In this document: in pieces, positions 1 to 64,000 of the stretch | Numbering within the stretch: the first letter of the stretch is position 1 | Layout of the letters: each line of letters starts with the position of its first letter | NCBI RefSeq assembly: GCF_000021965.1 | Contig: NC_011832.1 | Coordinates: 1,488,001 to 1,552,000, forward strand | DNA: 64,000 bases | Reading direction: 5' to 3' | From: Methanosphaerula palustris E1-9c | GTDB lineage: Archaea > Halobacteriota > Methanomicrobia > Methanomicrobiales > Methanospirillaceae | Notes under the pieces: generated by a model | The model's input: the letters and a program-made list of their open reading frames with translations, nothing else | The model's database searches: none | What the model was told of the DNA's origin: nothing | Program-made: the position numbers and the translations under genes

Positions 1-776
1 TACTTCACGTTTATTGCAATCTTCAGATGAAGCGAGGGTTTTCCACGCATAATATAATCTCCAAACCGTGATTTTGTTCCGTTCAGGAGTTTTTTCATTG
101 CTCGACTGTGTTTTCTGACCGGGACGATGAATGGGATCTGAACGGTTGTCAGGAAGTCGATTACCTTTCGTGCGTAGAATTCCCGATCCAGACAGAGTGC
201 CTGGATCCTCAGACCCGCTGTTGTGATTGCATCCAGACAGTGGGCGATATATGCGACCTTGGATGTACCCTGTGTCACAGGGTAGACCGCCAGGGTTACC
301 TGGCGGTCCTGGGTGATCGCATAGATTGTAACGTAGGAATAGAACTCGTTCGTTGATTTCTTGAGCCGACTTCGGATGACATATCCCTCGTTTTCAGGTG
401 AAACCGTCCCATAATATGGATCATTGGTGTAATCAATGGCGAACGTGTATGCCTTTCCAGGCATGAGGATCGCAGAGATCACATGAGTCAGAATCGTGGC
501 ATTCGCAGATTAGAGATAATCCATCCGGAGTTTGGAAAGATGATACCGAAGTGAGGTTTCACATGGACTCTTCTCCAGAAGCGAGCTGATCGAATGGATT
601 GACTGTCGCTCAACTGCCATCTCAACGAGTGTACGAAAGATAGTAGTTTGGGTTAGGGATCCCTGAATTGGAATATTCACATGACCGCTCAGAGCGGCTA
701 CAGCCAGATCACAACATTCTTTCGGACGAACGTAAGAAACATCAGTGCAGAGTCTGCTCCCGGTTTGTAAGACCAT
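1..776 (-). pseudogene. ISH3-like DDE transposase, copy 1, in-frame stop, truncated by window
   Basis: Reading leftwards from the ATG at 776, one frame stays open to position 1 except for a single TAA at about 510-512, after the residues KLRMDYL. Beyond the stop the same frame continues with a first catalytic Asp in AIDYTNDPYYG and a second in LDREFYARK. A nonsense mutation in an otherwise intact reading frame explains this better than two genes. The C-terminal Glu region is outside the window but is visible in copy 2 (FAIESSYR). The product would have cut and joined transposon ends. It is probably inactive unless the stop is read through. Confidence 0.8.
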
Positions 777-874
777 AGGGGGCAGCCTGCAAAGTATAAA
801 GATCTTCCTATTTTATCGATAAATTAATGATCAACTGCATATTTGAACGCTTTATAAAATTAGCGAACTACTGA
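1..874 (-). mobile_element. ISH3-like insertion sequence remnant, copy 1 (cut by window edge)
   Basis: The segment carries a decayed transposase on the minus strand and runs off the left edge of the window. Its right end near 858-874 (ending in AAATTAGCGAACTACTGA) recurs at 54086-54104 and, degenerately, at 8600-8618, so it marks the element terminus. The adjacent inner part (about 770-850) also matches 54000-54080. Family assignment rests on the transposase motifs and is made from memory of ISH3-type elements. The other terminus lies outside the window, so length and target duplication cannot be judged. Confidence 0.7.
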
Positions 875-1082
875 TCCTGGAAAATGGGAAGATCTATATC
901 CATTGCATGCTGCCCATTATGGTCCTCCGATCCAGGAGCAGATCCTGGCCGCCCTAGTGACGATCGATCATCTTCGTGGATTTGATCCATTATCATAATC
1001 CAGATCCTCGTAACCCCCCGTTTTATCTTTACCATTACAAAAAAGAAGACTTGAAGAACCCCTACGGAAGAACATACTGTCT

Positions 1083-1343
1083 ATGCGAACGCCCCTTGTT
1101 CTACTCAGTCTCTTACTCTGTGGCCTCCGGATCGCCGGCTACACGTCGTCACCGAATACGACAACGGCATCCACACCTACAACACAAGCGCTCACCACTG
1201 ACACATCGGCCCCGGTCTCCATCACCCTGGCTGACATCGAAATGATAAAGCCGGCGCTGGAGTCCCCGACCTCCTCACCAGAGAATGTGAATGCATACCC
1301 GAAAAGAGATCGGGTTCATTCCTGCGACCTCTTCACCACATAG
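1083..1343 (+). CDS. short exported Thr/Ser-rich protein, possible decayed lipoprotein
   Basis: This 86-residue ORF begins with a hydrophobic signal-like stretch (RTPLVLLSLLLCGLRIAG) followed by a Thr/Ser-rich linker, the usual start of methanogen lipoproteins. The residue after AG is Tyr rather than the lipobox Cys, one base change (TGC to TAC) from a functional site. No domain is recognisable after the linker. The last 28 bases overlap the 3' end of the convergent acetyltransferase, so the C-terminus may be an out-of-frame tail. It could be the 5' remnant of a larger secreted protein gene, or chance. Confidence 0.35.
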   Translation: MRTPLVLLSLLLCGLRIAGYTSSPNTTTASTPTTQALTTDTSAPVSITLADIEMIKPALESPTSSPENVNAYPKRDRVHSCDLFTT

Positions 1344-1873
1344 AGGAGGGTTCCTTCTTCCATCCCCTCTCCACCGCCGGTCGTACCTGCCGGAAGGAAG
1401 CCTGTCTTCTCCAGAACCCGGATCGAAGCCTTCAACGCCGGGTAGGTGGTGGCAACGATCTGCCGGATCTTCGAGGACTGAAAGATCACCGGGATCAGGC
1501 TACGGAGCGCCTCGGTTGCCAACCCTCTGTTCTGGAAGGCGTCGATCACCGAGTATCCGATCATCACAGCGTCGGGTGCTGTTGGATACGAACAGAATCC
1601 GCTGCTGCCGATGAGGGTACGGGTCCTCTCTTCCGGGTCGGTAAAAATCCAGTACCACGAACTGAAATTGGGATCGGACCCGTCCGCCTGGATCCGGACG
1701 AATTCGGCGAGTGCTTCATCGTCAAGGAGCGGAGGAGGCCAGGCGCCGGGAATAGTCGCGTCGAGGAGCCTGCCGAGTTCCTCAGAATCGTGATGGAGAT
1801 CGCTCGTGAGAATCTCCTGACCGGCCGGTACAAGATCAAGCCTTTGTGTGTGAATGGTGAGTGATGATATCAT
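1316..1873 (-). CDS. GNAT-family N-acetyltransferase (RimJ/RimL type)
   Basis: The protein (about 185 residues from the ATG at 1873) begins TIHTQRLDLVPAG, the typical first strand of RimJ/RimL-like acetyltransferases. It contains the GYSVIDAFQNRGLATEALRS region, which is the acetyl-CoA pyrophosphate-binding motif A, and ends with the usual VLEKTGFLPAGTT strand. Family members transfer an acetyl group from acetyl-CoA to an amine on a protein or small molecule; the substrate cannot be deduced. The frame is open upstream to 2029, but the extra 52 residues do not resemble the family, so the internal start is preferred. It is probably monocistronic and convergent with the short ORF at 1083. Confidence 0.85.
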   Translation of the reverse strand: MISSLTIHTQRLDLVPAGQEILTSDLHHDSEELGRLLDATIPGAWPPPLLDDEALAEFVRIQADGSDPNFSSWYWIFTDPEERTRTLIGSSGFCSYPTAPDAVMIGYSVIDAFQNRGLATEALRSLIPVIFQSSKIRQIVATTYPALKASIRVLEKTGFLPAGTTGGGEGMEEGTLLYVVKRSQE

Positions 1874-2340
1874 GGGAATCAACGGGTTCCTGTCTACCTG
1901 GAGGTAAACTATTGGGCCGATGTCACAAATCCTTTTTCGGAACTGCTTCCCCTGAACCGATCGGGATCCGGAAATCTCCACCTGACGCCTTTTTGATAGA
2001 GTACCGATACCGATGACCTGGATGCACACGTCAGTACAGGTACCCGCGCCCTCAATGCAGACTATTGCGGCGTTGCCGATCTCTCATCTGCTCATGATAG
2101 TGAAGAGCCTGCAAACAATTTCCCTATAAAAAATGGGCACGTTGAAGAAAAACCGGTATGCAACGAGATAACCTGATATCATATTCAATCAGAGCGATCT
2201 CCGCGTCTGTCTTCCACATCGTCACAAAGGGCAACCAATATATCTGAGCATCCCCTGTCATTCACTGGAGGATATTCATTTTCCACCTGACACATCCCAT
2301 GCGAAAGCCTGGATGGGCACCTGAATGGCCGCAGAAGAGT

Positions 2341-3282
2341 ATGAGGAGTGTCATCTGGTATCTCCTGCTCATCATCGTTGCGGTCGCCCTGATAGGAATT
2401 CCGGCATCGGCCCAGGACCAGGTGAACGCGTCTGCCCAGATTCAGGAACCAGCCGTGGTTCATATCGGTCTCTTTGTCGTGGATTTCAATCGGTATAATG
2501 TCGCGGAAGGGACGGTCGAAACGAATTTTTACCTGCATCTCCGCTCTGATTCGCCCGTCTCTATCGATGACTTCGAGATCATGAACGGGCAAATAACGAC
2601 GATCGATACCATCCGTGATACCCCGAATGAAAAGAATTACCGGATCTATGCAATCATAACCACCGACCCCAATCTCCTTCACTACCCCTTTGACAATCAT
2701 ACGATCCCCATCATAATTGAACCGAAAGTTCTCTCCGACCAGTCGGAGGTGATGGTGATCGACAGAGACAGCACCGGCCTCGACACGGATGCCGACCTCC
2801 TGGGATGGACGTTCACCGACACCTGGCATTCGATAACAAATAAATCCTATGAAGAGAACGGGACACCGTATTCCCGGGCAGTCTTCAGTTACGGCATCCG
2901 GAGAGACAGTGCGTCGACCATACTGAAATTCTTCCTGCCAATCCTGCTCATCATCATTGTAACCCTCTCCTCTCTTATGATGAAGACCACATCCCGGCTT
3001 GGACTGAACGCCTCGATGTTCCTGGCTGCCGTGATGATCCACTGGCGGATTGCCGATGCGATACCGCTCGTTGGCTATGTAACCTTTTTGGATTTCTTCA
3101 TGATCATCACCTATGCGACGCTGGTCATGGTACTCGTATCCGGAATCCTGATCATGAAGTTCGCAGAGATCAAGGATTTGATTCGGGTTGAACAGGTGTA
3201 CCACTGGTCGATCCGCATCATCCCGGGGATCTCGATCGGATTATACGTCCTGCTGTTTCTCACGCTCATGATACCCGCCTGA
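2341..3282 (+). CDS. pentameric ligand-gated ion channel homologue (Cys-loop-like)
   Basis: Counting from the upstream in-frame ATG at 2299 (327 residues), the order is: a signal peptide ending SAQD near residue 40, an extracellular beta domain about 45-205, and four membrane helices at about 208-227, 237-250, 261-286 and 306-325. The loop YPFDNHTI (129-136) matches the conserved Pro-loop ([FY]PFD) of the Cys-loop receptor superfamily. As in bacterial GLIC and ELIC the disulfide cysteines are absent. Helix M1 carries the conserved Pro (KFFLP). Family members are homopentameric ion channels gated by ligand or protons. The ATG at 2341 puts the signal peptide at the terminus and is preferred; neither start has a strong ribosome site. 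It stands alone, with no partner gene. Confidence 0.85.
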   Translation: MRSVIWYLLLIIVAVALIGIPASAQDQVNASAQIQEPAVVHIGLFVVDFNRYNVAEGTVETNFYLHLRSDSPVSIDDFEIMNGQITTIDTIRDTPNEKNYRIYAIITTDPNLLHYPFDNHTIPIIIEPKVLSDQSEVMVIDRDSTGLDTDADLLGWTFTDTWHSITNKSYEENGTPYSRAVFSYGIRRDSASTILKFFLPILLIIIVTLSSLMMKTTSRLGLNASMFLAAVMIHWRIADAIPLVGYVTFLDFFMIITYATLVMVLVSGILIMKFAEIKDLIRVEQVYHWSIRIIPGISIGLYVLLFLTLMIPA

Positions 3283-3470
3283 GACCTGCATCGAAGACCA
3301 GCATACTGTTCGCAGGTGCGAACTTGAACAAACGCTTCAACAGTAAATTTGGGGCAGTGGATGGTCGACCCAATTCTCCTGTCAACGAATACAGGGCCCC
3401 GGTCGTTATGGACCCGGAGATGCCCCTGGACCAACCTTCCGGATTCCAGGGGAGGGTCTGTGTTCAATCC

Positions 3471-4910
3471 CTACAGGGTAGTAAACAATACAACGATATC
3501 ATTGAAATCAATCCGGCCGTTTCTGTCGAAGTCGAATGCAGTGACCGGCTCGTAATCTGCGATCCAGTCCATCTGGTTGAAGAAGAGGACCACGTCATTG
3601 AAGTCGAAAACACCGTTGCCGTCGAGATCCTCGTAGAGCCCGTCATGGTTGAGGTCCTGAGGAGTGTTGACCGAGGGGGATATCGACGGCATCGGGACGA
3701 CGGCGACCGAGACCTGGTGCGTACTGCTGTACCCGGCCGCAGTGAACGCCTGCAATGCTACCGAATAGGTACCCGCAGTCGTATAGGTGTGCGATGGGTT
3801 CTGGAGTGTTGATCCTGCGGGCTGGAACCGCCAGGTATCGTTCTGGCCTCCACCCCCCATCACCACAATGCTGCCATCCGTCATCGCCACACAGCCTAAA
3901 CGGGCCCGTGGCGACCACGCGGCATCCGGCAACTGCGTCCAGGTTGCACCGTCATCGATCGACCGCCACACATCATTCCAACCGACGGGCCCATCACCGC
4001 CCATCAGCACAATGCTCCCGTCCGGCATCGCGACGCATCCATGCCATCTCCTCTCCTCCCAACTGGCACTCGGGGTCATCTCAGTCCAGGTGAGACCCCC
4101 ATCGGTCGACCGCCACACATCATTCTTCCAGGTGCCATCTAATTCGACGCCGGTCGTGAGTACGATGCTGCTGTCCCGCGTCACGACGACGGTGAAACAG
4201 GATCTCGGCGACCACGCGGCATCCGGTAACTGTGTCCAGGTTACACCGAAATCGGTCGACCGCCACACATCGTTCTGATTGCTGTTCCCGTCATACCCGC
4301 CCATGAGTATGATGCTTCCGTCCAGCATCGCGACACTGCTCTGTTCGATTCGTCCCGACCACCCGGAACTCGAGTTCTGCTCTGTCCACGTTCTGCCGTT
4401 ATCAGTCGACCGCCAGGTGTCGTTCAGAAAGGTACCGTTGCCGTAACCGCCCATCAGCACGATACTCCCGTCTGGCATCGCGACACAGCTCTGTTCGGCT
4501 CGTCCCGACCACCCGGAACTCGGGTTCTGCTCTGTCCACGTTTTGCCGTTATCGGTCGACCGCCAGGTGTCGTTCAGATAGGTACTGTTGCCGTAACCGC
4601 CCATCAGCACAATGCTTCCGTCCGGCATCGCCACACTTCGGATATACCCTCGCTTCGACCATCCGGAACTCGTATTCTGTTCTATCCACGGTTGCGTATA
4701 GGTCTCATCGCCGAAGAACCATGCCCAGCCGGTCGGACTGCCGGTCGAGGTGTCGGTGAAGTTCACGGTCAGGGGGACGGTGCCGAAAGCCGGCGTGCTG
4801 GTGAACGCCGCTATCGGGGCTGCAGCGCTGGCAGTACCGACAAGCAGCAGAAGAGCTGCAATTAACAGATATACTGTCCTCGCAGGGACCAATGTCTGGT
4901 GATCGTTCAT
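3471..4910 (-). CDS. secreted PKD protein with inserted Kelch-like propeller and C-terminal dockerin
   Basis: The protein has 479 residues. A signal peptide (1-30) precedes the first half of a PKD domain (about 31-75, ending WAWFFGDE). Six repeats of about 48 residues follow (76-365), each with VAMPDGSIVLMGG and NDTWRSTDNG-type motifs, like a six-bladed Kelch/BNR propeller. The second half of the PKD domain (NPSHTYTTAGTYSVALQAF, about 370-405) comes next, so the propeller is inserted into one PKD fold. Residues about 420-479 are a type I dockerin-like module with two Ca-binding loops (DLNHDGLYEDLDGNG and DFDRNGRIDFND). Role: cell-surface or extracellular adhesion or assembly, inferred. A TATA-like box lies about 40 bases upstream. 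Confidence 0.85.
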   Translation of the reverse strand: MNDHQTLVPARTVYLLIAALLLLVGTASAAAPIAAFTSTPAFGTVPLTVNFTDTSTGSPTGWAWFFGDETYTQPWIEQNTSSGWSKRGYIRSVAMPDGSIVLMGGYGNSTYLNDTWRSTDNGKTWTEQNPSSGWSGRAEQSCVAMPDGSIVLMGGYGNGTFLNDTWRSTDNGRTWTEQNSSSGWSGRIEQSSVAMLDGSIILMGGYDGNSNQNDVWRSTDFGVTWTQLPDAAWSPRSCFTVVVTRDSSIVLTTGVELDGTWKNDVWRSTDGGLTWTEMTPSASWEERRWHGCVAMPDGSIVLMGGDGPVGWNDVWRSIDDGATWTQLPDAAWSPRARLGCVAMTDGSIVVMGGGGQNDTWRFQPAGSTLQNPSHTYTTAGTYSVALQAFTAAGYSSTHQVSVAVVPMPSISPSVNTPQDLNHDGLYEDLDGNGVFDFNDVVLFFNQMDWIADYEPVTAFDFDRNGRIDFNDIVVLFTTL

Positions 4911-4943
4911 AGGGATAGATGAAATCCTGATACTAAAGACGTT

Positions 4944-4953
4944 CCTATATAAG
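4944..4953 (-). promoter_or_regulatory. TATA-like box for the PKD/Kelch/dockerin gene
   Basis: On the minus strand CTTATATAGG lies 34-43 bases upstream of the ATG at 4910. That spacing puts a transcription start about 25 bases downstream of the box and leaves a short leader, as is usual for archaea. Inferred from sequence and spacing only. Confidence 0.5.
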
Positions 4954-5031
4954 ATGTTTTAAAATTCTTGTTGATCAACAGGGAGAGAAGCGTAAATATG
5001 AGTTTTTATGGCAGAAAAACCCAGTAATACT

Positions 5032-5586
5032 ATGAGAAAAACAACAATCTCATTGCTGGTCGTACTCATCATCGGCGCATCCCTTGTCATCGCCGGCTGC
5101 GTACAGAACCAGCCGGGTGTCACCGCGTCAACGCCGGTAAAGAATGATACACTCCAGCAGGGAAATTATACCTCCAATGCAACGCTCGTCGCCTTTGTCG
5201 ACGAAGCGGTCGCCTATGCAAAAGCAAACGGCAAAGAAAAAGCCCTTGCCGAATTCAACAACCCGAACGGCTCCTTCGTCAGAGGCGAACTGTATATCTA
5301 CGCCTATGACTTCAACGCTACGACCCTCGCCCACCCGATCAACCCGGAGAAGGTCGGCGTCAACCGCTGGAATGAGACCGAGGGGGACGTGGGCCCTGTT
5401 CTCCAGAATATGAGTGCTCTGGCCAGGAATGGAAGTTTCTACTACCCGCTCACATATATCAACCCCGCCCACAACCGGACGCTCGAATCCAAACTGGCGT
5501 ACGGGGAGAAGGTGGACGATACCTGGTGGCTCGGTTCCGGGATCTACACGGGGCCAGTAGATCAGGCATCAGGGAACCGGACCTGA
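5032..5586 (+). CDS. single-Cache-domain lipoprotein
   Basis: From the ATG at 5032 the protein starts with a signal peptide ending LVIAGC, so the Cys would be lipidated. After a short linker there is one sCache_2-like domain of about 120 residues: a long helix (VAFVDEAVAYAKANGKEKALAEF), the FVRGELYIYAYDF strand, LAHPINPEKVGVNR, and a closing DDTWWLGSGIYTGP strand. Cache domains bind small extracellular ligands, usually as sensor parts of chemoreceptors or kinases; this one has no cytoplasmic output. It closely resembles each of the three domains of the lipoprotein at 10619-11977. An in-frame ATG at 5008 would add eight residues. Confidence 0.85.
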   Translation: MRKTTISLLVVLIIGASLVIAGCVQNQPGVTASTPVKNDTLQQGNYTSNATLVAFVDEAVAYAKANGKEKALAEFNNPNGSFVRGELYIYAYDFNATTLAHPINPEKVGVNRWNETEGDVGPVLQNMSALARNGSFYYPLTYINPAHNRTLESKLAYGEKVDDTWWLGSGIYTGPVDQASGNRT

Positions 5587-5981
5587 TCGTTGAGGGTCTA
5601 TAATTTCTGGCACGGGCCGGCAGACCCTGAGCCTGAATACAACCCTCGTTTTTTGGAAGATGAGCGGTTCAGTCTGAATCGTCGCTTCAATACGTATCAT
5701 TTCTGTCGCATGCCCTGTCAATAATGCAGGAATACTCACGACATCTGACATTCCGCACAAATTTTTCAGTCGACAATTTTTTTCCCGTTCAGGCCCAAGC
5801 AGCCGCTGATTTCGATTCAAAACGTCATTGAGCCCAGTATCATCTTCTGACTATCGTTCCCCCATGAGTATACCAGGACTTCGACTGCCCGGAAGAGGAA
5901 GAAGATCCTTTTGAGGATTCAGTACTTAGCTAATTTTCCTCAGTGTCTTTTTCATTCATCAACGCTCCAAGACTCATTCAA
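5587..5981. other. intergenic stretch, no gene seen
   Basis: Short open frames here (for example 5569-5820 on the minus strand) have no family resemblance and no start signals. The stretch separates the Cache lipoprotein gene from the C-terminal end of the ISH3-like remnant. Nothing else could be supported. Confidence 0.5.
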
Positions 5982-6625
5982 TTATACTGGGTTTCTGAGG
6001 GCAGAATTTTTTACACCGACCCTTAAGGCTACTCGTATGGCCTCCCAGATATACAACTGAAACTGATCAAATCTGAACGCCCCCTTCTCGATGGTTCCTG
6101 GACCCTGTTTGACGGGTGAGAATCGTGTCCAGATTACAGTCATCCAGAGGTTCTAAAGAAGAAATGCGATGATGGCGAAGAGGTATCGGAACACCGGATC
6201 GCGGGTTGAGGTTCTGGGTTTGACCAGGTAACGTATCCTGTACGACGACTCGATCGCAAACCTGGATCGATAGGTCTTATGATTCCGCTGGGGATCCCAG
6301 GATATGTCATGTACCACGTATCCAGGGTTCTCGCTCGACACCATGGTTCCCTCGTTTTCCGTTTGCGTTTTTTCCGTTTATCGCAATCTTCAGACGAAGC
6401 GACGGTTTTCCACGCATAAAGTTGTTTCATCGCTCGACTCTGTTTTTTGACCGGGAGGATGAATGGTATCCGAACAGTCGTTAGGAAGTCGATTACCTTT
6501 CGTGCGTAGAATTCTCGATCCAGACAGAGTGCCTGAATCCTCAGACCTGCTGTTGTGACTGCATCCAGACAACGGGGGATATACGCGACCTTGGAGGTAC
6601 CCTTTTGTCACAGGGTAGACTGCCA
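5982..6625 (-). pseudogene. ISH3-like DDE transposase, copy 2, C-terminal half, multiply disrupted
   Basis: The minus strand carries the middle and C-terminal parts of the transposase seen at 1-776. LAVYPVTKG appears at about 6600-6625, then a frameshift near 6600, then LCLDREFYARKVIDFL. A deletion of about 37 bases near 6425 follows, then RSRFAIESSYR with the catalytic Glu, a TAG at about 6151-6153, and a tail ending at the TAA at 5982-5984. The N-terminal half is missing upstream of 6625. The gene is dead. With copy 1 it brackets the 0.9-6 kb block. Confidence 0.8.
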
Positions 6626-6724
6626 TGCATGGGACCGGCCGGGAATCCGGTCGCAGGTCCCGTCATTCCCGACATCTTAAATCACTCCTGTTCCCAACAA
6701 TCGCAAACAAAAATTTGGAGATTT

Positions 6725-7924
6725 CTAAAGAACTGATGCTTTAGTATCTTTAACCGGGTGAGTGCCTGAACCACCAAACCGTTTTTTCATCAGGTACGTT
6801 GTCAGGGCGATAAGCAATCCAAAGACACCTGCTGCTATAAAAACTGCGTTCAGGCCATAATACGCGAGGATGATACCAAGTACAATGGGAGAGGCACTCT
6901 GGCCAACGTATTTCATGCAGTTGTGAATCGAGATCACTCCTCCTCTTGATGCAGGAGGGGAGACCTGAATGATCTGCACGTCAATGGCAGTCTGGGCAAG
7001 GACAAGGCCTGCTCCGAACAGCAGTAATAAAAGAAACACTGCGGCAAGGGAATGCAAAACCGGCATGAATAACATCGACAGACCGACACAGGCAAAACCC
7101 GCAGCAATCACCATGAGTAATGAATGCTTACCAGCAAGGGGTCCCACACGGGATGCAAACAGTATGCAGGAGATCCCCGGAATTGCGAGCATAAGTCCCG
7201 ATTCCCCTGACCCATATCCAAACACACTCTTGAGCATGAAAGGCACGTAGATCATCATGGCAAACAGGATGAAGAAGATCGAAAACCCCATGAATATCGT
7301 ATAGATGATTGGTAATACCCTGAGACATTTGAGCGCTTCAATCATGCCCTTATGATCTCTCGTATCAGTCTGGACCTTCGTCTCAGGAAGCGATAGTATC
7401 ACGATTATCGCAAATGGCAGGGAAAGTGCATAAAACAGGAACGCATAATTCCATCCCAGCAGAGCAAGGCTGCCTCCGATCACCGGGGCAAATATTGATC
7501 CAAGGGCAAATGATATGCTGATCTTACTCATGGCCGATACCCGATCAAAGCCGGTGTAAACATCTCCGATGACCAGCATTGCCATGGATGTCATCCCGGC
7601 CACGCCAACACCCTGTAAAAACCTCAGGACAAGGAGTAATGAGAAATCAGCAACAAAAAAACTGACCAGGCCCGTCAGGCCATAGAGCACAAGGCTCGGT
7701 ACCAGTATCCTCTTACGATTTACGCGGTCAATGAAATGTCCTATGATGAGGGTGAAGACCGCTGTTGAGATCGTAAATACTGACATGAGCAGCGCTACAT
7801 TCTGTGCGGTGGTCCCCAGGGGTCCCATCATCTCCGGCAATACGGGTGCCAGGAGAGCCCCGCCGGCCATTGCAAAGAATGCAACGAGACAGAGTATGAG
7901 AATGTGAATATTTTTGAATTTCAT
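6725..7924 (-). CDS. MFS multidrug efflux transporter (DHA1-like)
   Basis: The 399-residue protein has about 12 hydrophobic helices and the MFS motif A variant GHFIDRVNRKR between helices 2 and 3, with PVLPEMMGPLG after helix 1 as in drug/H+ antiporters of the Bcr/TetA type. These carriers export hydrophobic compounds using the proton gradient; substrate unknown. It lies 11 bases downstream of a marR gene on the same strand, so the two form an operon in which MarR probably represses both until an inducer binds. The C-terminus is hydrophilic and basic (KKRFGGSGTH). Confidence 0.88.
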   Translation of the reverse strand: MKFKNIHILILCLVAFFAMAGGALLAPVLPEMMGPLGTTAQNVALLMSVFTISTAVFTLIIGHFIDRVNRKRILVPSLVLYGLTGLVSFFVADFSLLLVLRFLQGVGVAGMTSMAMLVIGDVYTGFDRVSAMSKISISFALGSIFAPVIGGSLALLGWNYAFLFYALSLPFAIIVILSLPETKVQTDTRDHKGMIEALKCLRVLPIIYTIFMGFSIFFILFAMMIYVPFMLKSVFGYGSGESGLMLAIPGISCILFASRVGPLAGKHSLLMVIAAGFACVGLSMLFMPVLHSLAAVFLLLLLFGAGLVLAQTAIDVQIIQVSPPASRGGVISIHNCMKYVGQSASPIVLGIILAYYGLNAVFIAAGVFGLLIALTTYLMKKRFGGSGTHPVKDTKASVL

Positions 7925-7935
7925 GATATCTCCGT

Positions 7936-8370
7936 CTATTTCTCCATGATCCGGGATACGTTTTTGATCATATCCTCGAAAGAATTCACAATCGCTTCCC
8001 TTTGATCAGAATCAAAATTGGATAAGAGGATATCCTCCCATTCTAATGCTATTTTTTTGAGACCAGGTTCTATCGCTCTTCCTTTTTCGGTCAGAAATAT
8101 TCTCTGTGAACGTTTGTCTTCATCGTCCCTTTGCTGATAAACATAGCCTTCCTTGACAAGTTTTTGTACGGCTCGTGTGACGTTCGCTCTATCCAGATTG
8201 ATGGACTGGCCAATTGATTCCTGATTTACTCCATCTTTTTGAAAAAGTGGCATTAACAGGTAAAACTGTCCGGGTCCAATATTGTAGGGTTTCAATTCTT
8301 TGTCAAGGTACATCTGACTGTACCGGTAGAGAAATGAAACGAATTTTCCAATGAACTCCTTATTGCTCAT
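7936..8370 (-). CDS. MarR-family transcriptional regulator
   Basis: The protein has 144 residues, the normal MarR length. A winged helix-turn-helix is visible in the middle (NQESIGQSINLDRANVTRAV as recognition region, then the wing QQRDDEDKRSQRIFLTEKG, whose DxRS core is the MarR signature). The termini are helical and should form the dimer interface. AAAGGTGAATAC just before the ATG is a plausible ribosome site. It is first in an operon with the MFS exporter, so local control of efflux by a small inducer is the likely role. Confidence 0.9.
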   Translation of the reverse strand: MSNKEFIGKFVSFLYRYSQMYLDKELKPYNIGPGQFYLLMPLFQKDGVNQESIGQSINLDRANVTRAVQKLVKEGYVYQQRDDEDKRSQRIFLTEKGRAIEPGLKKIALEWEDILLSNFDSDQREAIVNSFEDMIKNVSRIMEK

Positions 8371-8908
8371 GTATTCACCTTTTTGTCAGTATGCGAGAAT
8401 ATCCTGAATCGAATAATTTCGGTTTTGTCAGCCACCCGACAGAGGTGCGGGCGCAACAATATGATTGCGCTAGCAATTATTATAAAATTTTAGACAGAAC
8501 CACGTGTTTTTGGAAAAGAACACGCTGCTGTGCAGAGGATTTGTCAGAACAAGGTGATATCATCTGTGAGAGGGTTCAAAAATATATTTGGATGCCTTAC
8601 AAAATTAGTTAGCTACTGGAGTCGGCTTTTGTGTTGGTCTTCTCGGGGTTCGGGACGGTTTCATTCCGCTCTTTGAGCGCCTTCCGGACCCTGAACTCTG
8701 TCAGGCTATGGATGAAGAGCCCGCTGTGCATCCGGTTCGCAGGCAAACTCCTGACGCTGATCGGTAACAATATACAATTTTTGAAAAGGTGCTGGGGCAA
8801 ATTTATATTTTTTTTAATAAAAAAGACTACGTGTCGCATAGAGTTGAATAACCCTGACATTCAATTTTTATCAAACACTTTTATAATCCTGTGAGACGTT
8901 GAAAAATT
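8371..8908. other. intergenic region with a solo ISH3-like end
   Basis: This AT-rich stretch separates the marR operon from the membrane protein gene. Positions 8580-8618 resemble the ISH3-like terminus (GATGCCTTACAAAATTAG, against GATGCCTTGCAAAATTAG at 54077-54094), so a solo element end remains. A small open frame at 8391-8612 has no recognisable features. No other gene is supported. Confidence 0.5.
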
Positions 8909-9532
8909 ATGAAATTCTGCAAAACAAGGCATTTCAATATTGTAATGTTTTTGTTTTTTTTCCTGTTCGCCTCGTTATTTTTATTTGAATTTATCATGTT
9001 TACACAACCTTCCCTATGGCTCTATCTTCTCATTTTATCATTCATTGGAATCCTTGGGATTACAGGGTCGCTTTTTTACGAAAAGAGGAGATGGATGTAT
9101 GCCATCCCTTCAGTAATTGTTTTCCTATCGTTCATTATCAATTATATTATAATGGTTCAGAATTCGACATCCTCACGCCCATCGTCTGTTCCAGCGACAG
9201 TATCGGAAGTTTTATACTTGTCCCTTCCCATCGTGGTCACCATTCTGCATATTGGATTGTATGTCTCAGGTTTGAAGCATGCAAGAAGTCTTGCGTTATT
9301 GACGGGGGCACTGAGCATTTTCCCGATTTCATCCCTCTTTCAAGATCTCATAAGAATACAAAACTTGTTGCAGGGAATTCCTGTGCTAAGCTCAGAGGAT
9401 ATTGTTATATTTCTGTATATGCTCGTTACTATGCCGATTATTGGGGTTACGATTCTTTGGGAGGGGTACTCACTCTATCAAAAACGGATGATCGTTACCA
9501 CACTCTCGCCGGATTCGCGGAGTGACTGGTAA
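8909..9532 (+). CDS. polytopic membrane protein of unknown function
   Basis: The 207-residue protein has about six hydrophobic segments (around residues 9-30, 34-52, 62-85, 105-127, 131-150 and 160-182) joined by short basic loops, with a hydrophilic C-terminus. I recognise no family motif. AT-rich codons and the AT-rich upstream region differ from neighbouring genes and may indicate transfer. It converges on the BMP-type gene, 40 bases away. Confidence 0.65.
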   Translation: MKFCKTRHFNIVMFLFFFLFASLFLFEFIMFTQPSLWLYLLILSFIGILGITGSLFYEKRRWMYAIPSVIVFLSFIINYIIMVQNSTSSRPSSVPATVSEVLYLSLPIVVTILHIGLYVSGLKHARSLALLTGALSIFPISSLFQDLIRIQNLLQGIPVLSSEDIVIFLYMLVTMPIIGVTILWEGYSLYQKRMIVTTLSPDSRSDW

Positions 9533-9572
9533 ACATGTACGATAGAAAAAAAGGGGAATTCAGGGTTGGAAA

Positions 9573-10586
9573 TTATTTTTGAACCGATGAAGCACGGGAC
9601 AGAAGATACCGGGCTTCCCCTGCCTGGGCCTGCGGTTCCCATGCATTGACTGTTTCGTTATAGGATGTAAATTTCTGGTTGAACACCAGGCCGGTCACCC
9701 CTTCCCTGAGCCCGGCCACCTGTTCGCCACCGGTGAACGTCCCGTTGAGGTCCTGCATGATCCCGGTAGAAACGACCCGGTCCACCCGTTTGACTGCCGA
9801 CGCAAGCACGACGTTGGGGCCGAGCGGGGACTGGTCGGAATCGGTGCCGATGATATACTCCCCGGTTGCATTGTTTGCCACCGCAATCGCCCCGGTATTG
9901 GAGTACCCGGCACAGGTGTAGATCACGTCCGTTCCATTGCGGTACATCCCTTCAGCAATCCGGCCTGACTCTGCGGGATCGCTGAACCCGTCGATGGTGT
10001 ACTGGTGCACATAGGTATGATCGATGGGGATCGATGCGTTGACAGCATGGACGCCGGCCGTGTACCCCTGCAGGAACGTATCGAGCAGGTCCGACTGCAT
10101 CCCAAGGATGATCCCGACCCGCCCGGTCTTGGTTGCCGATGCTGCAAGGACGCCGGCCAGGTAACTGTCACCGTAGGAGGTGATATCATACGTCCTGAGT
10201 GTATCGGACCCGGTTCCCGACTGGTCGATGGCGAGGAACCGGATATCCGGGTGATCCTGTGCGAGCTGCCGGGTGTAGTTCGTATACTGGAACCCTATCG
10301 TTATGACGAGACCCGGTTTTTCCGATCCGCTGATGTTGTTGAGCAGCCCTGGCAGGGAATCACTCTCACGCGGCATGAACTCTTTTGTGGTAAAGGAGAT
10401 CGCTTTCTGGGCTGCCACGAGACCCTGATATGCACTGTCGGTGTACGAGAGGTCACCTTTCTCTGATGGGTACACGATATACACGCCCGGAACTGCAGGT
10501 TTATCCGGCAGGACACTTACTGCAACGATTGCTACAACAATGACTGCTGCAACCAGGATTCCGAAATAAAGGTATTTTTTATCCAT
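9573..10586 (-). CDS. BMP-family (PnrA-like) substrate-binding protein, membrane-anchored
   Basis: The protein has 337 residues from the ATG at 10586, which follows GGTGGAGAGATATC, a good ribosome site; longer starts are less likely. A single N-terminal membrane segment (about 5-25) without a lipobox anchors a periplasmic-type domain with the BMP features: GVYIVYPSEKGDLSYTDSAY, SYLAGVLAA and GIILGMQS, then GTDSDQSPLGPNVVLASAVK near the C-terminus. Family members bind nucleosides or similar ligands for ABC importers or act as receptors. No permease or ATPase gene is adjacent. It lies 32 bases downstream of the triple-Cache lipoprotein, so both are probably co-transcribed as extracellular ligand binders. 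Confidence 0.82.
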   Translation of the reverse strand: MDKKYLYFGILVAAVIVVAIVAVSVLPDKPAVPGVYIVYPSEKGDLSYTDSAYQGLVAAQKAISFTTKEFMPRESDSLPGLLNNISGSEKPGLVITIGFQYTNYTRQLAQDHPDIRFLAIDQSGTGSDTLRTYDITSYGDSYLAGVLAASATKTGRVGIILGMQSDLLDTFLQGYTAGVHAVNASIPIDHTYVHQYTIDGFSDPAESGRIAEGMYRNGTDVIYTCAGYSNTGAIAVANNATGEYIIGTDSDQSPLGPNVVLASAVKRVDRVVSTGIMQDLNGTFTGGEQVAGLREGVTGLVFNQKFTSYNETVNAWEPQAQAGEARYLLSRASSVQK

Positions 10587-10618
10587 GATATCTCTCCACC
10601 GTGATGATTGTCTGATCC

Positions 10619-11977
10619 TCATCCCCTCAGGTTGGCCGTGTTCGGCTCCAGGTACCGGCCGGCGCCGAGCATCCAGGTACCGTCGACATCGGTCACGTAA
10701 CTGATCTTGAGCTGGGTGGTGTTCGTCGCCGGGTTCACCGAGTAATACTCGACCATCCCGGTTCCATTGCGAGCGCTTGCGAACATGGTCTGCATATAGT
10801 ACGATCCGTCCAGGTCAGTGACATTGATCCGGTTCACGCCGACCTGGTCGGGGCGGGACGGCCATGCAAGGGCGGTTCCGTTGTAATCGTCGGCGAAGAT
10901 ATAGAGGCCGTCCTTGACGAAGGAGCCGTTCGGGTTGTTGAATTCGGCGAGTGCTTTTTCTTTACCGTTGGTCTTCGCGTAGGCCTTCGCATCCGTCACG
11001 AACTGCCGGAGTTCCTGATCGATCAGCAGATCTTCGCGGGTATAGATGCCGGCACCGATCCAGTAGGTATCGTCGACCGGACGCACATAACTGACTTTAT
11101 ACCTGACCGAGTAATTCTCAGCCGGGTTCGGGTACCGGTACAGGAGATAGCCGCCGCCGAGCTTGGCGAGCTGGACCTCGGTCTTGGTGTAATAAGTACC
11201 GGACGCGTCGGTGAGGTTGAGGAAATTGGTGCCGACAAGGTCCGGCTGGTGCAGCAGGGCGAGGGCGTTCCCCGAATAGTCGAGCGCGTAGATGTAGACA
11301 TCGCCGACTGCAAACGGACCGGTGGCGTTACTGAACGCAGCAAGAGCGGCAGTCTTTCCATGCTGCTGAGCATAGGTCGCAGCAGAATCCACAAAGTCCT
11401 TGATCTCCCGGGAGGTCGAGGGAGCATCTGGCGCTGATGCTTCGACCGGTTCTGCGGGGCCGTAATAGACGCCGGAGCCCAGCCACCAGTCGTCACTGAC
11501 TTTTGTCACGTACCCGAGTTTCTTCTCGACTGAGTTGTTGTGCAGCGGGTTGACGTAATAGAACCAGACGTACCCGGAGCCGTTTCGCGCTACATCCATA
11601 ACATTCCGGAAGTAGGGGTGGCCGTACGCGTCGGGTTCGTCGGCCCGGTTCACGCCGACCTTCTCTGGACTGTACGGGTGGGCGAGGGTGGTGCCGTTGA
11701 AGTCATAGGCATAGATGTAGAGTTCGCCCCGGACAAACGAACCGTTCTTGTTCGAAAATTCAGCGAGCGCTGCATCTTTGCCATAGGTCTTAGCGTAGGC
11801 GGCCGCTTCGTTGACGAAAGCGACCATCGTTTCATTCGTTGTAGTAGTGATGGTGGCTGCTTTCTCCTGGGTAACCGGAATTTTCGTGGATGATGATGAA
11901 GTCTGGGTACATCCGGAAGCGATGACCAGCAGGGCGAGAACGATAAAGAGGGATAGGGATGCACATCCCGGTTTCAT
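10619..11977 (-). CDS. lipoprotein with three tandem Cache domains
   Basis: From the ATG at 11977 the protein is about 452 residues. A signal peptide ends LVIASGC (lipobox Cys), followed by a Ser/Thr linker and three sCache_2-like domains of about 125 residues. Each starts with a helix such as AYAKTNGKEKALAEFNN, continues with a LYIYAYDFNGT-type strand and a VGVNR or VGTN turn, and ends in a WWLGSGVYYGP-type strand. There is no transmembrane helix after the lipid anchor and no signalling output, so it is an external ligand-binding protein. It is first in a likely operon with the BMP-type protein. A longer frame from 12031 adds 18 residues and spoils the signal peptide. Confidence 0.88.
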   Translation of the reverse strand: MKPGCASLSLFIVLALLVIASGCTQTSSSSTKIPVTQEKAATITTTTNETMVAFVNEAAAYAKTYGKDAALAEFSNKNGSFVRGELYIYAYDFNGTTLAHPYSPEKVGVNRADEPDAYGHPYFRNVMDVARNGSGYVWFYYVNPLHNNSVEKKLGYVTKVSDDWWLGSGVYYGPAEPVEASAPDAPSTSREIKDFVDSAATYAQQHGKTAALAAFSNATGPFAVGDVYIYALDYSGNALALLHQPDLVGTNFLNLTDASGTYYTKTEVQLAKLGGGYLLYRYPNPAENYSVRYKVSYVRPVDDTYWIGAGIYTREDLLIDQELRQFVTDAKAYAKTNGKEKALAEFNNPNGSFVKDGLYIFADDYNGTALAWPSRPDQVGVNRINVTDLDGSYYMQTMFASARNGTGMVEYYSVNPATNTTQLKISYVTDVDGTWMLGAGRYLEPNTANLRG

Positions 11978-12160
11978 GTATAGTGATGGTTCATGATTTT
12001 TATTAAAGTGGGATGATGTATTCCGGGACAATTTTCGAGAATGATTCCCATTTTTCGGTCATTTCGTATTCGAGCACCATTCACCACCAGTCCGGCTTTC
12101 GGCACAGTACCCCTTGGTGGATTCATCGACCCGCCAATGCCGTCTTCACGGCGTTATTCT

Positions 12161-13138
12161 CTATTCCAGTGATCCAAACCGTGTCTCGTATCCCCGGGCA
12201 ATGACCGAAGAACCAAGAAGCGGTGCAAAACCCGAAAGACTGCTCACAGTCAGCCGGGGCATCGGCAGATAACGGTCGGCATACTGCTCGATCAGGGGAA
12301 TGATCAGGTCCTGGTTGTTCAGAACAACAGAACCGTCAAAGACGATCGTATCCGGTTCATAGGCAACAATGAGATCTGAAATCCCCCGTCCATTCAGTCT
12401 CCCGAGTTCATGAATAAAACCGCATTTCTCAGAACCCTGTTCTTCTCGAATGGCGTCAAAGACATCCCGGGCAGAGTGTATCTGCTGATCCCCGGAATCC
12501 CATCCATTCTTCTTCAGCCATTCATGGTAGAAGCGGGGCAGGAACCGGCCGGATGCATATCCTTCCCAGTGTCCCTTTCTGCCGCACCCGCAGGTCAGGT
12601 TATAATCGCTGTCGACGAACAGATGACCGATCTCCCCGGCGTTTCCTGATCGACCGGTAAGTATTTTTCCGTTTGCAATGATCCCGGCACCGATGCCGGT
12701 CGACATGGTTACATAGACGAAATTCTTCGATCCCGTACCCTCGCCAAAACACGCCTCGCCCAGGAGACCTGCAAAGCAGTCGTTGATCAGCAGCACCGGG
12801 AGGTTGAACGCTGCACTGATCGGGTCCGACAGGGGAATGATATCGAGGGGGATGTTCGGGGGATGCACGATCGAGGTGTGGGTGCTGTCTATCGGTCCTG
12901 CCGACCCGATACCGATGCCTGCCGACATCCCGATCTCCTCGTCTGATGCCAGCGAATGAATTGTCCGGATGATGAGATCGGAGATGGTCTCCGCATCAGG
13001 CAGATCAGCAGGAAGTGTGGTCACTTTCAACCGTTCAATGCGCCCGGTTTCATTGACAAGCCCCACCCGAAGGTTGGTCGCTCCAAGGTCGACGGCAATG
13101 ACGGTATCAGTACGTCCGGTTCTGTCATCTGGTGTCAT
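12161..13138 (-). CDS. ROK-family sugar kinase (glucokinase-like)
   Basis: The protein has 325 residues. The N-terminal phosphate loop AVDLGATNLRVG, the catalytic region LLINDCFAGLLGEA and the second phosphate motif STGIGAGIIANG are all present. The ROK zinc segment reads GHLFVDSDYNLTCGCGRKGH; the canonical motif CxCGxxGCxE has His in place of its third Cys, followed by WEGYASG. ROK kinases phosphorylate glucose or related hexoses with ATP. No helix-turn-helix precedes the kinase, so it is an enzyme rather than a NagC-type repressor. The ATG at 13138 is preferred because it leaves only a short leader before the kinase fold. Confidence 0.87.
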   Translation of the reverse strand: MTPDDRTGRTDTVIAVDLGATNLRVGLVNETGRIERLKVTTLPADLPDAETISDLIIRTIHSLASDEEIGMSAGIGIGSAGPIDSTHTSIVHPPNIPLDIIPLSDPISAAFNLPVLLINDCFAGLLGEACFGEGTGSKNFVYVTMSTGIGAGIIANGKILTGRSGNAGEIGHLFVDSDYNLTCGCGRKGHWEGYASGRFLPRFYHEWLKKNGWDSGDQQIHSARDVFDAIREEQGSEKCGFIHELGRLNGRGISDLIVAYEPDTIVFDGSVVLNNQDLIIPLIEQYADRYLPMPRLTVSSLSGFAPLLGSSVIARGYETRFGSLE

Positions 13139-13335
13139 GTGAAGGTTCCCAGGATATCTCCCTAAATCGGTGATCAGAAACGTCACTGATCCGGGAAGGA
13201 TGCTGTGAAAGTAATTTTACCATTTGATTGAAGAAATGTTCGGGGAATAAAAATAGAACTTCCTGTACAGTGGTTTGCCGGACTGTGTCGAGATCGTGGA
13301 TCGGTACAAGGTGTGTTTCCCGGCGTAAAAAAAGG

Positions 13336-15402
13336 TTACCAGATGACCGGTCTCTGGCTTATGTTCCGATACAGGGCATCGCCCGGCTGGATCTCCGGGA
13401 ATGCCTCGTAGAATTCCGGAATATTGAACAGGACACCGTTAACCCGGTATTTACCCGTGGTATGGGGATCGGTATACACCAGGTTGCGCAACGTATCATC
13501 CCGGTACTGTGACCTCCAGATGCGTGAAGCCCCGATGAAGAACCTGCGGTCCTCAGTATGATTGGAAACCTCCTGGCCTAATGACAGGTTCTCTGTCCCC
13601 TTCCATGCATGATAGGCCAGGGTCAGACCCCCGAGATCAGCGATATTCTCCCCGAGGGTCAGGTTACCGTTATCATTGAGTCCAGGGAGGATTTCAAACC
13701 CGTTGTACTCGGTGACGAGCAGCGCTGTTCTATTGATGAAGTTCCTGGCATCCTCCTCCGTCCACCAGTCCTTGAGGCTCCCGCCCTTGTCGAACTGCCG
13801 GCCCATTTCGTCGAAGCCGTGTGTCATCTCGTGCCCGATCACCCAGCCAAGGGTAGCATAATTGAGCGTTTTGTCTGCATCCGGGTCGAAGAACGGTGGC
13901 TGGAGAATGGCAGCTGGAAATACCATCTCATTCCTGGTCGGATCATAAAAGGCGTTCACCGTCTGCGGAGATGCAAACCAGATGTTCCGGTCCAACGGCC
14001 TGCCAATCTTATCCAGTCCGTTCTGTCCGTGAATAAATGAGTACGCTGAAACGGAACGGACATTATTGACATACGAGTCGGAGAGGTTCAACCCGGAATA
14101 ATCCATCCACTGGTCAGGATACGCGATCTTCTCCCCCATGGCAGCAAGTTTCTCTCGAGCCGCCTCTTTCGTGGTGGTGCTCATCCAGCTCAGGTTCGAG
14201 ATCCGTTCGTCGAAGGTCTGTCGGATAGAGCGGAACATCTCCGATACCATTCCGCGGGTCCGGGGGTCGACATAGTCGGCAACATAGGCCCTGCCCACGA
14301 GATCGCCCAGGAGATCGTTCTCTGTCGTTACGACACGTTTCCACCGGGGTTGCATCTCCTTCACGCTGTTGAGCGTCGTGCTGTAGAAGGCGAAATGCTC
14401 CTCTTCGAACGATGAACTGAGATAGGGGGATTCTGCATCGATCAGGTGGTACCGCAGGTAGACTTTCCAGTCATTGAGTGAAGCCGTTCCAAGCTGAGTG
14501 TTGAGTTCCTTCACATACGACGGCTGGTGAACATTTACCTGACTGACTGGCCCGGATCCCGGGATGGCACAGAGCGTTTCCCAACCAATCGCAGGATACT
14601 GCTCTTCCAGGGTGGAGACTGAATAGAGGTTGGTGGTCTTCTCTGGGTCCTGGTTCTCCTCTGAACTGAACTGGGCCTGAGCGAGGGTCTTTTCCATGGT
14701 ATAGACGGTTTCGGCGTCAGCTGCAGCCTGCCCGGCCGGCTCTCCCATCAGCAGGAATACCCGGGTGATGTGACTTTTGTAGGCTTCCTGAATCTCCAGG
14801 CTTTTATTGTCGGTTCTCAGGTAATAGTCCCGGTCCGTCAATCCCAGCCCGCCCTGTTCGAGGTATGCAACCATCTCGCTGCTGTTCCGGGGATTGGCCT
14901 CTGCGTGATAGGAGTACACCGGGTCGAACCCCTGCTGCAGGAGAAGGATCGTGGTAGTGGTCAGATCGGTACGGGAATTGATCGCGTCGATCGTCGTGAG
15001 AACATCAGACAGCGGAAGGAGTCCTTCCCGGTCGATCGTCCCGTTATCCATTCCCGACCGGTAAAATTGTCCGATCAGGGTGATATTCCGATCTGCACTC
15101 CCTGGCGAGGTGTTTGATGCGTTAATCAGGAGAGCATGAAGATCATCGTCTACCTTGTCCCGGAGTTCGGAGAATGTTGAGATACTCCCTTTATCGGCTG
15201 GAATGGGGTGCTCTGCGATCCATGCATCATTCACATAGGAAAAGAAATCGTCCCCCGGACGGACGGACAGGTTGAGGGAAGATCCGTTATCTGGAACCTG
15301 CGTGGTGGTACCCGACAGTTTTGTTCCGGTTCCAACCGGACTGGAACATCCGGCAGATACGAGACATACGATCACGATCAGAATCACTACCACAGATTTC
15401 AC
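13336..15402 (-). CDS. M13-family zinc metallopeptidase lipoprotein (neprilysin/PepO-like)
   Basis: The protein has 688 residues, the usual M13 length. A signal peptide ends LVSAGC, so it is a lipoprotein outside the cell. The N-terminal PGDDFFSYVNDAW begins the M13 domain. The active site is complete: NAFY (483-486), the zinc-binding HEMTH (524-528) and ENIAD (585-589) with the third ligand Glu. The C-terminus ends RPVIW, where the family usually has CxVW. These enzymes cut peptides of limited size. M13 is mainly bacterial and eukaryotic, so acquisition by transfer is plausible. It is preceded by a TATA-like AT-rich stretch near 15415-15430. Confidence 0.93.
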   Translation of the reverse strand: MKSVVVILIVIVCLVSAGCSSPVGTGTKLSGTTTQVPDNGSSLNLSVRPGDDFFSYVNDAWIAEHPIPADKGSISTFSELRDKVDDDLHALLINASNTSPGSADRNITLIGQFYRSGMDNGTIDREGLLPLSDVLTTIDAINSRTDLTTTTILLLQQGFDPVYSYHAEANPRNSSEMVAYLEQGGLGLTDRDYYLRTDNKSLEIQEAYKSHITRVFLLMGEPAGQAAADAETVYTMEKTLAQAQFSSEENQDPEKTTNLYSVSTLEEQYPAIGWETLCAIPGSGPVSQVNVHQPSYVKELNTQLGTASLNDWKVYLRYHLIDAESPYLSSSFEEEHFAFYSTTLNSVKEMQPRWKRVVTTENDLLGDLVGRAYVADYVDPRTRGMVSEMFRSIRQTFDERISNLSWMSTTTKEAAREKLAAMGEKIAYPDQWMDYSGLNLSDSYVNNVRSVSAYSFIHGQNGLDKIGRPLDRNIWFASPQTVNAFYDPTRNEMVFPAAILQPPFFDPDADKTLNYATLGWVIGHEMTHGFDEMGRQFDKGGSLKDWWTEEDARNFINRTALLVTEYNGFEILPGLNDNGNLTLGENIADLGGLTLAYHAWKGTENLSLGQEVSNHTEDRRFFIGASRIWRSQYRDDTLRNLVYTDPHTTGKYRVNGVLFNIPEFYEAFPEIQPGDALYRNISQRPVIW

Positions 15403-15974
15403 AAAGAATACATCTTTTTTTTATATAGAATAATGGTTTGGCTGATAATGTGATCGGCATGGAACATAACTCTGGAAGAGGACACCATCAGGGCCTTTGA
15501 GGGTTTCGTACTGATTTTTCTGCTCAGGTCAGATATCTGTCGCCGTCGACGGCGACATGAATCGATGCAGGACTTCGCCGGCAACCAGGCTGGGACTGAT
15601 CCTCATTCGCCTGATGGGCAAAGAGATCGCCACGCTGTCATGCAGGCGGTTGACTCCGGGGCCGGCTGGACCCCGGAGTTCTGCAGGGGCGCAACGACGA
15701 CACCGGTGGAATCGTATCATAATTCTTCTTGGTAGTACCATTCCACAAGTCTACGCTGGCATCGATGCCCTGAAGGCCGGGAAGAGCCACCCCTGGGAGA
15801 CCGTTCAAACAGAACACCCTCGCGGACCATGGTGTGATCCTCACGCGGTTCCTGCTCTGGACGATCGACAATGGATATAGCACAATTCCAGATTCCGAAA
15901 CCTTTATCCCTCATCTCGCCAAGAATTGACCAGTCAGTCTAGACCAATGAGTCTACTACACTGGAGCAGACAGC
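15403..15974. other. intergenic region with candidate operator, no gene seen
   Basis: Several short overlapping frames (15557-15880 plus, 15638-15914 minus) have no family resemblance and contradict one another. The only structure noticed is the tandem repeat at 15928-15955 just before the aldo/keto reductase gene. Confidence 0.5.
15928..15955 (+). promoter_or_regulatory. tandem 14-bp direct repeat upstream of the aldo/keto reductase
   Basis: Two abutting copies, GACCAGTCAGTCTA and GACCAATGAGTCTA, differ at two positions and end 19 bases before the ATG at 15975. Such a position would let a bound protein block or recruit transcription. The TetR encoded 1.6 kb downstream is one candidate binder, which is only a guess. 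Confidence 0.45.
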
Positions 15975-17174
15975 ATGCAATATCGTCTCGTACCAAAAAA
16001 CGGCGACACGTTATCCGCACTCGGCTTTGGCGCGATGCGTCTGCCGTCTAAGCGGATGGGCATCGATGAAGAGCGGGCAACCCAGCAGATCCGCAGCGCG
16101 ATCGACAGCGGCGTCAACTACATCGACACCGCAGTCCCCTACCACAGCGGCGAGAGCGAACGGTTCCTCGGCCGGGCACTCAAGGATGGATATCGGGAGA
16201 AAGTGAAACTCGCGACAAAACTTCCGCCATGGGGTGTGAAGACCCGCGAGGACATGGACCGGATCCTCGACATCCAACTAAAGAAACTCCAGACCGATCA
16301 CATCGACTACTACCTTCTCCACTCGCTCGATGCCAACCACTGGAAGAAGATGCACGGGCTCGGCGTACTCGAATTCCTCGACGCGGCAAAAGCCTCCGGG
16401 AAAATCATCAACGCCGGCTTCTCCTTCCATGGCGACCGCAAAACGTTCAAAGAGATCATCGACGCGTATGACTGGATCTTCTGCCAGATCCAGTATAACT
16501 TCCTTGACGAGATGAACCAGGCCGGGACCGAGGGACTCCAGTATGCCGCCTCGAAGAATATCGCCGTCATGGTTATGGAACCGCTGCGGGGCGGGATGCT
16601 CGCCGGGAAACTCCCAAAGGATGTTGAGGAGATCTACGACCGTGCAAAAACAAAACGGTCAGCAGCTGAATGGGCGCTTCGGTGGGTCTGGAACCACCCG
16701 GAGGTAACGGTCGTCCTCTCCGGGATGAACGACGAGAAGCATATCGCGGAAAACATCAAAGCCTGTGAGACCGCCCTGCCCGGATCGATGAGCACCGGTG
16801 AGCTTGCAACCGTGAAAGCAGTCGCAGCGGTGTACAACCGATTGATCAAGGTCGGCTGCACTGGGTGCGCCTATTGCATGCCCTGCCCGTTCGGCGTCAA
16901 CATCCCGCAGAATTTCTTCATCTACAACAGTTACCACATGGGCGGAAGCCGGCTCTTCACCCGGGGAATGTACGGAATCTCCCTGATGGGAGCAATGGGG
17001 ACAAAAGCCGATGCCTCGCTCTGCCAGAACTGTGGCAAATGTGCAAAGGCCTGCCCGCAGAAGATCGCGATCCCGGAAGAACTGAGAAAAGTCCGGGGCA
17101 CCCTCGGCGGACTTCGGACGAAACTCATGATCCCGCTCGTGAAGATGATCTTCTCGGCTGAGATCAAGGAATGA
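15975..17174 (+). CDS. aldo/keto reductase with C-terminal 4Fe-4S ferredoxin domain
   Basis: The protein has 399 residues. The AKR barrel (about 1-285) shows the catalytic tetrad: D51 and Y56 in YIDTAVPYHSGESE, K82 in LATKLP and H116 in YYLLHSLD. Residues about 290-385 add two cysteine clusters, CTGCAYCMPCPFG and CQNCGKCAKACP, as in the MocA-like AKR-ferredoxin proteins common in anaerobes. Such enzymes reduce carbonyl substrates; the substrate is not known. A candidate operator lies immediately upstream. The tetR-ABC operon downstream is on the same strand, 367 bases away. Confidence 0.92.
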   Translation: MQYRLVPKNGDTLSALGFGAMRLPSKRMGIDEERATQQIRSAIDSGVNYIDTAVPYHSGESERFLGRALKDGYREKVKLATKLPPWGVKTREDMDRILDIQLKKLQTDHIDYYLLHSLDANHWKKMHGLGVLEFLDAAKASGKIINAGFSFHGDRKTFKEIIDAYDWIFCQIQYNFLDEMNQAGTEGLQYAASKNIAVMVMEPLRGGMLAGKLPKDVEEIYDRAKTKRSAAEWALRWVWNHPEVTVVLSGMNDEKHIAENIKACETALPGSMSTGELATVKAVAAVYNRLIKVGCTGCAYCMPCPFGVNIPQNFFIYNSYHMGGSRLFTRGMYGISLMGAMGTKADASLCQNCGKCAKACPQKIAIPEELRKVRGTLGGLRTKLMIPLVKMIFSAEIKE

Positions 17175-17541
17175 TTTCCCTCGCGTCTCGACTCATTCGA
17201 AAATCCGGGAAAATCAGAATTGCGAGGCTTGGCAAATTTCTAAAAAAAATAGATGGAGATTACCTGTCACACCACAGAGTCGCAATCTCTCTGATTTTTG
17301 CGATAGGGACCGCCTCAGGAGATCTCCAGGACACGACGGGTAAGGAGATTTCACAATCTTCAATCGGATCCGCCGTGAGAGGTGGCGTCTATCGTTATCG
17401 GAAATATGGAGGGCATCGGCCCCTATCAGCGTACCTGAATAGAAAATTTTCGTATGAGAGAGATCGACCCTCGCACTATCAGAAGGAAACCAGAAGATCA
17501 GAAGAGAGAATCAATTTTTTTTATAAACGAAGGAGAATCTA
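17175..17541. other. intergenic region, no convincing gene
   Basis: A 123-codon open frame (17171-17542) has no start signal and a basic, low-complexity composition that looks non-coding. The segment ends in T-rich sequence and AAGGAG, the ribosome site for the tetR gene at 17542. Confidence 0.5.
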
Positions 17542-18153
17542 ATGGAAAAATCTGAGAAAAAATCAGCCAGAACCCTGAACCCTGAGAAGATCTCAGCCAA
17601 CCGGGAGAAGATCCTCACTACAGCACTCACCCTCTTCACGAGCCGAGGGTTCTCCGGCACTCCGACATCGCTCATCTCCAAAGAGGCCGGCGTCTCGACC
17701 GGCACGCTCTTCTTCTATTTCAAGACAAAAGAGGAGCTCATCGACACGCTCTACCGCCGAATAAAGGAAGAAGCCGCGAAAGAGATGTGCAGAGGCATGG
17801 ACAAACAGAAAACCACGAAGGCAAAGATCTGGCTTCTCGGCACCAACGTGGTGGAATGGAGCATCAGAAATCACGCAAAACTGAAATTCATGGAGCAGTT
17901 TGCCCACTCGCCGTTTGTCTCCACGAGCGCCCATGAGGAAGGTATGTCCAACTTCCTCTTCCTCTCGGATCTCATGAAAGACGGTATCCGGGAAGGAGCG
18001 ATCCGGAATATCGATCCGACCCTTCTCCTCTCCATACTGGCCTCGGCCCTCACCGGACTGGTCGCACGGGCTTCGGAGATCGAAGACCCGGACGAGCGCG
18101 AGAAGATCGTACAGGATGGACTGGATTTTATCTGGAACGGGATGAAAACATGA
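17542..18153 (+). CDS. TetR/AcrR-family transcriptional regulator
   Basis: The protein has 203 residues. The N-terminal DNA-binding domain (about 18-65) reads NREKILTTALTLFTSRGFSG, then ISKEAGVSTGTLFFYFKTKE, the TetR helix-turn-helix with its typical FYFKTKEEL end. The C-terminal two thirds is the all-helical ligand-binding and dimer domain. AAGGAG precedes the ATG. The stop overlaps the start of the ABC ATPase gene by four bases, so it is first in a three-gene exporter operon that it probably represses. Confidence 0.92.
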   Translation: MEKSEKKSARTLNPEKISANREKILTTALTLFTSRGFSGTPTSLISKEAGVSTGTLFFYFKTKEELIDTLYRRIKEEAAKEMCRGMDKQKTTKAKIWLLGTNVVEWSIRNHAKLKFMEQFAHSPFVSTSAHEEGMSNFLFLSDLMKDGIREGAIRNIDPTLLLSILASALTGLVARASEIEDPDEREKIVQDGLDFIWNGMKT

Positions 18154-18875
18154 AAACGGTAATCAACGCACTGGACTTATCAAAAAATTATGGCGATGTA
18201 AAAGCAGTGGACCACGTGAACCTCCACGTAGACGAGGGAGCGCTCTTTGGCCTCCTGGGCCCGAACGGGTCTGGCAAGACCACGATGATCAAGATGCTGA
18301 CCGGACAGACCCGGCCGACCGGGGGATCCGCCTCAGTCCTCGGTATCGATGTCACTCAGGACCCGGTAGGGGTCCGTGCCCGCGTAGGGATCATCCCCGA
18401 GCAGGAGACCCCGCCGAGTTTCCTGACCGCGATGGAGTACCTCGAGTTTGTCGCTGCAGTCCGGAAGATCCCGGATATCCAGGCAAAGGCCGACCACTGG
18501 TTCGACTTCCTCGACTTCGCCGACAAGAAGAACGTCCTCTGCAAGGACCTCTCACGGGGAACCCGGCAGAAACTGATGTTCACGCAGGCGTTCATTCACG
18601 AACCGTCGCTCGCGCTGATCGACGAGCCGCTCATCAACTTCGACCCGATCATACAGGACCTTGTCAAGGACTACCTCGCTGATTATGTGAAACACGGGAA
18701 GACGATCTTCATCTCGACTCACATCCTCGAAGTGGCCGAGGAGATCTGCTCGGAGTTTGCGATCCTCCACAAGGGAAACCTGCTCCACACCGGGCCAGTT
18801 GCCGAACTGACAGGAAGGGGCGAGCACCTCCCCTCCTTCTTCCTCTCGCTCGTCCGGAAGGATCGCCATGTTTGA
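18150..18875 (+). CDS. ABC transporter ATP-binding protein
   Basis: The protein has 241 residues. Walker A is GPNGSGKTT (about 37-45). The signature is LSRGTRQK instead of the usual LSGGQ, and Walker B is LALIDEPL, with an H-loop in FISTHILE. The length fits a single nucleotide-binding domain of an ABC-2 exporter. It is coupled by four- to eight-base overlaps to the tetR gene before it and the permease after it. The altered signature is known in some exporters but may reduce activity. Substrate unknown. Confidence 0.9.
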   Translation: MKTVINALDLSKNYGDVKAVDHVNLHVDEGALFGLLGPNGSGKTTMIKMLTGQTRPTGGSASVLGIDVTQDPVGVRARVGIIPEQETPPSFLTAMEYLEFVAAVRKIPDIQAKADHWFDFLDFADKKNVLCKDLSRGTRQKLMFTQAFIHEPSLALIDEPLINFDPIIQDLVKDYLADYVKHGKTIFISTHILEVAEEICSEFAILHKGNLLHTGPVAELTGRGEHLPSFFLSLVRKDRHV

Positions 18876-20274
18876 ACTCTTCATAGCGATGATGAAGGAG
18901 GAATGGCGGGTCCACTCCACGATGTTCGGCAGCCTCTCGTTTGCCATGTTCCCGGTCATGATCTTCGGGATCGCGTTCATGGGCGCGTTCCTCGTCCCGC
19001 TGATGCAGACCAGCCTCCCGGCCGGCGACCTCACGATCATGATCCATGCAAACTACCTGATGCTCGGGATCATGGTCGGAGGGTTCGGCCTGATGGGTAA
19101 CGAGATCATGAGCCGGCGCTTCGGCCAGGCAAGCTTTCTCTCGTACTCTGCCCGGTCCCTCCCGCTTTCCGACCGGTTCATCTTCACGAATTTCGTCGTC
19201 AAGGACACCATCTATTACTTCTTCCTCTGGGTCCTCCCCCTCGGGCTCGGGTACATCATCGCCTCGCCGTTCACGGGCGTCCCGCTCGCGAGCGCTCTGC
19301 TCCTCCTCCTCACGCTCACCCTCGCGTTCCTCTTCGGCCTCTGCGGGGTCTTCTTCCTCTCGGCAATCTACGCCCGGTCGCGCCTCGCTCTCCTGCTCGT
19401 CATCGCGGCCCTTGTCGCGTTCGGAGCAGCTCTTGCAATCCGGACCGGCATGAACCCGGTGCTCCTCTTCCCGCCGCTCCTGCTCAACGCTGCATTCTCG
19501 TGGACCAACCTTCTCGTCTCCATCCTCGTGCTCGCAATTCTCTTCGCGATCGCGATCCTGCTCTTCAATCCCGAATCCGTCGGCTCGGAAAAATCCCACA
19601 AAGACCTGTTTGCACCGCTCGCGAAACGTTTTGCGTTCCTGCCGGATCCGCCGTTCGCAGCGAAGGATGTCCTTGACCTGTACCGGAGCGGGGCGATGAT
19701 CGGGCAGATGCTCTTCTCATTCCTCCTTCCCCTCGCGATCATCTGGTTCTTCCTCTCCCTGCTCGGGCCGTTCTTCCCGCCGCACGGCCTCCTCTTCATG
19801 TTCGCGATCGTCACCGGTGTCGTCGCCTCGACCATGTACACGTGGGTCACGATGTTCGATACCTTCGGTCCGTACGCCTGCCTGCCGGTTGCGGTCAGCA
19901 CGGTGATCACGAGCAAGCTCACCACATTCTCAGTCCTCCAGATCCTGCCGGCGACCTTCATTGCGGTCGTGGCCCTCCTTGCGGGAGAATTCGTGTATCT
20001 TGTCCCCGCGGTCGTGCTCGGGCTCTCGGTCTCGTTCTATGCGGTTGGGGTCATGGCCTGGCTCTCCGGGCTCTCGCCCAGCGTAATGGTGTACGATGTA
20101 AAAGTGCTCTTCACGTACCTCGTGCTTGTGGGCCTTGCCGTCACGATCTTCTCAGCGGCTGTCTTCGCCGTCCCTGCATCTGCACTTGCGGCCGTCATCC
20201 TCCTCATCCTGGCATGGTATTTTGTGCAGATGGCAAAGACCCGGTGGGACGCGATAGACCCAGAGGGATTCTGA
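18868..20274 (+). CDS. ABC exporter permease, large polytopic subunit
   Basis: The 468-residue protein is strongly hydrophobic, with about ten to twelve membrane segments and a cytoplasmic loop near residues 240-270 (GSEKSHKDLFAPLAKRF). It is longer than a typical ABC-2 permease, and the halves look like two six-helix units. It overlaps the ATPase gene by eight bases and surely forms a transporter with it. The family motif could not be named. T-rich sequence after the stop (near 20294-20302) may end transcription. Confidence 0.82.
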   Translation: MFELFIAMMKEEWRVHSTMFGSLSFAMFPVMIFGIAFMGAFLVPLMQTSLPAGDLTIMIHANYLMLGIMVGGFGLMGNEIMSRRFGQASFLSYSARSLPLSDRFIFTNFVVKDTIYYFFLWVLPLGLGYIIASPFTGVPLASALLLLLTLTLAFLFGLCGVFFLSAIYARSRLALLLVIAALVAFGAALAIRTGMNPVLLFPPLLLNAAFSWTNLLVSILVLAILFAIAILLFNPESVGSEKSHKDLFAPLAKRFAFLPDPPFAAKDVLDLYRSGAMIGQMLFSFLLPLAIIWFFLSLLGPFFPPHGLLFMFAIVTGVVASTMYTWVTMFDTFGPYACLPVAVSTVITSKLTTFSVLQILPATFIAVVALLAGEFVYLVPAVVLGLSVSFYAVGVMAWLSGLSPSVMVYDVKVLFTYLVLVGLAVTIFSAAVFAVPASALAAVILLILAWYFVQMAKTRWDAIDPEGF

Positions 20275-20466
20275 ACACTTTTTGGAAAGAAATATTTTTT
20301 TTGCTCTGTAAAAATCCCATTAAAAACAGACGGTACCGATGACCAGAAGATCCACGGTAGCGACGTGATCTGAATCGTGGTTAAAATACCTCTAATTCTG
20401 GCTCCAGGAACCCCCCGTCAGTGTTTCTGAATTTCCATGGTGATGCCCTGACACAATCACGAAAAA

Positions 20467-21216
20467 TTATACGGTAGTCTTCCGGAACAGGAACGCCCCG
20501 GCGACCGTCATCGCAACGGTAAACCCGCCAATGACCGCGAAGCTGATCCCCGGGCTGATCTGCGAGATACCCGTCAGGCCGTACCGTATTCCCTCGACGC
20601 CGTACGTCAAAGGATCGAGCATGGTGATCGGGGCCAGCCACCCGGGCAGAGAACTGATGGGGAAGAGCGCCCCTGAGAGACCGAAGATCGGGAAGATGAC
20701 AAAGTTCATGATGAGCTGGAAGCCGCTCAGGTCCTCCATCGACGACGCGATGGCGATACCGAATGCGGTGAAGCCTATACCGATCAGGATCATGAACCCT
20801 ATCGCGATAAGGAATCCTGGCGCCGACCTGACCGCGAGCCCGAGGAAGAGCGACAGGACAAGGATCATCACACCCTGTACGACCGCGGTCGTCGCGCCGC
20901 CTGCAGTCTGGCCGAGCATGATCTCAAGTCTTGAGACCGGTGCAATGAGCGTCTCTTTCAAAAACCCGAACTGCTTGTCCGAGATGATCTGGGTACCCGC
21001 GAAGACCGAGGTGAAGAGGACGCTCATCGCGACCATGCCCGGGATGAGAAACTGGATGTAGTTCCCGGAAAGGCCGGGGATACTGACCACCGAGTTCAGC
21101 CCGAACCCGAGGAAGAGGAGGAAGAAGAGCGGCATGCTGATGCTGCCGATGATCCGGCTTTTGGATCGGACAAACCGTTTCATGCTCCGGAGCCAGAGCG
21201 TGTATATGATATCCAT
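20467..21216 (-). CDS. ABC-2 type permease (DrrB-like)
   Basis: The protein has 249 residues and six predicted membrane helices. It carries the ABC-2 family core: LIPGMVAMSVLFTSVFAG, a cytoplasmic segment KETLIAPVSRLEIMLGQT, and a C-terminal LPGWLAPITMLDPLTYGVEG loop before the last helix, the typical DrrB/NodJ C-terminal signature. Its ATG abuts the stop of the DrrA-like ATPase. The pair should export a hydrophobic compound, possibly a drug or lipid. Confidence 0.9.
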   Translation of the reverse strand: MDIIYTLWLRSMKRFVRSKSRIIGSISMPLFFLLFLGFGLNSVVSIPGLSGNYIQFLIPGMVAMSVLFTSVFAGTQIISDKQFGFLKETLIAPVSRLEIMLGQTAGGATTAVVQGVMILVLSLFLGLAVRSAPGFLIAIGFMILIGIGFTAFGIAIASSMEDLSGFQLIMNFVIFPIFGLSGALFPISSLPGWLAPITMLDPLTYGVEGIRYGLTGISQISPGISFAVIGGFTVAMTVAGAFLFRKTTV

Positions 21217-22206
21217 TTAGTGCGACCTCCTCATCTGCATCTGCCGGCGCATGATCTCCGTGCCGCTCGCTTCCTGCTCCCGTATCGTCTTGCCGGTGAA
21301 CGAGAGGAAGACGTCCTCAAGTGTCGGCTTATGGATCGAGATCGAACTGATGGAGATCTTCTGGCCGACAAGGATCGTAACGATGCCGCTGAGGTGCTGC
21401 TCCGCGTTCCGAAGGCTGATGACCACCTCGCCATCATGGATGTCCATCCGGTTGATCCACGGCTCCTTGAGGGTCGCTACGATCGCTGCCGTGTCGGGGG
21501 ATCTGATCGTGACGACATCCCCACCGATACCATCCCTGAGATTTGCGGGCGTGTCGAGAGCGATGATCTTCCCGTGGTCTATGATGGCGACCCGGTTGCA
21601 GAGACGGTCGGCTTCCTCCATGTAATGTGTCGTGAGGATGATCGTGATCCCCTTCTCTTTCGAGAGCGTCGCGATGTACTGCCAGAGATGGTTCCGGGTC
21701 TGGGGATCGAGGCCGAGCGTCGGCTCGTCGAGGAAGAGGACCGAGGGATGGTGGAGCAGCCCTCTCGCGATCTCGAGGCGCCGGCGCATCCCACCGGAGA
21801 AGTTCTTGACGATATCATCCTTCCGGTCGGTCAGCTCGACGAGCTTCAGGAGCTCCCCGATCCTCTGCTTCCGCGTATCGGATGGGATACGGTAGAGCCG
21901 GCCGTGAAAGTCCATGTTCTCCCAGGCCGTGAGCTCTTCATCGAGGCTCTGGTCCTGGAAGACGATGCCGATGGACCTCCTGACACCGTCCTCGTCCTCT
22001 TCGACATCGATGCCGTTGACGGTGGCTTTCCCCTCCGTCGGCTTGAGCATGGTCGCGAGCATGGAGAGCGTGGTCGTCTTGCCGGCGCCGTTCGGCCCCA
22101 GAAGGCCGAAGATCTCGCCCTGCCCTATCTCGAACGAGACCCTATCGACGGCAACCAGGTCGCCGAAGCGCCGGGTGAGGTCCTTGATATGTACTGCGAT
22201 TGTCAT
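21217..22206 (-). CDS. daunorubicin-resistance-type ABC ATPase (DrrA-like)
   Basis: The protein has 329 residues. Walker A is GPNGAGKTT, the signature FSGGMRRRLEIARGLL, Walker B VLFLDEPTLGLDPQTR, and the H-loop TTHYMEEAD. A C-terminal regulatory domain (about 225-315) ends HKPTLEDVFLSFTGKTIR, the standard end of DrrA-type subunits. It is translationally adjacent to the permease gene. It lies in a minus-strand group with a methyltransferase and a padR gene, so PadR probably controls it. Confidence 0.93.
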   Translation of the reverse strand: MTIAVHIKDLTRRFGDLVAVDRVSFEIGQGEIFGLLGPNGAGKTTTLSMLATMLKPTEGKATVNGIDVEEDEDGVRRSIGIVFQDQSLDEELTAWENMDFHGRLYRIPSDTRKQRIGELLKLVELTDRKDDIVKNFSGGMRRRLEIARGLLHHPSVLFLDEPTLGLDPQTRNHLWQYIATLSKEKGITIILTTHYMEEADRLCNRVAIIDHGKIIALDTPANLRDGIGGDVVTIRSPDTAAIVATLKEPWINRMDIHDGEVVISLRNAEQHLSGIVTILVGQKISISSISIHKPTLEDVFLSFTGKTIREQEASGTEIMRRQMQMRRSH

Positions 22207-22307
22207 TTAGTGTATTTCCTTTGAGTTGTGCCGGTTGTGTCCTTTTAAACGCTGAAGCCAGGGCTCTTGAGAAATCCTCATTTTCATGTAAAAAATCTCC
22301 CGATGCC

Positions 22308-22958
22308 TCACTCTTTCCGGCGGATGATGGCAAAGATCATCTTCGGTTTGCCATCAGGATACTCTTCCGGGTGCTCGGCCGCAAACGCCGGGTTGATCTC
22401 GCCGGCTACGGTCTGCACGGACTCGATTTCCCAGCCATCCGAAAACGCGTTTTCCAGATCCTGACGGGATATGCCCCCGCCGGGCGCCGAGGGGGTCTCA
22501 TCGCTGAACCCGTAGAGATAGAGTCGGCCGCCCGGCATGAGAACGTGGGCGAGCCCGCTGACGTAGCGCCCCCTGTGATCTTTTTGGTCTTCGTAGACGT
22601 GGAACAAACCGCTGTCGATAACGCTCATAAAGCGCCGGTCCCATTCGACAAGGGTCATGGCATCCTTTACCAGGAATTCCGCGGACAGACCGCGTTCCGC
22701 CGCCTTTGCTTTTGCCCGGCGGATCGCTTCCTTTACGAAATCGATACCGGTGACCTCGCGTCCCCGGGCGGTGAAATACAGGGTCGTATCCCCCGTACCG
22801 CATCCCGCATCGAGGATGGGACCGGTGATACGGTCGGCAACCGCGATAAACGGTGCTTTGGGCCTGCCAATATCCCACGGGGTGGCGCTGTCGTATATCT
22901 TTCTAAATCCATCACGGAAAGATAATTCACGGAAAGATGATGGTAGATCCTGCATCAA
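22308..22958 (-). CDS. class I SAM-dependent methyltransferase
   Basis: The protein has 216 residues. Motif I is ILDAGCGTGDTTLYF, followed by VTGIDFVKEAI (SAM ribose contact) and DSGLFHVYED at motif IV, close to the thiopurine-methyltransferase/TehB group. The methyl acceptor is unknown. The fold starts at once (FRDGFRKIYDSATPWDIGRPK), so the start is sound. It lies between padR and the ABC exporter genes, all on the minus strand with gaps of 69 and 101 bases. A shared detoxification role is likely. Confidence 0.88.
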   Translation of the reverse strand: MMQDLPSSFRELSFRDGFRKIYDSATPWDIGRPKAPFIAVADRITGPILDAGCGTGDTTLYFTARGREVTGIDFVKEAIRRAKAKAAERGLSAEFLVKDAMTLVEWDRRFMSVIDSGLFHVYEDQKDHRGRYVSGLAHVLMPGGRLYLYGFSDETPSAPGGGISRQDLENAFSDGWEIESVQTVAGEINPAFAAEHPEEYPDGKPKMIFAIIRRKE

Positions 22959-23027
22959 TGATTCTCCTGTGTAGTTGGAATGATATTCTCCGGTTGAGCA
23001 AGCATCACCGACGATTGTACCGGGAAT

Positions 23028-23744
23028 TCAGAGATCATCGATAGTCCTCGCCGCGGCATTCATAGTTTCTGCGATTGTGCTGATCTGTTCCGGTGTCGCG
23101 TTCCCACGCAGCAGACGTGCCATCACAGCGCCGTGCAGGTTTTTGAAGGCTTTCATTAGTTCAGGAGATCTGCCGTGCTGGAAACCCCTTCCCGCCTCTT
23201 CGAGACGCTCAAATAGTTCCTTTACACGTTCCTCGTGTGTCTGAAGATATTGCATTCCTTCCGGGGTTACCGAATAGACCTTCTTACTGCCCTCTAAAGA
23301 TACAGTGGCAAGCCCCTCTTCTTCAAGCATCGTCAGGGTTGGATAAATCACGCCGGGACTTGGCGCGTAACCTCCGGCAAGGCGTTGCTCCATGGTCTTG
23401 ATGATCTGGTATCCGTAACTTGGCTGTTCCGAGAGCAAGTTGAGAATGGCAAGCTTGATGTCGCCGGCATCGAATAAACGTCCCCGTCCACCTCCAAAGC
23501 CACCAAAACCGCGGGGGTCTCTACCACCATGGCCACCAAAACCGTGTGGGTCTCTGCCATTAAAGCCGCCAAGTTCTCTATCTCCGAAACCACGGCACCC
23601 TCTGTTACCAATGCTGCCGTACTCTCTGTCACAGAAACCCTGCACATCTCTCTCTTGAGGCCCTCGGTTGAAACCTTCGTTTTCGTCAAAGCCGGGTCCT
23701 CGCTGGGCGTGACTTTCACCCATTTTGAAATTGTGTTCCATCAT
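23028..23744 (-). CDS. PadR-family regulator with Gly/Arg-rich N-terminal tail
   Basis: The protein has 238 residues. Residues 1-90 are a low-complexity tail rich in Gly, Arg, Asp and Phe with repeats such as GRDPHGFGGHGGRDPRGFGG. The PadR winged helix follows (KLAILNLLSEQPSYGYQII, then GVIYPTLTMLEEEGLATV), and a C-terminal helical domain completes the dimer. AAAGGAGAG precedes the ATG at 23744. It heads the methyltransferase and ABC exporter genes. Three palindromes 20-54 bases upstream are the likely autoregulatory operators. A glycine-rich tail of this length is unusual and may be disordered. Confidence 0.92.
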   Translation of the reverse strand: MMEHNFKMGESHAQRGPGFDENEGFNRGPQERDVQGFCDREYGSIGNRGCRGFGDRELGGFNGRDPHGFGGHGGRDPRGFGGFGGGRGRLFDAGDIKLAILNLLSEQPSYGYQIIKTMEQRLAGGYAPSPGVIYPTLTMLEEEGLATVSLEGSKKVYSVTPEGMQYLQTHEERVKELFERLEEAGRGFQHGRSPELMKAFKNLHGAVMARLLRGNATPEQISTIAETMNAAARTIDDL

Positions 23745-23763
23745 TGGTTACTCTCCTTTAATG

Positions 23764-23797
23764 AGATATATCTTTAGACATATCTCAAGATATATCT
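23764..23797 (-). promoter_or_regulatory. three phased 10-bp palindromes, probable PadR operator
   Basis: AGATATATCT at 23764-23773, AGACATATCT at 23776-23785 and AGATATATCT at 23788-23797 are evenly spaced every 12 bases. The first and third are perfect palindromes and the middle one differs by one base. They lie 20-54 bases upstream of the padR ATG, where the archaeal TATA/BRE region should be, so binding would shut the promoter. Confidence 0.7.
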
Positions 23798-23842
23798 TAA
23801 ACCAGTCTGTATTTAAGTATATGTATCGGAGGATCCTGATTT

Positions 23843-24300
23843 ATGAATCGAAAACCGGTCATCCCCGCTTACCTCATGGATTGCTTGCTGGCCACAACTG
23901 GGCAGGAAAACCCGTCGGCAGCTGGCAAACCCACGGAACGCCGGTCTATACGGACGGCAGATTACAAAAAACACGAGATCCCTGAGAGCCGAAGTATCGT
24001 TGCTGCTGCGGCGGGAATGGCTGCTGGATTATCGAGAAATTAATTGCAGAGCGGAAGGCCCGCCCCAGGAATCAGCGGGGTACACGGCAGATCTGCAAGG
24101 TCTGTGATCTCGAAGCGGCCCGGAAGTACCGGGCCGAAACCCCACCCCTGCCCGGGATCATTTCCCTGCTATCGATGAAGCGGATCCCCTGTAGCGTGGG
24201 CCGATGTTTTGATTTGCGATTTAGTCCGGCCAGGTATCTCGATTGCGGGACCGGTGCCCGGCTCTGCGAAGCCTGCCATTCCCGGGACGCAATGGAATAG
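23843..24300 (+). pseudogene. frameshifted Cys-rich zinc-ribbon-like gene
   Basis: The 5' part (from the ATG at 23843) reads MNRKPVIPAYLMDCLLATTG and continues to about 23990. From there the coding signal moves to another frame beginning PKYRCCCGGNGCWIIEKLIA and running to the stop near 24300. That part contains CKVCD, CSVGRC and CEACH pairs suited to zinc binding. Joined, they make one protein of about 150 residues with a basic middle. The second frame has no start of its own. The family is not recognised; a DNA- or RNA-binding role is possible. A sequencing error is an alternative to true decay. Confidence 0.5.
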
Positions 24301-24540
24301 ACGCAGAAGAAACGAATGGACAGGAAGCCATGACAGTCCCGGCGGCACCTCTTCCCCATTCCAGCACGGAGCATTATACCCTCAGTACATCCTCGATGCA
24401 GTAATCACCTGCATGAGCGAGATCGATCGTGATCCGTGCAATAGTAACAGCCGGGAGATCCCGAATGTGCCGGCGGCGAGGTATTATACAACTCAGGAAA
24501 CACGGGTCAAAAATCTGCTGACAACTTCAATTTTACAAAT

Positions 24541-24930
24541 TTGTGCTCCGTTGAAACCCCCTGGTAATAAGGTCCCACGATAAGGCAAAGATCTATAAGA
24601 ATCGTTGCTCCTGGAGTCAATGTTCAAACCAAAACCAAGGAGCAGAGATAATGTCAACGAACCGGCATATCGAATTAATTGGATACATCTGTTCAGAGCC
24701 ACGATCTTCTCAGGTGCCTCTCTATTCCTGCAAATATTCCAGGGGAACATATACTCAACATCAGCTCATGGCGATCCTTCTCTTTTGTGAAGCCCTTGGT
24801 ACTGACCATCGCAATGTGGTCGAACTCACCAATCTGATGAGCAGGATCAAAGTGATCCTCCATACCTTCACAACGATGATTCATTCGGTCGTGATGATCA
24901 TCATAGTTGAAGCATTTCAACAGAACCATA
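24541..24930. mobile_element. internally deleted IS5-type element, about 390 bp
   Basis: The left end (TTGTGCTCCGTTGAAACCCC) and right end (ATTTCAACAGAACCATA) are degenerate copies of the termini of the element at 50462-51458. Between them only the N-terminal part of the transposase remains (from the ATG at 24651: LIGYICSEPRSSQVPLYSCK, YTQHQLMAILLFCEALGTDH), parallel to the N-terminus at 50525. The catalytic domain is missing. The right end abuts the 3' end of the methyltransferase gene at 24939. It cannot move alone but might be mobilised by a full-length relative. Confidence 0.65.
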
Positions 24931-24938
24931 ATTTTCAG

Positions 24939-25574
24939 TTATTTGTCCTTGTGTGCAATCATCAAGAAAATAGGAAACTCCTTTAACACTCCTGTCTTTG
25001 AACTCTCTTTCGCAAGAGTTGCAACACTATCGATCTGAATGGTGGTGAATCCGGCTTTTTTGAAGATCTCCATCAGATCTTCCCGGACAAATCCATGATG
25101 CACGGTCATCTCTGGTTCATGGGACTCTCCGTTATCAGGATCCAGATCTGCAATTGCGATGATGCCACCTGGCTTCAGGAGGGAATAAAATACCTCTGCT
25201 GCCTGGCTGGTATCAGGGACATGATGTAATGTCAGGGACACGATTATGATATCGAACTCGGGTAACTGTGACGGATCGCTCCCGATGCTCCATTCAAGGG
25301 GTTCGATTGTAGTAATTGAGTCTGCATTGAGTTTCTTCTGGAGGAAAGTCAGCATATCCTTTGACGAATCAACTGCGACAATCTTTTTGACGGAATAGAG
25401 AAATTCCAGTGCGATAAGTCCGGTACCGGTCCCATAATCCAATAGTACTTCATTTCCCCGAGGAGAGGTCCGGTTCAGCATTGCCTGGGCAATTTGGTGT
25501 GTCATGTTGAGACGGCCCGGTTCTTTATCCCACCTCATAAGAGCCTTTTGGAAGTCTTCAGAGATCAGTATCAT
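24939..25574 (-). CDS. class I SAM-dependent methyltransferase
   Basis: The protein has 211 residues with a complete Rossmann methyltransferase core. Motif I is LLDYGTGTGLIALEF, then IVAVDSSKDML, FDIIIVSLTLHHVPD at motif IV and LKPGGIIAIADLD at motif V. The C-terminal part (EIFKKAGFTTIQIDSVATL) resembles UbiE/COQ5-like and other small-molecule methyltransferases. The substrate is unknown. A second, decayed copy of its C-terminus lies at 57781-57933. The gene is bordered at its 3' end by the deleted IS5-type element. Confidence 0.88.
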   Translation of the reverse strand: MILISEDFQKALMRWDKEPGRLNMTHQIAQAMLNRTSPRGNEVLLDYGTGTGLIALEFLYSVKKIVAVDSSKDMLTFLQKKLNADSITTIEPLEWSIGSDPSQLPEFDIIIVSLTLHHVPDTSQAAEVFYSLLKPGGIIAIADLDPDNGESHEPEMTVHHGFVREDLMEIFKKAGFTTIQIDSVATLAKESSKTGVLKEFPIFLMIAHKDK

Positions 25575-25712
25575 CGATTAATTGAGGAATTCTGGAATAT
25601 ATAAAATGAGGGCTGATCTGAACAGTTCCTTTCGTTTTTTATGAAATTCACCGGATATCTCACGGAATAATTTAGATGGATTTAAATTTGAAAAATTTAG
25701 ATTGATGTGTCA

Positions 25713-26022
25713 ATGTCGAAGAGATCTCTGATGGTATCTGTCTCGGTCTGGTATTACTCTTCAATATCAGCAGTTCCGCACATTCGAGATAAATCGTAAC
25801 AGCGACAATACGATCTCAATCTTTTCAACCGACGTCGACCCGGCAGTCAAAGACGGATCGCTCGCTGCGAAATCGCGTTGGTATGCTATCGCATCTCAGG
25901 AGATCTTCATCTTCACGCTAGATTACCTGCCTTCCGGTTCGTACAATGCAGAACTTGTCAAACAACTGAGTACTGAAATGCAGGAGAAAATCAAGAATTC
26001 AGGTACACCTATTAGCACGTAA
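25713..26022 (+). pseudogene. internally deleted copy of the metallophosphoesterase lipoprotein gene
   Basis: The ATG at 25713 and following 50 bases match the start of the gene at 26427 (signal peptide). The sequence then jumps, near 25768, to the C-terminal region: QQFRTFEINRNSDNTISIF, VDPAVKDGSLAAKSR and LPSGSYNAELVKQLSTEMQ, ending at the TAA at 26020-26022. About 2.1 kb of the parent, including all catalytic motifs, is missing. The signal part and tail are in different frames, so no product is expected. This is a tandem duplicate that later collapsed. Confidence 0.8.
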
Positions 26023-26426
26023 TGATGTGCTATTGTTCAGGTAATCCCAAATAATCACTTTTTTCAGTTCTATTGAAACCCTCTTCATACCTCACACTCA
26101 GATACCCAGTCTTGATCACAATGGACAGCTGACAGGTATATTTGAGAGTTTCAACTAAACAGAAATTTTCAGGTTCCAACTGATGGTGAAGGCGCTGTCA
26201 GGTTACCTGATTTAGAGAAAATTCTCCACGGGAAAAAGAATGATGAACTGATCTCTGGCTTCACTAATAGGGACGTTTGAGATAAAACTGTTCCGCCTTT
26301 ATGCCACTCTCTTTGTCGAGGTGTTGCAGAATCAAAACATTATTTTTATATTTAAGAAATTCTCCAGATCTCTCACAATAATCGTAAGAGATGTATAAAT
26401 ATTTACATTTTTATAATGAACTCCCG
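26023..26426. other. intergenic region with IS5-type end and an unidentified ORF remnant
   Basis: Positions 26063-26082 resemble the IS5-type left terminus (TTCTATTGAAACCCT), matching a better copy at 28846-28864 downstream of the paralogous gene. From 26173 an open frame reads PTDGEGAVRLPDLEKILHGK, then NDELISGFTNRDV and a TGA, continuing with PPLCHSLCRGVAE. It looks like the tail of a larger protein, perhaps transposon-borne, but I do not recognise it with certainty. The final 50 bases are an AT-rich promoter region for 26427. Confidence 0.45.
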
Positions 26427-28805
26427 ATGTCGAAAAAATCTCTGATGATCTGTCTCGGTCTGGTATTACTCTTCAGTATGCTCTTTGCTGGATGTGTCAA
26501 TACCTCCGCACCCAACAACACAACGCTGACGAATACCACCTCACCCCCGGGATTCGTCACTGTGACAACAGCAGTCAACCACACGAATGCGACGGAAGCC
26601 TCGAACATGTCGGTACAACCGAACCTCACCCCGGCTCTCAGTGGTAATATCTCCACCAATGCTTCGCTGAACACGACTGCAATGAATGTGACGATGAATG
26701 CAACCAGTACGGTCAACACGACTGCCACGGCAAAAGCCAATGCAACACCGACCGAATATTTCGAACAGGACTCAGGCCCTGTCGATTTTGGTACAGCAGT
26801 GAATACCTACGTCCCACTCACCACGGCGACAGGTGCTCAGAACGTCTCGGTCCTACCGACTGCGACCCTGGCTCCCGGCAATCTCACCTCAAATACTTCA
26901 CAGAATATCACCCCGGTGAGCACAACCGTGAATGCTACTCAGGTGAATACGACACTGACTATCTCCCCGGTGAACACAACCGTGAACGGTACTCAGGTGA
27001 ATACGACACTGAATGTCACCCCGGTGAGCACATCCACGAATGCTACTCAGGTGAATACGACTCTGAATGCAACCGGTATCACAACGGTCAATACAACAGG
27101 TACTGCTGCCGGCAACCAGACCACAGTGCCGACAACAGAACAGACAGTGAATCTCTCGAATCTATCAGACTCAGAAGCCAGTTATCCAATAGATTCTGTG
27201 GTTTTAACAACACACGACCGGGTGGTCCTTCCGGTCTCGGTGCCATCATCTTCACCGACGGTTCTTCCCTATGATGTTGCAAACTATTCACGCTATGGTT
27301 ATGGCGTCTGGCAGTATGGCCAGGGGCTTGACTACGAGAAACGACTGGACCTCGTATCACCGGCATACAACAATACCTCGGTCTCCCATACAGCCAACCT
27401 TCTGCATTTCTTTGACATGACCGATGTTCATATCTCAGACAAAGAAACTCCTGCTCAGGGGATCTTCTTTGGGTACTTAGGTGGCCAGTCTTCAGGATAT
27501 TCGCCGGTTATGCTCGCAACAACTCAGGTTCTCGATGCGGCCGTCCAGACGATCAACGCTCTTCATAAAGCAGAACCGTTCGATTTCGGCATCTCTCTGG
27601 GGGATGTTGCCAACAACGAACAGTACAATGAACTCAGATGGTACATCGACGTCCTCGATGGCAAGGTGATTAACCCTGATTCAGGCGTCAAGGATGATCC
27701 GGTTCCCGGACCTCTCAATGATTACCAGGATCAATACAAAGCGGCAGGGCTGAACACGTCGATCCCCTGGTATCAGGCGCTCGGCAACCACGATCACAAC
27801 TGGATCGGAACGAATCCCCCGGATGATTACCTGAAAGCGAACTATACCGGAGAGTACATCCTCAACATGGGTAATATCTTCGTCGATCCACTCGGTATCA
27901 AGAGCCGTGGGTATTATATGGGTTCTATCGATGGTCGGACCGTGAATGGCGACATCATCGGTGTGGGAAATGTCTCCGATTTCGCAACCCCTCCAAAAGT
28001 ACTTGCCGCTGATCCGAACCGCCGTGTCCTTTCGGTCTCTGACTGGATGGGCGAATTTTTCAATACCTCTTCAACCCCGATTGGACATGGATTCAACCAA
28101 TCTGATGTGAGTTCGGGTCGTGCGTATTATTCGTTCGAACCAAAGTCGGATATCCCGATCAAGGTCATTGTGCTCGATGATACCCAGAACGCTACCGACG
28201 CCGATGCCGGCGGTTATGGGCATGGTTCTCTTGATAACGAGCAGTTTGACTGGCTTGTGAGTGAACTCAATTCGGGTCAGGCAGAAGGGCAACTGATGAT
28301 CATCGCTGCTCACGTTCCGATAGCGACGGAATTATCGGGGTCTTCCCTCGATGAATATACCGGTTGGAGTTCTGTCTCTCAGGTATCCGAAGAGAAGTTA
28401 CTCAGTACACTTCATGAATATCCGAATCTGATCCTCTGGATCGCAGGACATCGCCATGTCAATGCCATCAACGCTCAGAAATCGCCCGATGCCAGCCATC
28501 CAGAACTCGGATTCTGGGAGGTAGAAACCTCATCATTACGGGATTTCCCTCAACAGTTCCGCACCTTCGAGATCGTCCGCAACAGCGACAATACGATCTC
28601 AATCCTTACGACCGACGTCGACCCAGCAGTCAAAGAAGGGTCGATAGCAGCAAAATCGCGTTCCTATGGCGTCGCGGCGGAAGAAATATTCAACAATTCA
28701 CTCCCCTATTTGCCTTCAGGTTCGTATAATGCGGAACTTGTTAAACAGTTGAGTACTGATATGCAGGTGAAGATCCAGAACTACGGAACACCAGCAGGCA
28801 AGTAA
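26427..28805 (+). CDS. metallophosphoesterase lipoprotein (TIGR03768-like)
   Basis: From the ATG at 26427 (792 residues) a signal peptide ends MLFAGC, giving a lipoprotein. A Thr/Asn/Val-rich spacer of about 210 residues follows, full of N-x-T sequons and containing three 18-residue repeats. The calcineurin-like phosphoesterase domain begins at FFDMTDVHISD and includes ISLGDVANNEQ, ALGNHDHNW, IIAAHVPIATE and LWIAGHRHVNA, all metal-binding motifs of the family. It matches my recollection of TIGR03768. It acts outside the cell on an unknown phosphoester. An internally deleted copy precedes it. A start at 26391 would lengthen the signal peptide. Confidence 0.87.
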   Translation: MSKKSLMICLGLVLLFSMLFAGCVNTSAPNNTTLTNTTSPPGFVTVTTAVNHTNATEASNMSVQPNLTPALSGNISTNASLNTTAMNVTMNATSTVNTTATAKANATPTEYFEQDSGPVDFGTAVNTYVPLTTATGAQNVSVLPTATLAPGNLTSNTSQNITPVSTTVNATQVNTTLTISPVNTTVNGTQVNTTLNVTPVSTSTNATQVNTTLNATGITTVNTTGTAAGNQTTVPTTEQTVNLSNLSDSEASYPIDSVVLTTHDRVVLPVSVPSSSPTVLPYDVANYSRYGYGVWQYGQGLDYEKRLDLVSPAYNNTSVSHTANLLHFFDMTDVHISDKETPAQGIFFGYLGGQSSGYSPVMLATTQVLDAAVQTINALHKAEPFDFGISLGDVANNEQYNELRWYIDVLDGKVINPDSGVKDDPVPGPLNDYQDQYKAAGLNTSIPWYQALGNHDHNWIGTNPPDDYLKANYTGEYILNMGNIFVDPLGIKSRGYYMGSIDGRTVNGDIIGVGNVSDFATPPKVLAADPNRRVLSVSDWMGEFFNTSSTPIGHGFNQSDVSSGRAYYSFEPKSDIPIKVIVLDDTQNATDADAGGYGHGSLDNEQFDWLVSELNSGQAEGQLMIIAAHVPIATELSGSSLDEYTGWSSVSQVSEEKLLSTLHEYPNLILWIAGHRHVNAINAQKSPDASHPELGFWEVETSSLRDFPQQFRTFEIVRNSDNTISILTTDVDPAVKEGSIAAKSRSYGVAAEEIFNNSLPYLPSGSYNAELVKQLSTDMQVKIQNYGTPAGK
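26909..27070 (+). repeat. three 54-bp tandem repeats coding for a Thr-rich linker
   Basis: Three head-to-tail 54-bp units encode TPVSTTVNATQVNTTLTI and two variants in the spacer of the metallophosphoesterase lipoprotein. Each unit contains N-x-T glycosylation sequons. Copy number could vary by slippage or recombination. Confidence 0.75.
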
Positions 28806-28845
28806 TTTCTTGAAACAGTTCAAGGAACCTCACCCATTTACTTTT

Positions 28846-28864
28846 TTGGCTCTGTTGAAACCCT
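28846..28864 (+). repeat. solo IS5-type left terminus
   Basis: TTGGCTCTGTTGAAACCCT here is identical to the left end of the element at 50462, with no element attached. A degenerate copy sits in the same place (26063-26082) after the deleted paralogue, so both may have been duplicated together with the gene. Confidence 0.65.
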
Positions 28865-28919
28865 GCTCTTCCAAGAGTTTATGACCTCGGAAGACAAGTT
28901 TTCACGAGAAGAACCGATC

Positions 28920-31088
28920 ATGACACGTTCACGTCTGCCGCTTGTGGTCCTGATGATCCTCGGAGCCTGGTTCATTATCCACACCGCAGGTGCCGTATCC
29001 CTGACGATCGATTATCCGTCACCGAACGAGACCACGATGGCCGAGATGCGCGACTTCTATGTGACCGGTGCCATTCCGGCCGGAATCACAACCCCGGGCG
29101 ACGTCCGGATCGAGGTCTTTTCCGGGGCGAGCGCCGTCGGCACCCCGGTTCGGACCCTCGAGAGCCACGTCGATCCCTTAACCGGGACGACCCCTCTCTC
29201 GGCGATCGCGGCCGACTATCCCAATGGATCCGCGAAGGGCACCGTGATGGTCCCGGACCTGGTCAGCGAACCGGGCGGTCTCCTTGAGACCTGGAACAAG
29301 GTGATCGTGACCCCCGAGTACTACTCGGGCCTCGTGCTGGGTGGGGCCACAAAGCAGTTCGATACCACCTACACAGACCGCGACGGCCGGCCCCTTCACG
29401 ATCTCGTCGCGGGCGAGTTTACGATCCGTGTGACCGGGCTCTCGGGTGATCTGCACGGGCTCACGGCCGAGAAGCAGATCACTCTCGGGAAGACGCACGC
29501 GGCACTCGGACGGTTTTCACCTCCGGCGCAGGTGAACCGGCTGACCGCGTTCGCCCGGGAGAACGGGTACCGGACCTACATCGATTCCTTTCCCGGGTAC
29601 TTCTTCTGGAACAACACCGGCTATGTTATTCCAGGCCGCTGGGTCAGAAACAATGCGATCGAGGTCGTGAACGACTGTCCGGGCACGACCGTCGACACGG
29701 TCGGGGCTGCCGAGAACGACCTCTTCCTCTACAACATCCGCAACACCTCGGCCACCTATACCATCGAGACCTCGACGCTCATCCGCACCGGCATGGTCGA
29801 CTCGCCCCAGACGGTGTATCATTATTATACGGCAGGCGAACCGGTGTATACCTATACCGCCCGCGAGAACGGATCCCGGGTCTCGTTCAATTCGACCCTC
29901 TCGACCCTCGCACACGGCGACAGACTCGCCCTCACACGGGCCGAACTCCGCATGGAGAATGATTCCGACCCGATCGTCGACCTGGCCGACACGACACAAA
30001 AACGGCTCGACCTTCTCCCCGGCGACGGGATCGACGTCGAATCCGACGAGACCTGCCTCCTCTACGGCGTGGTTGCACCGATCCCGGCTCCGGTCGTACC
30101 CGGTCCGTCCGGAAAAGACGGCACACCGACGAACCGGATCGCCTCGATCGAATGGACACTGGTGGATGCCGGGGGTGCTGCGGTGGCAAACTCGACCATC
30201 CCGGTCGAACTCGGACGGCGGACCGATCCAGCAAAACCCTCGGAGATCACCACCTCGTTGTACGAGTTCGGCGGAGCGATCGGCACCGGGACGCCACCCG
30301 GCCGGTACACCCTCTCCATCAAGGGGCTGGACGAGACCGGTACGGCGGTGGACGGCACGACCGAGGAGGTGCCTTTGTGCATCGATGCTACTCCGACCCC
30401 GACCCCTGAGCCGAACACCAATCACCTGGTATCGGGCCGGATCGAGGTTGAGGACTACGACCTCGGCGGGGAAGGGGTCGCCTACCACGACACCACCGCC
30501 GGCAACGAGGGCGGGGTCTACCGGCAGGACGACGTCGACATCGAGATGACCGGAGGCGAGAAGACGCCGAATGTCGGCTGGGTCAGGGACGGGGAATGGC
30601 TCTGTTACACAACGAACGTCACCCAGAGTGGGAACTATACGGTGACAGCCCGCGTGGCAAGCCCGCATTCGGGCCGGCAGATAACGCTCTCGGTCGCCGG
30701 CGGGGATACTGCGTCGATCGCAGTCCCTGACACAGGATCCTTCGCCACGTTCGCGAACGTCACCGTCCCGATCCACCTGACTGCAGGGACGCATTCCCTG
30801 GTCCTCACCTTCTTCGGCGACGGCCAGAATATCGACTGGCTCACGTTCACCCAGGAGACCGTCCCGATTAAAATCGTCCCCGGCGGGTCCGGTATCCCGC
30901 TCGACCTGAACGGGGATGGATGGTACGAGGACGTGAACGGCAACGGGGTCTTCGATTTCCATGATGTGGTCCTCTTCTTCAATCAGATGGATTGGATCGA
31001 GGCGAACGAACCAGTCGCCGGCTTCGACTTCAACGGGAACGGTCGGATCGACTTCAATGATATCGTCACCGTGTTCAACGAGGTATAA
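28920..31088 (+). CDS. secreted protein with CBM6-like module and C-terminal dockerin
   Basis: The start at 28920 puts the signal peptide first (SRLPLVVLMILGAWFIIHTAGA); the frame is also open from 28881. A large N-terminal region (about 25-480) of unassigned beta-rich sequence carries ENGYRTYIDSFPGYFFWNN. After a Thr/Pro linker (TPTPTPEP) a CBM6-like carbohydrate-binding module (about 505-640) shows RIEVEDYDLGGEGVAYHDTT and GWVRDGEWLCYTTNV. The C-terminal 60 residues are a dockerin-like pair of Ca loops (DLNGDGWYEDVNGNG and DFNGNGRIDFND). It probably binds glycans at the cell surface. A close CBM6 is in the gene at 33298. Confidence 0.85.
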   Translation: MTRSRLPLVVLMILGAWFIIHTAGAVSLTIDYPSPNETTMAEMRDFYVTGAIPAGITTPGDVRIEVFSGASAVGTPVRTLESHVDPLTGTTPLSAIAADYPNGSAKGTVMVPDLVSEPGGLLETWNKVIVTPEYYSGLVLGGATKQFDTTYTDRDGRPLHDLVAGEFTIRVTGLSGDLHGLTAEKQITLGKTHAALGRFSPPAQVNRLTAFARENGYRTYIDSFPGYFFWNNTGYVIPGRWVRNNAIEVVNDCPGTTVDTVGAAENDLFLYNIRNTSATYTIETSTLIRTGMVDSPQTVYHYYTAGEPVYTYTARENGSRVSFNSTLSTLAHGDRLALTRAELRMENDSDPIVDLADTTQKRLDLLPGDGIDVESDETCLLYGVVAPIPAPVVPGPSGKDGTPTNRIASIEWTLVDAGGAAVANSTIPVELGRRTDPAKPSEITTSLYEFGGAIGTGTPPGRYTLSIKGLDETGTAVDGTTEEVPLCIDATPTPTPEPNTNHLVSGRIEVEDYDLGGEGVAYHDTTAGNEGGVYRQDDVDIEMTGGEKTPNVGWVRDGEWLCYTTNVTQSGNYTVTARVASPHSGRQITLSVAGGDTASIAVPDTGSFATFANVTVPIHLTAGTHSLVLTFFGDGQNIDWLTFTQETVPIKIVPGGSGIPLDLNGDGWYEDVNGNGVFDFHDVVLFFNQMDWIEANEPVAGFDFNGNGRIDFNDIVTVFNEV

Positions 31089-31319
31089 GGATGGGTGCAG
31101 GTCCATCGCGATCTCTGTCATAGCGACGGTTCGAGTTGAGAGAACGCCTTGAAGTCGACATAATGGGCAATCCGGTAGATGGAGGTGTTGATCCGTTCCC
31201 CTTGTGACGACGTCTAAAAATTTTTTGATATTGTATGATTTATTTGATAAAATGCAATTTTTAAATTGTTTTTAGAAATCTATAAATGGCTAAATGTATA
31301 ATATAACGTACATTACGTG

Positions 31320-32126
31320 ATGACCATGATATCTGTCTTATATATTGATGATGAACCAGGTCTCCTAGAAATTGGAAAATTATTCCTTGAACGAATCGGA
31401 ACGTTCACCGTGGATATTGTAACCTCTGCCAGGGACGCCCTCTGCAGACTGGCATCAACATCCTATGACATTATCGTCTCTGATTATCAGATGCCGGGTA
31501 TGAATGGAATTGAATTATTACGAAAAATTCGGATGAATAGTGATATCCCTTTCATCCTTTTTACAGGGAGGAGCAGAGAGGAGATCGTAGTAAAAGCCCT
31601 CGACTGCGGTGCTGATCACTATGTCCAGAAAGGTGGAAATCTCAAGGCCCAGTTTGCAGAACTCTCTCATGATATCATTCAGATCACTCTTCAAAGACAC
31701 ATCGAAGCTGAATTAAAGAGAGAGCAGGAGTTCTCGCGTGCCCTGCTTGAAACTCTGATCATTGATTCCGACGATCACCGGCAGGTGGATCTTCTCCCCT
31801 GCCCCATAATAGACCATGATCCCACATCCCAGCGTTCAACACCGGGTGGGAGAATACCTAATGCTTTCGGAAAAAATCGAAGAAAGACCCCGTCAATAGA
31901 TATCCAAAAGACTGGGAAGTCCAATGCTCGGTTTGTAAAACTCTCTGCCAACATTCCCTCGTCGGTTACAGACAGAGGAGGAAGATCTGGTTTGTTCGAA
32001 GAGAAGGTGTTATCGAACACCCTGGTGGAGGATCTATTCATTGGTCCAGAAGATCTCTACCGGATGGAGGTACTTCCCAGCCCATCCCGGGGACCTGCTT
32101 CCCGGTTTCGTTATACTGGAGCATAG
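31320..32126 (+). CDS. response regulator receiver protein, probably truncated
   Basis: The first 125 residues are a REC domain: acidic pair in YIDDEPG, phospho-acceptor Asp in IIVSDYQMPGMNG, Thr in FILFTGR and Lys in YVQKGGN. A coiled segment (LKREQEFSRALLETL) follows, normally the lead into a PAS domain. The remaining 115 residues (from IIDSDDHRQVDLLPC) match no PAS or kinase domain and are rich in Ser, Arg and Pro. The gene probably lost its original C-terminal sensor region. No partner kinase is adjacent. The frame also opens three bases earlier with GTG. Confidence 0.8.
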   Translation: MTMISVLYIDDEPGLLEIGKLFLERIGTFTVDIVTSARDALCRLASTSYDIIVSDYQMPGMNGIELLRKIRMNSDIPFILFTGRSREEIVVKALDCGADHYVQKGGNLKAQFAELSHDIIQITLQRHIEAELKREQEFSRALLETLIIDSDDHRQVDLLPCPIIDHDPTSQRSTPGGRIPNAFGKNRRKTPSIDIQKTGKSNARFVKLSANIPSSVTDRGGRSGLFEEKVLSNTLVEDLFIGPEDLYRMEVLPSPSRGPASRFRYTGA

Positions 32127-32155
32127 TGAAACAGATACATATGAGATAAGCCTCC

Positions 32156-32603
32156 ATGAAGAAGAACGGATTCTATCTTTTCCTTGGGATCATAGCCATT
32201 GTACTGGTCAGCATCTTCTGGTATTCAGGAGAGCATGATCGTGCTCTGCTCATGGAACTGGCATTCATTGCAGCTGGTGCCATTGTCTCTTATGTGAAGG
32301 TGAACTGTACTGATTTCACTGAGGACGAAAGAGACATAATAATTGCAGGACAGGCTATGCGGCGCACGATGCAGGTCTTCGGGGTACTATTCTGTGCTGT
32401 TTCGATTGAAGGGGTGATGCGTCTGGTCCCTGTTCTTTCGTTTGCATATCCTCCGCCTCCACCGATTCAAACGATGAGTGAATTTTCCCCCAGGTCGATG
32501 GGTCTTCTCCAGCTCGGCCTTCTCTCTGATGATCATTCTGTACGTCGGGTTCCGGTCATATTATGCCAGAAGATACGGGGATTGGGAGACTGATGAAGAA
32601 TAG
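32156..32603 (+). pseudogene. DUF2178-like membrane protein, frameshifted near the 3' end
   Basis: The first frame (to 32593) gives two membrane helices (LFLGIIAIVLVSIFWYSG and LMELAFIAAGAIVSYVKV) and the loop FTEDERDIIIAGQAMRRT, typical of DUF2178 proteins. It then degrades into PPPPPIQTMSEFSPRSMG. From about 32490 another frame gives FSLMIILYVGFRSYYARRYG and DWETDEE, stopping at 32603, the expected last helix and tail. One base insertion or deletion near 32450-32500 explains this. The restored gene overlaps the XRE regulator start, the usual arrangement for the pair. Confidence 0.65.
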
Positions 32604-32802
32604 GATCAAGGTCTTTCGAGCGATGAACGATCTCACTCAGGAGAACCTCGGAAGAGCAATTGGAGTAAATCGTCAGACCATCCTCGCCATTGAAAAGGGT
32701 CAGTACGTCCCGTCTCTCGATCTTGCTTTTAGAATTGCGAGATATTTCAGCGTGAACATCGAAGAGATGTTCCTCTATGTGGACGATCCCCTGGACCAGT
32801 GA
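32593..32802 (+). CDS. XRE-family helix-turn-helix regulator (small)
   Basis: The 69-residue protein begins MKNRIKVFRAMNDLTQENLG, then AIGVNRQTILAIEKGQY, the canonical Cro/C1-type helix-turn-helix, and ends VNIEEMFLYVDD. It consists of the DNA-binding domain only, like the small regulators (YozG type) paired with DUF2178 membrane proteins. The ATG overlaps the end of the DUF2178 gene, so translation is coupled. It may repress its own operon, with the membrane protein as sensor partner; inferred from family context. Confidence 0.85.
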   Translation: MKNRIKVFRAMNDLTQENLGRAIGVNRQTILAIEKGQYVPSLDLAFRIARYFSVNIEEMFLYVDDPLDQ

Positions 32803-33297
32803 ACCCTTCATTTTAATCAGATTCCAACCCTGAATGACGATGAAATCAGTAATTCCAGGCCCAACCGATAAAGATCCGCACTTCCTCATACACCAATTAA
32901 CTTCCGGGATGTCATTCGAAAAAAATCATCAATTATTACCTTCGGGTCTCGGTAAGACCTTCGTCATATAAACAATTCTTTTTGATGGAGTGTTACCCAC
33001 TCGACCAGTCGTCAAAGACAGGAGAATGTCACACCAGGAGGTCTATCCAAAAATAGAAGATATTTATCATACTCGTTCTTTGGATTTAATTCCTTCTGTT
33101 ATCCTGCAAAGGATCTGATCCCTTCAGTCACTTCAGTCGATATACCTCGAAATAATGGAATTTTTCATGGAGATAATTCGGAAAAAACCGGATAATTCGG
33201 TGGAATGAGAATATCTTATAACGTCATTCATCATTGACTGATTTATTCATCACATCGTATCCGCCCAATTATTGAAAATACCGAGGTTTGAACCATA
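32803..33297. other. intergenic region, nothing recognisable
   Basis: AT-rich non-coding sequence. Open frames crossing it lack starts and family resemblance. The last 40 bases before 33298 hold the likely promoter of the PKD protein gene, with no clear ribosome site. Confidence 0.5.
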
Positions 33298-35457
33298 ATG
33301 TCTCTCATGAAAAGAATGACCTGGCTGCTGGTTGTGCTGGCCATCGTCTCCTGTTTGTTGATGAATTCGCCGGCAACGGCCGTGCCTGATTCGTATCTGA
33401 GGGGGTACGTTATTGATTCAAGTACTGGGCAGCCGGTGTCGGGTGCGACAATCTCGATGACCGGTTCCAATCTCTCACCAACCAGTACGATATCGAATGG
33501 TGATGGGTCCTACTCTCTTGGCCGAAGAGATACAGGCCTTGGCCTGAAGAGCGGAGAACGGATCGTCGACGGCAATAACATTCCCCGTTATGTCGACCTG
33601 ACTGCAGTCAAAGATGGCTATCTGCCCTACGCTTCCAGCGTTGATTTACGGTTATACCAGGTGAGCGGCTATAACATCTCACTCACGCCGTTCACTGCGA
33701 ACTTCTACGCGTTCGGCCATGTCGGACAGGCTCCGTACTCGGTACGGTTCATGGACCAGTCGACCGGCTCGCCGACCGCCTGGTTCTGGGACTTCGGGGA
33801 CGGCTCTAACTCAACCGAGCAGAATCCAACCCATGTCTTCACCAAGAACGGCGTCTATAACGTGGCCCTGACCGCCACCTATGATTGGGGGAGCAACACC
33901 TGCACCCAGTACCGGTGTATCATTGTGAACTCAGTACCTGTTGCGGCCTTTACGGCCAATGCGACGTCTGGTCGGACGCCCTTCACGGTCCAATTCACTG
34001 ACCAGTCCTCAGATGCAAACGGATACCAGTGGCAGTTCGGCGATGGGACCACGTCGACCGAACAGAACCCTATCCACACCTACACGAGCCCGGGGACCTA
34101 TACCGTGATGCTGACAGTATCAGTACCTGACTATGGCAGTGTCTTCATCCAAAAGCCGGGGTACATCACGGTCACCGAACCGTCATCGGTCGATTTCGCT
34201 GCGAACGTGACTGCCGGTTTATCTCCCCTTGCCGTGCATTTCAACGAGTCGGTAAACGGATCGGTTCAGTATTTCTTCTGGCAGTTCGGCGACGGTTCGA
34301 CCTCCTCTGAGTCGAACCCCGTCCATGTTTATGAGACGGCCGGCAGGTACACTGTCTCGCTGATGACCGTCGGTTCCAACGGGACAGAGGTGAAGACGAT
34401 CGAGGACTACATCAATGTCACCTCGCCGGTGACCCCGACGGTCACACCCACTGCGACTGCGACTGCGACTGCGACGGTGACACCGACCGGAGCCCTGCCG
34501 GTGGCGAACTTCACGGTCACCTCCAGTGATCAAGACTCGCTCGGCATCCAGGTCGCCGATACCTCCGAGAACGCGACCTCGGTCCGGTACGACCTCGGGG
34601 ACGGCACGACCACTGCCTATCGAACATTCCGGTACACCTACTGGCAGGCCGGCACCTATACCATCGATCAGACCGCGACCAATGCAGCGGGGTCCTCGCA
34701 TAAGAGCTTTGCTGTGACCGTGCCGGCTACCACCTTCCCGCCAGTGGGAGGAGATCAGGGATGGTACACTGTCCACTGTAATGTGGACGGAGCATCGGTC
34801 CTCTTCGACCAGACCCCGATGGGGACAATAGCAGGAGGGATCCTGAAGGTCAAAGTCTATACGACCGCGACCCCGTACTACACCTACACCGTCAGTAAGG
34901 ACGGGTACGCCACCTTCCAGGGTACGATCACCACTCACCCGGGAAAGGACCAGAACGTCGACCTGACCGCCCAACTGATCCCAATAGCCGGCCAGGTCTA
35001 CAACGGGCCACATACGATCCCCGGGACGTTACAGGCTGAGGACTATAACATCGGTGGCGAAGGGGTCACCTATCACGACACCACCGTCGGAAATGAGGGT
35101 GGTGCGTACCGGCAGGACGACGTGGACATCGAGGTGCTCGATACTGATGGGTCGCCGAATGTCGGCTGGATCCGTGCCGGCGAATGGCTGACGTACACAG
35201 TGAATGTCAGCACTGCCGGCACCTATGACGCCGGGTTCAGGGTCGCATCCACCCACAGTGGTTCATCCGTCCTGGTGTATGTCGACAACGGCACGACCCC
35301 GGTCGCAACGCTGAACGTCCCGAATACCGGGGCCTGGCCGGTCTTCCAGACCATCTCGGTGCCGGTGACCCTGCCGGCCGGGCAGCATCAGTTCGTGTTG
35401 AAGTTCCCGACCGACTTCGTCAACATCAACTGGATCAGGTTCGCCTTGAGGGGCTGA
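33298..35457 (+). CDS. secreted multidomain PKD/PEGA/CBM6 protein
   Basis: The protein has 719 residues. After a signal peptide (ending NSPATA) comes a carboxypeptidase-regulatory-like beta sandwich (about 35-135, LRGYVIDSSTGQPVSGATIS). Four PKD domains follow (about 140-480), recognisable by WFWDFGDGSNSTEQNPTHVF, WQFGDGTTSTEQNP, WQFGDGSTSSESNP and YDLGDGTT. A Thr/Ala linker of TATATATATV type separates PKD 3 and 4. A PEGA-like domain (about 490-570) and a C-terminal CBM6 module (about 580-719, with YNIGGEGVTYHDTT) complete it. It has no dockerin. It is likely an extracellular or surface adhesin. A hairpin terminator follows. Confidence 0.87.
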   Translation: MSLMKRMTWLLVVLAIVSCLLMNSPATAVPDSYLRGYVIDSSTGQPVSGATISMTGSNLSPTSTISNGDGSYSLGRRDTGLGLKSGERIVDGNNIPRYVDLTAVKDGYLPYASSVDLRLYQVSGYNISLTPFTANFYAFGHVGQAPYSVRFMDQSTGSPTAWFWDFGDGSNSTEQNPTHVFTKNGVYNVALTATYDWGSNTCTQYRCIIVNSVPVAAFTANATSGRTPFTVQFTDQSSDANGYQWQFGDGTTSTEQNPIHTYTSPGTYTVMLTVSVPDYGSVFIQKPGYITVTEPSSVDFAANVTAGLSPLAVHFNESVNGSVQYFFWQFGDGSTSSESNPVHVYETAGRYTVSLMTVGSNGTEVKTIEDYINVTSPVTPTVTPTATATATATVTPTGALPVANFTVTSSDQDSLGIQVADTSENATSVRYDLGDGTTTAYRTFRYTYWQAGTYTIDQTATNAAGSSHKSFAVTVPATTFPPVGGDQGWYTVHCNVDGASVLFDQTPMGTIAGGILKVKVYTTATPYYTYTVSKDGYATFQGTITTHPGKDQNVDLTAQLIPIAGQVYNGPHTIPGTLQAEDYNIGGEGVTYHDTTVGNEGGAYRQDDVDIEVLDTDGSPNVGWIRAGEWLTYTVNVSTAGTYDAGFRVASTHSGSSVLVYVDNGTTPVATLNVPNTGAWPVFQTISVPVTLPAGQHQFVLKFPTDFVNINWIRFALRG

Positions 35458-35482
35458 GTAACGTGTCGAACGCATCATCCTT

Positions 35483-35525
35483 GACCAATTGAAGACTCCC
35501 TGGAGTCAGAGATTGGTCTATTTTT
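35483..35525 (+). terminator. hairpin with T-run after the PKD protein gene
   Basis: The stem combines GACCAAT/ATTGGTC outside and GACTCC/GGAGTC inside around a CT loop, followed by TATTTTT. It lies 26 bases after the stop at 35457, where a transcript end is expected. Confidence 0.65.
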
Positions 35526-35624
35526 GGATTTGATGCGTTCAAACCTTTCGAAGATCAAGAGGGATTAAGGGAGTAGTTTTTATCCTGATAATCAACAATT
35601 AAGAAGTAATCATGGTGATTCTGG

Positions 35625-37631
35625 ATGAAATTTAAGTATTTTTTTTATTTTTTCTGCGCCCTGCTCCTCCTCTGTTGCAGCGCCCAGGCTGTTTCGGTTG
35701 AAGGTGGGTACGCATATGTTACGCAATGGGGCAGTTCTGGTCAAGAAGCCGGGCAGTTCAACCAGCCCTATGGTGTCACAATTGACAGCATTGGCGATGT
35801 CTACGTCGTCGACACATACAACAACTGGATCCAGAAGTTCGATTCGAACGGCACATTCCTCAAAAAATGGGGCAGTTTTGGCACCGGAGACGGGCAGTTC
35901 AACATACCCTATGATATCGCCGTGGACAGCGTCGGCTACGTCTACGTCGCCGACATGAATAACAACCGGATCCAGAAATTCAATTCGACTGGTGGTTACC
36001 TGACCCAATGGGGCACGAAAGGCTCGGAGGAAGGACAACTCGACCAGCCAGGTAGTGTCGCGGTGGACAGCAGAGGACAGATCTATGTCGCTGACTGGGG
36101 CAACAACCGGGTTCAGGTATTCAATTCGACCGGTGGCTACCTCATGCAGTGGGGGAGTTCCGGCTCGGGAGACGGACAGTTCGACGGTCCGAATGGAATT
36201 GCCATAGACAGCACCGGCAATGTCTATGTCACTGACGCATACAACAACCGGATTCAGGAGTTCAATTCGACCGGTGGCTACCTCATGCAATGGGGAAGTT
36301 CTGGCTCGGAGGCCGGGCAGTTCGAGATTCCCCAGGGTATCGCGATGGACAGTAACGACAACGTCTACGTGGCCGACTCTGGCAACCGGGTCCAGAAGTT
36401 CACGTCGGCCGGCACCTTCATCACGCAATGGGGTACGAAAGGCTCGGAAGCCGGGCAGTTCAGCAATCCCTTTGGTATCGCCGTGGACAGCGCCGACAAT
36501 GTCTATATCACTGACGTGTACAACAACCGGGTCCAGAAGTTCACGTCGGCCGGCACCTTCATCACGCAATGGGGCAGTCAGGGTTTGGAAGTCGGACAGT
36601 TCAACATGCCCTATGGTGATGCCGTGGACAGTGCAGGCAATGTCTACGTCACCGACCTGGGGAACAGCAGGGTCCAGAAGTTTACCGCGAACGGCACCTT
36701 CATCACAGAATGGGGCAGTTCGGGATCGGGAGACGGACAGTTCAACATGCCCTATGGTATCGCCGTGGACAGCGCCGACAACGTCTACGTCGCTGATTTG
36801 AATAACAACCGGGTCCAGAAGTTCAATTCGACTGGTAGCTACCTGACACAATGGGGCATGACAGGCTCAGGGAACGGACAGTTCGACCAGCCATGCGGTG
36901 TCGCGGTGGATCGCTTCGGCATCGTCTATGTCACTGACTTTGGCAACAACCGGGTCCAGATGTTCACGTCGGCCGGTGGCTACCTCTCCCAATGGGGCAG
37001 CCATGGTCCGGGAGCCGGGCAGTTCAGCGGTCCGAATGGAATTGCACTGGACAGCACCGGCAATGTTTATATCACAGACTGGGGCAACAACCGGGTCCAG
37101 AAGTTCACGTCGACTGGTAGTTACCTCAGGCAATGGGGCAGTTCCGGCTCGGAAGACGGGATGTTCGGCGACTCAACGAGTGTCGCCGTGGACCGTGACA
37201 GCAACGTCTACGTGTCCGACAGTAGCAACCACCGGATCCAGAAGTTCGATCAAAACGGCACATTCATCACGAAATGGGGGAGTTATGGCTTGGAAGCCGG
37301 GCAGTTCAACAGTCCTTTTGGTATCACGGTGGATGGTGCCGGCAACGTCTATGTCACCGACGTGAACAGCAATAGGGTCCTGAAGTTCGCCCCCACTGGT
37401 ACGACCCCGGTGGTGATCGTCCCGGGCGGGTCAGCCGTCCCGCAGGATCTCAACCATGACGGACTGTACGAGGACGTCGATGGCAACGGAGTCCTCGACT
37501 TTGGTGACGTGGTCCTCTTCTTCAACCAGATGGACTGGATCGCCGAGAATGAACCGATCAGTGCGTTTGATTTCAACAAAAACGGTCAGATCGATTTCAA
37601 TGATATTATCACCCTGTTCAACGAGTTGTAG
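35625..37631 (+). CDS. secreted NHL-repeat protein with C-terminal dockerin
   Basis: The protein has 668 residues. A signal peptide precedes twelve NHL repeats of about 47 residues (about 30-590), each with a core like GQFNMPYGIAVDSADNVYVA and an NNRVQKF end. Twelve repeats suit two six-bladed beta-propellers. The last 65 residues are a dockerin-like module (DLNHDGLYEDVDGNG and DFNKNGQIDFND), nearly the same as those at 3471 and 28920. NHL propellers bind proteins or glycans and here would act outside the cell. The upstream region is AT-rich; the ATG follows GGTGATTCTGG. Confidence 0.9.
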   Translation: MKFKYFFYFFCALLLLCCSAQAVSVEGGYAYVTQWGSSGQEAGQFNQPYGVTIDSIGDVYVVDTYNNWIQKFDSNGTFLKKWGSFGTGDGQFNIPYDIAVDSVGYVYVADMNNNRIQKFNSTGGYLTQWGTKGSEEGQLDQPGSVAVDSRGQIYVADWGNNRVQVFNSTGGYLMQWGSSGSGDGQFDGPNGIAIDSTGNVYVTDAYNNRIQEFNSTGGYLMQWGSSGSEAGQFEIPQGIAMDSNDNVYVADSGNRVQKFTSAGTFITQWGTKGSEAGQFSNPFGIAVDSADNVYITDVYNNRVQKFTSAGTFITQWGSQGLEVGQFNMPYGDAVDSAGNVYVTDLGNSRVQKFTANGTFITEWGSSGSGDGQFNMPYGIAVDSADNVYVADLNNNRVQKFNSTGSYLTQWGMTGSGNGQFDQPCGVAVDRFGIVYVTDFGNNRVQMFTSAGGYLSQWGSHGPGAGQFSGPNGIALDSTGNVYITDWGNNRVQKFTSTGSYLRQWGSSGSEDGMFGDSTSVAVDRDSNVYVSDSSNHRIQKFDQNGTFITKWGSYGLEAGQFNSPFGITVDGAGNVYVTDVNSNRVLKFAPTGTTPVVIVPGGSAVPQDLNHDGLYEDVDGNGVLDFGDVVLFFNQMDWIAENEPISAFDFNKNGQIDFNDIITLFNEL

Positions 37632-37789
37632 GATGGATGAGAAAATCCCACAATTCTTTTTTTGATACTGCTTCGAACCAACACCAACGGGGTATATCGA
37701 TCGGTGAATGGTCATCGAGCCGGCCCGGCACCGTTCTTCCTGTGCAGGGATGATAGGGCCTGAGTTGAAACCACTTATTCCTCCACAGG

Positions 37790-37797
37790 TTATATAA
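37790..37797 (+). promoter_or_regulatory. TATA-like box for the CDGSH gene
   Basis: TTATATAA begins 51 bases before the ATG at 37841, implying a transcription start near 37818 and a leader of about 23 bases. Inferred from sequence and spacing. Confidence 0.5.
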
Positions 37798-37840
37798 CGT
37801 ACTGGAATACATATCCGGCCATGGATGGATCGGATGCACC

Positions 37841-38542
37841 ATGACCACACCACTAAAGATATCCCCGGATCCCCGCAACGAATCGATGAAGATCACCGTG
37901 AGGAAGAATGGCCCATACCATGTGAGCGGTGGTATACCCCTCAAAACCGTGGAGGTGATCTACGATGACGACGGCAATTGCCGAACCTGGAATGAGACGA
38001 AGACCTATCCACTTCAGCAGCAGCAGTATGCTCTCTGCCGGTGCGGGCTCTCGAAGGAGAAACCGTTCTGCGACGGCGCCCACGCCCCGGCCCACTTTGT
38101 CGGGACTGAGGCGGGTGACCGAAAGCCGTTTCAGAAGGGTGCCGGCATCACCCCGGGGCCGTTCCTGACACTCGCCGACAACGAGCATCTCTGCGCCCAC
38201 GCCGGGTTCTGCCAGCGGGCCGGTGGTATCGGGAACCTCGTCACATCCCCTGACCCGGATGCCCGGGAGATTGCCATCGAGGAGGGCGGCAACTGCCCGT
38301 CGGGCCGGCTGGTCGTCTCGGATACTGCGACCGGGGAGGCGATCGAGCCGGACCTGGAGAAGTCCATCGCCGTCATCGAGGACCCGGTGCACGGGAAGCA
38401 CGGACCGCTCTGGGTTCAGGGCGGTATCCCGGTGATCGCTGTCGATGGCAAGGCCTACGAGGTTCGGAACCGGGTCACGCTCTGCCGGTGCGGGAGGTCG
38501 AAGAACAAACCGTTCTGCGACGGGAGCCACCTCGAGGAGTGA
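37841..38542 (+). CDS. protein with two CDGSH iron-sulfur domains
   Basis: The protein has 233 residues. Two CDGSH-type 2Fe-2S motifs are visible: CRCGLSKEKPFCDGAH in the N-terminal third and CRCGRSKNKPFCDGSH at the C-terminus. Each supplies three Cys and one His. The middle (LCAHAGFCQRAGGIGNLV, NCPSGRLVV) has further cysteines as in divergent Fer4_19-like domains. Family members are electron-transfer or redox-sensing proteins in the cytoplasm. The start is uncertain: an ATG at 37886 (MKITVRKNGPYHV) would also fit the domain. Confidence 0.9.
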   Translation: MTTPLKISPDPRNESMKITVRKNGPYHVSGGIPLKTVEVIYDDDGNCRTWNETKTYPLQQQQYALCRCGLSKEKPFCDGAHAPAHFVGTEAGDRKPFQKGAGITPGPFLTLADNEHLCAHAGFCQRAGGIGNLVTSPDPDAREIAIEEGGNCPSGRLVVSDTATGEAIEPDLEKSIAVIEDPVHGKHGPLWVQGGIPVIAVDGKAYEVRNRVTLCRCGRSKNKPFCDGSHLEE

Positions 38543-38716
38543 CTGCCGGGACCCCTGCGGTCGAAGAGGGCTTTCTGGATTCTGACGAGGTTGAAGGAGA
38601 TGGACCTCTGATTCAACCTCCCCTCAGTTCCGGAATGTTCCTTCAGTCATAGGAGCCCGAGCAGCCGGTGAGATCATTTTAAATAGGAAGAATAGGGATC
38701 TCCTCGATCGTCTACC

Positions 38717-38923
38717 ATGATCGCCTCTCTCGGATACATTCAGATATTTAATCGTCCTATTGCTGTTTATTTTGGTATTGCTACGTTTTTCGCGCTTCTT
38801 GTAACGGTAACCATCGGTGTACTCTTAAGGAAGGGATACCGGATTGTCCCGTTCCCCTGGCACATGCGGATGGCTGCGATCACACTTATCTTTGCGCTGA
38901 TTCATGTCACCCTGGTGATCTGA
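38717..38923 (+). CDS. small two-helix membrane protein
   Basis: The 68-residue protein has two clear hydrophobic helices (about 15-36, VYFGIATFFALLVTVTIGVL, and 50-68, MAAITLIFALIHVTLVI) joined by a basic loop (RKGYRIVPFPWHMR). The His near the second helix and in the loop resemble small cytochrome-like proteins, but no heme motif is convincing. An AT-rich box (TTTTAAATAGG) lies about 40 bases upstream. Function unknown. Confidence 0.6.
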   Translation: MIASLGYIQIFNRPIAVYFGIATFFALLVTVTIGVLLRKGYRIVPFPWHMRMAAITLIFALIHVTLVI

Positions 38924-39282
38924 CAATTTTTCTTTTAAATATGGAATCAGATGGGAAGACCGCCCGCCGTGTCTTCGGCGATTGAGGTGACCACCGGCAT
39001 GGAGGTGACAGAGCCCGAAGCCGGTCAGGCCCCGGCGTTCACGATGTATCCTTCTGAATATCAACGGCCTGGACAATGACTGCACACAGTTGCTGATCTT
39101 TTGTCCGTCGCGAGTCGTCGGACAGCATATCATTCCCTCCCAGACCAGCCTGTTTCATCAGTGCTGCCGGCGTGATTATGATCCTGACAGGCTTCCTGGA
39201 CTCGAATGCTCCTGGTCACGAAAGTTGCCCCCCTTCGAAACGAAGACCCTCGCCGACCCTGACTGAAAAATTAAAGAATGGG
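38924..39282. other. intergenic region, nothing recognisable
   Basis: Open frames here (38825-39133 minus, 39172-39384 plus) look like chance readings. No repeat or conserved element was noticed before the isochorismatase gene's 3' end. Confidence 0.5.
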
Positions 39283-39879
39283 TCAGGGGTGGCTCAACAG
39301 GCCGACCACTTCCTCACTTGTCCGAATTCGACCGATCCGGGGAAAGATGTGTGTACAGACATACTCGTGCTCTTCCTCTGTTGAAGCGGTCATTGCATCT
39401 TCCACAAAGATCTGATCGTAACCACGCTGAAAAGCCTCCCGTGCTGTCGTGTCGACGCCGATCCCGGTCGAGATCCCGCAGAGTACAATCGTATCGATCC
39501 CCCGGCGGCGTAACTGGAGGTCAAGGTCGGTACCGTAGAATGCTCCCCATTGTCTCTTGGTGATCACATGGACCTGGTCAAAATGTTCCAGTTCTGGTAC
39601 GAAGGCATCCCAACCATCTGGGAATGGTACCGGGTTGGTCGTGGCATCTGTCCTTGGTCTCAACATATCTCTTCCATCGACCGTTGAGACTCTCACAAGA
39701 ACGACAAAGGCTCCCTTCTCCGTGAATGCCTGCACCAACCTGCTTGCATTCAACACAACCTGCTCGCTCGTATGAGGGGCATGCTGCCTGTTCACGATTC
39801 CCTTCTGCATGTCGATAACGACGAGCGCTGTTTTTTCTGCTTTCAATTCGGTATCTGTTGATCTTGTGTCTTTCATCAT
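39283..39879 (-). CDS. isochorismatase-family hydrolase (YecD-like)
   Basis: The protein has 198 residues. The catalytic Asp is in [11 protein letters not shown] and Lys in [17 protein letters not shown]. The position usually holding the nucleophilic Cys (GISTNxCVESTAR) reads [13 protein letters not shown], with Gly in its place, as in true isochorismatases and YecD-like proteins. It therefore may cleave isochorismate-like ethers or an unknown substrate, not amides through a thiol. It follows an MFS gene by 11 bases on the same strand. A dead paralogue sits on the other side of that MFS gene. Confidence 0.88.
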
Positions 39880-39890
39880 CTTCTCTCCTC

Positions 39891-41090
39891 TTATGCATAT
39901 TCTGCGATACGGATATTTTTATACACCTTGAAATAGACCCAGACTGCATTTACCAGTAACAATGCCCCGGTAATGAAGAATACCGATCTGATACCCAGAT
40001 AGGCTGCCACCTGCCCGCCCAGGACTGATCCTCCAAATACACCCAGATACCCTGCAGACATGTTGAAACCGAAGACCCTGCCGGTCAGAGAATCCGGTGT
40101 GATCCTCTTGAGCAGGGTATTGACAGACGGAATCAATCCCGCGATCGCCAATCCCAGTACAAATCGAAGGGCCATCAACTGCCAGGGGTCGGTTACAAAG
40201 GCCTGGGGGATAAAGATGAGTCCGGCTACAATCAGTGCGGCAAGCATGACCTTCTGGGGGCCAATCTTATCAGAGAGTTTCCCCAATTGTGAAGCCGCAA
40301 CGATACTGGCCAGCCCTGAGGCCGAGAATGTCATACCTGCCAGCAGAGCAACATGACTGGTGGTACTGGATAACTGGGTAATATATATGGTCAAGATGGG
40401 CTGCACGGAGTATAGTGCCAGAGTCATGACAAAAGAGCTCACAAACAGAATAAGTGTCAAACTTTTGTGTGGAACAGTCCCCCAGGTCTCTTTGATACTG
40501 AGCACCATCCTGTCCTGACGGGTGAATGATTCGTTCACAAAGAGGGCGGTTGCAATAAATGCGATCAGCAGCAGTGCACCGGTTATAAAAAAAACCTCCT
40601 GAAAACCCAGGTTCTCTGCGATGTACCCGCCAATCATGGGTCCGAGCAGAGTTCCTGCGATCGAAGATGTCGAAAGGGTACCCAACGCCCAGCCCGCGTG
40701 TTCTCTGTCCGTCTGCGTTGCAATCAATGCAGTACAGGCCGAACTGTACCCGGTTATCACGCCCTGCAATAGCCGCAGTCCGATCAGCTGGTACACGTTC
40801 TGTGCAAACCCCATGCACCCGATCACGATCGCCATGCCGAGACTTGCTCGTAACAGCATCGATTTTCGTCCGAATTTGTCGGCGGCAAGACCCCAGATCG
40901 GTGAGAAGATCGCTGAAATGATAAATGTTACACCAAATGCTATGCCAGAAAATTGTTCGATCAACGCGGTGTTGTCGACGCCGAGATGCTGGATGTACAG
41001 CGGCAATACCGGTGCGATCTGGCTCAGCCCCATACCGGTCATGAACATCCCGAACCAGCAGACGATTAAGTTTCTCTTCCAATTTTGCAT
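39891..41090 (-). CDS. MFS drug transporter (MdtG/TetA-like)
   Basis: The protein has 399 residues from the ATG at 41090 and twelve predicted helices. It contains motif A ([11 protein letters not shown]) after helix 2 and the drug-antiporter motif C region ([17 protein letters not shown]) in helix 5. The first helix follows [13 protein letters not shown] directly, supporting this start over 41123. It is probably a proton-coupled exporter of unknown compounds. It lies between a functional and a decayed isochorismatase gene, all on the minus strand downstream of an HxlR regulator. Confidence 0.9.
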
Positions 41091-41119
41091 GACTCTAAGC
41101 CTTCTAACGGATCGAGCGG

Positions 41120-41546
41120 TCAATTCAACGCAGCCACGATCTCATTCGTTCTTCGCACCCGTCCGGTCCTCGTGAAGATACCATTGACCGCCGCAGCGTG
41201 CTGTTCCTCTGACTTCGAACTCATTGCATCCTCTGCGAAGATCTGCTGAGACCCGTACTCATAGGCAAACCGGGCGGTACTTTCGACACCAATCTCAGTC
41301 GCGACCCCACAGAGGACGAGCGTGTCTATCCCTCATCTTATCAGGTGAAGATCCAGGTCGGTTCCAGAGAGGGCTCCTCAATGTCTCTTCTGGATGATAC
41401 TGTCAGAATACCGGCATCCCGTTCTTTCTGAAGTGATCTGTCAGATGTGCAGCGTTTGAAATGATCTCATGAAATGTGATGCCCTTTTGCAGGTCGATGA
41501 CCACACGAGCGGTCTTCGCTGTGTCCATCGCCAGATCCGTCGACAT
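41120..41546 (-). pseudogene. decayed isochorismatase-family hydrolase
   Basis: From the ATG at 41546 one frame reads MSTDLAMDTAKTARVVIDLQ then KGITFHEIISN and stops after GMPVF. Later segments in other frames give GTDLDLHLI, TLVLCGVATEIGVESTARFA and QIFAEDAMSSKSEEQHAAAV, ending at 41120. All are clear relatives of the intact gene at 39283. At least two in-frame stops and one or more frameshifts separate them. The central motif again has Gly where the Cys is expected. It was probably the ancestral partner of the MFS gene before duplication. Confidence 0.82.
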
Positions 41547-41709
41547 CCATTACCGGTTCTCTCTCAAAAAAAATATAGGGCCCACTTTACAAACTGAGAG
41601 TATCTCTCCATGGGGAAAGTGACAACTATTTTTATAAGCCCCTCTTCAAAACAGCGGAGGAGACCAGAACGATCATTACAAAAATATCAAAAATCAGGCC
41701 GGCTGTAAC

Positions 41710-42168
41710 CTATTGGTCAGGGATCTGCGTTTTTTTCTCCGCCACGCACTTCAGTTTTCTGTCGAGATCGAGGAGCATGGTATCGAGGTCGTCCCGCAGT
41801 GCGACCAGCCCCTCGTCTCTCTTGGAGACCGGGATGGTGAGGAGCCGGTTCTCTGCGATGTCCCGGTCGATGTACGTGGTGTTCCACAGGCTCATCAGTC
41901 TCATGATCGGTACCAGTTTCTTTCCCGAGGCGGTGAGCGCGTACTCCACGCGTGGGGGGACCTCCGGATAGACGGTCCTCGTCACCAGGCCGTCCTGCTC
42001 CAGTTCCCGCAGCTGCCGCACCAGCATGCTCTCGGAGATACTGGTGTTTCTGCGGGCGATCTCGCTGTACCTCAGCGTCCTGTCCGTCAGGGCATGGAGG
42101 ATCAACAGTTTCCCCTTGCCCCTGATCATCTTCAGTGTCGCCTCGCAGTGACTCTTGTATTTCGGCAT
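41710..42168 (-). CDS. HxlR-family transcriptional regulator
   Basis: The protein has about 152 residues. The winged helix reads CEATLKMIRGKGKLLILHAL, then SISESMLVRQLRELEQDGL and YPEVPPRVEYALTASGKKL, the HxlR signature. AGGGAGGATCCT before the ATG at 42168 is a strong ribosome site. A Cys stands just before helix 1 (position 8), like the sensing Cys of YodB/HypR. A C-terminal extension of about 50 residues (DIAENRLLTIPVSKRDEGLV) is longer than usual and may assist dimerisation. It lies upstream of the isochorismatase/MFS genes and is likely their regulator. Confidence 0.9.
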   Translation of the reverse strand: MPKYKSHCEATLKMIRGKGKLLILHALTDRTLRYSEIARRNTSISESMLVRQLRELEQDGLVTRTVYPEVPPRVEYALTASGKKLVPIMRLMSLWNTTYIDRDIAENRLLTIPVSKRDEGLVALRDDLDTMLLDLDRKLKCVAEKKTQIPDQ

Positions 42169-42203
42169 AGGATCCTCCCTACAGAGAGGTGATCTCAACA
42201 CGC

Positions 42204-42375
42204 TTATCTTTGTTTGTCTCCCGGGTCTCGGTATGACCTGTATCGAACGTGACGATGTTCTTCGACGTGTGTCATCCGCTCGACGAAGGTCACGGGGATC
42301 AACCCCTCCTCATGCTCGATGGTGGAGACGAGACGCCGGCTCCCGAGGATTTCGCATTTCCAGGGTCCCCGGCAT
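42204..42375 (-). other. possible coding remnant, unidentified
   Basis: On the minus strand a frame reads WKCEILGSRRLVSTIEHEEG, then LIPVTFVERMTHVEEHRH and stops near 42204. The composition is protein-like and no start is visible. It could be the tail of a small protein lost between the DUF2115 gene and the HxlR gene. Not identified. Confidence 0.3.
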
Positions 42376-42391
42376 CTCCCGGACCCGCGTA

Positions 42392-43009
42392 CTACCTGCC
42401 GGGTGTCTGGAGGGCAGGACAATAATTGCAGAGCGAGAATGATACCTCTTTTTCCCGGTCCCGGACCGGGCAGTACAGGGTACCGTTCTGTTCTTCGACA
42501 TGGGACCCGCCGGGAAACGGCGTTCCCACTGGATGGCCCGGCCGGTCCATGACAAACATGGAGAACGCCGAGATCAGGTAATAGAAGAGGCGGTGCCGCT
42601 CTGTGTAGGGAAACGGCGTCTGTTCCACGTGCTCGTCCCAGTGAAGACACCCGTACGGGATCATCCGGCAGAACCGGCGAAACGTTTCCGGATGGGCAAT
42701 GGGTGCGGCCATCGATAGAAATTTCCCGGACCGGTACAGGGTAACGATCTGGTGATGCGCACCGAAGAGTCCCTCGGCAAGGCGCGGGCGGAGCTCGTTA
42801 TGGAACTCTTTTGGGAGCCCGGCCATATCAGCGACAAACCTTCCCCCGATAACTTGGAGATCCTGCATCGAGTACCGGCTGATCTCCTCCCCGAGGATCA
42901 CTCCCAGCTCCCCTTTTGTCCGTGTCGCAGCCAGCCGTTCTGCGATGGTTTCGATCACATTTTCCAGAGATTTCCCGCATACCTGCGATGTGCAGTCTGT
43001 TTCAGCCAT
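42392..43009 (-). CDS. DUF2115 (UPF0305) family protein
   Basis: The protein has 205 residues. The C-terminal half carries the family hallmarks: FYYLISAFSMFVMDRPGHPV, GTPFPGGSHVEEQNG and YCPVRDREKEVSFSLCNYCP, whose cysteines could bind a metal. The family is known mainly from methanogens and its function is unknown. The N-terminal half is helical (VIETIAERLAATRTKGELG). It is the best single taxonomic marker here for a methanogen. No operon partner is evident. Confidence 0.82.
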   Translation of the reverse strand: MAETDCTSQVCGKSLENVIETIAERLAATRTKGELGVILGEEISRYSMQDLQVIGGRFVADMAGLPKEFHNELRPRLAEGLFGAHHQIVTLYRSGKFLSMAAPIAHPETFRRFCRMIPYGCLHWDEHVEQTPFPYTERHRLFYYLISAFSMFVMDRPGHPVGTPFPGGSHVEEQNGTLYCPVRDREKEVSFSLCNYCPALQTPGR

Positions 43010-43189
43010 TGACGTAAAGGTCCCCGCCGGGCATGGATCTGTTCAGGCCGACGATCCCGGCGTTTCTCTTCTCAGGTGATCTGTACAGTTATTTCAGTAT
43101 ACCGGTATTCCCGAAAAAACGTTGAGGTCCGGGCACTGTCCGAATTCCGCCGCTTCCCTAAAAAAGAGGACCGGGGAAGACCACCCGCA

Positions 43190-43981
43190 TCAACTGCAGT
43201 AGAGGTCCCGGATGAACGTCATGGTCCCGGTCCCTTTCTCCGTAAGGGTATAGAGTCCGGTCGATTCAGATTTTTCCGCAAGTCCTGCTTCAGTAAGCCG
43301 GGTGATATGAAAGAGGAGATGGCCTCCTTTATGCCCGGTAAGGGAGCTCAGTTCGGTGTAGGACATGCTCCCCCCGAAAAGGGCCTTGAGCATCGCAAAC
43401 CGCACCGGGTGGGAGAGCGGCTCGATAATCGATGAGAGGACGTGTTCATCCGGCATACCGGCGACCTGCACGTCATGCTTTTTCCGCTGGAGCATGCGCC
43501 GGCTCGAACAGAGTTCGCCGATCTGGTGCATCAGGCTATCCCGTTCCTGCAGATAGGTCGCGTAGCAATTTTTACAGGGTTCATCTTTCAGTTCGGGGTA
43601 CTGGACGTACAGCCCCTCGTCCTGTATCTTCTGGGCGGTCATGAATTGTTCTGCTTCGTCAGGGTCCATCCGCTCCCCGATCTCTTTGAGTCTTGCGAGA
43701 AAAAATCCGATGCATTCACTGCGGTCGGTACGCGGGCAGGGATCGGTAAAGGCCCGTTCGAATTCTTTCTGTACGCCCGTGAGGACGAGATCGAGAAGGA
43801 GCTGCTGGTACCCGCGTACGATCTGCTGGCGCATGGTTTCGACCTTCTCTTCGATCACCAGCGACTGGAACGATCGAATCTCGTTCCTGATCGTATCGGA
43901 AGTCTCCCGCTGGCCGGCCTGGATCTCTTTTATGGATTTTTCTATCCTGGTAATCCGTTCTTCGATCTCGTCCTTGCGCAT
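43190..43981 (-). CDS. ArsR-like winged-helix regulator with N-terminal coiled coil
   Basis: The protein is 263 residues from the ATG at 43981. Residues 1-60 are highly charged and helical (DEIEERITRIEKSIKEIQAG), predicted coiled coil. A helical middle follows with a Cys pair in KDEPCKNCYATYLQ. The C-terminal winged helix (about 185-260) reads IEPLSHPVRFAMLKALFGGS, then YTELSSLTGHKGGHLLFHIT, as in ArsR/DUF7342-type archaeal regulators. An AT-rich box near 44027-44040 suits this start. It is divergent from the DUF3795 gene, which shares that promoter region. Confidence 0.82.
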   Translation of the reverse strand: MRKDEIEERITRIEKSIKEIQAGQRETSDTIRNEIRSFQSLVIEEKVETMRQQIVRGYQQLLLDLVLTGVQKEFERAFTDPCPRTDRSECIGFFLARLKEIGERMDPDEAEQFMTAQKIQDEGLYVQYPELKDEPCKNCYATYLQERDSLMHQIGELCSSRRMLQRKKHDVQVAGMPDEHVLSSIIEPLSHPVRFAMLKALFGGSMSYTELSSLTGHKGGHLLFHITRLTEAGLAEKSESTGLYTLTEKGTGTMTFIRDLYCS

Positions 43982-44062
43982 GACAGTAATTCCCGCAATG
44001 GTTCCTGGTAGTATACTGGAATTACCTTTCATTATATTTTGTTATTTCCCATACTTTCTGGT

Positions 44063-44551
44063 ATGACATCCATGGATCTGTCACCGAATCTGCCATCGGG
44101 ATTATCCGGACAGAAGCCGGAGATTCGGGCACGCTGCGGTTCTCTCTGCAGCAGTTGCGCTGCCTACAAAGAGAATGCAAAGACCGATGATGATTGCCGG
44201 CGGGCAAGCGAAGGATGGCAGAAAGTCCTGGGTTTTCTCATCCCTCCGGAAGGGATTTGCTGTGACGGATGCCTGGAACCAGATGAGAACAATCCCCGGA
44301 GGATCGAGAAAGACTGCCGGATACGGGCCTGCGTGCTGGAGAAAAAAATTGTTCACTGCGGCAAGTGCAGTACATTTCCCTGTGAACACCTGGAACAGCA
44401 TCTACGGCCGGTGGAGCATGTCGGAAGAGACGAACATAAGAGATTGAGTGACAAGGAGGTCCGGGAGTTCGTGGAGCCGTACCTCTGCCGGGAGTTTCTC
44501 GAGGCCTCTGCCAGGAAACAGGATCCGGATCCAGGGAGATCTTTGCCATGA
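44063..44551 (+). CDS. DUF3795 Cys-rich protein
   Basis: The protein has about 162 residues from the ATG at 44063. It contains ten-plus cysteines in DUF3795 order: ARCGSLCSSCAAYKENAK, ICCDGCLEPDE, CRIRACVLEKKIVHCGKC and FPCEHLEQH. These probably bind zinc or an iron-sulfur cluster. The role of the family is unknown. Its stop overlaps the start of the nitroreductase gene by four bases, so the two are co-translated. The start may be nearly leaderless, since the shared AT-rich box lies only about 25 bases upstream. Confidence 0.85.
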   Translation: MTSMDLSPNLPSGLSGQKPEIRARCGSLCSSCAAYKENAKTDDDCRRASEGWQKVLGFLIPPEGICCDGCLEPDENNPRRIEKDCRIRACVLEKKIVHCGKCSTFPCEHLEQHLRPVEHVGRDEHKRLSDKEVREFVEPYLCREFLEASARKQDPDPGRSLP

Positions 44552-45435
44552 AATCCACTCCTGAAAAGAGCGCAGGAAAAAAACCCGGTCGCGACGACAC
44601 GAAAGGACGACGTGCCGGTTTTACGATCCATGTCGACAATGAAAAATGTACCCGGTGCGGCTCCTGTACCGAGGTCTGCCGGGGCGTTCTCGGCATGGGT
44701 AATAACGGGCCGGAGATCGTCAGCCCGTCCTGCATCCGGTGCGGCCAGTGCGTTGCCGTTTGCCCTGTGGGAGCGCTGGATCATTCGAATGCGCCCCTGG
44801 CAAACCAGGTTCCCCGGGACAAATTTCCGGTCATCGATGCCGGAACGGCAGAACAGTTCATCCGTTCCCGGCGGTCCGTTCGCAACTACCGGCAAAAAGC
44901 CGTCCCCCGGGAAAAAATCCTGGAGCTCCTCGACATTGCCCGGTTCGCCCCAACGCCGTCCAACCTGCAGGGAGTCGTCTACCGGGTCTTTGATGATCCG
45001 GATACGCTGCACAGGATTACCGCTGCGGTCATCGACTGGGCGGAAGGCGAAGGGAAGAAAGATCCCGCAGCGGTTTCGGGATATACCGCGAACTATGCCC
45101 GGCAGGTAACTCTGTATCGCGAGAACGGCGATGATGTCGTCCTGAGATCGGCCCCGTGCCTGGTTGTGGCGATGGCGGATGAAAATCTGGATTTTGGCCG
45201 GGACAACAGTTACCTCTCGCTGGCCTATGTCCAGTTGCTGGCACCGTCGCTCGGGCTGGGGACGTGCTGGGCAGGATTTTTCGAGTACTGTGCGGCAACC
45301 GGCTATGAACCGCTTCTCCGCTTATTGAACCTGCCGGAACATATGCGAGTCACCACCGGGATGATGGTCGGCTATCCGAAATATACCTACCACCGACAGG
45401 TGGACCGGAATCCGCTGCAGGTGACGTGGGAGTAG
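44548..45435 (+). CDS. ferredoxin-nitroreductase fusion protein
   Basis: The protein has 295 residues. An N-terminal 2[4Fe-4S] ferredoxin domain (about 28-80) has CTRCGSCTEVCRG and CIRCGQCVAVCPVGAL. The nitroreductase domain (about 100-295) starts FIRSRRSVRNYRQKAVPREK with the FMN phosphate-binding Arg residues, and continues ARFAPTPSNLQ and GLGTCWAGFFEYC. Electrons from the clusters would reduce FMN, which then reduces nitro, quinone or similar groups. It is the first of three paralogues here (48223, 62270). It overlaps the DUF3795 gene. Confidence 0.92.
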   Translation: MKSTPEKSAGKKPGRDDTKGRRAGFTIHVDNEKCTRCGSCTEVCRGVLGMGNNGPEIVSPSCIRCGQCVAVCPVGALDHSNAPLANQVPRDKFPVIDAGTAEQFIRSRRSVRNYRQKAVPREKILELLDIARFAPTPSNLQGVVYRVFDDPDTLHRITAAVIDWAEGEGKKDPAAVSGYTANYARQVTLYRENGDDVVLRSAPCLVVAMADENLDFGRDNSYLSLAYVQLLAPSLGLGTCWAGFFEYCAATGYEPLLRLLNLPEHMRVTTGMMVGYPKYTYHRQVDRNPLQVTWE

Positions 45436-45580
45436 GGATATGAGTTGACGGAGATCTCACGGCTGTTCGAATTTCCCAGAGAAATTCTCCTGGGCCGGGC
45501 TGTCCTCCGCGATGATCCCTGAAGGTGGATGATGAACGCCTGAGAATCCCACATTAACCATAATTGAGGAGATATTTTGT

Positions 45581-45922
45581 ATGCAGAAAAAACTGGCACA
45601 ACCTATTGAGACGTACTTTTACGCGTCGAACATTCCTGACAACGAACTGATTGTGAACTGCTTCACCGAGGACGCCATCGTCCTGGATGAAGGACACACC
45701 TACCGGGGGCATGCTGCCATCCGGAAATGGCGGGATGACGTCACCGAACAATGGACGATCACGACCGAAATTACCGGTGTCGCTGAAAAAGGCGGCGAGA
45801 CGGTCGTGACCGCCACCGTTTCCGGAAACTTCGACGGGAGCCCGGTTCCTCTTGATTTCCATTTTACTGTGGAGAACGAAAAGATCACTGCACTGCGGAT
45901 CGTTTTGGCAGGCACAGAATAA
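45581..45922 (+). CDS. SnoaL-like nuclear transport factor 2 family protein
   Basis: The protein has 113 residues, the length of a single NTF2-like cone. N-terminal helices (QPIETYFYASNIPDNELI) precede the ACFTEDAIVLDEGHTYRG-type segment (here VNCFTEDAIVLDEGHTYRG), then IRKWRDDVTEQW and beta strands to the end. Members bind or isomerise small hydrophobic compounds. GAGGAGAT nine bases before the ATG is a good ribosome site. It stands 145 bases after the nitroreductase gene and may share its transcript. Confidence 0.85.
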   Translation: MQKKLAQPIETYFYASNIPDNELIVNCFTEDAIVLDEGHTYRGHAAIRKWRDDVTEQWTITTEITGVAEKGGETVVTATVSGNFDGSPVPLDFHFTVENEKITALRIVLAGTE

Positions 45923-46007
45923 ATTGATCTTCGGGCAGACAATCACTGCCCGTTCTCTTTTGTTTCCAGTTACGCCGATCCCGACACCGCCTCCGCACGG
46001 GGCCGGC

Positions 46008-46078
46008 CGTCGACCGATCAGATACTCGGTGTCACTGCCTGCATCGTGGAGGGTGAGCGTCGCCATTGTCGTCGTCAT
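46008..46078 (-). repeat. dispersed coding-like module, copy A
   Basis: On the minus strand it reads LHDAGSDTEYLIGRRPA. The same peptide appears at 53461-53555 (LHDAGSDTEQLIGRW) and 57040-57135 (LHNAGSDTEHLIGRPA). Immediately to the right (46079-46103) is a degenerate IS5-type right terminus, so an element end interrupts the module. See the finding on this repeat. Confidence 0.55.
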
Positions 46079-46087
46079 AGTTGAAGC

Positions 46088-46103
46088 ATCTCAACAAAGC
46101 CGT
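46088..46103 (-). repeat. solo IS5-type right terminus
   Basis: ATCTCAACAAAGCCGT, preceded by TAGTTGAAGC, matches the right end of the deleted element (24901-24930) and more loosely the end at 51440-51458. No element is attached. Confidence 0.5.
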
Positions 46104-46112
46104 TTCCACAGA

Positions 46113-46715
46113 TTATCCTTCCAGCGCCAGATCAGCACCGAAGGCATACGCTTCCTGTAACAATTGCGGATCGTTTTCTACGGTGTCGGGCCCTTTCATA
46201 GAAGATGCAATCAGTAACGGTGCAACCAGAGATTCTGTCACCGGGTCAAAATTTCCCTGGAAAATGAGGTGAAGAACGCCTCGTAATGGAGTAAAGGCCT
46301 CACGATAATGTGTGTACTCGCGAGGTGCATTTTGTGTAATCAGTAATGCAACCTTTTTCGGAGATTGTATCGTTGTTCTCAACTCCCCTGTTTCGGTGAC
46401 CGAGAAATAGAGGTACAGTCGATCAATGACCAGTTTGAGATTTCCTGCAATTCCACCCATATAATTCGGTGAAGCGAGAATAATAACATCAGATTCGTTA
46501 ATGTTGTTATAGATCTCCTGCATATCGTCGTTCAGAACGCATTGTCCGGTCCGTTTGCATGTATCGCAATTTGTACAGTCATGAACTGTCAGATTATTCG
46601 TAGAGATTGTGGTTGTCGTGGCACCCTGTGCGGCTGCGCCCTCCAGTACCTGGCGCAACAGCGTTGCCGTGTTCCCATCCGGACGCGTGCTGCCCAGTAT
46701 CCCCACTACCTTCAT
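46113..46715 (-). CDS. iron-sulfur flavoprotein, NADPH-dependent FMN reductase fold
   Basis: The protein has 200 residues. The phosphate loop ILGSTRPDGNTATLL binds FMN, and the compact cluster motif CTNCDTCKRTGQC (CX2CX2CX4C) is followed by VLNDDMQEIYNNI, as in the methanogen Isf family. LASPNYMGGIAGNLKLVIDR is the second flavin-contact loop. The likely role is electron transfer in oxidative-stress defence. Its start overlaps the stop of the SnoaL-like gene upstream by four bases (ATGA). Confidence 0.9.
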   Translation of the reverse strand: MKVVGILGSTRPDGNTATLLRQVLEGAAAQGATTTTISTNNLTVHDCTNCDTCKRTGQCVLNDDMQEIYNNINESDVIILASPNYMGGIAGNLKLVIDRLYLYFSVTETGELRTTIQSPKKVALLITQNAPREYTHYREAFTPLRGVLHLIFQGNFDPVTESLVAPLLIASSMKGPDTVENDPQLLQEAYAFGADLALEG

Positions 46716-47143
46716 GATGATGCACCCCCGTCCGGTCGGAAGGCTTCCTGTGCGCGAATCGGATCACAGTATTCGCGATAGAAAACAATCCGTCCGTCGT
46801 CACGAACCTTTACCACGCCGATATAATCCTGGTCGTACACTTTTTGTGTCGACCTGATCAAAAACGTCATGGAGATCTCAAATATCCCGACCCGTGGATC
46901 GGAAGACAGATAAGTTACCAGAGGTCCTTCCCCACGCAGTTCAAACGCCGGTGCGACATTTTTGTAATACTCGTAAATGGCACGCTTCCCTTCCAGCCGC
47001 CGGCGAAATTTATCCTGATTGTAAGGGAATTCCACGACGGCATCTTCGGCCCAGATATCCATCCAGGAATCGATGGACGCGCCTTTTACAAGGGAGAGAT
47101 AATGTTGTGCAGCATTTGTCACGAAAGATTGGTTGTTAATCAT
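46712..47143 (-). CDS. SnoaL-like protein
   Basis: The protein has about 143 residues from the ATG at 47143. The NTF2-like fold shows FVTNAAQHYLSLVKGASIDS, DIWAEDAVVEFPYNQDK and strands ending IVFYREYCDPI, typical of limonene-epoxide-hydrolase/SnoaL relatives. Its stop overlaps the flavoprotein start, so the pair form an operon. It is divergent from an HxlR gene at 47263, whose product is the likely regulator. The frame continues upstream to 47227 without family resemblance. Confidence 0.85.
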   Translation of the reverse strand: MINNQSFVTNAAQHYLSLVKGASIDSWMDIWAEDAVVEFPYNQDKFRRRLEGKRAIYEYYKNVAPAFELRGEGPLVTYLSSDPRVGIFEISMTFLIRSTQKVYDQDYIGVVKVRDDGRIVFYREYCDPIRAQEAFRPDGGASS

Positions 47144-47262
47144 AGGAGACACCACTTTTTTCCAGTACCTGAATTTTTTATGTGGATTGGAATAGGAAGA
47201 TAAATTAGTTAAAGTAAAGACGAACATTATGGTTAGATACTCACTGAAAGGAGAGTGATCAC

Positions 47263-47592
47263 ATGAAAGACGGGCCTATCGATCCATTAGTCTGCCCCAT
47301 ATCATATACCACCTCTATTGTCGGAGGGAAATGGCAATGGGTGATACTCTGGCTGATATATTCCGAAAAAATACAACGATACGGACAGTTGAAGAAACGG
47401 CTGCCGACGATTTCGGATAAAGTATTAAGCCAGCAGTTACGCACCCTTGAACATGAGGGTTTAATCCATCGCCAAGAATATCCGGAAATACCGCCCAGAG
47501 TAGAATATTCCTTGACGGAAAAAGGGAAAAGCCTGCATCCTATCCTGGAACTTATGGCTGCATGGGGATCGCAGCATATACCCCGGGGTTGA
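47263..47592 (+). CDS. HxlR-family transcriptional regulator
   Basis: The 109-residue protein is a minimal HxlR: LVCPISYTTSIVGGKWQWVI, ISDKVLSQQLRTLEHEGLI and YPEIPPRVEYSLTEKGKSLH. A Cys at position 11 precedes helix 1, as in redox-sensing relatives. AAAGGAGAGTGATCAC before the ATG is a strong ribosome site. It is divergent from the SnoaL-flavoprotein operon across 119 bases that should contain both promoters, the normal layout for an HxlR activator or repressor. Confidence 0.92.
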   Translation: MKDGPIDPLVCPISYTTSIVGGKWQWVILWLIYSEKIQRYGQLKKRLPTISDKVLSQQLRTLEHEGLIHRQEYPEIPPRVEYSLTEKGKSLHPILELMAAWGSQHIPRG

Positions 47593-47750
47593 TGAAACGG
47601 GATCTTTTTTTACCTTCTCCAGAAGAATGGGGAGTGAGAAAAAAGGATGATGGGGCATTACCATGTGCTATCGAAGAGGGAAACGTCGTACTTGTTCCCG
47701 ATGATAATTTAAAAAATTACGACAACGCATCAGAACTTCTTACTCTGTAA
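47592..47750 (+). CDS. short ORF coupled to the HxlR gene
   Basis: The ATG overlaps the HxlR stop (TGATG). The 52-residue product is mostly polar (RDLFLPSPEEWGVRKKDDG, then EEGNVVLVPDDNLKNYD). No family is recognised. It overlaps the 3' end of the convergent HxlR gene by 11 bases. It could be chance. Confidence 0.3.
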   Translation: MKRDLFLPSPEEWGVRKKDDGALPCAIEEGNVVLVPDDNLKNYDNASELLTL

Positions 47751-48117
47751 CGTCCTCGCAAAAAGTGTCCGCACACTTCTGACTCCAGCTTCCATTCTTC
47801 CTCTTCTGATACTCGTTCCCCCATTCGTGTAACGCCATCAGAACAGGAAAGACTGAGCGACCGTCATCAGTGATACGGTAATCGACCCGTGGCGGGACCT
47901 CGGGATAGGCCGTCCGCTCGAGCATCCCGTCGGCCACAAGCTCGCGGAGCTGTTTCGTCAGCATCATCTGGGTGATCCCGGGAATTTTCCGCTGGATCTC
48001 AGAGAACCGTACTGGTCCGTCCCTGAGGAACCAGAGGATAATGGGCTTCCACTTTCCGCCGATAACGGAGAGCGAAATCTGGATCGGGCACTTCCCTGTT
48101 GGAGGAGATCTCTGCAT
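47740..48117 (-). CDS. HxlR-family transcriptional regulator
   Basis: The protein has about 125 residues from the ATG at 48117. Its HxlR motifs are KCPIQISLSVIGGKWKPIIL, ITQMMLTKQLRELVADGML and YPEVPPRVDYRITDDGRSVF. The Cys before helix 1 is conserved. It lacks a ribosome site, and a TATA-like TATATA and a palindrome lie immediately upstream, suggesting a nearly leaderless, self-regulated gene. It is divergent from the nitroreductase gene at 48223. A fragment of its 3' end is repeated at 49900-49935. Confidence 0.9.
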   Translation of the reverse strand: MQRSPPTGKCPIQISLSVIGGKWKPIILWFLRDGPVRFSEIQRKIPGITQMMLTKQLRELVADGMLERTAYPEVPPRVDYRITDDGRSVFPVLMALHEWGNEYQKRKNGSWSQKCADTFCEDVTE

Positions 48118-48123
48118 GATCAT

Positions 48124-48143
48124 TAGTATCATCAATGATAGTA
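48124..48143. promoter_or_regulatory. palindrome in the HxlR-nitroreductase divergent promoter
   Basis: TAGTATCAT-CA-ATGATAGTA has nine-base arms with one mismatch. It overlaps or abuts the HxlR start codons and sits beside TATATAAG (48143-48150), so it is a good operator candidate for this regulator. A second related sequence, ACTACTCATT, lies nearby. Confidence 0.55.
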
Positions 48144-48222
48144 TATAAGAATGTATAGACTACTCATTTTTTAATACTAAAGGACGCATGATCCCTTGCA
48201 CCAACGACATGAGGCACAAAGG

Positions 48223-49050
48223 ATGGAAACACCAGTACTGATCGATAACGATCGCTGCACGGGCTGCGGGATCTGCAGCCGCGTATGTATCTTCTCTGTT
48301 CTCTCTCAGGACAACAACGGCACCGTTCCCCGGATTAATCCGGAACAACATGGACGGTGCGTACGATGTGGCCAGTGTGAAACATTCTGCCCTTCATCAG
48401 CAATTTCGGTGAAGTACCCGGCTGCGTGGCCAACACCGGATCAGCCAGCTCCCGGGTCCGTAACCCCGACACAGATCCGGGAGCTCGTACAGGGTAGAAG
48501 AACCGAGCGGCAGTTCCGGCGCCAGCCAGTCCCCAGGGAGACGATCGAATCGATGCTTGATATCGTCAGGTATGCACCGAGTGCAGTCAACCTCCAGCCA
48601 GTACACTGGCAGATCATCGAAAAAGAGGAGTCACGGAGAGCGCTTACTGCCGGGGTGGTCCGGTGGCTTGATGAGGCTTCCCGGAACGGCTGGTATCGCG
48701 AACTGGATGCCTGGCTTCCCGAACTGATCCGGCAATGGAACGAGGGGACCGATCTGATCACCCACGGCGCCCCGTGCATCATCATAGCCCATACTCCCCG
48801 GACATCCCCTGCGTTTTACACGGACGCTGTGATTGCACTCAGTTATCTCGATATCGTCGCCCCGGTTTTTGGTATCGGCACCTGCTGGGCAGGGCTAGTT
48901 CGCAAGGCCTGCGAAAACTCACCCGAAGTTCAGAAACTCACCGGCATCCCGGAAGATCATATGGTACAGCATGCGATGCTGGCCGGCTATCCCGCCCTGC
49001 AGCACCACCAGATACCGCGACGGCAGCCGGCCCGGATCGGCTGGACATAA
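48223..49050 (+). CDS. ferredoxin-nitroreductase fusion protein
   Basis: The protein has about 275 residues from the ATG at 48223. Ferredoxin motifs CTGCGICSRVCIF and CVRCGQCETFCPSSAI lead into a nitroreductase domain with GRRTERQFRRQPVPRE, YAPSAVNLQPV, HGAPCIIIAH and FGIGTCWAGLVRKAC. It is a paralogue of the proteins at 44548 and 62270. Its divergent neighbour is an HxlR regulator, and the next gene is a hydrolase 48 bases downstream on the same strand. A start at 48196 would add nine residues. Confidence 0.92.
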   Translation: METPVLIDNDRCTGCGICSRVCIFSVLSQDNNGTVPRINPEQHGRCVRCGQCETFCPSSAISVKYPAAWPTPDQPAPGSVTPTQIRELVQGRRTERQFRRQPVPRETIESMLDIVRYAPSAVNLQPVHWQIIEKEESRRALTAGVVRWLDEASRNGWYRELDAWLPELIRQWNEGTDLITHGAPCIIIAHTPRTSPAFYTDAVIALSYLDIVAPVFGIGTCWAGLVRKACENSPEVQKLTGIPEDHMVQHAMLAGYPALQHHQIPRRQPARIGWT

Positions 49051-49098
49051 AAAAGGGTGTGGCGTTATCTCGGAAAAAAACAAGGGGAAGTAATTACT

Positions 49099-49809
49099 AT
49101 GGCTAGACTCACCATCGAAGAGATTTTTGTCCCGGGTACGACGTGCCGGATCCCCGGGATCCTCATACGTCCCGCAGAGCCCACCGGAGCGGCAGTGATC
49201 GTGCACGGCTATGGGGGAAATAAAGAGGAGCAGTTGGGATTAGGGTTCCGGGTGGCAAACGCGGGTCTTGCCGCCTGTGTCATCGATCTCCGCGGTCATG
49301 GCAGCCATCCCCTGCCATTGGATGCAGGGATGAGGGACGATACGGAAGAGGTGATCCGATACCTTCGCTCCTTCGGGAAGGTCGTCGCAATCGGCCATTC
49401 CGTAGGTGGCCGCCTTGCACTTTTAAGCAGTGCCGATTACCATATTGCGCTCTCGCCACCTTTGCGCGAGACATTTGATGAGGAGACCCGGGAACGGCTC
49501 AAACTCGTGCGCAGCTACCGGGTGCGCCCTCATGATACTGCCGCCCTCTTTGAGGTCCTCAGGCAGCTTCCGATCCGGGACCCTGTACACTATGCGGGAA
49601 AAAACTCTCTCATACTGTATGGCGAACGGGATATGCCCGAGATCATCGCAGACTGCAGCGCCCTTGCCCGTGCCGGCGGGCCGGTTTTCTGTATTCCCGG
49701 CGCATTCCATAACGATATCTATCTCGCAGAAGAGGCAATGACAACAATCAGCGACCGGATCCGAGAATGGTTCCCCGGTAAAGATACAACAACTCCCGAC
49801 AGGTCCTAA
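49099..49809 (+). CDS. alpha/beta hydrolase
   Basis: The protein has about 236 residues. The oxyanion strand AVIVHGYGGNKEEQ, the nucleophile elbow GHSVGG, an acidic residue in LILYGERDMP and the His in PGAFHNDIYL give a complete catalytic triad. Length and order suit small serine hydrolases or peptidases of the S9 type. GGGGAAG lies 11 bases before the ATG at 49099. It is probably co-transcribed with the nitroreductase upstream. Substrate unknown. Confidence 0.87.
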   Translation: MARLTIEEIFVPGTTCRIPGILIRPAEPTGAAVIVHGYGGNKEEQLGLGFRVANAGLAACVIDLRGHGSHPLPLDAGMRDDTEEVIRYLRSFGKVVAIGHSVGGRLALLSSADYHIALSPPLRETFDEETRERLKLVRSYRVRPHDTAALFEVLRQLPIRDPVHYAGKNSLILYGERDMPEIIADCSALARAGGPVFCIPGAFHNDIYLAEEAMTTISDRIREWFPGKDTTTPDRS

Positions 49810-49869
49810 TGAAGACCGGCGAACCCTGGTGCCCGGGCAAAAACCGTTATGGGATAGTGTTTTGAAGGT

Positions 49870-50461
49870 TTAATCCTGCTTTTTTCCCACACAATCCCGA
49901 GACGTGTCCGCACACTTCTGGCTCCAGCTCCCATTTCGCAGAGACCTCGGCGGGGCGTGTGACCCGTTCAGGAGATCATGTCGAGTGGCGGTTCTGCTAA
50001 AACCGGGCAGGACCGGGTGGAGGTGCCTGGGGGGTGTCTCACTCCGTCCACTTAGATTGTGTGATCTGGTGGAGATGTTCAACGGCGATGAAGCCGGCCG
50101 GCACGATCATGCGACGTCTGCCAGGGTGACGGCCCTGGTGAGAGAACGCTCCTGCGTGATCGAGATGACGGGCGGGCCGGCAGGTGAGTGACCGTCTGAG
50201 TGTGGCCGAGGGAGGGCAGATACCCGAAGATCGTCATCGCCGGCCAGGTAGCTGAAGTCACTGGACAGACCACGAAGCATGTCAGGGATAAAGGGTTTGA
50301 TGATCGGTAATACTTGGTCAGATCCTGCTCTTCATCAGAGAACATGGGCTGATCTCACGGAAAGCGATCGATGACCTCCTCCTGGATAAACTCCCGGAGA
50401 TCCTGAATCTCCAACAGAAATGGGATAAAATTCACAATCTATTGCATAAATTATCAAAAGA
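49870..50461. other. remnant region: HxlR tail and AlbA_2-type helicase tail
   Basis: Positions 49900-49935 repeat about 30 bases of the 3' end of the HxlR gene at 47740 (minus strand, NGSWSQKCADT). From 50310 to the IS boundary at 50461 the plus strand reads ILGQILLFIREHGLISRKAI then DDLLLDKLPEILNLQQKWDK, like the C-terminal winged helix of Schlafen/AlbA_2 ATP-binding proteins. That gene was cut by the IS5-type insertion or lost its 5' part. No intact gene is present. Confidence 0.5.
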
Positions 50462-51458
50462 TTGGCTCTGTTGAAACCCTAAGTTACCGGTAGAGCTAAG
50501 AACAAGTTGCTCCCTGTAAAAGTTATGGCAAACCGAAACAAGGAGCACCATTTCTTCTCAGATCAGAAGTATATTTGTTTTCTGACATCGTGCCAGAATG
50601 CAGTTAGGCTGACCGGGATCCCAGAGTACTCCTCACGCTATTCGAGGAGGGATTTCACTCAGCGCCAATTACTCACGTTACTTTTATTCAAAGAATATCT
50701 CGGAGCTCACTATCGTGATTTCGTACAACTTGTTGAGATCATGGACATTATCTAGGAACAATTGCAACTCGATGATATCCCCCATTACTCCACACTCTGT
50801 AAATTTTCAAAACGAGTTCCTTCAACCGTCTTAAACCAGTTATTTCGAAAAGCGTGTTCATTCATGAGGGAATGGAAAAACGTCACGTCGATAGTTGCAA
50901 TTGATTCATCCGGTTTCACGCCGGATTCTGCCAGTACCTATTACTCAGCCAGAACCGGGAAGACTCGTCATGACTATCTCAAAACGACAATCTCCGTAGA
51001 TACGGATCATATCTCCCTGCTAGCATTTCACGTCACAAAGAGTCGACGCCACGATTCACAAATCGCACCTATCGTACTTCGTGCATCGAATCGAGTGAAA
51101 AAAATCAAGGTGTTATGTCATGGATAAGGGCTACGATTCTGAACGAATTCATCTGTTGATCCATGAGGATTTGAGAGCTCAATCCATGATTCCTATCCGT
51201 GACTGGCATGCATCTTTTATTTCTGGAAAATATCTACAGATCATGGACAGGCATTTCGAAACGAAAATCTACAGACGTAGGAATATAGCCGAAACGTTTT
51301 TTTCGATTTTGAAAAGGCTATTCGGGGAAACTATCTACTCTCGATCTCATCAACAGCAAGTGAAAGAAATCAAATTGAAATGTATCAATTTCTCCATCGA
51401 TCGTTTCATTAAAAAACAAAGGGTATTCAATGTGTTTTGAGGATTTCAACAGAGCCAA
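50462..51458 (+). mobile_element. full-length IS5-type insertion sequence with decayed transposase
   Basis: The element is 997 bp. The left end TTGGCTCTGTTGAAACCCT and right end AGGATTTCAACAGAGCCAA form imperfect inverted repeats of 19 bases (one mismatch in the inner part). The left terminus also occurs alone at 28846. A clear target duplication was not identified. It carries one transposase gene, damaged by a stop and a frameshift. Confidence 0.8.
50525..51440 (+). pseudogene. IS5-family DDE transposase with in-frame stop and frameshift
   Basis: The ATG at 50525 begins MANRNKEHHFFSDQKYICF. A TAG at 50753-50755 interrupts the frame, which continues past it (EQLQLDDIPHYSTLCKFSK). The first catalytic Asp is in IVAIDSSGF. 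A one-base shift near 51118 moves the reading to MDKGYDSERIH, with the second Asp, and then YRRRNIAETFFSILKRLFGE with the catalytic Glu. All three residues survive, so the damage is recent. Identification as IS5 family, ISH1-like group, is from motif recall. Confidence 0.82.
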
Positions 51459-51555
51459 AATTCGTAATACTATTCCTCATTTTTGAAACTACGGGGAAAT
51501 GTTTAATTATTGCCAGAGCATACGAGGGGTGAAAATTAACAGAGAGATGGGACAG

Positions 51556-51921
51556 ATGAAATACGTTGACGGATTCGTACTCGTTGTACCGGATGAGAAG
51601 CTTGCTGATTACCGCAAGATGGCGAAGACCGGGGAGAAACTCTGGAAAAAGTATGGCGCCCTTGAATATTTCGAGTGCGTGGGCGATGACCTCGCGTCGG
51701 AGTGGACAAAGTCGACCTTCCCAAAGATGGCAAAGGCAAAAGAGGGTGAGACGGTAGTCTTCTCATTCATTGTCTATAAATCGAAGGCCGACCGTGACAA
51801 GATAAATGCAAAGGTCATGCAGGATCCGGCGATGAATGACCCGGCCATGAAGGACAAGCCAATGCCGTTCGACATGAAACGCATGGCATATGGCGGGTTT
51901 CAGGTCATCGTCGGGGAATAA
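51556..51921 (+). CDS. DUF1428 family protein
   Basis: The protein has 121 residues and starts MKYVDGFVLVVPDEKLADYR, the usual start of YbaA/DUF1428 proteins. It then has WKKYGALEYFECVGDD and ends FDMKRMAYGGFQVIV, the conserved C-terminal strand. These are small ferredoxin-like-fold cytoplasmic proteins of unknown role. An upstream ATG at 51547 adds three residues. It survives within a region otherwise full of debris, just after the IS5-type element. Confidence 0.87.
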   Translation: MKYVDGFVLVVPDEKLADYRKMAKTGEKLWKKYGALEYFECVGDDLASEWTKSTFPKMAKAKEGETVVFSFIVYKSKADRDKINAKVMQDPAMNDPAMKDKPMPFDMKRMAYGGFQVIVGE

Positions 51922-52002
51922 GGGTCCGGGCATTCCTCTTGCGAGGCCAGGCACGGGCCGGGTCGGACGCGGAGTCAGCCGGAAAAATCAGGAGCAAAAA
52001 TC

Positions 52003-52551
52003 ATGGAGAGAATCGTTCTTTCCCTCATGTTCCGGGATAATGCAGAAGAGGCAGTGAAGTTCTATCTGTCCCTGTTTTCCCCGATATTCGGGAATTCGAA
52101 GATTGAATGGATCACGTACTACGGCGAAGAGGAACTCGAAGCCCTGCGTGCCGTTCCGCAAATGAGCGAAGAGATCATGCCCGGGCCGGCCGCGAGCGTA
52201 AAGACCGTCCGCTTCCGGCTCGCCGGGCAGGAAATTCTGGCGGTGAACGGGGGTGGGTTCTTCGGGAAATTCACCGAGAGCGCGTCACTGTACGTGAGCT
52301 GCGAGACCCAGGAACAGATCGACTTGCTCTGGACGGCGCTCTCCCGGGAGGGGACCGAACAACCCTGCGGCTGGGTGAAAGACCGATTCGGCGTTTCGTG
52401 GCAGATCGCGCCGTCCGTTATCGGGGAGATCATGGAAGGCCCCGACCAGAAGAAAGCCCAGCGGGTCATGCTGGCACTTTACCGCATGAAAAAAATCGAC
52501 CTTGAGGAGATCCTGCGGGCAGCTGCCGAACCCCGGCCTGCCGGTTCGTGA
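52003..52551 (+). CDS. VOC-superfamily PhnB-like protein
   Basis: The protein has 182 residues. It begins IVLSLMFRDNAEEAVKFYLS, the start of PhnB/3-demethylubiquinone-type VOC domains. It continues with VRFRLAGQEILAVNGGG and CGWVKDRFGVSWQIAPSVIG, the typical C-terminal signature of the family. No enzymatic activity can be assigned. CAGGAGC before the ATG is a good ribosome site. It is 81 bases after the DUF1428 gene, so they may be co-transcribed. Confidence 0.88.
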   Translation: MERIVLSLMFRDNAEEAVKFYLSLFSPIFGNSKIEWITYYGEEELEALRAVPQMSEEIMPGPAASVKTVRFRLAGQEILAVNGGGFFGKFTESASLYVSCETQEQIDLLWTALSREGTEQPCGWVKDRFGVSWQIAPSVIGEIMEGPDQKKAQRVMLALYRMKKIDLEEILRAAAEPRPAGS

Positions 52552-52870
52552 AGCCCGGGAAAGAATCTTCCGGGTTTTCGTACACTAAAAAACGATATCC
52601 TAGTTCTTTCGGCTCGGCATCTGGTTTCCGGAGGCGAAAAAACCCAATGAACGGGTTTCTTGAATTCGGCTGGAGATCATTTTATACATGATTTTCGGAG
52701 AAAAACAGCGACGAGCATTCCGCGGGAGCGGTATGTGAGGAGCGAGCCTGAGCAGCCGCTTGCGCCGGAGCCTGCGACAAGCCAGGGGAGTCATCCTGCC
52801 AACAGGAAACAACGTGAAGCAGCGAGGTGATGTGAAACGAGCCGCAGCATCAGCGAGTATGTTTTGTATC

Positions 52871-53186
52871 AGTTTGCGGCACGTTTGCATCAGACTGATG
52901 CAAACAATCTGAGCCTGTGCCGGGTCAGAATTTTAAATCAGGGCGCATTCCTCCACCCCCTCATTTTGTTTGCAGCAGATCACGGGATCGCACACACACG
53001 CAATCGTCACCCTCTGCGATCGGGTGCGTGTGTGTGTTCTCCAGATCTGCTGCAAACAATGATCTATCATCCTGTACGCAGGATGATTCAGTAGCCGTTC
53101 CGGAGATCGGCGCCTTCCCTGCGTTTTTGTTCTTTGCAATATCTGCTGCAAACGTGATGCAAACGTGCTGCAAATGATGCAAACCA
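52871..53186. repeat. cluster of TGCAAAC/GTTTGCA repeats with palindromes
   Basis: At least seven copies of GCAAAC or its complement lie in about 315 bases, with one further variant (GCAAAT) inside the last group. A perfect 23-bp palindrome is at 52883-52905 (11-base arms GTTTGCATCAG around one A). An imperfect long inverted repeat at about 52968-53055 has arms starting TTTGCAGCAGATC. Three spaced copies cluster at 53147-53186. It could be an iteron-like origin or a protein-binding array; see findings. Confidence 0.6.
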
Positions 53187-53460
53187 TTTTTCACCTGGCT
53201 CTGGGTCCTGGTCAACCCGTAACGTCGAGCGCCGGCATGTGCTGATGCATGGGTGGAGAAGACCGACAACCACCCGGCCTTTCGTGCCGATGCAGGGCTG
53301 TTCCAGGATCTGGTCAGCGCCCGGTTCGGCGATGTGACGATCCCGGCCCTCCCCATCCTCAACAGGACCGGCAGGATGAGCTGACGACCCGTGATCGGGG
53401 AGCGCCAGGGATCCTGAAGAGGCTGAAGGAGAAGAAGATCTGAACGGAACGAGGCCGGCC

Positions 53461-53555
53461 ATCGACCGATCAGCTGTTCGGTGTCACTGCCGGCATCATG
53501 GAGGGAGGCGTCGTCGTTGTCGACGATGTGCAGCCGGCTCTATCCGGGAGTGCGA
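53461..53555 (-). repeat. dispersed coding-like module, copy B
   Basis: The minus strand reads SRLHIVDNDDASLHDAGSD then TEQLIGRW. It matches copy C at 57040-57135 over its full length and copy A at 46008-46078 over the second half. The surrounding sequences differ, so only the module is shared. Confidence 0.6.
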
Positions 53556-53785
53556 GGATGTTCCGGCTCCAGCCATGCTCGATAGTTTTGAGAATATCGT
53601 ATTCACGCAGTGCCGGCTCGCCGATATTACCGAGGATCATCCGTATATGTTCCCAGAGAATTTATGCAACAGTCTGTTGCACAATTGAGGGGTCAGGCCA
53701 GGCTTCGGCGAGTCGGTGCATATATTTCAGGTTCCGGGCCGAGAATCCCTTCATCTCCGGGAACTCGTGACGAAGGTTGCCGGCC

Positions 53786-53851
53786 AGGCAGGGGGGTGAT
53801 AAGTGACATGGAACCTCTCAATCCCTGTACATAATGCCCGCAGCACGGGCC
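53786..53851 (+). repeat. 65-bp repeat, copy 1
   Basis: The segment from about GTGATAAGTGACATGGAACC to GCCCGCAGCACGGGCCCC recurs at 55592-55657 with few changes. It ends exactly where the ISH3-like fragment begins (53852) and, in the second copy, where a different sequence begins (55658). Confidence 0.65.
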
Positions 53852-54104
53852 CCAACGAGTATACGAATGATAGTAACTTGGGTCAGGGATCCATGAATCG
53901 GAATATTCACCTGACGGCTCAGAGCGGCTCCAGCCGGATAACAATATTCATTCTGACGAACATAAGAAACATCAGTGCAGGGTCTGCTCCAGGTTTGTGA
54001 GACCATAGGGGGCGGCCTGCAAAGGATATAGATCTTCCTATTCTATCGAGTTATTGATGATCAAAAGTATAATTGGATGCCTTGCAAAATTAGCGAACTA
54101 CTGA
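53852..54104 (-). mobile_element. ISH3-like end fragment, copy 3
   Basis: This holds the terminus (54086-54104) plus the first 50 codons of the transposase on the minus strand (from 54006: TWSRPCTDVSYVRQNEYCYP, then HGSLTQVTIIRILV), parallel to copy 1 at 640-874. It is cut at 53852 against the 65-bp repeat. No catalytic part remains. Confidence 0.72.
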
Positions 54105-54287
54105 GTAGAGGTTTGATCACCGTGTTAATCAGAGCCTTAAGTCAGGCTTCCTGTAACCTGAATCCTGCAAAAACAGATGTATGAATAAGGATTTTTTGAC
54201 AGAAACCGCAGTTGATCTGTATTTATTACAGGGAACCGACGATTGCCCTTTTTAATTTTTTAATTCATCGCACTTTTTTTAAAAAGG
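54105..54287. other. short spacer, nothing recognisable
   Basis: AT-rich spacer between the ISH3-like terminus and the 3' end of the flavoprotein gene. A run of A/T near 54254-54280 may contain transcription stop signals. Confidence 0.4.
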
Positions 54288-54845
54288 TTATTTTACCAGG
54301 GATTGCCCTAACATTTTCGCCTCTCTGATCTTATCAGGATACTTTGTCAGGTCTTTTGGCTGGTAACACTGATTCTGCCAGATGAAGCCTGCATCGACAA
54401 AACCCAGGAACTGAAAGACATTCTTTACGTACTCGTTGACAGGATTCAGGACTTCGGGACCAAGACCACCACAGGTAAGCGCAACCACGAGCTTTTTGCC
54501 CTTTGGGAGATCGCAGGAGAATTCCGGTTTTTTTAAGTGGGCGTAGAACCGATCGATGAACGGATATGCCTGTGCGTTCAACCGCATCCAGTAGATTGGA
54601 GAACCGAATACAACTGCATCTGATTCTGCCAGTTTCTCCCAGAGTTCTGCCATATCGTCCTGCAGGATACACTCTCCCCCGGTTATACACGTGTTACATC
54701 CCGTGCAGGGCTGAATATCCAGATCGCAGAGCCGAACCAGTTCAGTCGTTGCCCCTGCTTCCCGTGCACCAGCAAGAATGTGTTCAACAAGTGTCTGGCT
54801 GTTTGCGCCATTTCGCGGACTTGTTGCTATTCCAAGGATCTTCAT
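54288..54845 (-). CDS. iron-sulfur flavoprotein, NADPH-dependent FMN reductase fold
   Basis: The protein has 185 residues from the ATG at 54845. Flavin loop GIATSPRNGANSQTLVEHIL, cluster motif CTGCNTCITGGEC (CX2CX2CX4C), then ILQDDMAELWEKLAESDAVV and FGSPIYWMRLNAQAYPFIDR. The C-terminus reads WQNQCYQPKDLTKYPDK. It is one of four such proteins here. An earlier start at 54872 is possible but breaks the family N-terminus. It is isolated between transposon fragments and is intact. Confidence 0.9.
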   Translation of the reverse strand: MKILGIATSPRNGANSQTLVEHILAGAREAGATTELVRLCDLDIQPCTGCNTCITGGECILQDDMAELWEKLAESDAVVFGSPIYWMRLNAQAYPFIDRFYAHLKKPEFSCDLPKGKKLVVALTCGGLGPEVLNPVNEYVKNVFQFLGFVDAGFIWQNQCYQPKDLTKYPDKIREAKMLGQSLVK

Positions 54846-55159
54846 AGTCAGATAAGTTAAGGTTAGTTTCAAAAAAAACTTTCCGGATTTCTACACATCG
54901 CCGGGGTGCCATTAAACACGCAGTCTTTGAACCACCAGGAAACTCACCATACTTCTGAACCGGTTATTCAGCTGAGTCGGTCATGGATATTTGAATTCCT
55001 GTTGCACTTCAGATCAGTCAGGTATCAATTGCTGTGTTGTATTACTCAAGGTATGTCCCCATCTCATAGAATAAGAAGTGCGGCGTCTTCATCATCCACT
55101 CCTGCCTATAAACAGAAGATTGGGACAGCCGCACATTGATACTCGAACTGGAGTAAGCC
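54846..55159. other. spacer, no supported gene
   Basis: One frame (54906-55139) is open but has no recognisable feature. The right part may hold the degraded N-terminus of the transposase fragment that follows (for example KKCGVFIIHSCL in one frame), which is not certain. Confidence 0.35.
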
Positions 55160-55607
55160 TATAATGAACGCCTGGTTAAGCGAGGTGAGTTTTATCTCTC
55201 CTTTGACTTCATCAGATGCTGGGATCGAGATCTCGCTGCATTGATTAGAGGAAAACCGGGTCGTCCCTTTCAGTATCCTTCCCTGTTTATCGAGTGGATG
55301 GCCTGTATCCATATCTTTGATGCTCTATCGTCAGATGGAAGGATTCACCCGTCATCTTTTGGCCTTCCTTCCTGCACTATATGATTCAGATTACTCGACG
55401 CTCTTTCGACGTACTCAACGCATGGATATTACCATTCCAGTGAATACTGCGATGCTCTCCAGGGATCTCGTTGTGGTTGTAGACTATATCGGTCTGAAAA
55501 TAACCAATCGCGGAGAATGGATGCTTGAGAAGTGGAAAGTCTGCCGCGGTTGGATCAGGGTTCATGCCAGGATCGATGCCGAGACCAACCAGGCAGAGGG
55601 GTGGTAA
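55160..55607 (+). pseudogene. second IS5-type transposase fragment, frameshifted
   Basis: The first frame reads YNERLVKRGEFYLSFDFIRC, then RGKPGRPFQYPSLFIEWMAC. A one-base shift near 55315 leads to LMLYRQMEGFTRHLLAFLPA, then VVVVDYIGLKITNRGEWMLE, which has the first catalytic Asp of an IS5-like transposase (VVDSTGLK in intact relatives), and IRVHARIDAETNQ. It breaks off at 55607 at the 65-bp repeat. It belongs to a different element from the one at 50462. The catalytic C-terminus is missing. Confidence 0.68.
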
Positions 55608-55657
55608 GTGACATGGAACATCTCAATCCCTGCACATAATGCCCGCAGCATGGACCC
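55592..55657 (+). repeat. 65-bp repeat, copy 2
   Basis: Matches 53786-53851. Its left end overlaps the last codons of the transposase fragment and its right end is the sequence GCAGCATGGACCCC. Confidence 0.65.
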
Positions 55658-56089
55658 CACCTCGGTCCACAAGTTCAAAAATAAAATGTACATCTGGTGA
55701 ACAAAAAAGTCGATCACATGTGCATTTGACGAAGGGAGATCTTTCTTCTGGGTCGGCGGCGAGAGGTTCGTAAAACTTCCTGATTCGAGAGACCCCAGGA
55801 AGGTTAGGGGTTGTTTGTGTCAATAGGCCCGTAAAACATCTGCAACAATTCAGCGCCTTCGCTTGAACAACAAGGCCAAAAATGCGAGGAGAGCCAACCC
55901 AAAAAACAGCAGGGGAAGCCACGCCGGGGAACTCGTACCAAACAACATGTACCTCGATCTGCGATCTCATAGAAGAAATAACGAGCGGTATATCCACTCC
56001 CTGCTGGGGATCATCAACCACACGGCCTGATCAAAGGGATCCCTTCAAATTATTTGGTGGAGCCCCATGAACCAACGGGCATTGGATCT
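55658..56089. other. debris, no gene supported
   Basis: Overlapping frames (55623-56021 minus, 55882-56070 plus) have no family resemblance. The short run RLRLNNKAKNARRANPKNSR in one frame is basic and could be decayed coding sequence. Nothing firmer. Confidence 0.35.
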
Positions 56090-56818
56090 TCAGAGGGTGT
56101 TCTTCGCAACCCCCACCTCGGTCCTGTGGATCCGTCCTTTCGGCCCCTGCTTCCAGGTCGACAACCCCATGTGCGGCTTCCTCGCATCAGCCCGGAGGGA
56201 GATCGTTTCAGCCGGCGTATGCCCGTGGATCGTCCGGTGCATCCTGTTCTGCACCGTCCTGAAGAATTCAAGTGTCATCGGGTCCTTCGGATCATAGTCG
56301 ACGCTCGTCGCAGAGATATCAGCAATCTTCTGGTAGAACCGCCGCTCCGACGCCCGGATGTCACGGATCCGCTTCAGAAGTTCATCGAAGTAGTCCCTCG
56401 CCTCCTTCAGGCGCTCATCATCAAGGACAAAACCCTTCACCACATATTCCCGCAGGTGCTTCGTCGCCCACTGCCGAAATGGAGTCCCCCTGTGCGACCG
56501 CACCCGGTAGCCCACGGCGAGGATCACAGCGAGGGTGGAGAAGTCGACCAGACACTCGACCTGGCGATCCCCTTCCGATTGAACTATTCGGAATTTCCGA
56601 ATAGTTGCCTGGGGGTCGAGTTCTCGCTCTTCATAGATGTTCTTGATATGTTCGTCGATCATCCTGATCGATTTCTGATACACCTCGGCGATCAACCGCT
56701 GCGTCAGCCAGACCGTCCCCTCGAAGAGGCTGACCTGGACACGGGTCTCACCTCCTTCGGTCTGGTAGAGAAGAGACCCAGACACCCCTCCGACCGGCTC
56801 CCCCCTCTCCTCGCTCAC
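56090..56818 (-). pseudogene. RhuM-family protein, C-terminally truncated
   Basis: From the ATG at 56818 the protein (242 residues) follows RhuM closely: SLFEGTVWLTQRLIAEVYQK, IDEHIKNIYEERELDPQATI, VGYRVRSHRGTPFRQWATKH, LREYVVKGFVLDDERLKEA and HGHTPAETISLRAD. It ends at TEVGVAKNTL, where relatives continue for about 80 more residues. RhuM-type genes are often found in mobile or defence regions. The truncation suggests a dead gene, though a shortened product cannot be excluded. Confidence 0.78.
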
Positions 56819-57039
56819 GTCACACTACGTTCCCGAGCGCCTTTCTGATACCCAGCGAACGGTATCCTGATGACTGAGAGGGTCGACACGCTCCGGACGA
56901 GGCGTTTCCTGACGATCCCGGCGTTCGTGCGATCGGCCCTGCTGAGCCAGCGTCTTCATGATGCAGACTATCTCCTGCCGGGATATAAATCCCGATCAGA
57001 TGATGCCGGGCGTATCCTTTCAGGTGGACGCGACCCATT

Positions 57040-57135
57040 TTTGATTAGAGGGTGCCGGCCGGTCGACCGATCAGATGTTCGGTGTCACTGCCGGCATTGT
57101 GGAGGGAGACGTCGCCGTTGTTGTCGACGAGATAC
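57040..57135 (-). repeat. dispersed coding-like module, copy C
   Basis: The minus strand reads SRLYLVDNNGDVSLHNAGSD, then TEHLIGRPAGTL and a stop. It is the fullest of the three copies and lies between the RhuM and DUF1016 remnants. Confidence 0.6.
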
Positions 57136-57193
57136 AGCCGGCTCTATCGGGAGGGTGTAGAGTACGAGGCTGAATAGAAACAAGGACTATCGC

Positions 57194-57780
57194 TTACTTC
57201 TCACCTTTCTCGATATTGTACCGCCCCTCCATGTCCGATTTAACGCAGATGCCATACCTTCCGGTGAGCGTCGCGTTCACGAAACTCTTCTCAATCACCT
57301 CAACTGCCGGCAGCACATCACGCATCGCTTCCGGCAGCGATCGCGTCAGGTAGGTCGTCACCGCCATCGGCTTCGTCATATCCCGGAGGGCATACTCGGC
57401 GATCACCCGGTTCGTCTCCCGGCATAGAAGGATCCCGCTGCACGGCTGGTCGACAGCTGGATCACGGAGGCGGTCGTCGACCACCAAGAGGTAGAAGTTC
57501 GGTTTGCCCGAGTACTTCGGCCTGAAGGCGCCGACCTTCAGCTCGATGATCACATAGCTGTGGAGCCGGGCCTGGTAGAAGAGCAGGTCGAGGTAGTACT
57601 CCTGCCCCCCGACTTCGAGCCGGTACTCGCTGCCGAGGAAGGCGAAGCCCGTGCCGAGCTCTAGAAGGAGGTCGCCGAGGTTGACGAGGAGCGACTGGTG
57701 GACCTCCAGTTCGGAGGCCTCGGGACCGAGGGAGAGAAAGTCGAAGATGCACGGGTCCTTGATCGTCTGCCGGGTTGAAT
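57194..57780 (-). pseudogene. DUF1016 (YhcG/PDDEXK nuclease) C-terminal fragment
   Basis: The minus-strand frame from 57780 reads RQTIKDPCIFDFLSLGPEAS, then SLLVNLGDLLLELGTGFAFL, LGSEYRLEVGGQEYYLDLLF and VIIELKVGAFRPKYSGKPNF, the D...ExK core of DUF1016. It ends RYNIEKGEK at 57194. About half the protein is present; the N-terminal domain is absent. At 57780 the sequence changes abruptly to a methyltransferase tail of opposite orientation. A GTG inside the frame (57553) could start a short product, but decay is more likely. Confidence 0.78.
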
Positions 57781-57933
57781 CTGATAGAGATATTCAAAAA
57801 AGCCGGAGTCACCACTATTCAGATCGATAATGTTGCAACTCTTACGAAAGTGAGTTCAAAAACGGGAGAATTGAAGGAGTTCCCCATTTTTTTTGATGAT
57901 CGCACACAAGGCAGTATAACTGAAATTTTATAA
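57781..57933 (+). pseudogene. C-terminal fragment of a SAM methyltransferase
   Basis: The plus strand reads LIEIFKKAGVTTIQIDNVAT, then SSKTGELKEFPIFF, against LMEIFKKAGFTTIQIDSVAT and SSKTGVLKEFPIFL in the intact gene at 24939-25574. The remaining 50 codons end at a TAA near 57931. It is a duplicate torn off at the 57780/57781 junction. Confidence 0.78.
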
Positions 57934-58012
57934 AATATATTTCTTCGATTCTGAATCGAACTCCCTTTTGTATATCGGTAGGCCATGAGATTTTTCACTA
58001 AAATTTTTTAAA

Positions 58013-58027
58013 GTTACTAACAGTAAG
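58013..58027. promoter_or_regulatory. TetR operator candidate upstream of tetR
   Basis: GTTACT-AAC-AGTAAG is a near-palindrome 40 bases upstream of the tetR ATG at 58067. It resembles the perfect palindrome ahead of the exporter genes at 58893-58907, which supports both being sites of the same regulator. Confidence 0.55.
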
Positions 58028-58066
58028 CATAATTAATTCAGGCAGCCCCTAATATTACTGATCCGT

Positions 58067-58654
58067 ATGCCCAAACTGTTTCCAGGGTACAAAGACGAAA
58101 TCAAGAAAAAGATCGCAAACGAGGCATTCGCGATATTCCTTGAGAAAGGTTTTGAAAAGACTATGATGGACGATATAGCTGCTCGGCTTGGGGTGACAAA
58201 GCCGGCACTCTACCGTTACTACAAAAACAAGGAGGAACTTTTCATCGCTTCAATGGGCGATACGATGTTGGGAGGATACAGGATGATATTTGCCACTTCC
58301 TTTGCATCGGACGACCCGATTACCGGCGCCGGAAATTTTTTCGATGCCCTTCTTGTGATCAGCAGTAAATATTCAGTTATCAGGAAGGATTTGGAATATA
58401 TTATTTCCCGGAATCCATCCCTCCATCAAGAAATCGCGGGAATGTATGGGGAAAGCCTTGTGGTTATGCGGGATGTTTTCCAAGAGCATAAACGAAAGGG
58501 AAAGATCCATACCACCATGGAAGAAACAGATCTTGCTTTTCTCTGCGGCGTTGTTGCGCAGGGTCTGATTAATAATGTGGACATGGGACTGGACCCTGCT
58601 GAAGCAAAACGATTGTGGCTTCTCTGTTTTACAAAACTTTCGGACGCCGGTTAA
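58067..58654 (+). CDS. TetR/AcrR-family transcriptional regulator
   Basis: The protein has 195 residues. The N-terminal DNA-binding domain shows ANEAFAIFLEKGFEKTMMDD then IAARLGVTKPALYRYYKNKE, a strong TetR helix-turn-helix. The rest is the helical ligand-binding domain. The AT-rich coding region and upstream sequence differ from the GC-rich debris before it. It is followed after 390 bases by an ABC exporter pair on the same strand, and shared palindromes suggest it regulates both itself and them. Confidence 0.92.
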   Translation: MPKLFPGYKDEIKKKIANEAFAIFLEKGFEKTMMDDIAARLGVTKPALYRYYKNKEELFIASMGDTMLGGYRMIFATSFASDDPITGAGNFFDALLVISSKYSVIRKDLEYIISRNPSLHQEIAGMYGESLVVMRDVFQEHKRKGKIHTTMEETDLAFLCGVVAQGLINNVDMGLDPAEAKRLWLLCFTKLSDAG

Positions 58655-58944
58655 GAAAGGAAAAGAAAAAGAAGATTTCCGGGGCATAAATCAATTTTTT
58701 GTGAGAACCCTTTTTTTGCTCTATTACTGCTAAATTTTCTTTTACAGTTCGAGTGAATTTCCGCCTAAATTTTCGGAATGACTGAGAATCTCATGTTTCA
58801 GAGCCCGAAGTAAAACAGCCAATAATAGTCCATTTACTGCCATCGTTTACGGCCCGATATTTCTATCAAATTTGCTACTTCAATTTATTTTAGTTACTTT
58901 AAGTAACTTTAAATATTTCAGAGTAACAACAATTTAAGAAGCTC
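58655..58944. other. intergenic promoter region
   Basis: AT-rich. Positions 58893-58907 hold the palindrome and 58909-58918 the TATA-like box described separately. No gene is seen. Confidence 0.5.
58893..58918 (+). promoter_or_regulatory. palindrome plus TATA-like box ahead of the ABC exporter genes
   Basis: GTTACTT-T-AAGTAAC (58893-58907) is a perfect 15-bp palindrome with a one-base centre, immediately followed by TTTAAATATT (58909-58918), a good TATA element. A protein bound there would overlap the TBP/TFB site and repress. The start expected about 25 bases later falls near 58943. Confidence 0.62.
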
Positions 58945-59121
58945 ATGAAAGATTTTGCCATGTATCATATCTGCTATTCACAAAAATCAAAATCAAAATC
59001 GGCACTTTTAGCCGAACTCAGGCCGCGAGGCGATCTCGTGGTCGATGTGCGCCGTCACCTTGGCCTGGAAACAGGGGGGGCGTCTGGTAAATATGGAGGT
59101 AAACACAACTATGAAAAATAA
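58945..59121 (+). CDS. short leader ORF before the ABC ATPase, doubtful
   Basis: The frame (58 residues) opens with ATGAAAGAT at the predicted transcription start and ends inside the ATPase start codon region (TATGAAAAATAA). The product (KDFAMYHICYSQKSKSKSAL, then RPRGDLVVDVRRHLGL) has no known family. If translated it would be coupled to the ATPase. It may be chance or a trace of an older gene. Confidence 0.3.
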   Translation: MKDFAMYHICYSQKSKSKSALLAELRPRGDLVVDVRRHLGLETGGASGKYGGKHNYEK

Positions 59122-60076
59122 CCCAATTTTAGCAGTTGAAGCTCACGGCTTGGTAAAGACTTTTGGTGATAACAGGGCTGTTGATGGAGTGAGTCTGAGT
59201 ATCCCGACAGGTAGTATCTGCGCTGTACTGGGGCCGAACGGTGCAGGAAAAACTACTACAATAAACATGCTTGCCACGTTGTCAAAACCGGATGCGGGGA
59301 AAGTAAAAATATTTGGTTATGATGTTGTGCGTGAAACTCATATTGTGCGTCAACTGATCGGGTTGACAGGGCAATTCGCCTCTATCGACGAGGATCTAAC
59401 TGCCATGGAAAATCTCATGATTTTCGGTAGATTGTATGGATATTCTCGCAAAGAATCTAAGCGCAAAGCGAATGAACTCCTGGAAGAGTTTGGGCTTAGC
59501 GATGTGGCGAGCCGGGCATTGTCAAAGTTTTCCGGCGGTATGCGGCGCAGACTTGACCTCGCGGTAAGTCTGATCTCCCAGCCGCCGCTGATCTTCCTTG
59601 ACGAGCCGACAACAGGGCTTGATCCAACGACTCGGACGCAGATGTGGCAGACAATACGCAATCTTGTAAAAGGCGGCTCGACGGTACTGCTGACGACACA
59701 ATATCTTGATGAAGCCGATCAACTTGCCGACAACATTGTTGTAATCGACAAGGGACGAGTCGTTGCGAACGATACACCCGACGGATTGAAACGCTCCGTG
59801 GGAAGCAGTTCGTTGCACTTGACCGTCAAAGACGCAGATAACGCCGCCAACGCGGCGCAGATCATCGAGCGCATACTCGATGCGAAGGTCCATCTTGCGA
59901 AAGCAACTGAGTTGATCGCACCGATCGACAACATCGACAAACTGACCGATGTGTTAACGACGCTGAAAGATGCCGGAATAGCGTTGTCCGGGGTAAACAT
60001 CCTGCAACCTACACTTGATGAGGTGTTCATGGCGCTGACAGGTGAGGGTTCCAAAGATAAAATGGAGGAAAATTAA
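59111..60076 (+). CDS. ABC ATPase, daunorubicin-resistance (DrrA) type
   Basis: The start at 59111 is chosen because GGAGGT lies nine bases upstream; 59045 and 59093 also open the frame. The 321 residues include Walker A GPNGAGKTT, signature FSGGMRRRLDLAVSLI, Walker B LIFLDEPTTGLDPTTR, H-loop TTQYLDEADQ and the DrrA-type C-terminal end LQPTLDEVFMALTGEG. Codons are less GC-rich than in the exporter at 21217, which suggests a separate origin. The permease gene follows after one base. Substrate unknown; such systems often export toxic or signalling compounds. Confidence 0.92.
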   Translation: MKNNPILAVEAHGLVKTFGDNRAVDGVSLSIPTGSICAVLGPNGAGKTTTINMLATLSKPDAGKVKIFGYDVVRETHIVRQLIGLTGQFASIDEDLTAMENLMIFGRLYGYSRKESKRKANELLEEFGLSDVASRALSKFSGGMRRRLDLAVSLISQPPLIFLDEPTTGLDPTTRTQMWQTIRNLVKGGSTVLLTTQYLDEADQLADNIVVIDKGRVVANDTPDGLKRSVGSSSLHLTVKDADNAANAAQIIERILDAKVHLAKATELIAPIDNIDKLTDVLTTLKDAGIALSGVNILQPTLDEVFMALTGEGSKDKMEEN

Positions 60077-60077
60077 A

Positions 60078-60896
60078 ATGACTAATATAACCATCATACC
60101 CGCCGCCGAGCGCAAACTGAAAAATCGAATCGGTGTTGGCACCACAATCAGAAACACCTGCACGCTCGCGTATCGGTCGCTCTTAAAAATGTTCAAAAAT
60201 CCCGAAATATTTGTGGATTTCGTAGTTTTACCGGTTATGTTCACGTTGCTTTTCGCCTTTTTATTCGGGGGAGCGATTTCGGGCAACATCCTGAACTATC
60301 TGCCGATTGTTATCCCCGGCGTTTTGCTGATGACATCTTTCACCAATTGTACCACCGCGGGTACTAAACTGCGCGAGGATGTGGACAAAGGCACAACAAC
60401 CCGTTTTAAATCCATGCCGATTGCGCGAATTGCTCCGTTAGCAGGGAGTTTGACTGCCGACCTTGTACGATACGTAATGGGGGGGACGACCGTTTTCGTT
60501 ATGGGATATATTCTCGGTTACAGACCCGAAGCAGGCATTCCAGCGGTCATTTTCAGCATACTTTTCATGATGCTCGTTGCCTGGTGTCTGAGCTGGGTGT
60601 TTGCGTTCATCAGTATGTGCACAAAGACAATTTCGACCGCGTCTGCGATTGGTGTAATAGTAATGTTCCCGTTAGTATTCCTGTCGAACGCTTTTGTTCC
60701 GGCCGAAACGATGTCGAGCTGGCTGCAATATTTTGTCCTGCATATAAACCCACTCTCCCACGTCATAATGGTGGTGCGGCAGATGTTGACTTATGGCACG
60801 ATAGGCGCGGATTTTTGGTCCGCATTATTCGGCACTATGGTGATACTCGTCGTATTCATTCCGCTGACAGTTTATGCGTATGAGCGCAAGGCGTAA
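60078..60896 (+). CDS. ABC-2 type permease
   Basis: The protein has 272 residues from the ATG at 60078, preceded by GGAGG. Six membrane helices and the ABC-2 core (LPIVIPGVLLMTSFTNCTTA, TTTRFKSMPIARIAPLAGSL, then WLQYFVLHINPLSHVIMVVR near the C-terminus) mark a DrrB-like subunit. It forms an exporter with the ATPase before it, under probable TetR control. The start at 60042 would overlap the ATPase gene and is less likely. Confidence 0.9.
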   Translation: MTNITIIPAAERKLKNRIGVGTTIRNTCTLAYRSLLKMFKNPEIFVDFVVLPVMFTLLFAFLFGGAISGNILNYLPIVIPGVLLMTSFTNCTTAGTKLREDVDKGTTTRFKSMPIARIAPLAGSLTADLVRYVMGGTTVFVMGYILGYRPEAGIPAVIFSILFMMLVAWCLSWVFAFISMCTKTISTASAIGVIVMFPLVFLSNAFVPAETMSSWLQYFVLHINPLSHVIMVVRQMLTYGTIGADFWSALFGTMVILVVFIPLTVYAYERKA

Positions 60897-61833
60897 TCCT
60901 TGCGTAGTTTATAAACTGTTTTACATTTGGCTCTCCTGACGTCTTAGTACATCGGGAACCCCCCGGAAACCCCTTTGAAAATGCATGAAAAGATTGAATG
61001 CAGATTCCTGGTCTGCTTATTTGGGAAGTAACCAAAAGAGATTTCAGGAACGTTAAACCCGAGAGACGAGTGCTGGCAAAGCCGATTTTTTGCGGATGAT
61101 GTGATACGGTCTACCACAAAAACAAAGGACAAAGTTGCCGGCGAATAAAAAAAGAAATACGTTCCAAAACCCAGTGACATTCTCGCGTGGGCAAAGAAGT
61201 GTGAGTGAATGCCAGAACCCCGGCATTCAGCAGGGGGGTGATCCCTACCGGCTCCAGGGACGAAATTTCTGAACTCTCGAATTTGCACTTGTTTTAGCGC
61301 GATTAAAAGAATGCCAGGAATAATAGTGAAAGAAATTATAAACCGTGATCCCCTTCACTAACCTTGTTTTTAGGTTTTTTGCCCATTTTGTCGTTTTTAT
61401 AAAAACGCCGTCGAAAAAACGAGCCCCGTATTCGCGTTCCAATGGCGTTTTCAGGTCATGATGGGGAAAAGTGCTAAAATCAACGCCAAAGAAAAGGCTC
61501 CGGTGGCCTTTTGGCGATGCGGTTATCTGCAGTATTTTGGCAAATAGGGTTTATTTTGGGCTTATTTTTTAGGGGATGGAAAAATCTCGATTTTACGGGG
61601 TTTTCCGGATGAGAGGAAAGGAAATGAAGCCCGAAATGGGGTTATTTTACCAACAGTTCATTCATCGGATGATCAGGAGGAGAATTAATAATCAAAGTAA
61701 TTGGTCCCATTCATTTTGAGAGGATATCCTCTTTAAAATTTTAAAAAAATCTGCGCCAGAGAGCCCATCACTTCTTCCGGGCCTTCCCGGATAACGATCC
61801 CTTCTTCGGTCCCTCACCGCTCAAGGCCTTCCT
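60897..61833. other. 0.9-kb region without a supported gene
   Basis: Mixed AT-rich sequence. Frames such as 60944-61288 and 61245-61442 (minus) have no recognisable domain, and the plus strand shows fragments (KEISGTLNPRDECWQSRFFA) broken by stops that might be decayed coding sequence. No repeat was linked to the known elements. Confidence 0.45.
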
Positions 61834-62140
61834 TCACTGCCCGTCCCCCTCCTCCGGAAGGTACTTCCCGCCCCACTCAATCATCGCCTCGATAATCGGA
61901 AGGAGCGTCCTTCCCCGATCAGTCAGCGAGTATTCGACCCCGGGGTGGAACTTCCGCGTAGACCTACCGTAAGATTATACCGTGCCCCTCGAGACCCCTG
62001 AGGTGCTTAGTGATGGTCTTGGAATTCACCTGGCACATCCGGTTCTGGAGTTCCGTGAACCGGAGCAGTCCGGAACGGAGGTGCCAGATAATGACCAGAT
62101 TTCCCTTGTTCCCGATGATTTCGACAGCGCTGTCGATGCT
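61834..62140 (-). pseudogene. HxlR-family regulator, broken
   Basis: The minus strand reads KCSIDSAVEIIGNKGNLVII, then RFTELQNRMCQVNSKTITKH and LRGLEGHGI, stops at a TAG, and continues in another frame with [20 protein letters not shown] and [13 protein letters not shown] to the TGA at 61834. Near the start a TAA occupies the place of an early codon. The Cys before helix 1 is kept. It was divergent from the nitroreductase gene at 62270, exactly as 47740 is from 48223. Confidence 0.8.
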
Positions 62141-62269
62141 GCATTTGGGAGTATTTTAACATTTCATAAGATTTACTGCAATACTTTATATTTGGAAACA
62201 ATGTTACAAAAAGCCTTCTGGTGGATATATTGCCCGTTAGGCAAAAACACTAAGAACAGGAAAAATTCC

Positions 62270-63101
62270 ATGACGATAACAGTTGATCCAGAAACCTGCA
62301 CCCGGTGCGGAATATGTTCCGATGTCTGCTTGAGGCAGATCATCGTGCCGGCAGAAAATGGAGAACTCCCTCACTTGGAGGAAGGAAAATCCACGATGTG
62401 CATATCCTGCGGGCAGTGCGAAGTCTACTGCCCGACGGGTGCGATAACGCAGGATTTCGCGACCTCCGGAGGCAGAACCAGAACAGACCTGACTGCCTCC
62501 GAAAAGATCCTCTCAGTACCCCTTGGCACATTCATCCGAAACCGGCGTTCGATCCGAACCTGTCCCGGTGGAAACCATAGAAGCCATCCTTGATATCGCC
62601 AGGTATGCGCCCAGCGCGATGAATAGTCAGCCGGTCGGGTGGATTGTCATCGGTGATCCAGAAGATGTCCAGAAGGTCGCCGGCCTGACGGTGGACTGTA
62701 TGCGTGAACTCATGAATACCGACCATCCCCTGAGTGCCTATGCACCCCGGTTCGTCGCGGGCTGGGATGCTGGTACCGATGTAATTTGCCACAGAGCCCC
62801 ACACCTGCTGGTAGCCCACGTCCCGGCGGACAACCCCCAGGCGTCCAACGATGCCATCATCGCGCTCACACACGTCGACATCGCGGCGCCTGCATTCGGT
62901 CTCGGGACCTGCTGGGCGGGTGTCGTCGCGATGGCGTCCTTTTCCTACAAGCCGCTTCAGGACTTCCTCTCTATTCCGAAAGAACGGGTGCCCGCGTACG
63001 CGATGATGCTGGGATATCCGAAGTACAAACCTCACCAGATTCCAGGGAGAAAACCTTTACAGGTCACGTGGAAATCAACCCCTGGAGGAAACAAGAAATG
63101 A
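62270..63101 (+). pseudogene. ferredoxin-nitroreductase fusion gene, frameshifted
   Basis: From the ATG at 62270, a ferredoxin domain (CTRCGICSDVCLRQI and CISCGQCEVYCPTGAI) runs into LGTFIRNRRSIRT, where a one-base change near 62545-62570 moves the frame. The nitroreductase domain continues as EPVPVETIEAILDIARYAPS, RAPHLLVAHVPA, FGLGTCWAGVVAM and GRKPLQVTW to 63101. Together they form one paralogue of 44548 and 48223. It could be a sequencing error or a recent mutation. Its end overlaps the flavoprotein gene by four bases. Confidence 0.82.
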
Positions 63102-63682
63102 CAAAAGTAGTTGCATTCAACGGGAGTCCCAGGAAAGACGGGAACACCTCCATTCTCATTGGGCATATCTTTGATGAGCTGGAGAAAGAGGGGATCGAGA
63201 CGGAACTTGTGCAGATCGGGGTCGAAGCCTTCCGGGGATGCATGGCCTGCATGAAATGTCAAGAGAAGAAGGACGGGCATTGTGTCTTCAACGACGACAT
63301 CGTCAATAGCTGCATCGACAAGATGGTGGAGGCTGATGGGATCATTCTCGGTTCGCCCGTGTACCTCGCGGATGTCACCGCCGGCATGAAGGGCCTCATT
63401 GAACGGGCGGCCTTTGTATCGGCTGCAAACGGTAGAACTCTCTTCCAGCACAAAGCCGGAGCGGTGGTTGTGGCCGTCCGGAGAGCCGGAGCGATGAGGA
63501 CACTGGATACCATGCTCCACTTCCTCCTCGCAACGGGGATGATTGTGTCGGATTTCGGTGTCATAGGAGTCGGGCTGAACCCCGGCGATGTGGACAAGGA
63601 CCCGGAAGGAATCGCTAGTGCGGAAAGGGCCGGAAAAAATATGGCCTGGCTCCTCAAAACGATGAAGAAAGGAACATGCTGA
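63098..63682 (+). CDS. iron-sulfur flavoprotein, NADPH-dependent FMN reductase fold
   Basis: The protein has 194 residues. Flavin loop AFNGSPRKDGNTSILIGHIF, cluster motif CMACMKCQEKKDGHC (CX2CX2CX7C), then VFNDDIVNSCIDKM, and the flavin loop LGSPVYLADVTAGMKGLIER. GGAGG lies about 20 bases upstream within the nitroreductase gene, and the ATG overlaps that gene's stop. It is the second gene of a redox operon, with another flavoprotein following at 63764. Confidence 0.92.
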   Translation: MTKVVAFNGSPRKDGNTSILIGHIFDELEKEGIETELVQIGVEAFRGCMACMKCQEKKDGHCVFNDDIVNSCIDKMVEADGIILGSPVYLADVTAGMKGLIERAAFVSAANGRTLFQHKAGAVVVAVRRAGAMRTLDTMLHFLLATGMIVSDFGVIGVGLNPGDVDKDPEGIASAERAGKNMAWLLKTMKKGTC

Positions 63683-63763
63683 ACAGACGGCACATTCAAG
63701 TAGATGTACACTCACTCCCTTACAGCTTCGAAAGCACATTGTACAAAAAAACTAGAGATAATC

Positions 63764-64000
63764 ATGACAAACGTTATCGCAATCAACGGAAGCCCGCGAA
63801 AGAAATGGAATACGGCAACGATGCTTGAACACGCCCTGAAAGGGGCGGAATCGGTGGGCGCAGAGACCGAACTGGTCCACTTGTACGATCTGGACTACAC
63901 GGGGTGCACCAGCTGTTTTGCCTGCAAAACGCTGGGCGGGAAGAGTTACGGACGGTGTGCGGTAAAAGATGGTCTCAAACCCCTGCTTGAAAAAATCGAA
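63764..64000 (+). CDS. iron-sulfur flavoprotein, partial (cut by window end)
   Basis: The first 79 residues are visible: flavin loop IAINGSPRKKWNTATMLEHA and cluster motif CTSCFACKTLGGKSYGRC (CX2CX2CX10C), then AVKDGLKPLLEKI. It starts 81 bases after the previous gene and is probably co-transcribed with it. The C-terminal half is outside the window. Confidence 0.87.
   Translation, partial: MTNVIAINGSPRKKWNTATMLEHALKGAESVGAETELVHLYDLDYTGCTSCFACKTLGGKSYGRCAVKDGLKPLLEKIE

Follow-up and report, generated by a model that had tools for sequence, protein, structure and literature searches.

The gene at positions 2299-3282 of the window, a stretch of 64,000 nucleotides of the Methanosphaerula palustris E1-9c genome (2.92 Mb, single contig), encodes a member of the superfamily of pentameric ligand-gated channels (pLGICs), also called the Pro-loop superfamily. 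This membership is taken as established from the matches in sequence, family profile, signature residues and predicted fold. All four agree with the first-pass annotation, which had proposed an archaeal homologue of neurotransmitter-gated channels. Taken as a whole, we consider it highly probable that the protein would act as a homopentameric pLGIC with a pore formed by M2, which is gated by the outer domain and is not cation-selective.

The open reading frame proposed earlier was recovered with the same boundaries, strand and ATG start (Table 1). Codon differences between the channel gene and its relatives are concentrated at third positions and the dN/dS ratio against five relatives is 0.19-0.29, corresponding to purifying selection; this indicates that the frame is more than a chance frame. 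An antisense frame (2185-3204, minus strand) was rejected as a gene since relatives do not preserve it: stops interrupt it in 5/5 relatives examined, the fewest, a single one, being present in L008. Among the viral contigs searched, no relative of the channel was found.

Table 1. Positions within the window of the channel gene, its parts and the genes nearby.
Feature	Position	Strand	Basis
pLGIC gene, complete ORF including stop	2299..3282	+	ATG, 327 aa; homology, fold, codon evidence
N-terminal signal sequence, residues 1-41, cut likely after ASA (PASA↓QD)	2299..2421	+	predicted helix 14-37, PxSA conserved in relatives
Compact extracellular beta domain, residues 42-202, about 160 aa vs about 192 in GLIC	2422..2904	+	model strands, profile-GLIC alignment, alignment gaps
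DFEIMNG motif, D91-G97	2569..2589	+	invariant columns; loop A assignment inferred from alignment
Pro-loop YPFD, residues 129-132	2683..2694	+	clade alignment
W170, conserved beta9 core tryptophan	2806..2808	+	alignment; Table 1 of PMC4795631
R202, pre-M1 arginine, expected partner of D132	2902..2904	+	alignment; Table 1 of PMC4795631
M1 helix 204-225, conserved P214	2908..2973	+	alignment and model
M2 pore helix 230-254, then P256 (23')	2986..3060	+	alignment and model
M3 helix 263-290	3085..3168	+	model
M4 helix 294-324	3178..3270	+	model
GNAT acetyltransferase, channel-flanking	1316-2029	-	
Kelch/PKD protein, channel-flanking	3471-4910	-	
sCache_2 lipoprotein-like gene, 192 aa, possible sensory partner	5008..5586	+	PF17200 E 3e-12

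On the sequence level, the protein matches the NCBIfam models TIGR00860 (ligand-gated ion channel family LIC, E 8e-8) and NF033918 (E 1e-4), both far under the curated cut-offs. A phmmer search against the sequences of the PDB identified DeCLIC (E 6e-11), sTeLIC (E 2e-7) and wild-type GLIC (E about 1e-6). A family profile built from 24 relatives, which are 43-74% identical to the channel protein, matches GLIC with an E-value of about 1e-19 from the Pro-loop region through M4, and the beta1-beta2 stretch aligns with GLIC in order, at a low score. The single-chain AlphaFold2 model obtained with 38 homologues has a pLDDT of 86 and a pTM of 0.71. Using this model, Foldseek returned GLIC (E 6e-20, TM 0.72-0.77 by query length) and sTeLIC (rmsd 3.4 Å over 311 columns). 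An earlier model from 24 sequences (pLDDT 77) matched the same fold, but its domains were poorly oriented (TM about 0.5), which improved due to the deeper alignment.

Seven residues define the superfamily (Table 1 of Jaiteh et al., 2016, PMC4795631). All of them are present, namely Y129, P130, D132, W170, R202, P214 and P256, as are R0' and L9'. Within the clade six are found in 23/23 sequences, while position 129 is either Y or F, so that the [F/Y]PxD motif is retained in the beta6-beta7 loop. The overall layout read from the letters in the first-pass annotation was borne out as well: a putative signal peptide, seen in the model as a hydrophobic helix running up to the PxSA motif; a beta-rich extracellular half, predicted as a nine-strand beta domain; the YPFD loop; the M1 proline; and the four helices of the receptor pattern. 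In the model and by Foldseek, a beta-sandwich outer domain is followed by four helices, as in solved members. The absence of a Cys pair extends to the whole translated protein, which has zero cysteines. The pair flanking the Pro-loop of eukaryotic receptors is therefore lacking, and strictly speaking the channel does not belong to the Cys-loop receptors.

The expected matches to Pfam PF02931 and PF02932 did not appear, since no Pfam model matched the channel protein. Their absence had been named beforehand as a reason to give up the assignment; it did occur, but is outweighed by the NCBIfam hits and the sequence, profile and fold searches against the PDB. On the 24 relatives both models gave weak best E-values (0.0078 and 0.096), and a genome-wide search with PF02931 had no match in the host genome, but carries no weight, the control likewise being without a match. 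The Pfam LBD model does match the DeCLIC-like archaeal channels (E about 1e-12), and the miss is probably caused by the shortened outer domain of the clade.

This shortening can be located in the 24-member profile, where GLIC residues 46-100 are represented by only 28 positions (72-100). The deletion extends from the end of beta2 to the invariant DFEIMNG motif, of which D91, N96 and G97 are invariant within the clade. As a result, the segment from beta2 to loop A is absent and the outer domain falls short of that of GLIC by about 30 residues, while DeCLIC-like archaeal channels keep this segment in full in the alignment. From the alignment, DFEIMNG (DxExxNG) would correspond to loop A of the superfamily (WxPDxxxxN), and the missing stretch to the WxDxRL/loop D-beta3 connection, leaving a mature outer domain of about 160 vs. 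192 residues. The conserved charged and aromatic residues K112, R115, E141, Y184, Y191 and R193 of the outer domain might form a putative pocket for an acidic ligand, which is offered as a lead only.

The pore of the clade is nearly fixed (S/T-2', S-1', R0', G2', S6', L9', L/M13', I14', H15', W16', R17', D20'), with R0', S6', H15' and W16' being invariant; the channel itself carries S-1', R0', G2', S6', L9', M13', H15', W16', R17' and D20'. Throughout the 23/23 clade sequences, -2' is S/T/A, -1' is S/T/I and 2' is G/S/V/L, so the stretch from -2' to 2' is free of acidic residues. According to PMC9897478, every known cation-selective pLGIC has an acidic ring at the cytoplasmic pore mouth (-2'/-1' or 2'), and its absence here makes a cation-selective pore unlikely by current rules. 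Together with the presence of R0' and R17', this argues for a pore that passes anions or is weakly selective rather than a cation-selective one, although pore-mouth positions are insufficient to predict selectivity in prokaryotes (PMC4795631). A hydrophobic gate is predicted at L9' and W16'; the closed form of DeCLIC has its constrictions at L9' and F16' (PMC9897478).

The anion-selective Cys-loop receptors for glycine and GABA (GABA-A) likewise lack the -1' glutamate, and Foldseek lists them too. The R0' G2' spacing and L9' of the channel match the anionic PAR-G motif. In contrast to these receptors, the channel has no Cys-loop cysteines, S-1' instead of A-1' and no long M3-M4 loop, and the identity is low. 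This is a resemblance and not a membership.

The proton-gated GLIC of Gloeobacter violaceus shares with the channel the Pro-loop, the beta9 tryptophan, the pre-M1 arginine, the prolines of M1 and of the M2-M3 connection, the short M3-M4 linker and the absence of a cysteine loop. However, the two are only about 15% identical in the structural alignment and, unlike GLIC, the channel has no acidic residue at its inner pore mouth (S/T-2', S-1', G2') and has W16' and R17'. DeCLIC and the DeCLIC-like archaeal channels (e.g., L071, L084) belong to the same superfamily, with the signature residues and an aromatic residue at 16', and the archaeal ones come from the same order, Methanomicrobiales. They differ by large N-terminal additions, a full-length outer domain and D/E at 2', whereas the channel has 327 aa without extra domains and falls into a separate clade. 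The DeCLIC-like set (L071, L072, L074-L077, L079-L084, L086-L090) comprises proteins of 620-690 aa and one ORF of 877 aa, and in two of the long N-terminal regions that were tested Pfam recognized no domain. Other archaeal Pro-loop receptors (PMC4795631), including the pLGICs of Methanosarcina (PMC549065), are Cys-less as well. The latter, compared here by their description, are fused to MCP-N and Cache regions, in contrast to the bare channel with at most a separate sCache gene in its vicinity.

Within the class, strong matches (E below 1e-40) are present in 26/232 genomes, all of the window's own family within the Methanomicrobiales; named relatives come from Methanoregulaceae, Methanoregula and Methanospirillum MAGs. 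Searching 393 genomes of the phylum with the 24-row profile also placed the core clade in this family only, matches in other families being few. DeCLIC-like proteins occur in other families of the Methanomicrobiales and in one genus of the window's family, and compact and DeCLIC-like forms are found together in 0 of the 232 genomes. One genome (G181) carries two channel copies; another (G190) has only a broken copy (L030 / L053, G190:C1:1544203-1545048) with frame changes and a stop, which is apparently decaying. A tree built from the stretch between Pro-loop and M4 supports the core clade with 97/99 and joins the DeCLIC-like group to DeCLIC with 99/98, while GLIC and two divergent rows from outside the window's family (L062, L064) lie on long branches, where their placement is unsafe.

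Some members of the family have a divergent second pLGIC-like paralogue (L067:1480-2469, L031, L032, L049:7393-8526), which keeps W.DP, has a YPFE Pro-loop and a longer M1-M2 linker, and in most cases lacks the pre-M1 arginine. It accompanies the core form in G158 and occurs by itself in G179 and G174. Furthermore, a protein of 731 aa in genome G422 (L066:1387-3579, minus strand) combines an N-terminal dCache_1 domain with a C-terminal channel-like part containing YPID; the channel profile gives only a weak match to it (E 1e-7), and it resembles the Cache-fused channels reported for Methanosarcina.

Mechanistically, five identical subunits would assemble around a pore whose lining is formed by M2, and the outer domain would bind a small molecule or ion from the extracellular side. 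The signal would then be passed on via the contact of D132-R202, the Pro-loop and the M2-M3 connection (P256) to open the hydrophobic gate at L9' and W16', and the open pore would let anions pass or select weakly.

As to the stimulus, the protons, amines or acids suggested in the first-pass annotation are guesses. Direct gating by pH or divalent cations without an organic ligand, as in GLIC, sTeLIC or DeCLIC, is a real possibility, if somewhat short of even chances. The top fold and sequence matches are the proton-gated GLIC, the alkaline-gated sTeLIC and the calcium-inhibited DeCLIC; furthermore, H134 is found beside the Pro-loop in 21/23 sequences and H15' is invariant. Nevertheless, the stimulus is not conserved within the superfamily, so the closeness to GLIC is not predictive, and the clade stands apart from both GLIC and DeCLIC in the tree.

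A second candidate for the stimulus comes from the neighborhood. The first-pass annotation regarded the channel as a lone gene, which holds insofar as both flanking genes lie on the opposite strand, and the channel is therefore probably transcribed alone. However, the window has an sCache lipoprotein gene 1.7 kb downstream of the channel, and such a gene is also close to the channel in some relatives, though not in most; it recurs in four of the 20 channel loci compared. Genes of the same group lie downstream on the same strand at 0.5 kb in G194/G195 and at about 2.5-2.6 kb in G181, while neighbors are otherwise almost never shared between channel loci. With one orthologue of this group per roughly 2.9-Mb genome, it is very unlikely that chance placed it there independently in three lineages. 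For prokaryotic pLGICs, fusions to Cache domains and one Cache operon have been described and chemoreception was proposed (Tasneem et al., PMC549065), and L066, a weakly related channel-like protein of the same phylum, bears a dCache domain. The sCache protein could thus bind a small molecule and gate or sensitize the channel, like fused Cache domains might. We consider this unlikely: inherited gene order suffices for the linkage and no functional link is needed, as it may be a leftover of ancestral gene order. Moreover, the linkage is absent in at least 6 other genomes. The sCache relative is encoded elsewhere in the genome in G193, G167, G192, G196, G160 and others, and the sCache search was without a match in G158, G140, G135 and G190, which carry the channel gene. 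The opposite-strand Kelch/PKD gene in between also precludes a shared transcript. The sCache gene is a reasonable candidate partner of the channel, not more.

The product of the intervening gene, a secreted protein, contains Kelch/BNR repeats and a PKD domain, and a stretch at its C-terminus resembles a dockerin (DLNHDGLYEDLDGNG...FDFDRNGRIDFNDIV). A conserved operon was rejected, as besides the channel no gene family is common to more than 6/20 loci compared. A PnrA/Bmp-like binding-protein gene (9573-10622, minus strand) was set aside as partner, being near the channel in G181 but elsewhere distant or absent. It adjoins a gene for a protein with repeated sCache/dCache domains (10619-12031, minus strand), and an sCache-Bmp pair is also found near the channel in G181 (L050).

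A more far-reaching proposal, that the clade is a minimal pLGIC branch which has lost the beta2-to-loop-A segment with loop D of the usual ligand site, with an anion-passing or unselective pore gated at W16' and a signal received via the sCache protein or another pocket, is in its full combination rather improbable. That the protein is a membrane sensor of pLGIC fold which no longer conducts and became a signaling or scaffold protein is more doubtful still: the outer domain without the beta2-to-loop-A segment, the bulky, invariant W16' and the lost signature residues of divergent relatives (YPFE, no pre-M1 Arg) would fit, but the core clade retains every coupling residue and the R0'/S6'/L9' pore pattern, the gene is under purifying selection, and DeCLIC, despite its F16' constriction, is reportedly activated by calcium depletion (PMC9897478).

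Knowledge of archaeal pLGICs dates back to 2004, when they were reported for Methanosarcina (PMC549065), and ten new archaeal genera were added in 2016 (PMC4795631), so this kind of channel is not new. The earlier view that prokaryotic members are rare, with few archaeal ones described, is in part dated, since 55/232 genomes of the class have a match at E <= 1e-4. The literature search found no paper describing the compact clade, although the supplementary lists of PMC4795631 may already count some of its members, no paper describing a pLGIC with such a shortened outer domain and no paper naming Methanosphaerula palustris or methanogens together with pLGICs.

According to PMC4795631, the pLGICs of unicellular organisms are all without a known biological role. 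The channel described here is small, lacks cysteines, is encoded by a single gene and has numerous close relatives among sequenced methanogens, which makes it practical for structural studies and electrophysiology. If the pore is anion-selective, it would serve as an archaeal test case for the origin of charge selectivity, and should the shortened outer domain still be able to gate the pore, this would narrow down the parts of the ligand-binding domain that are indispensable.
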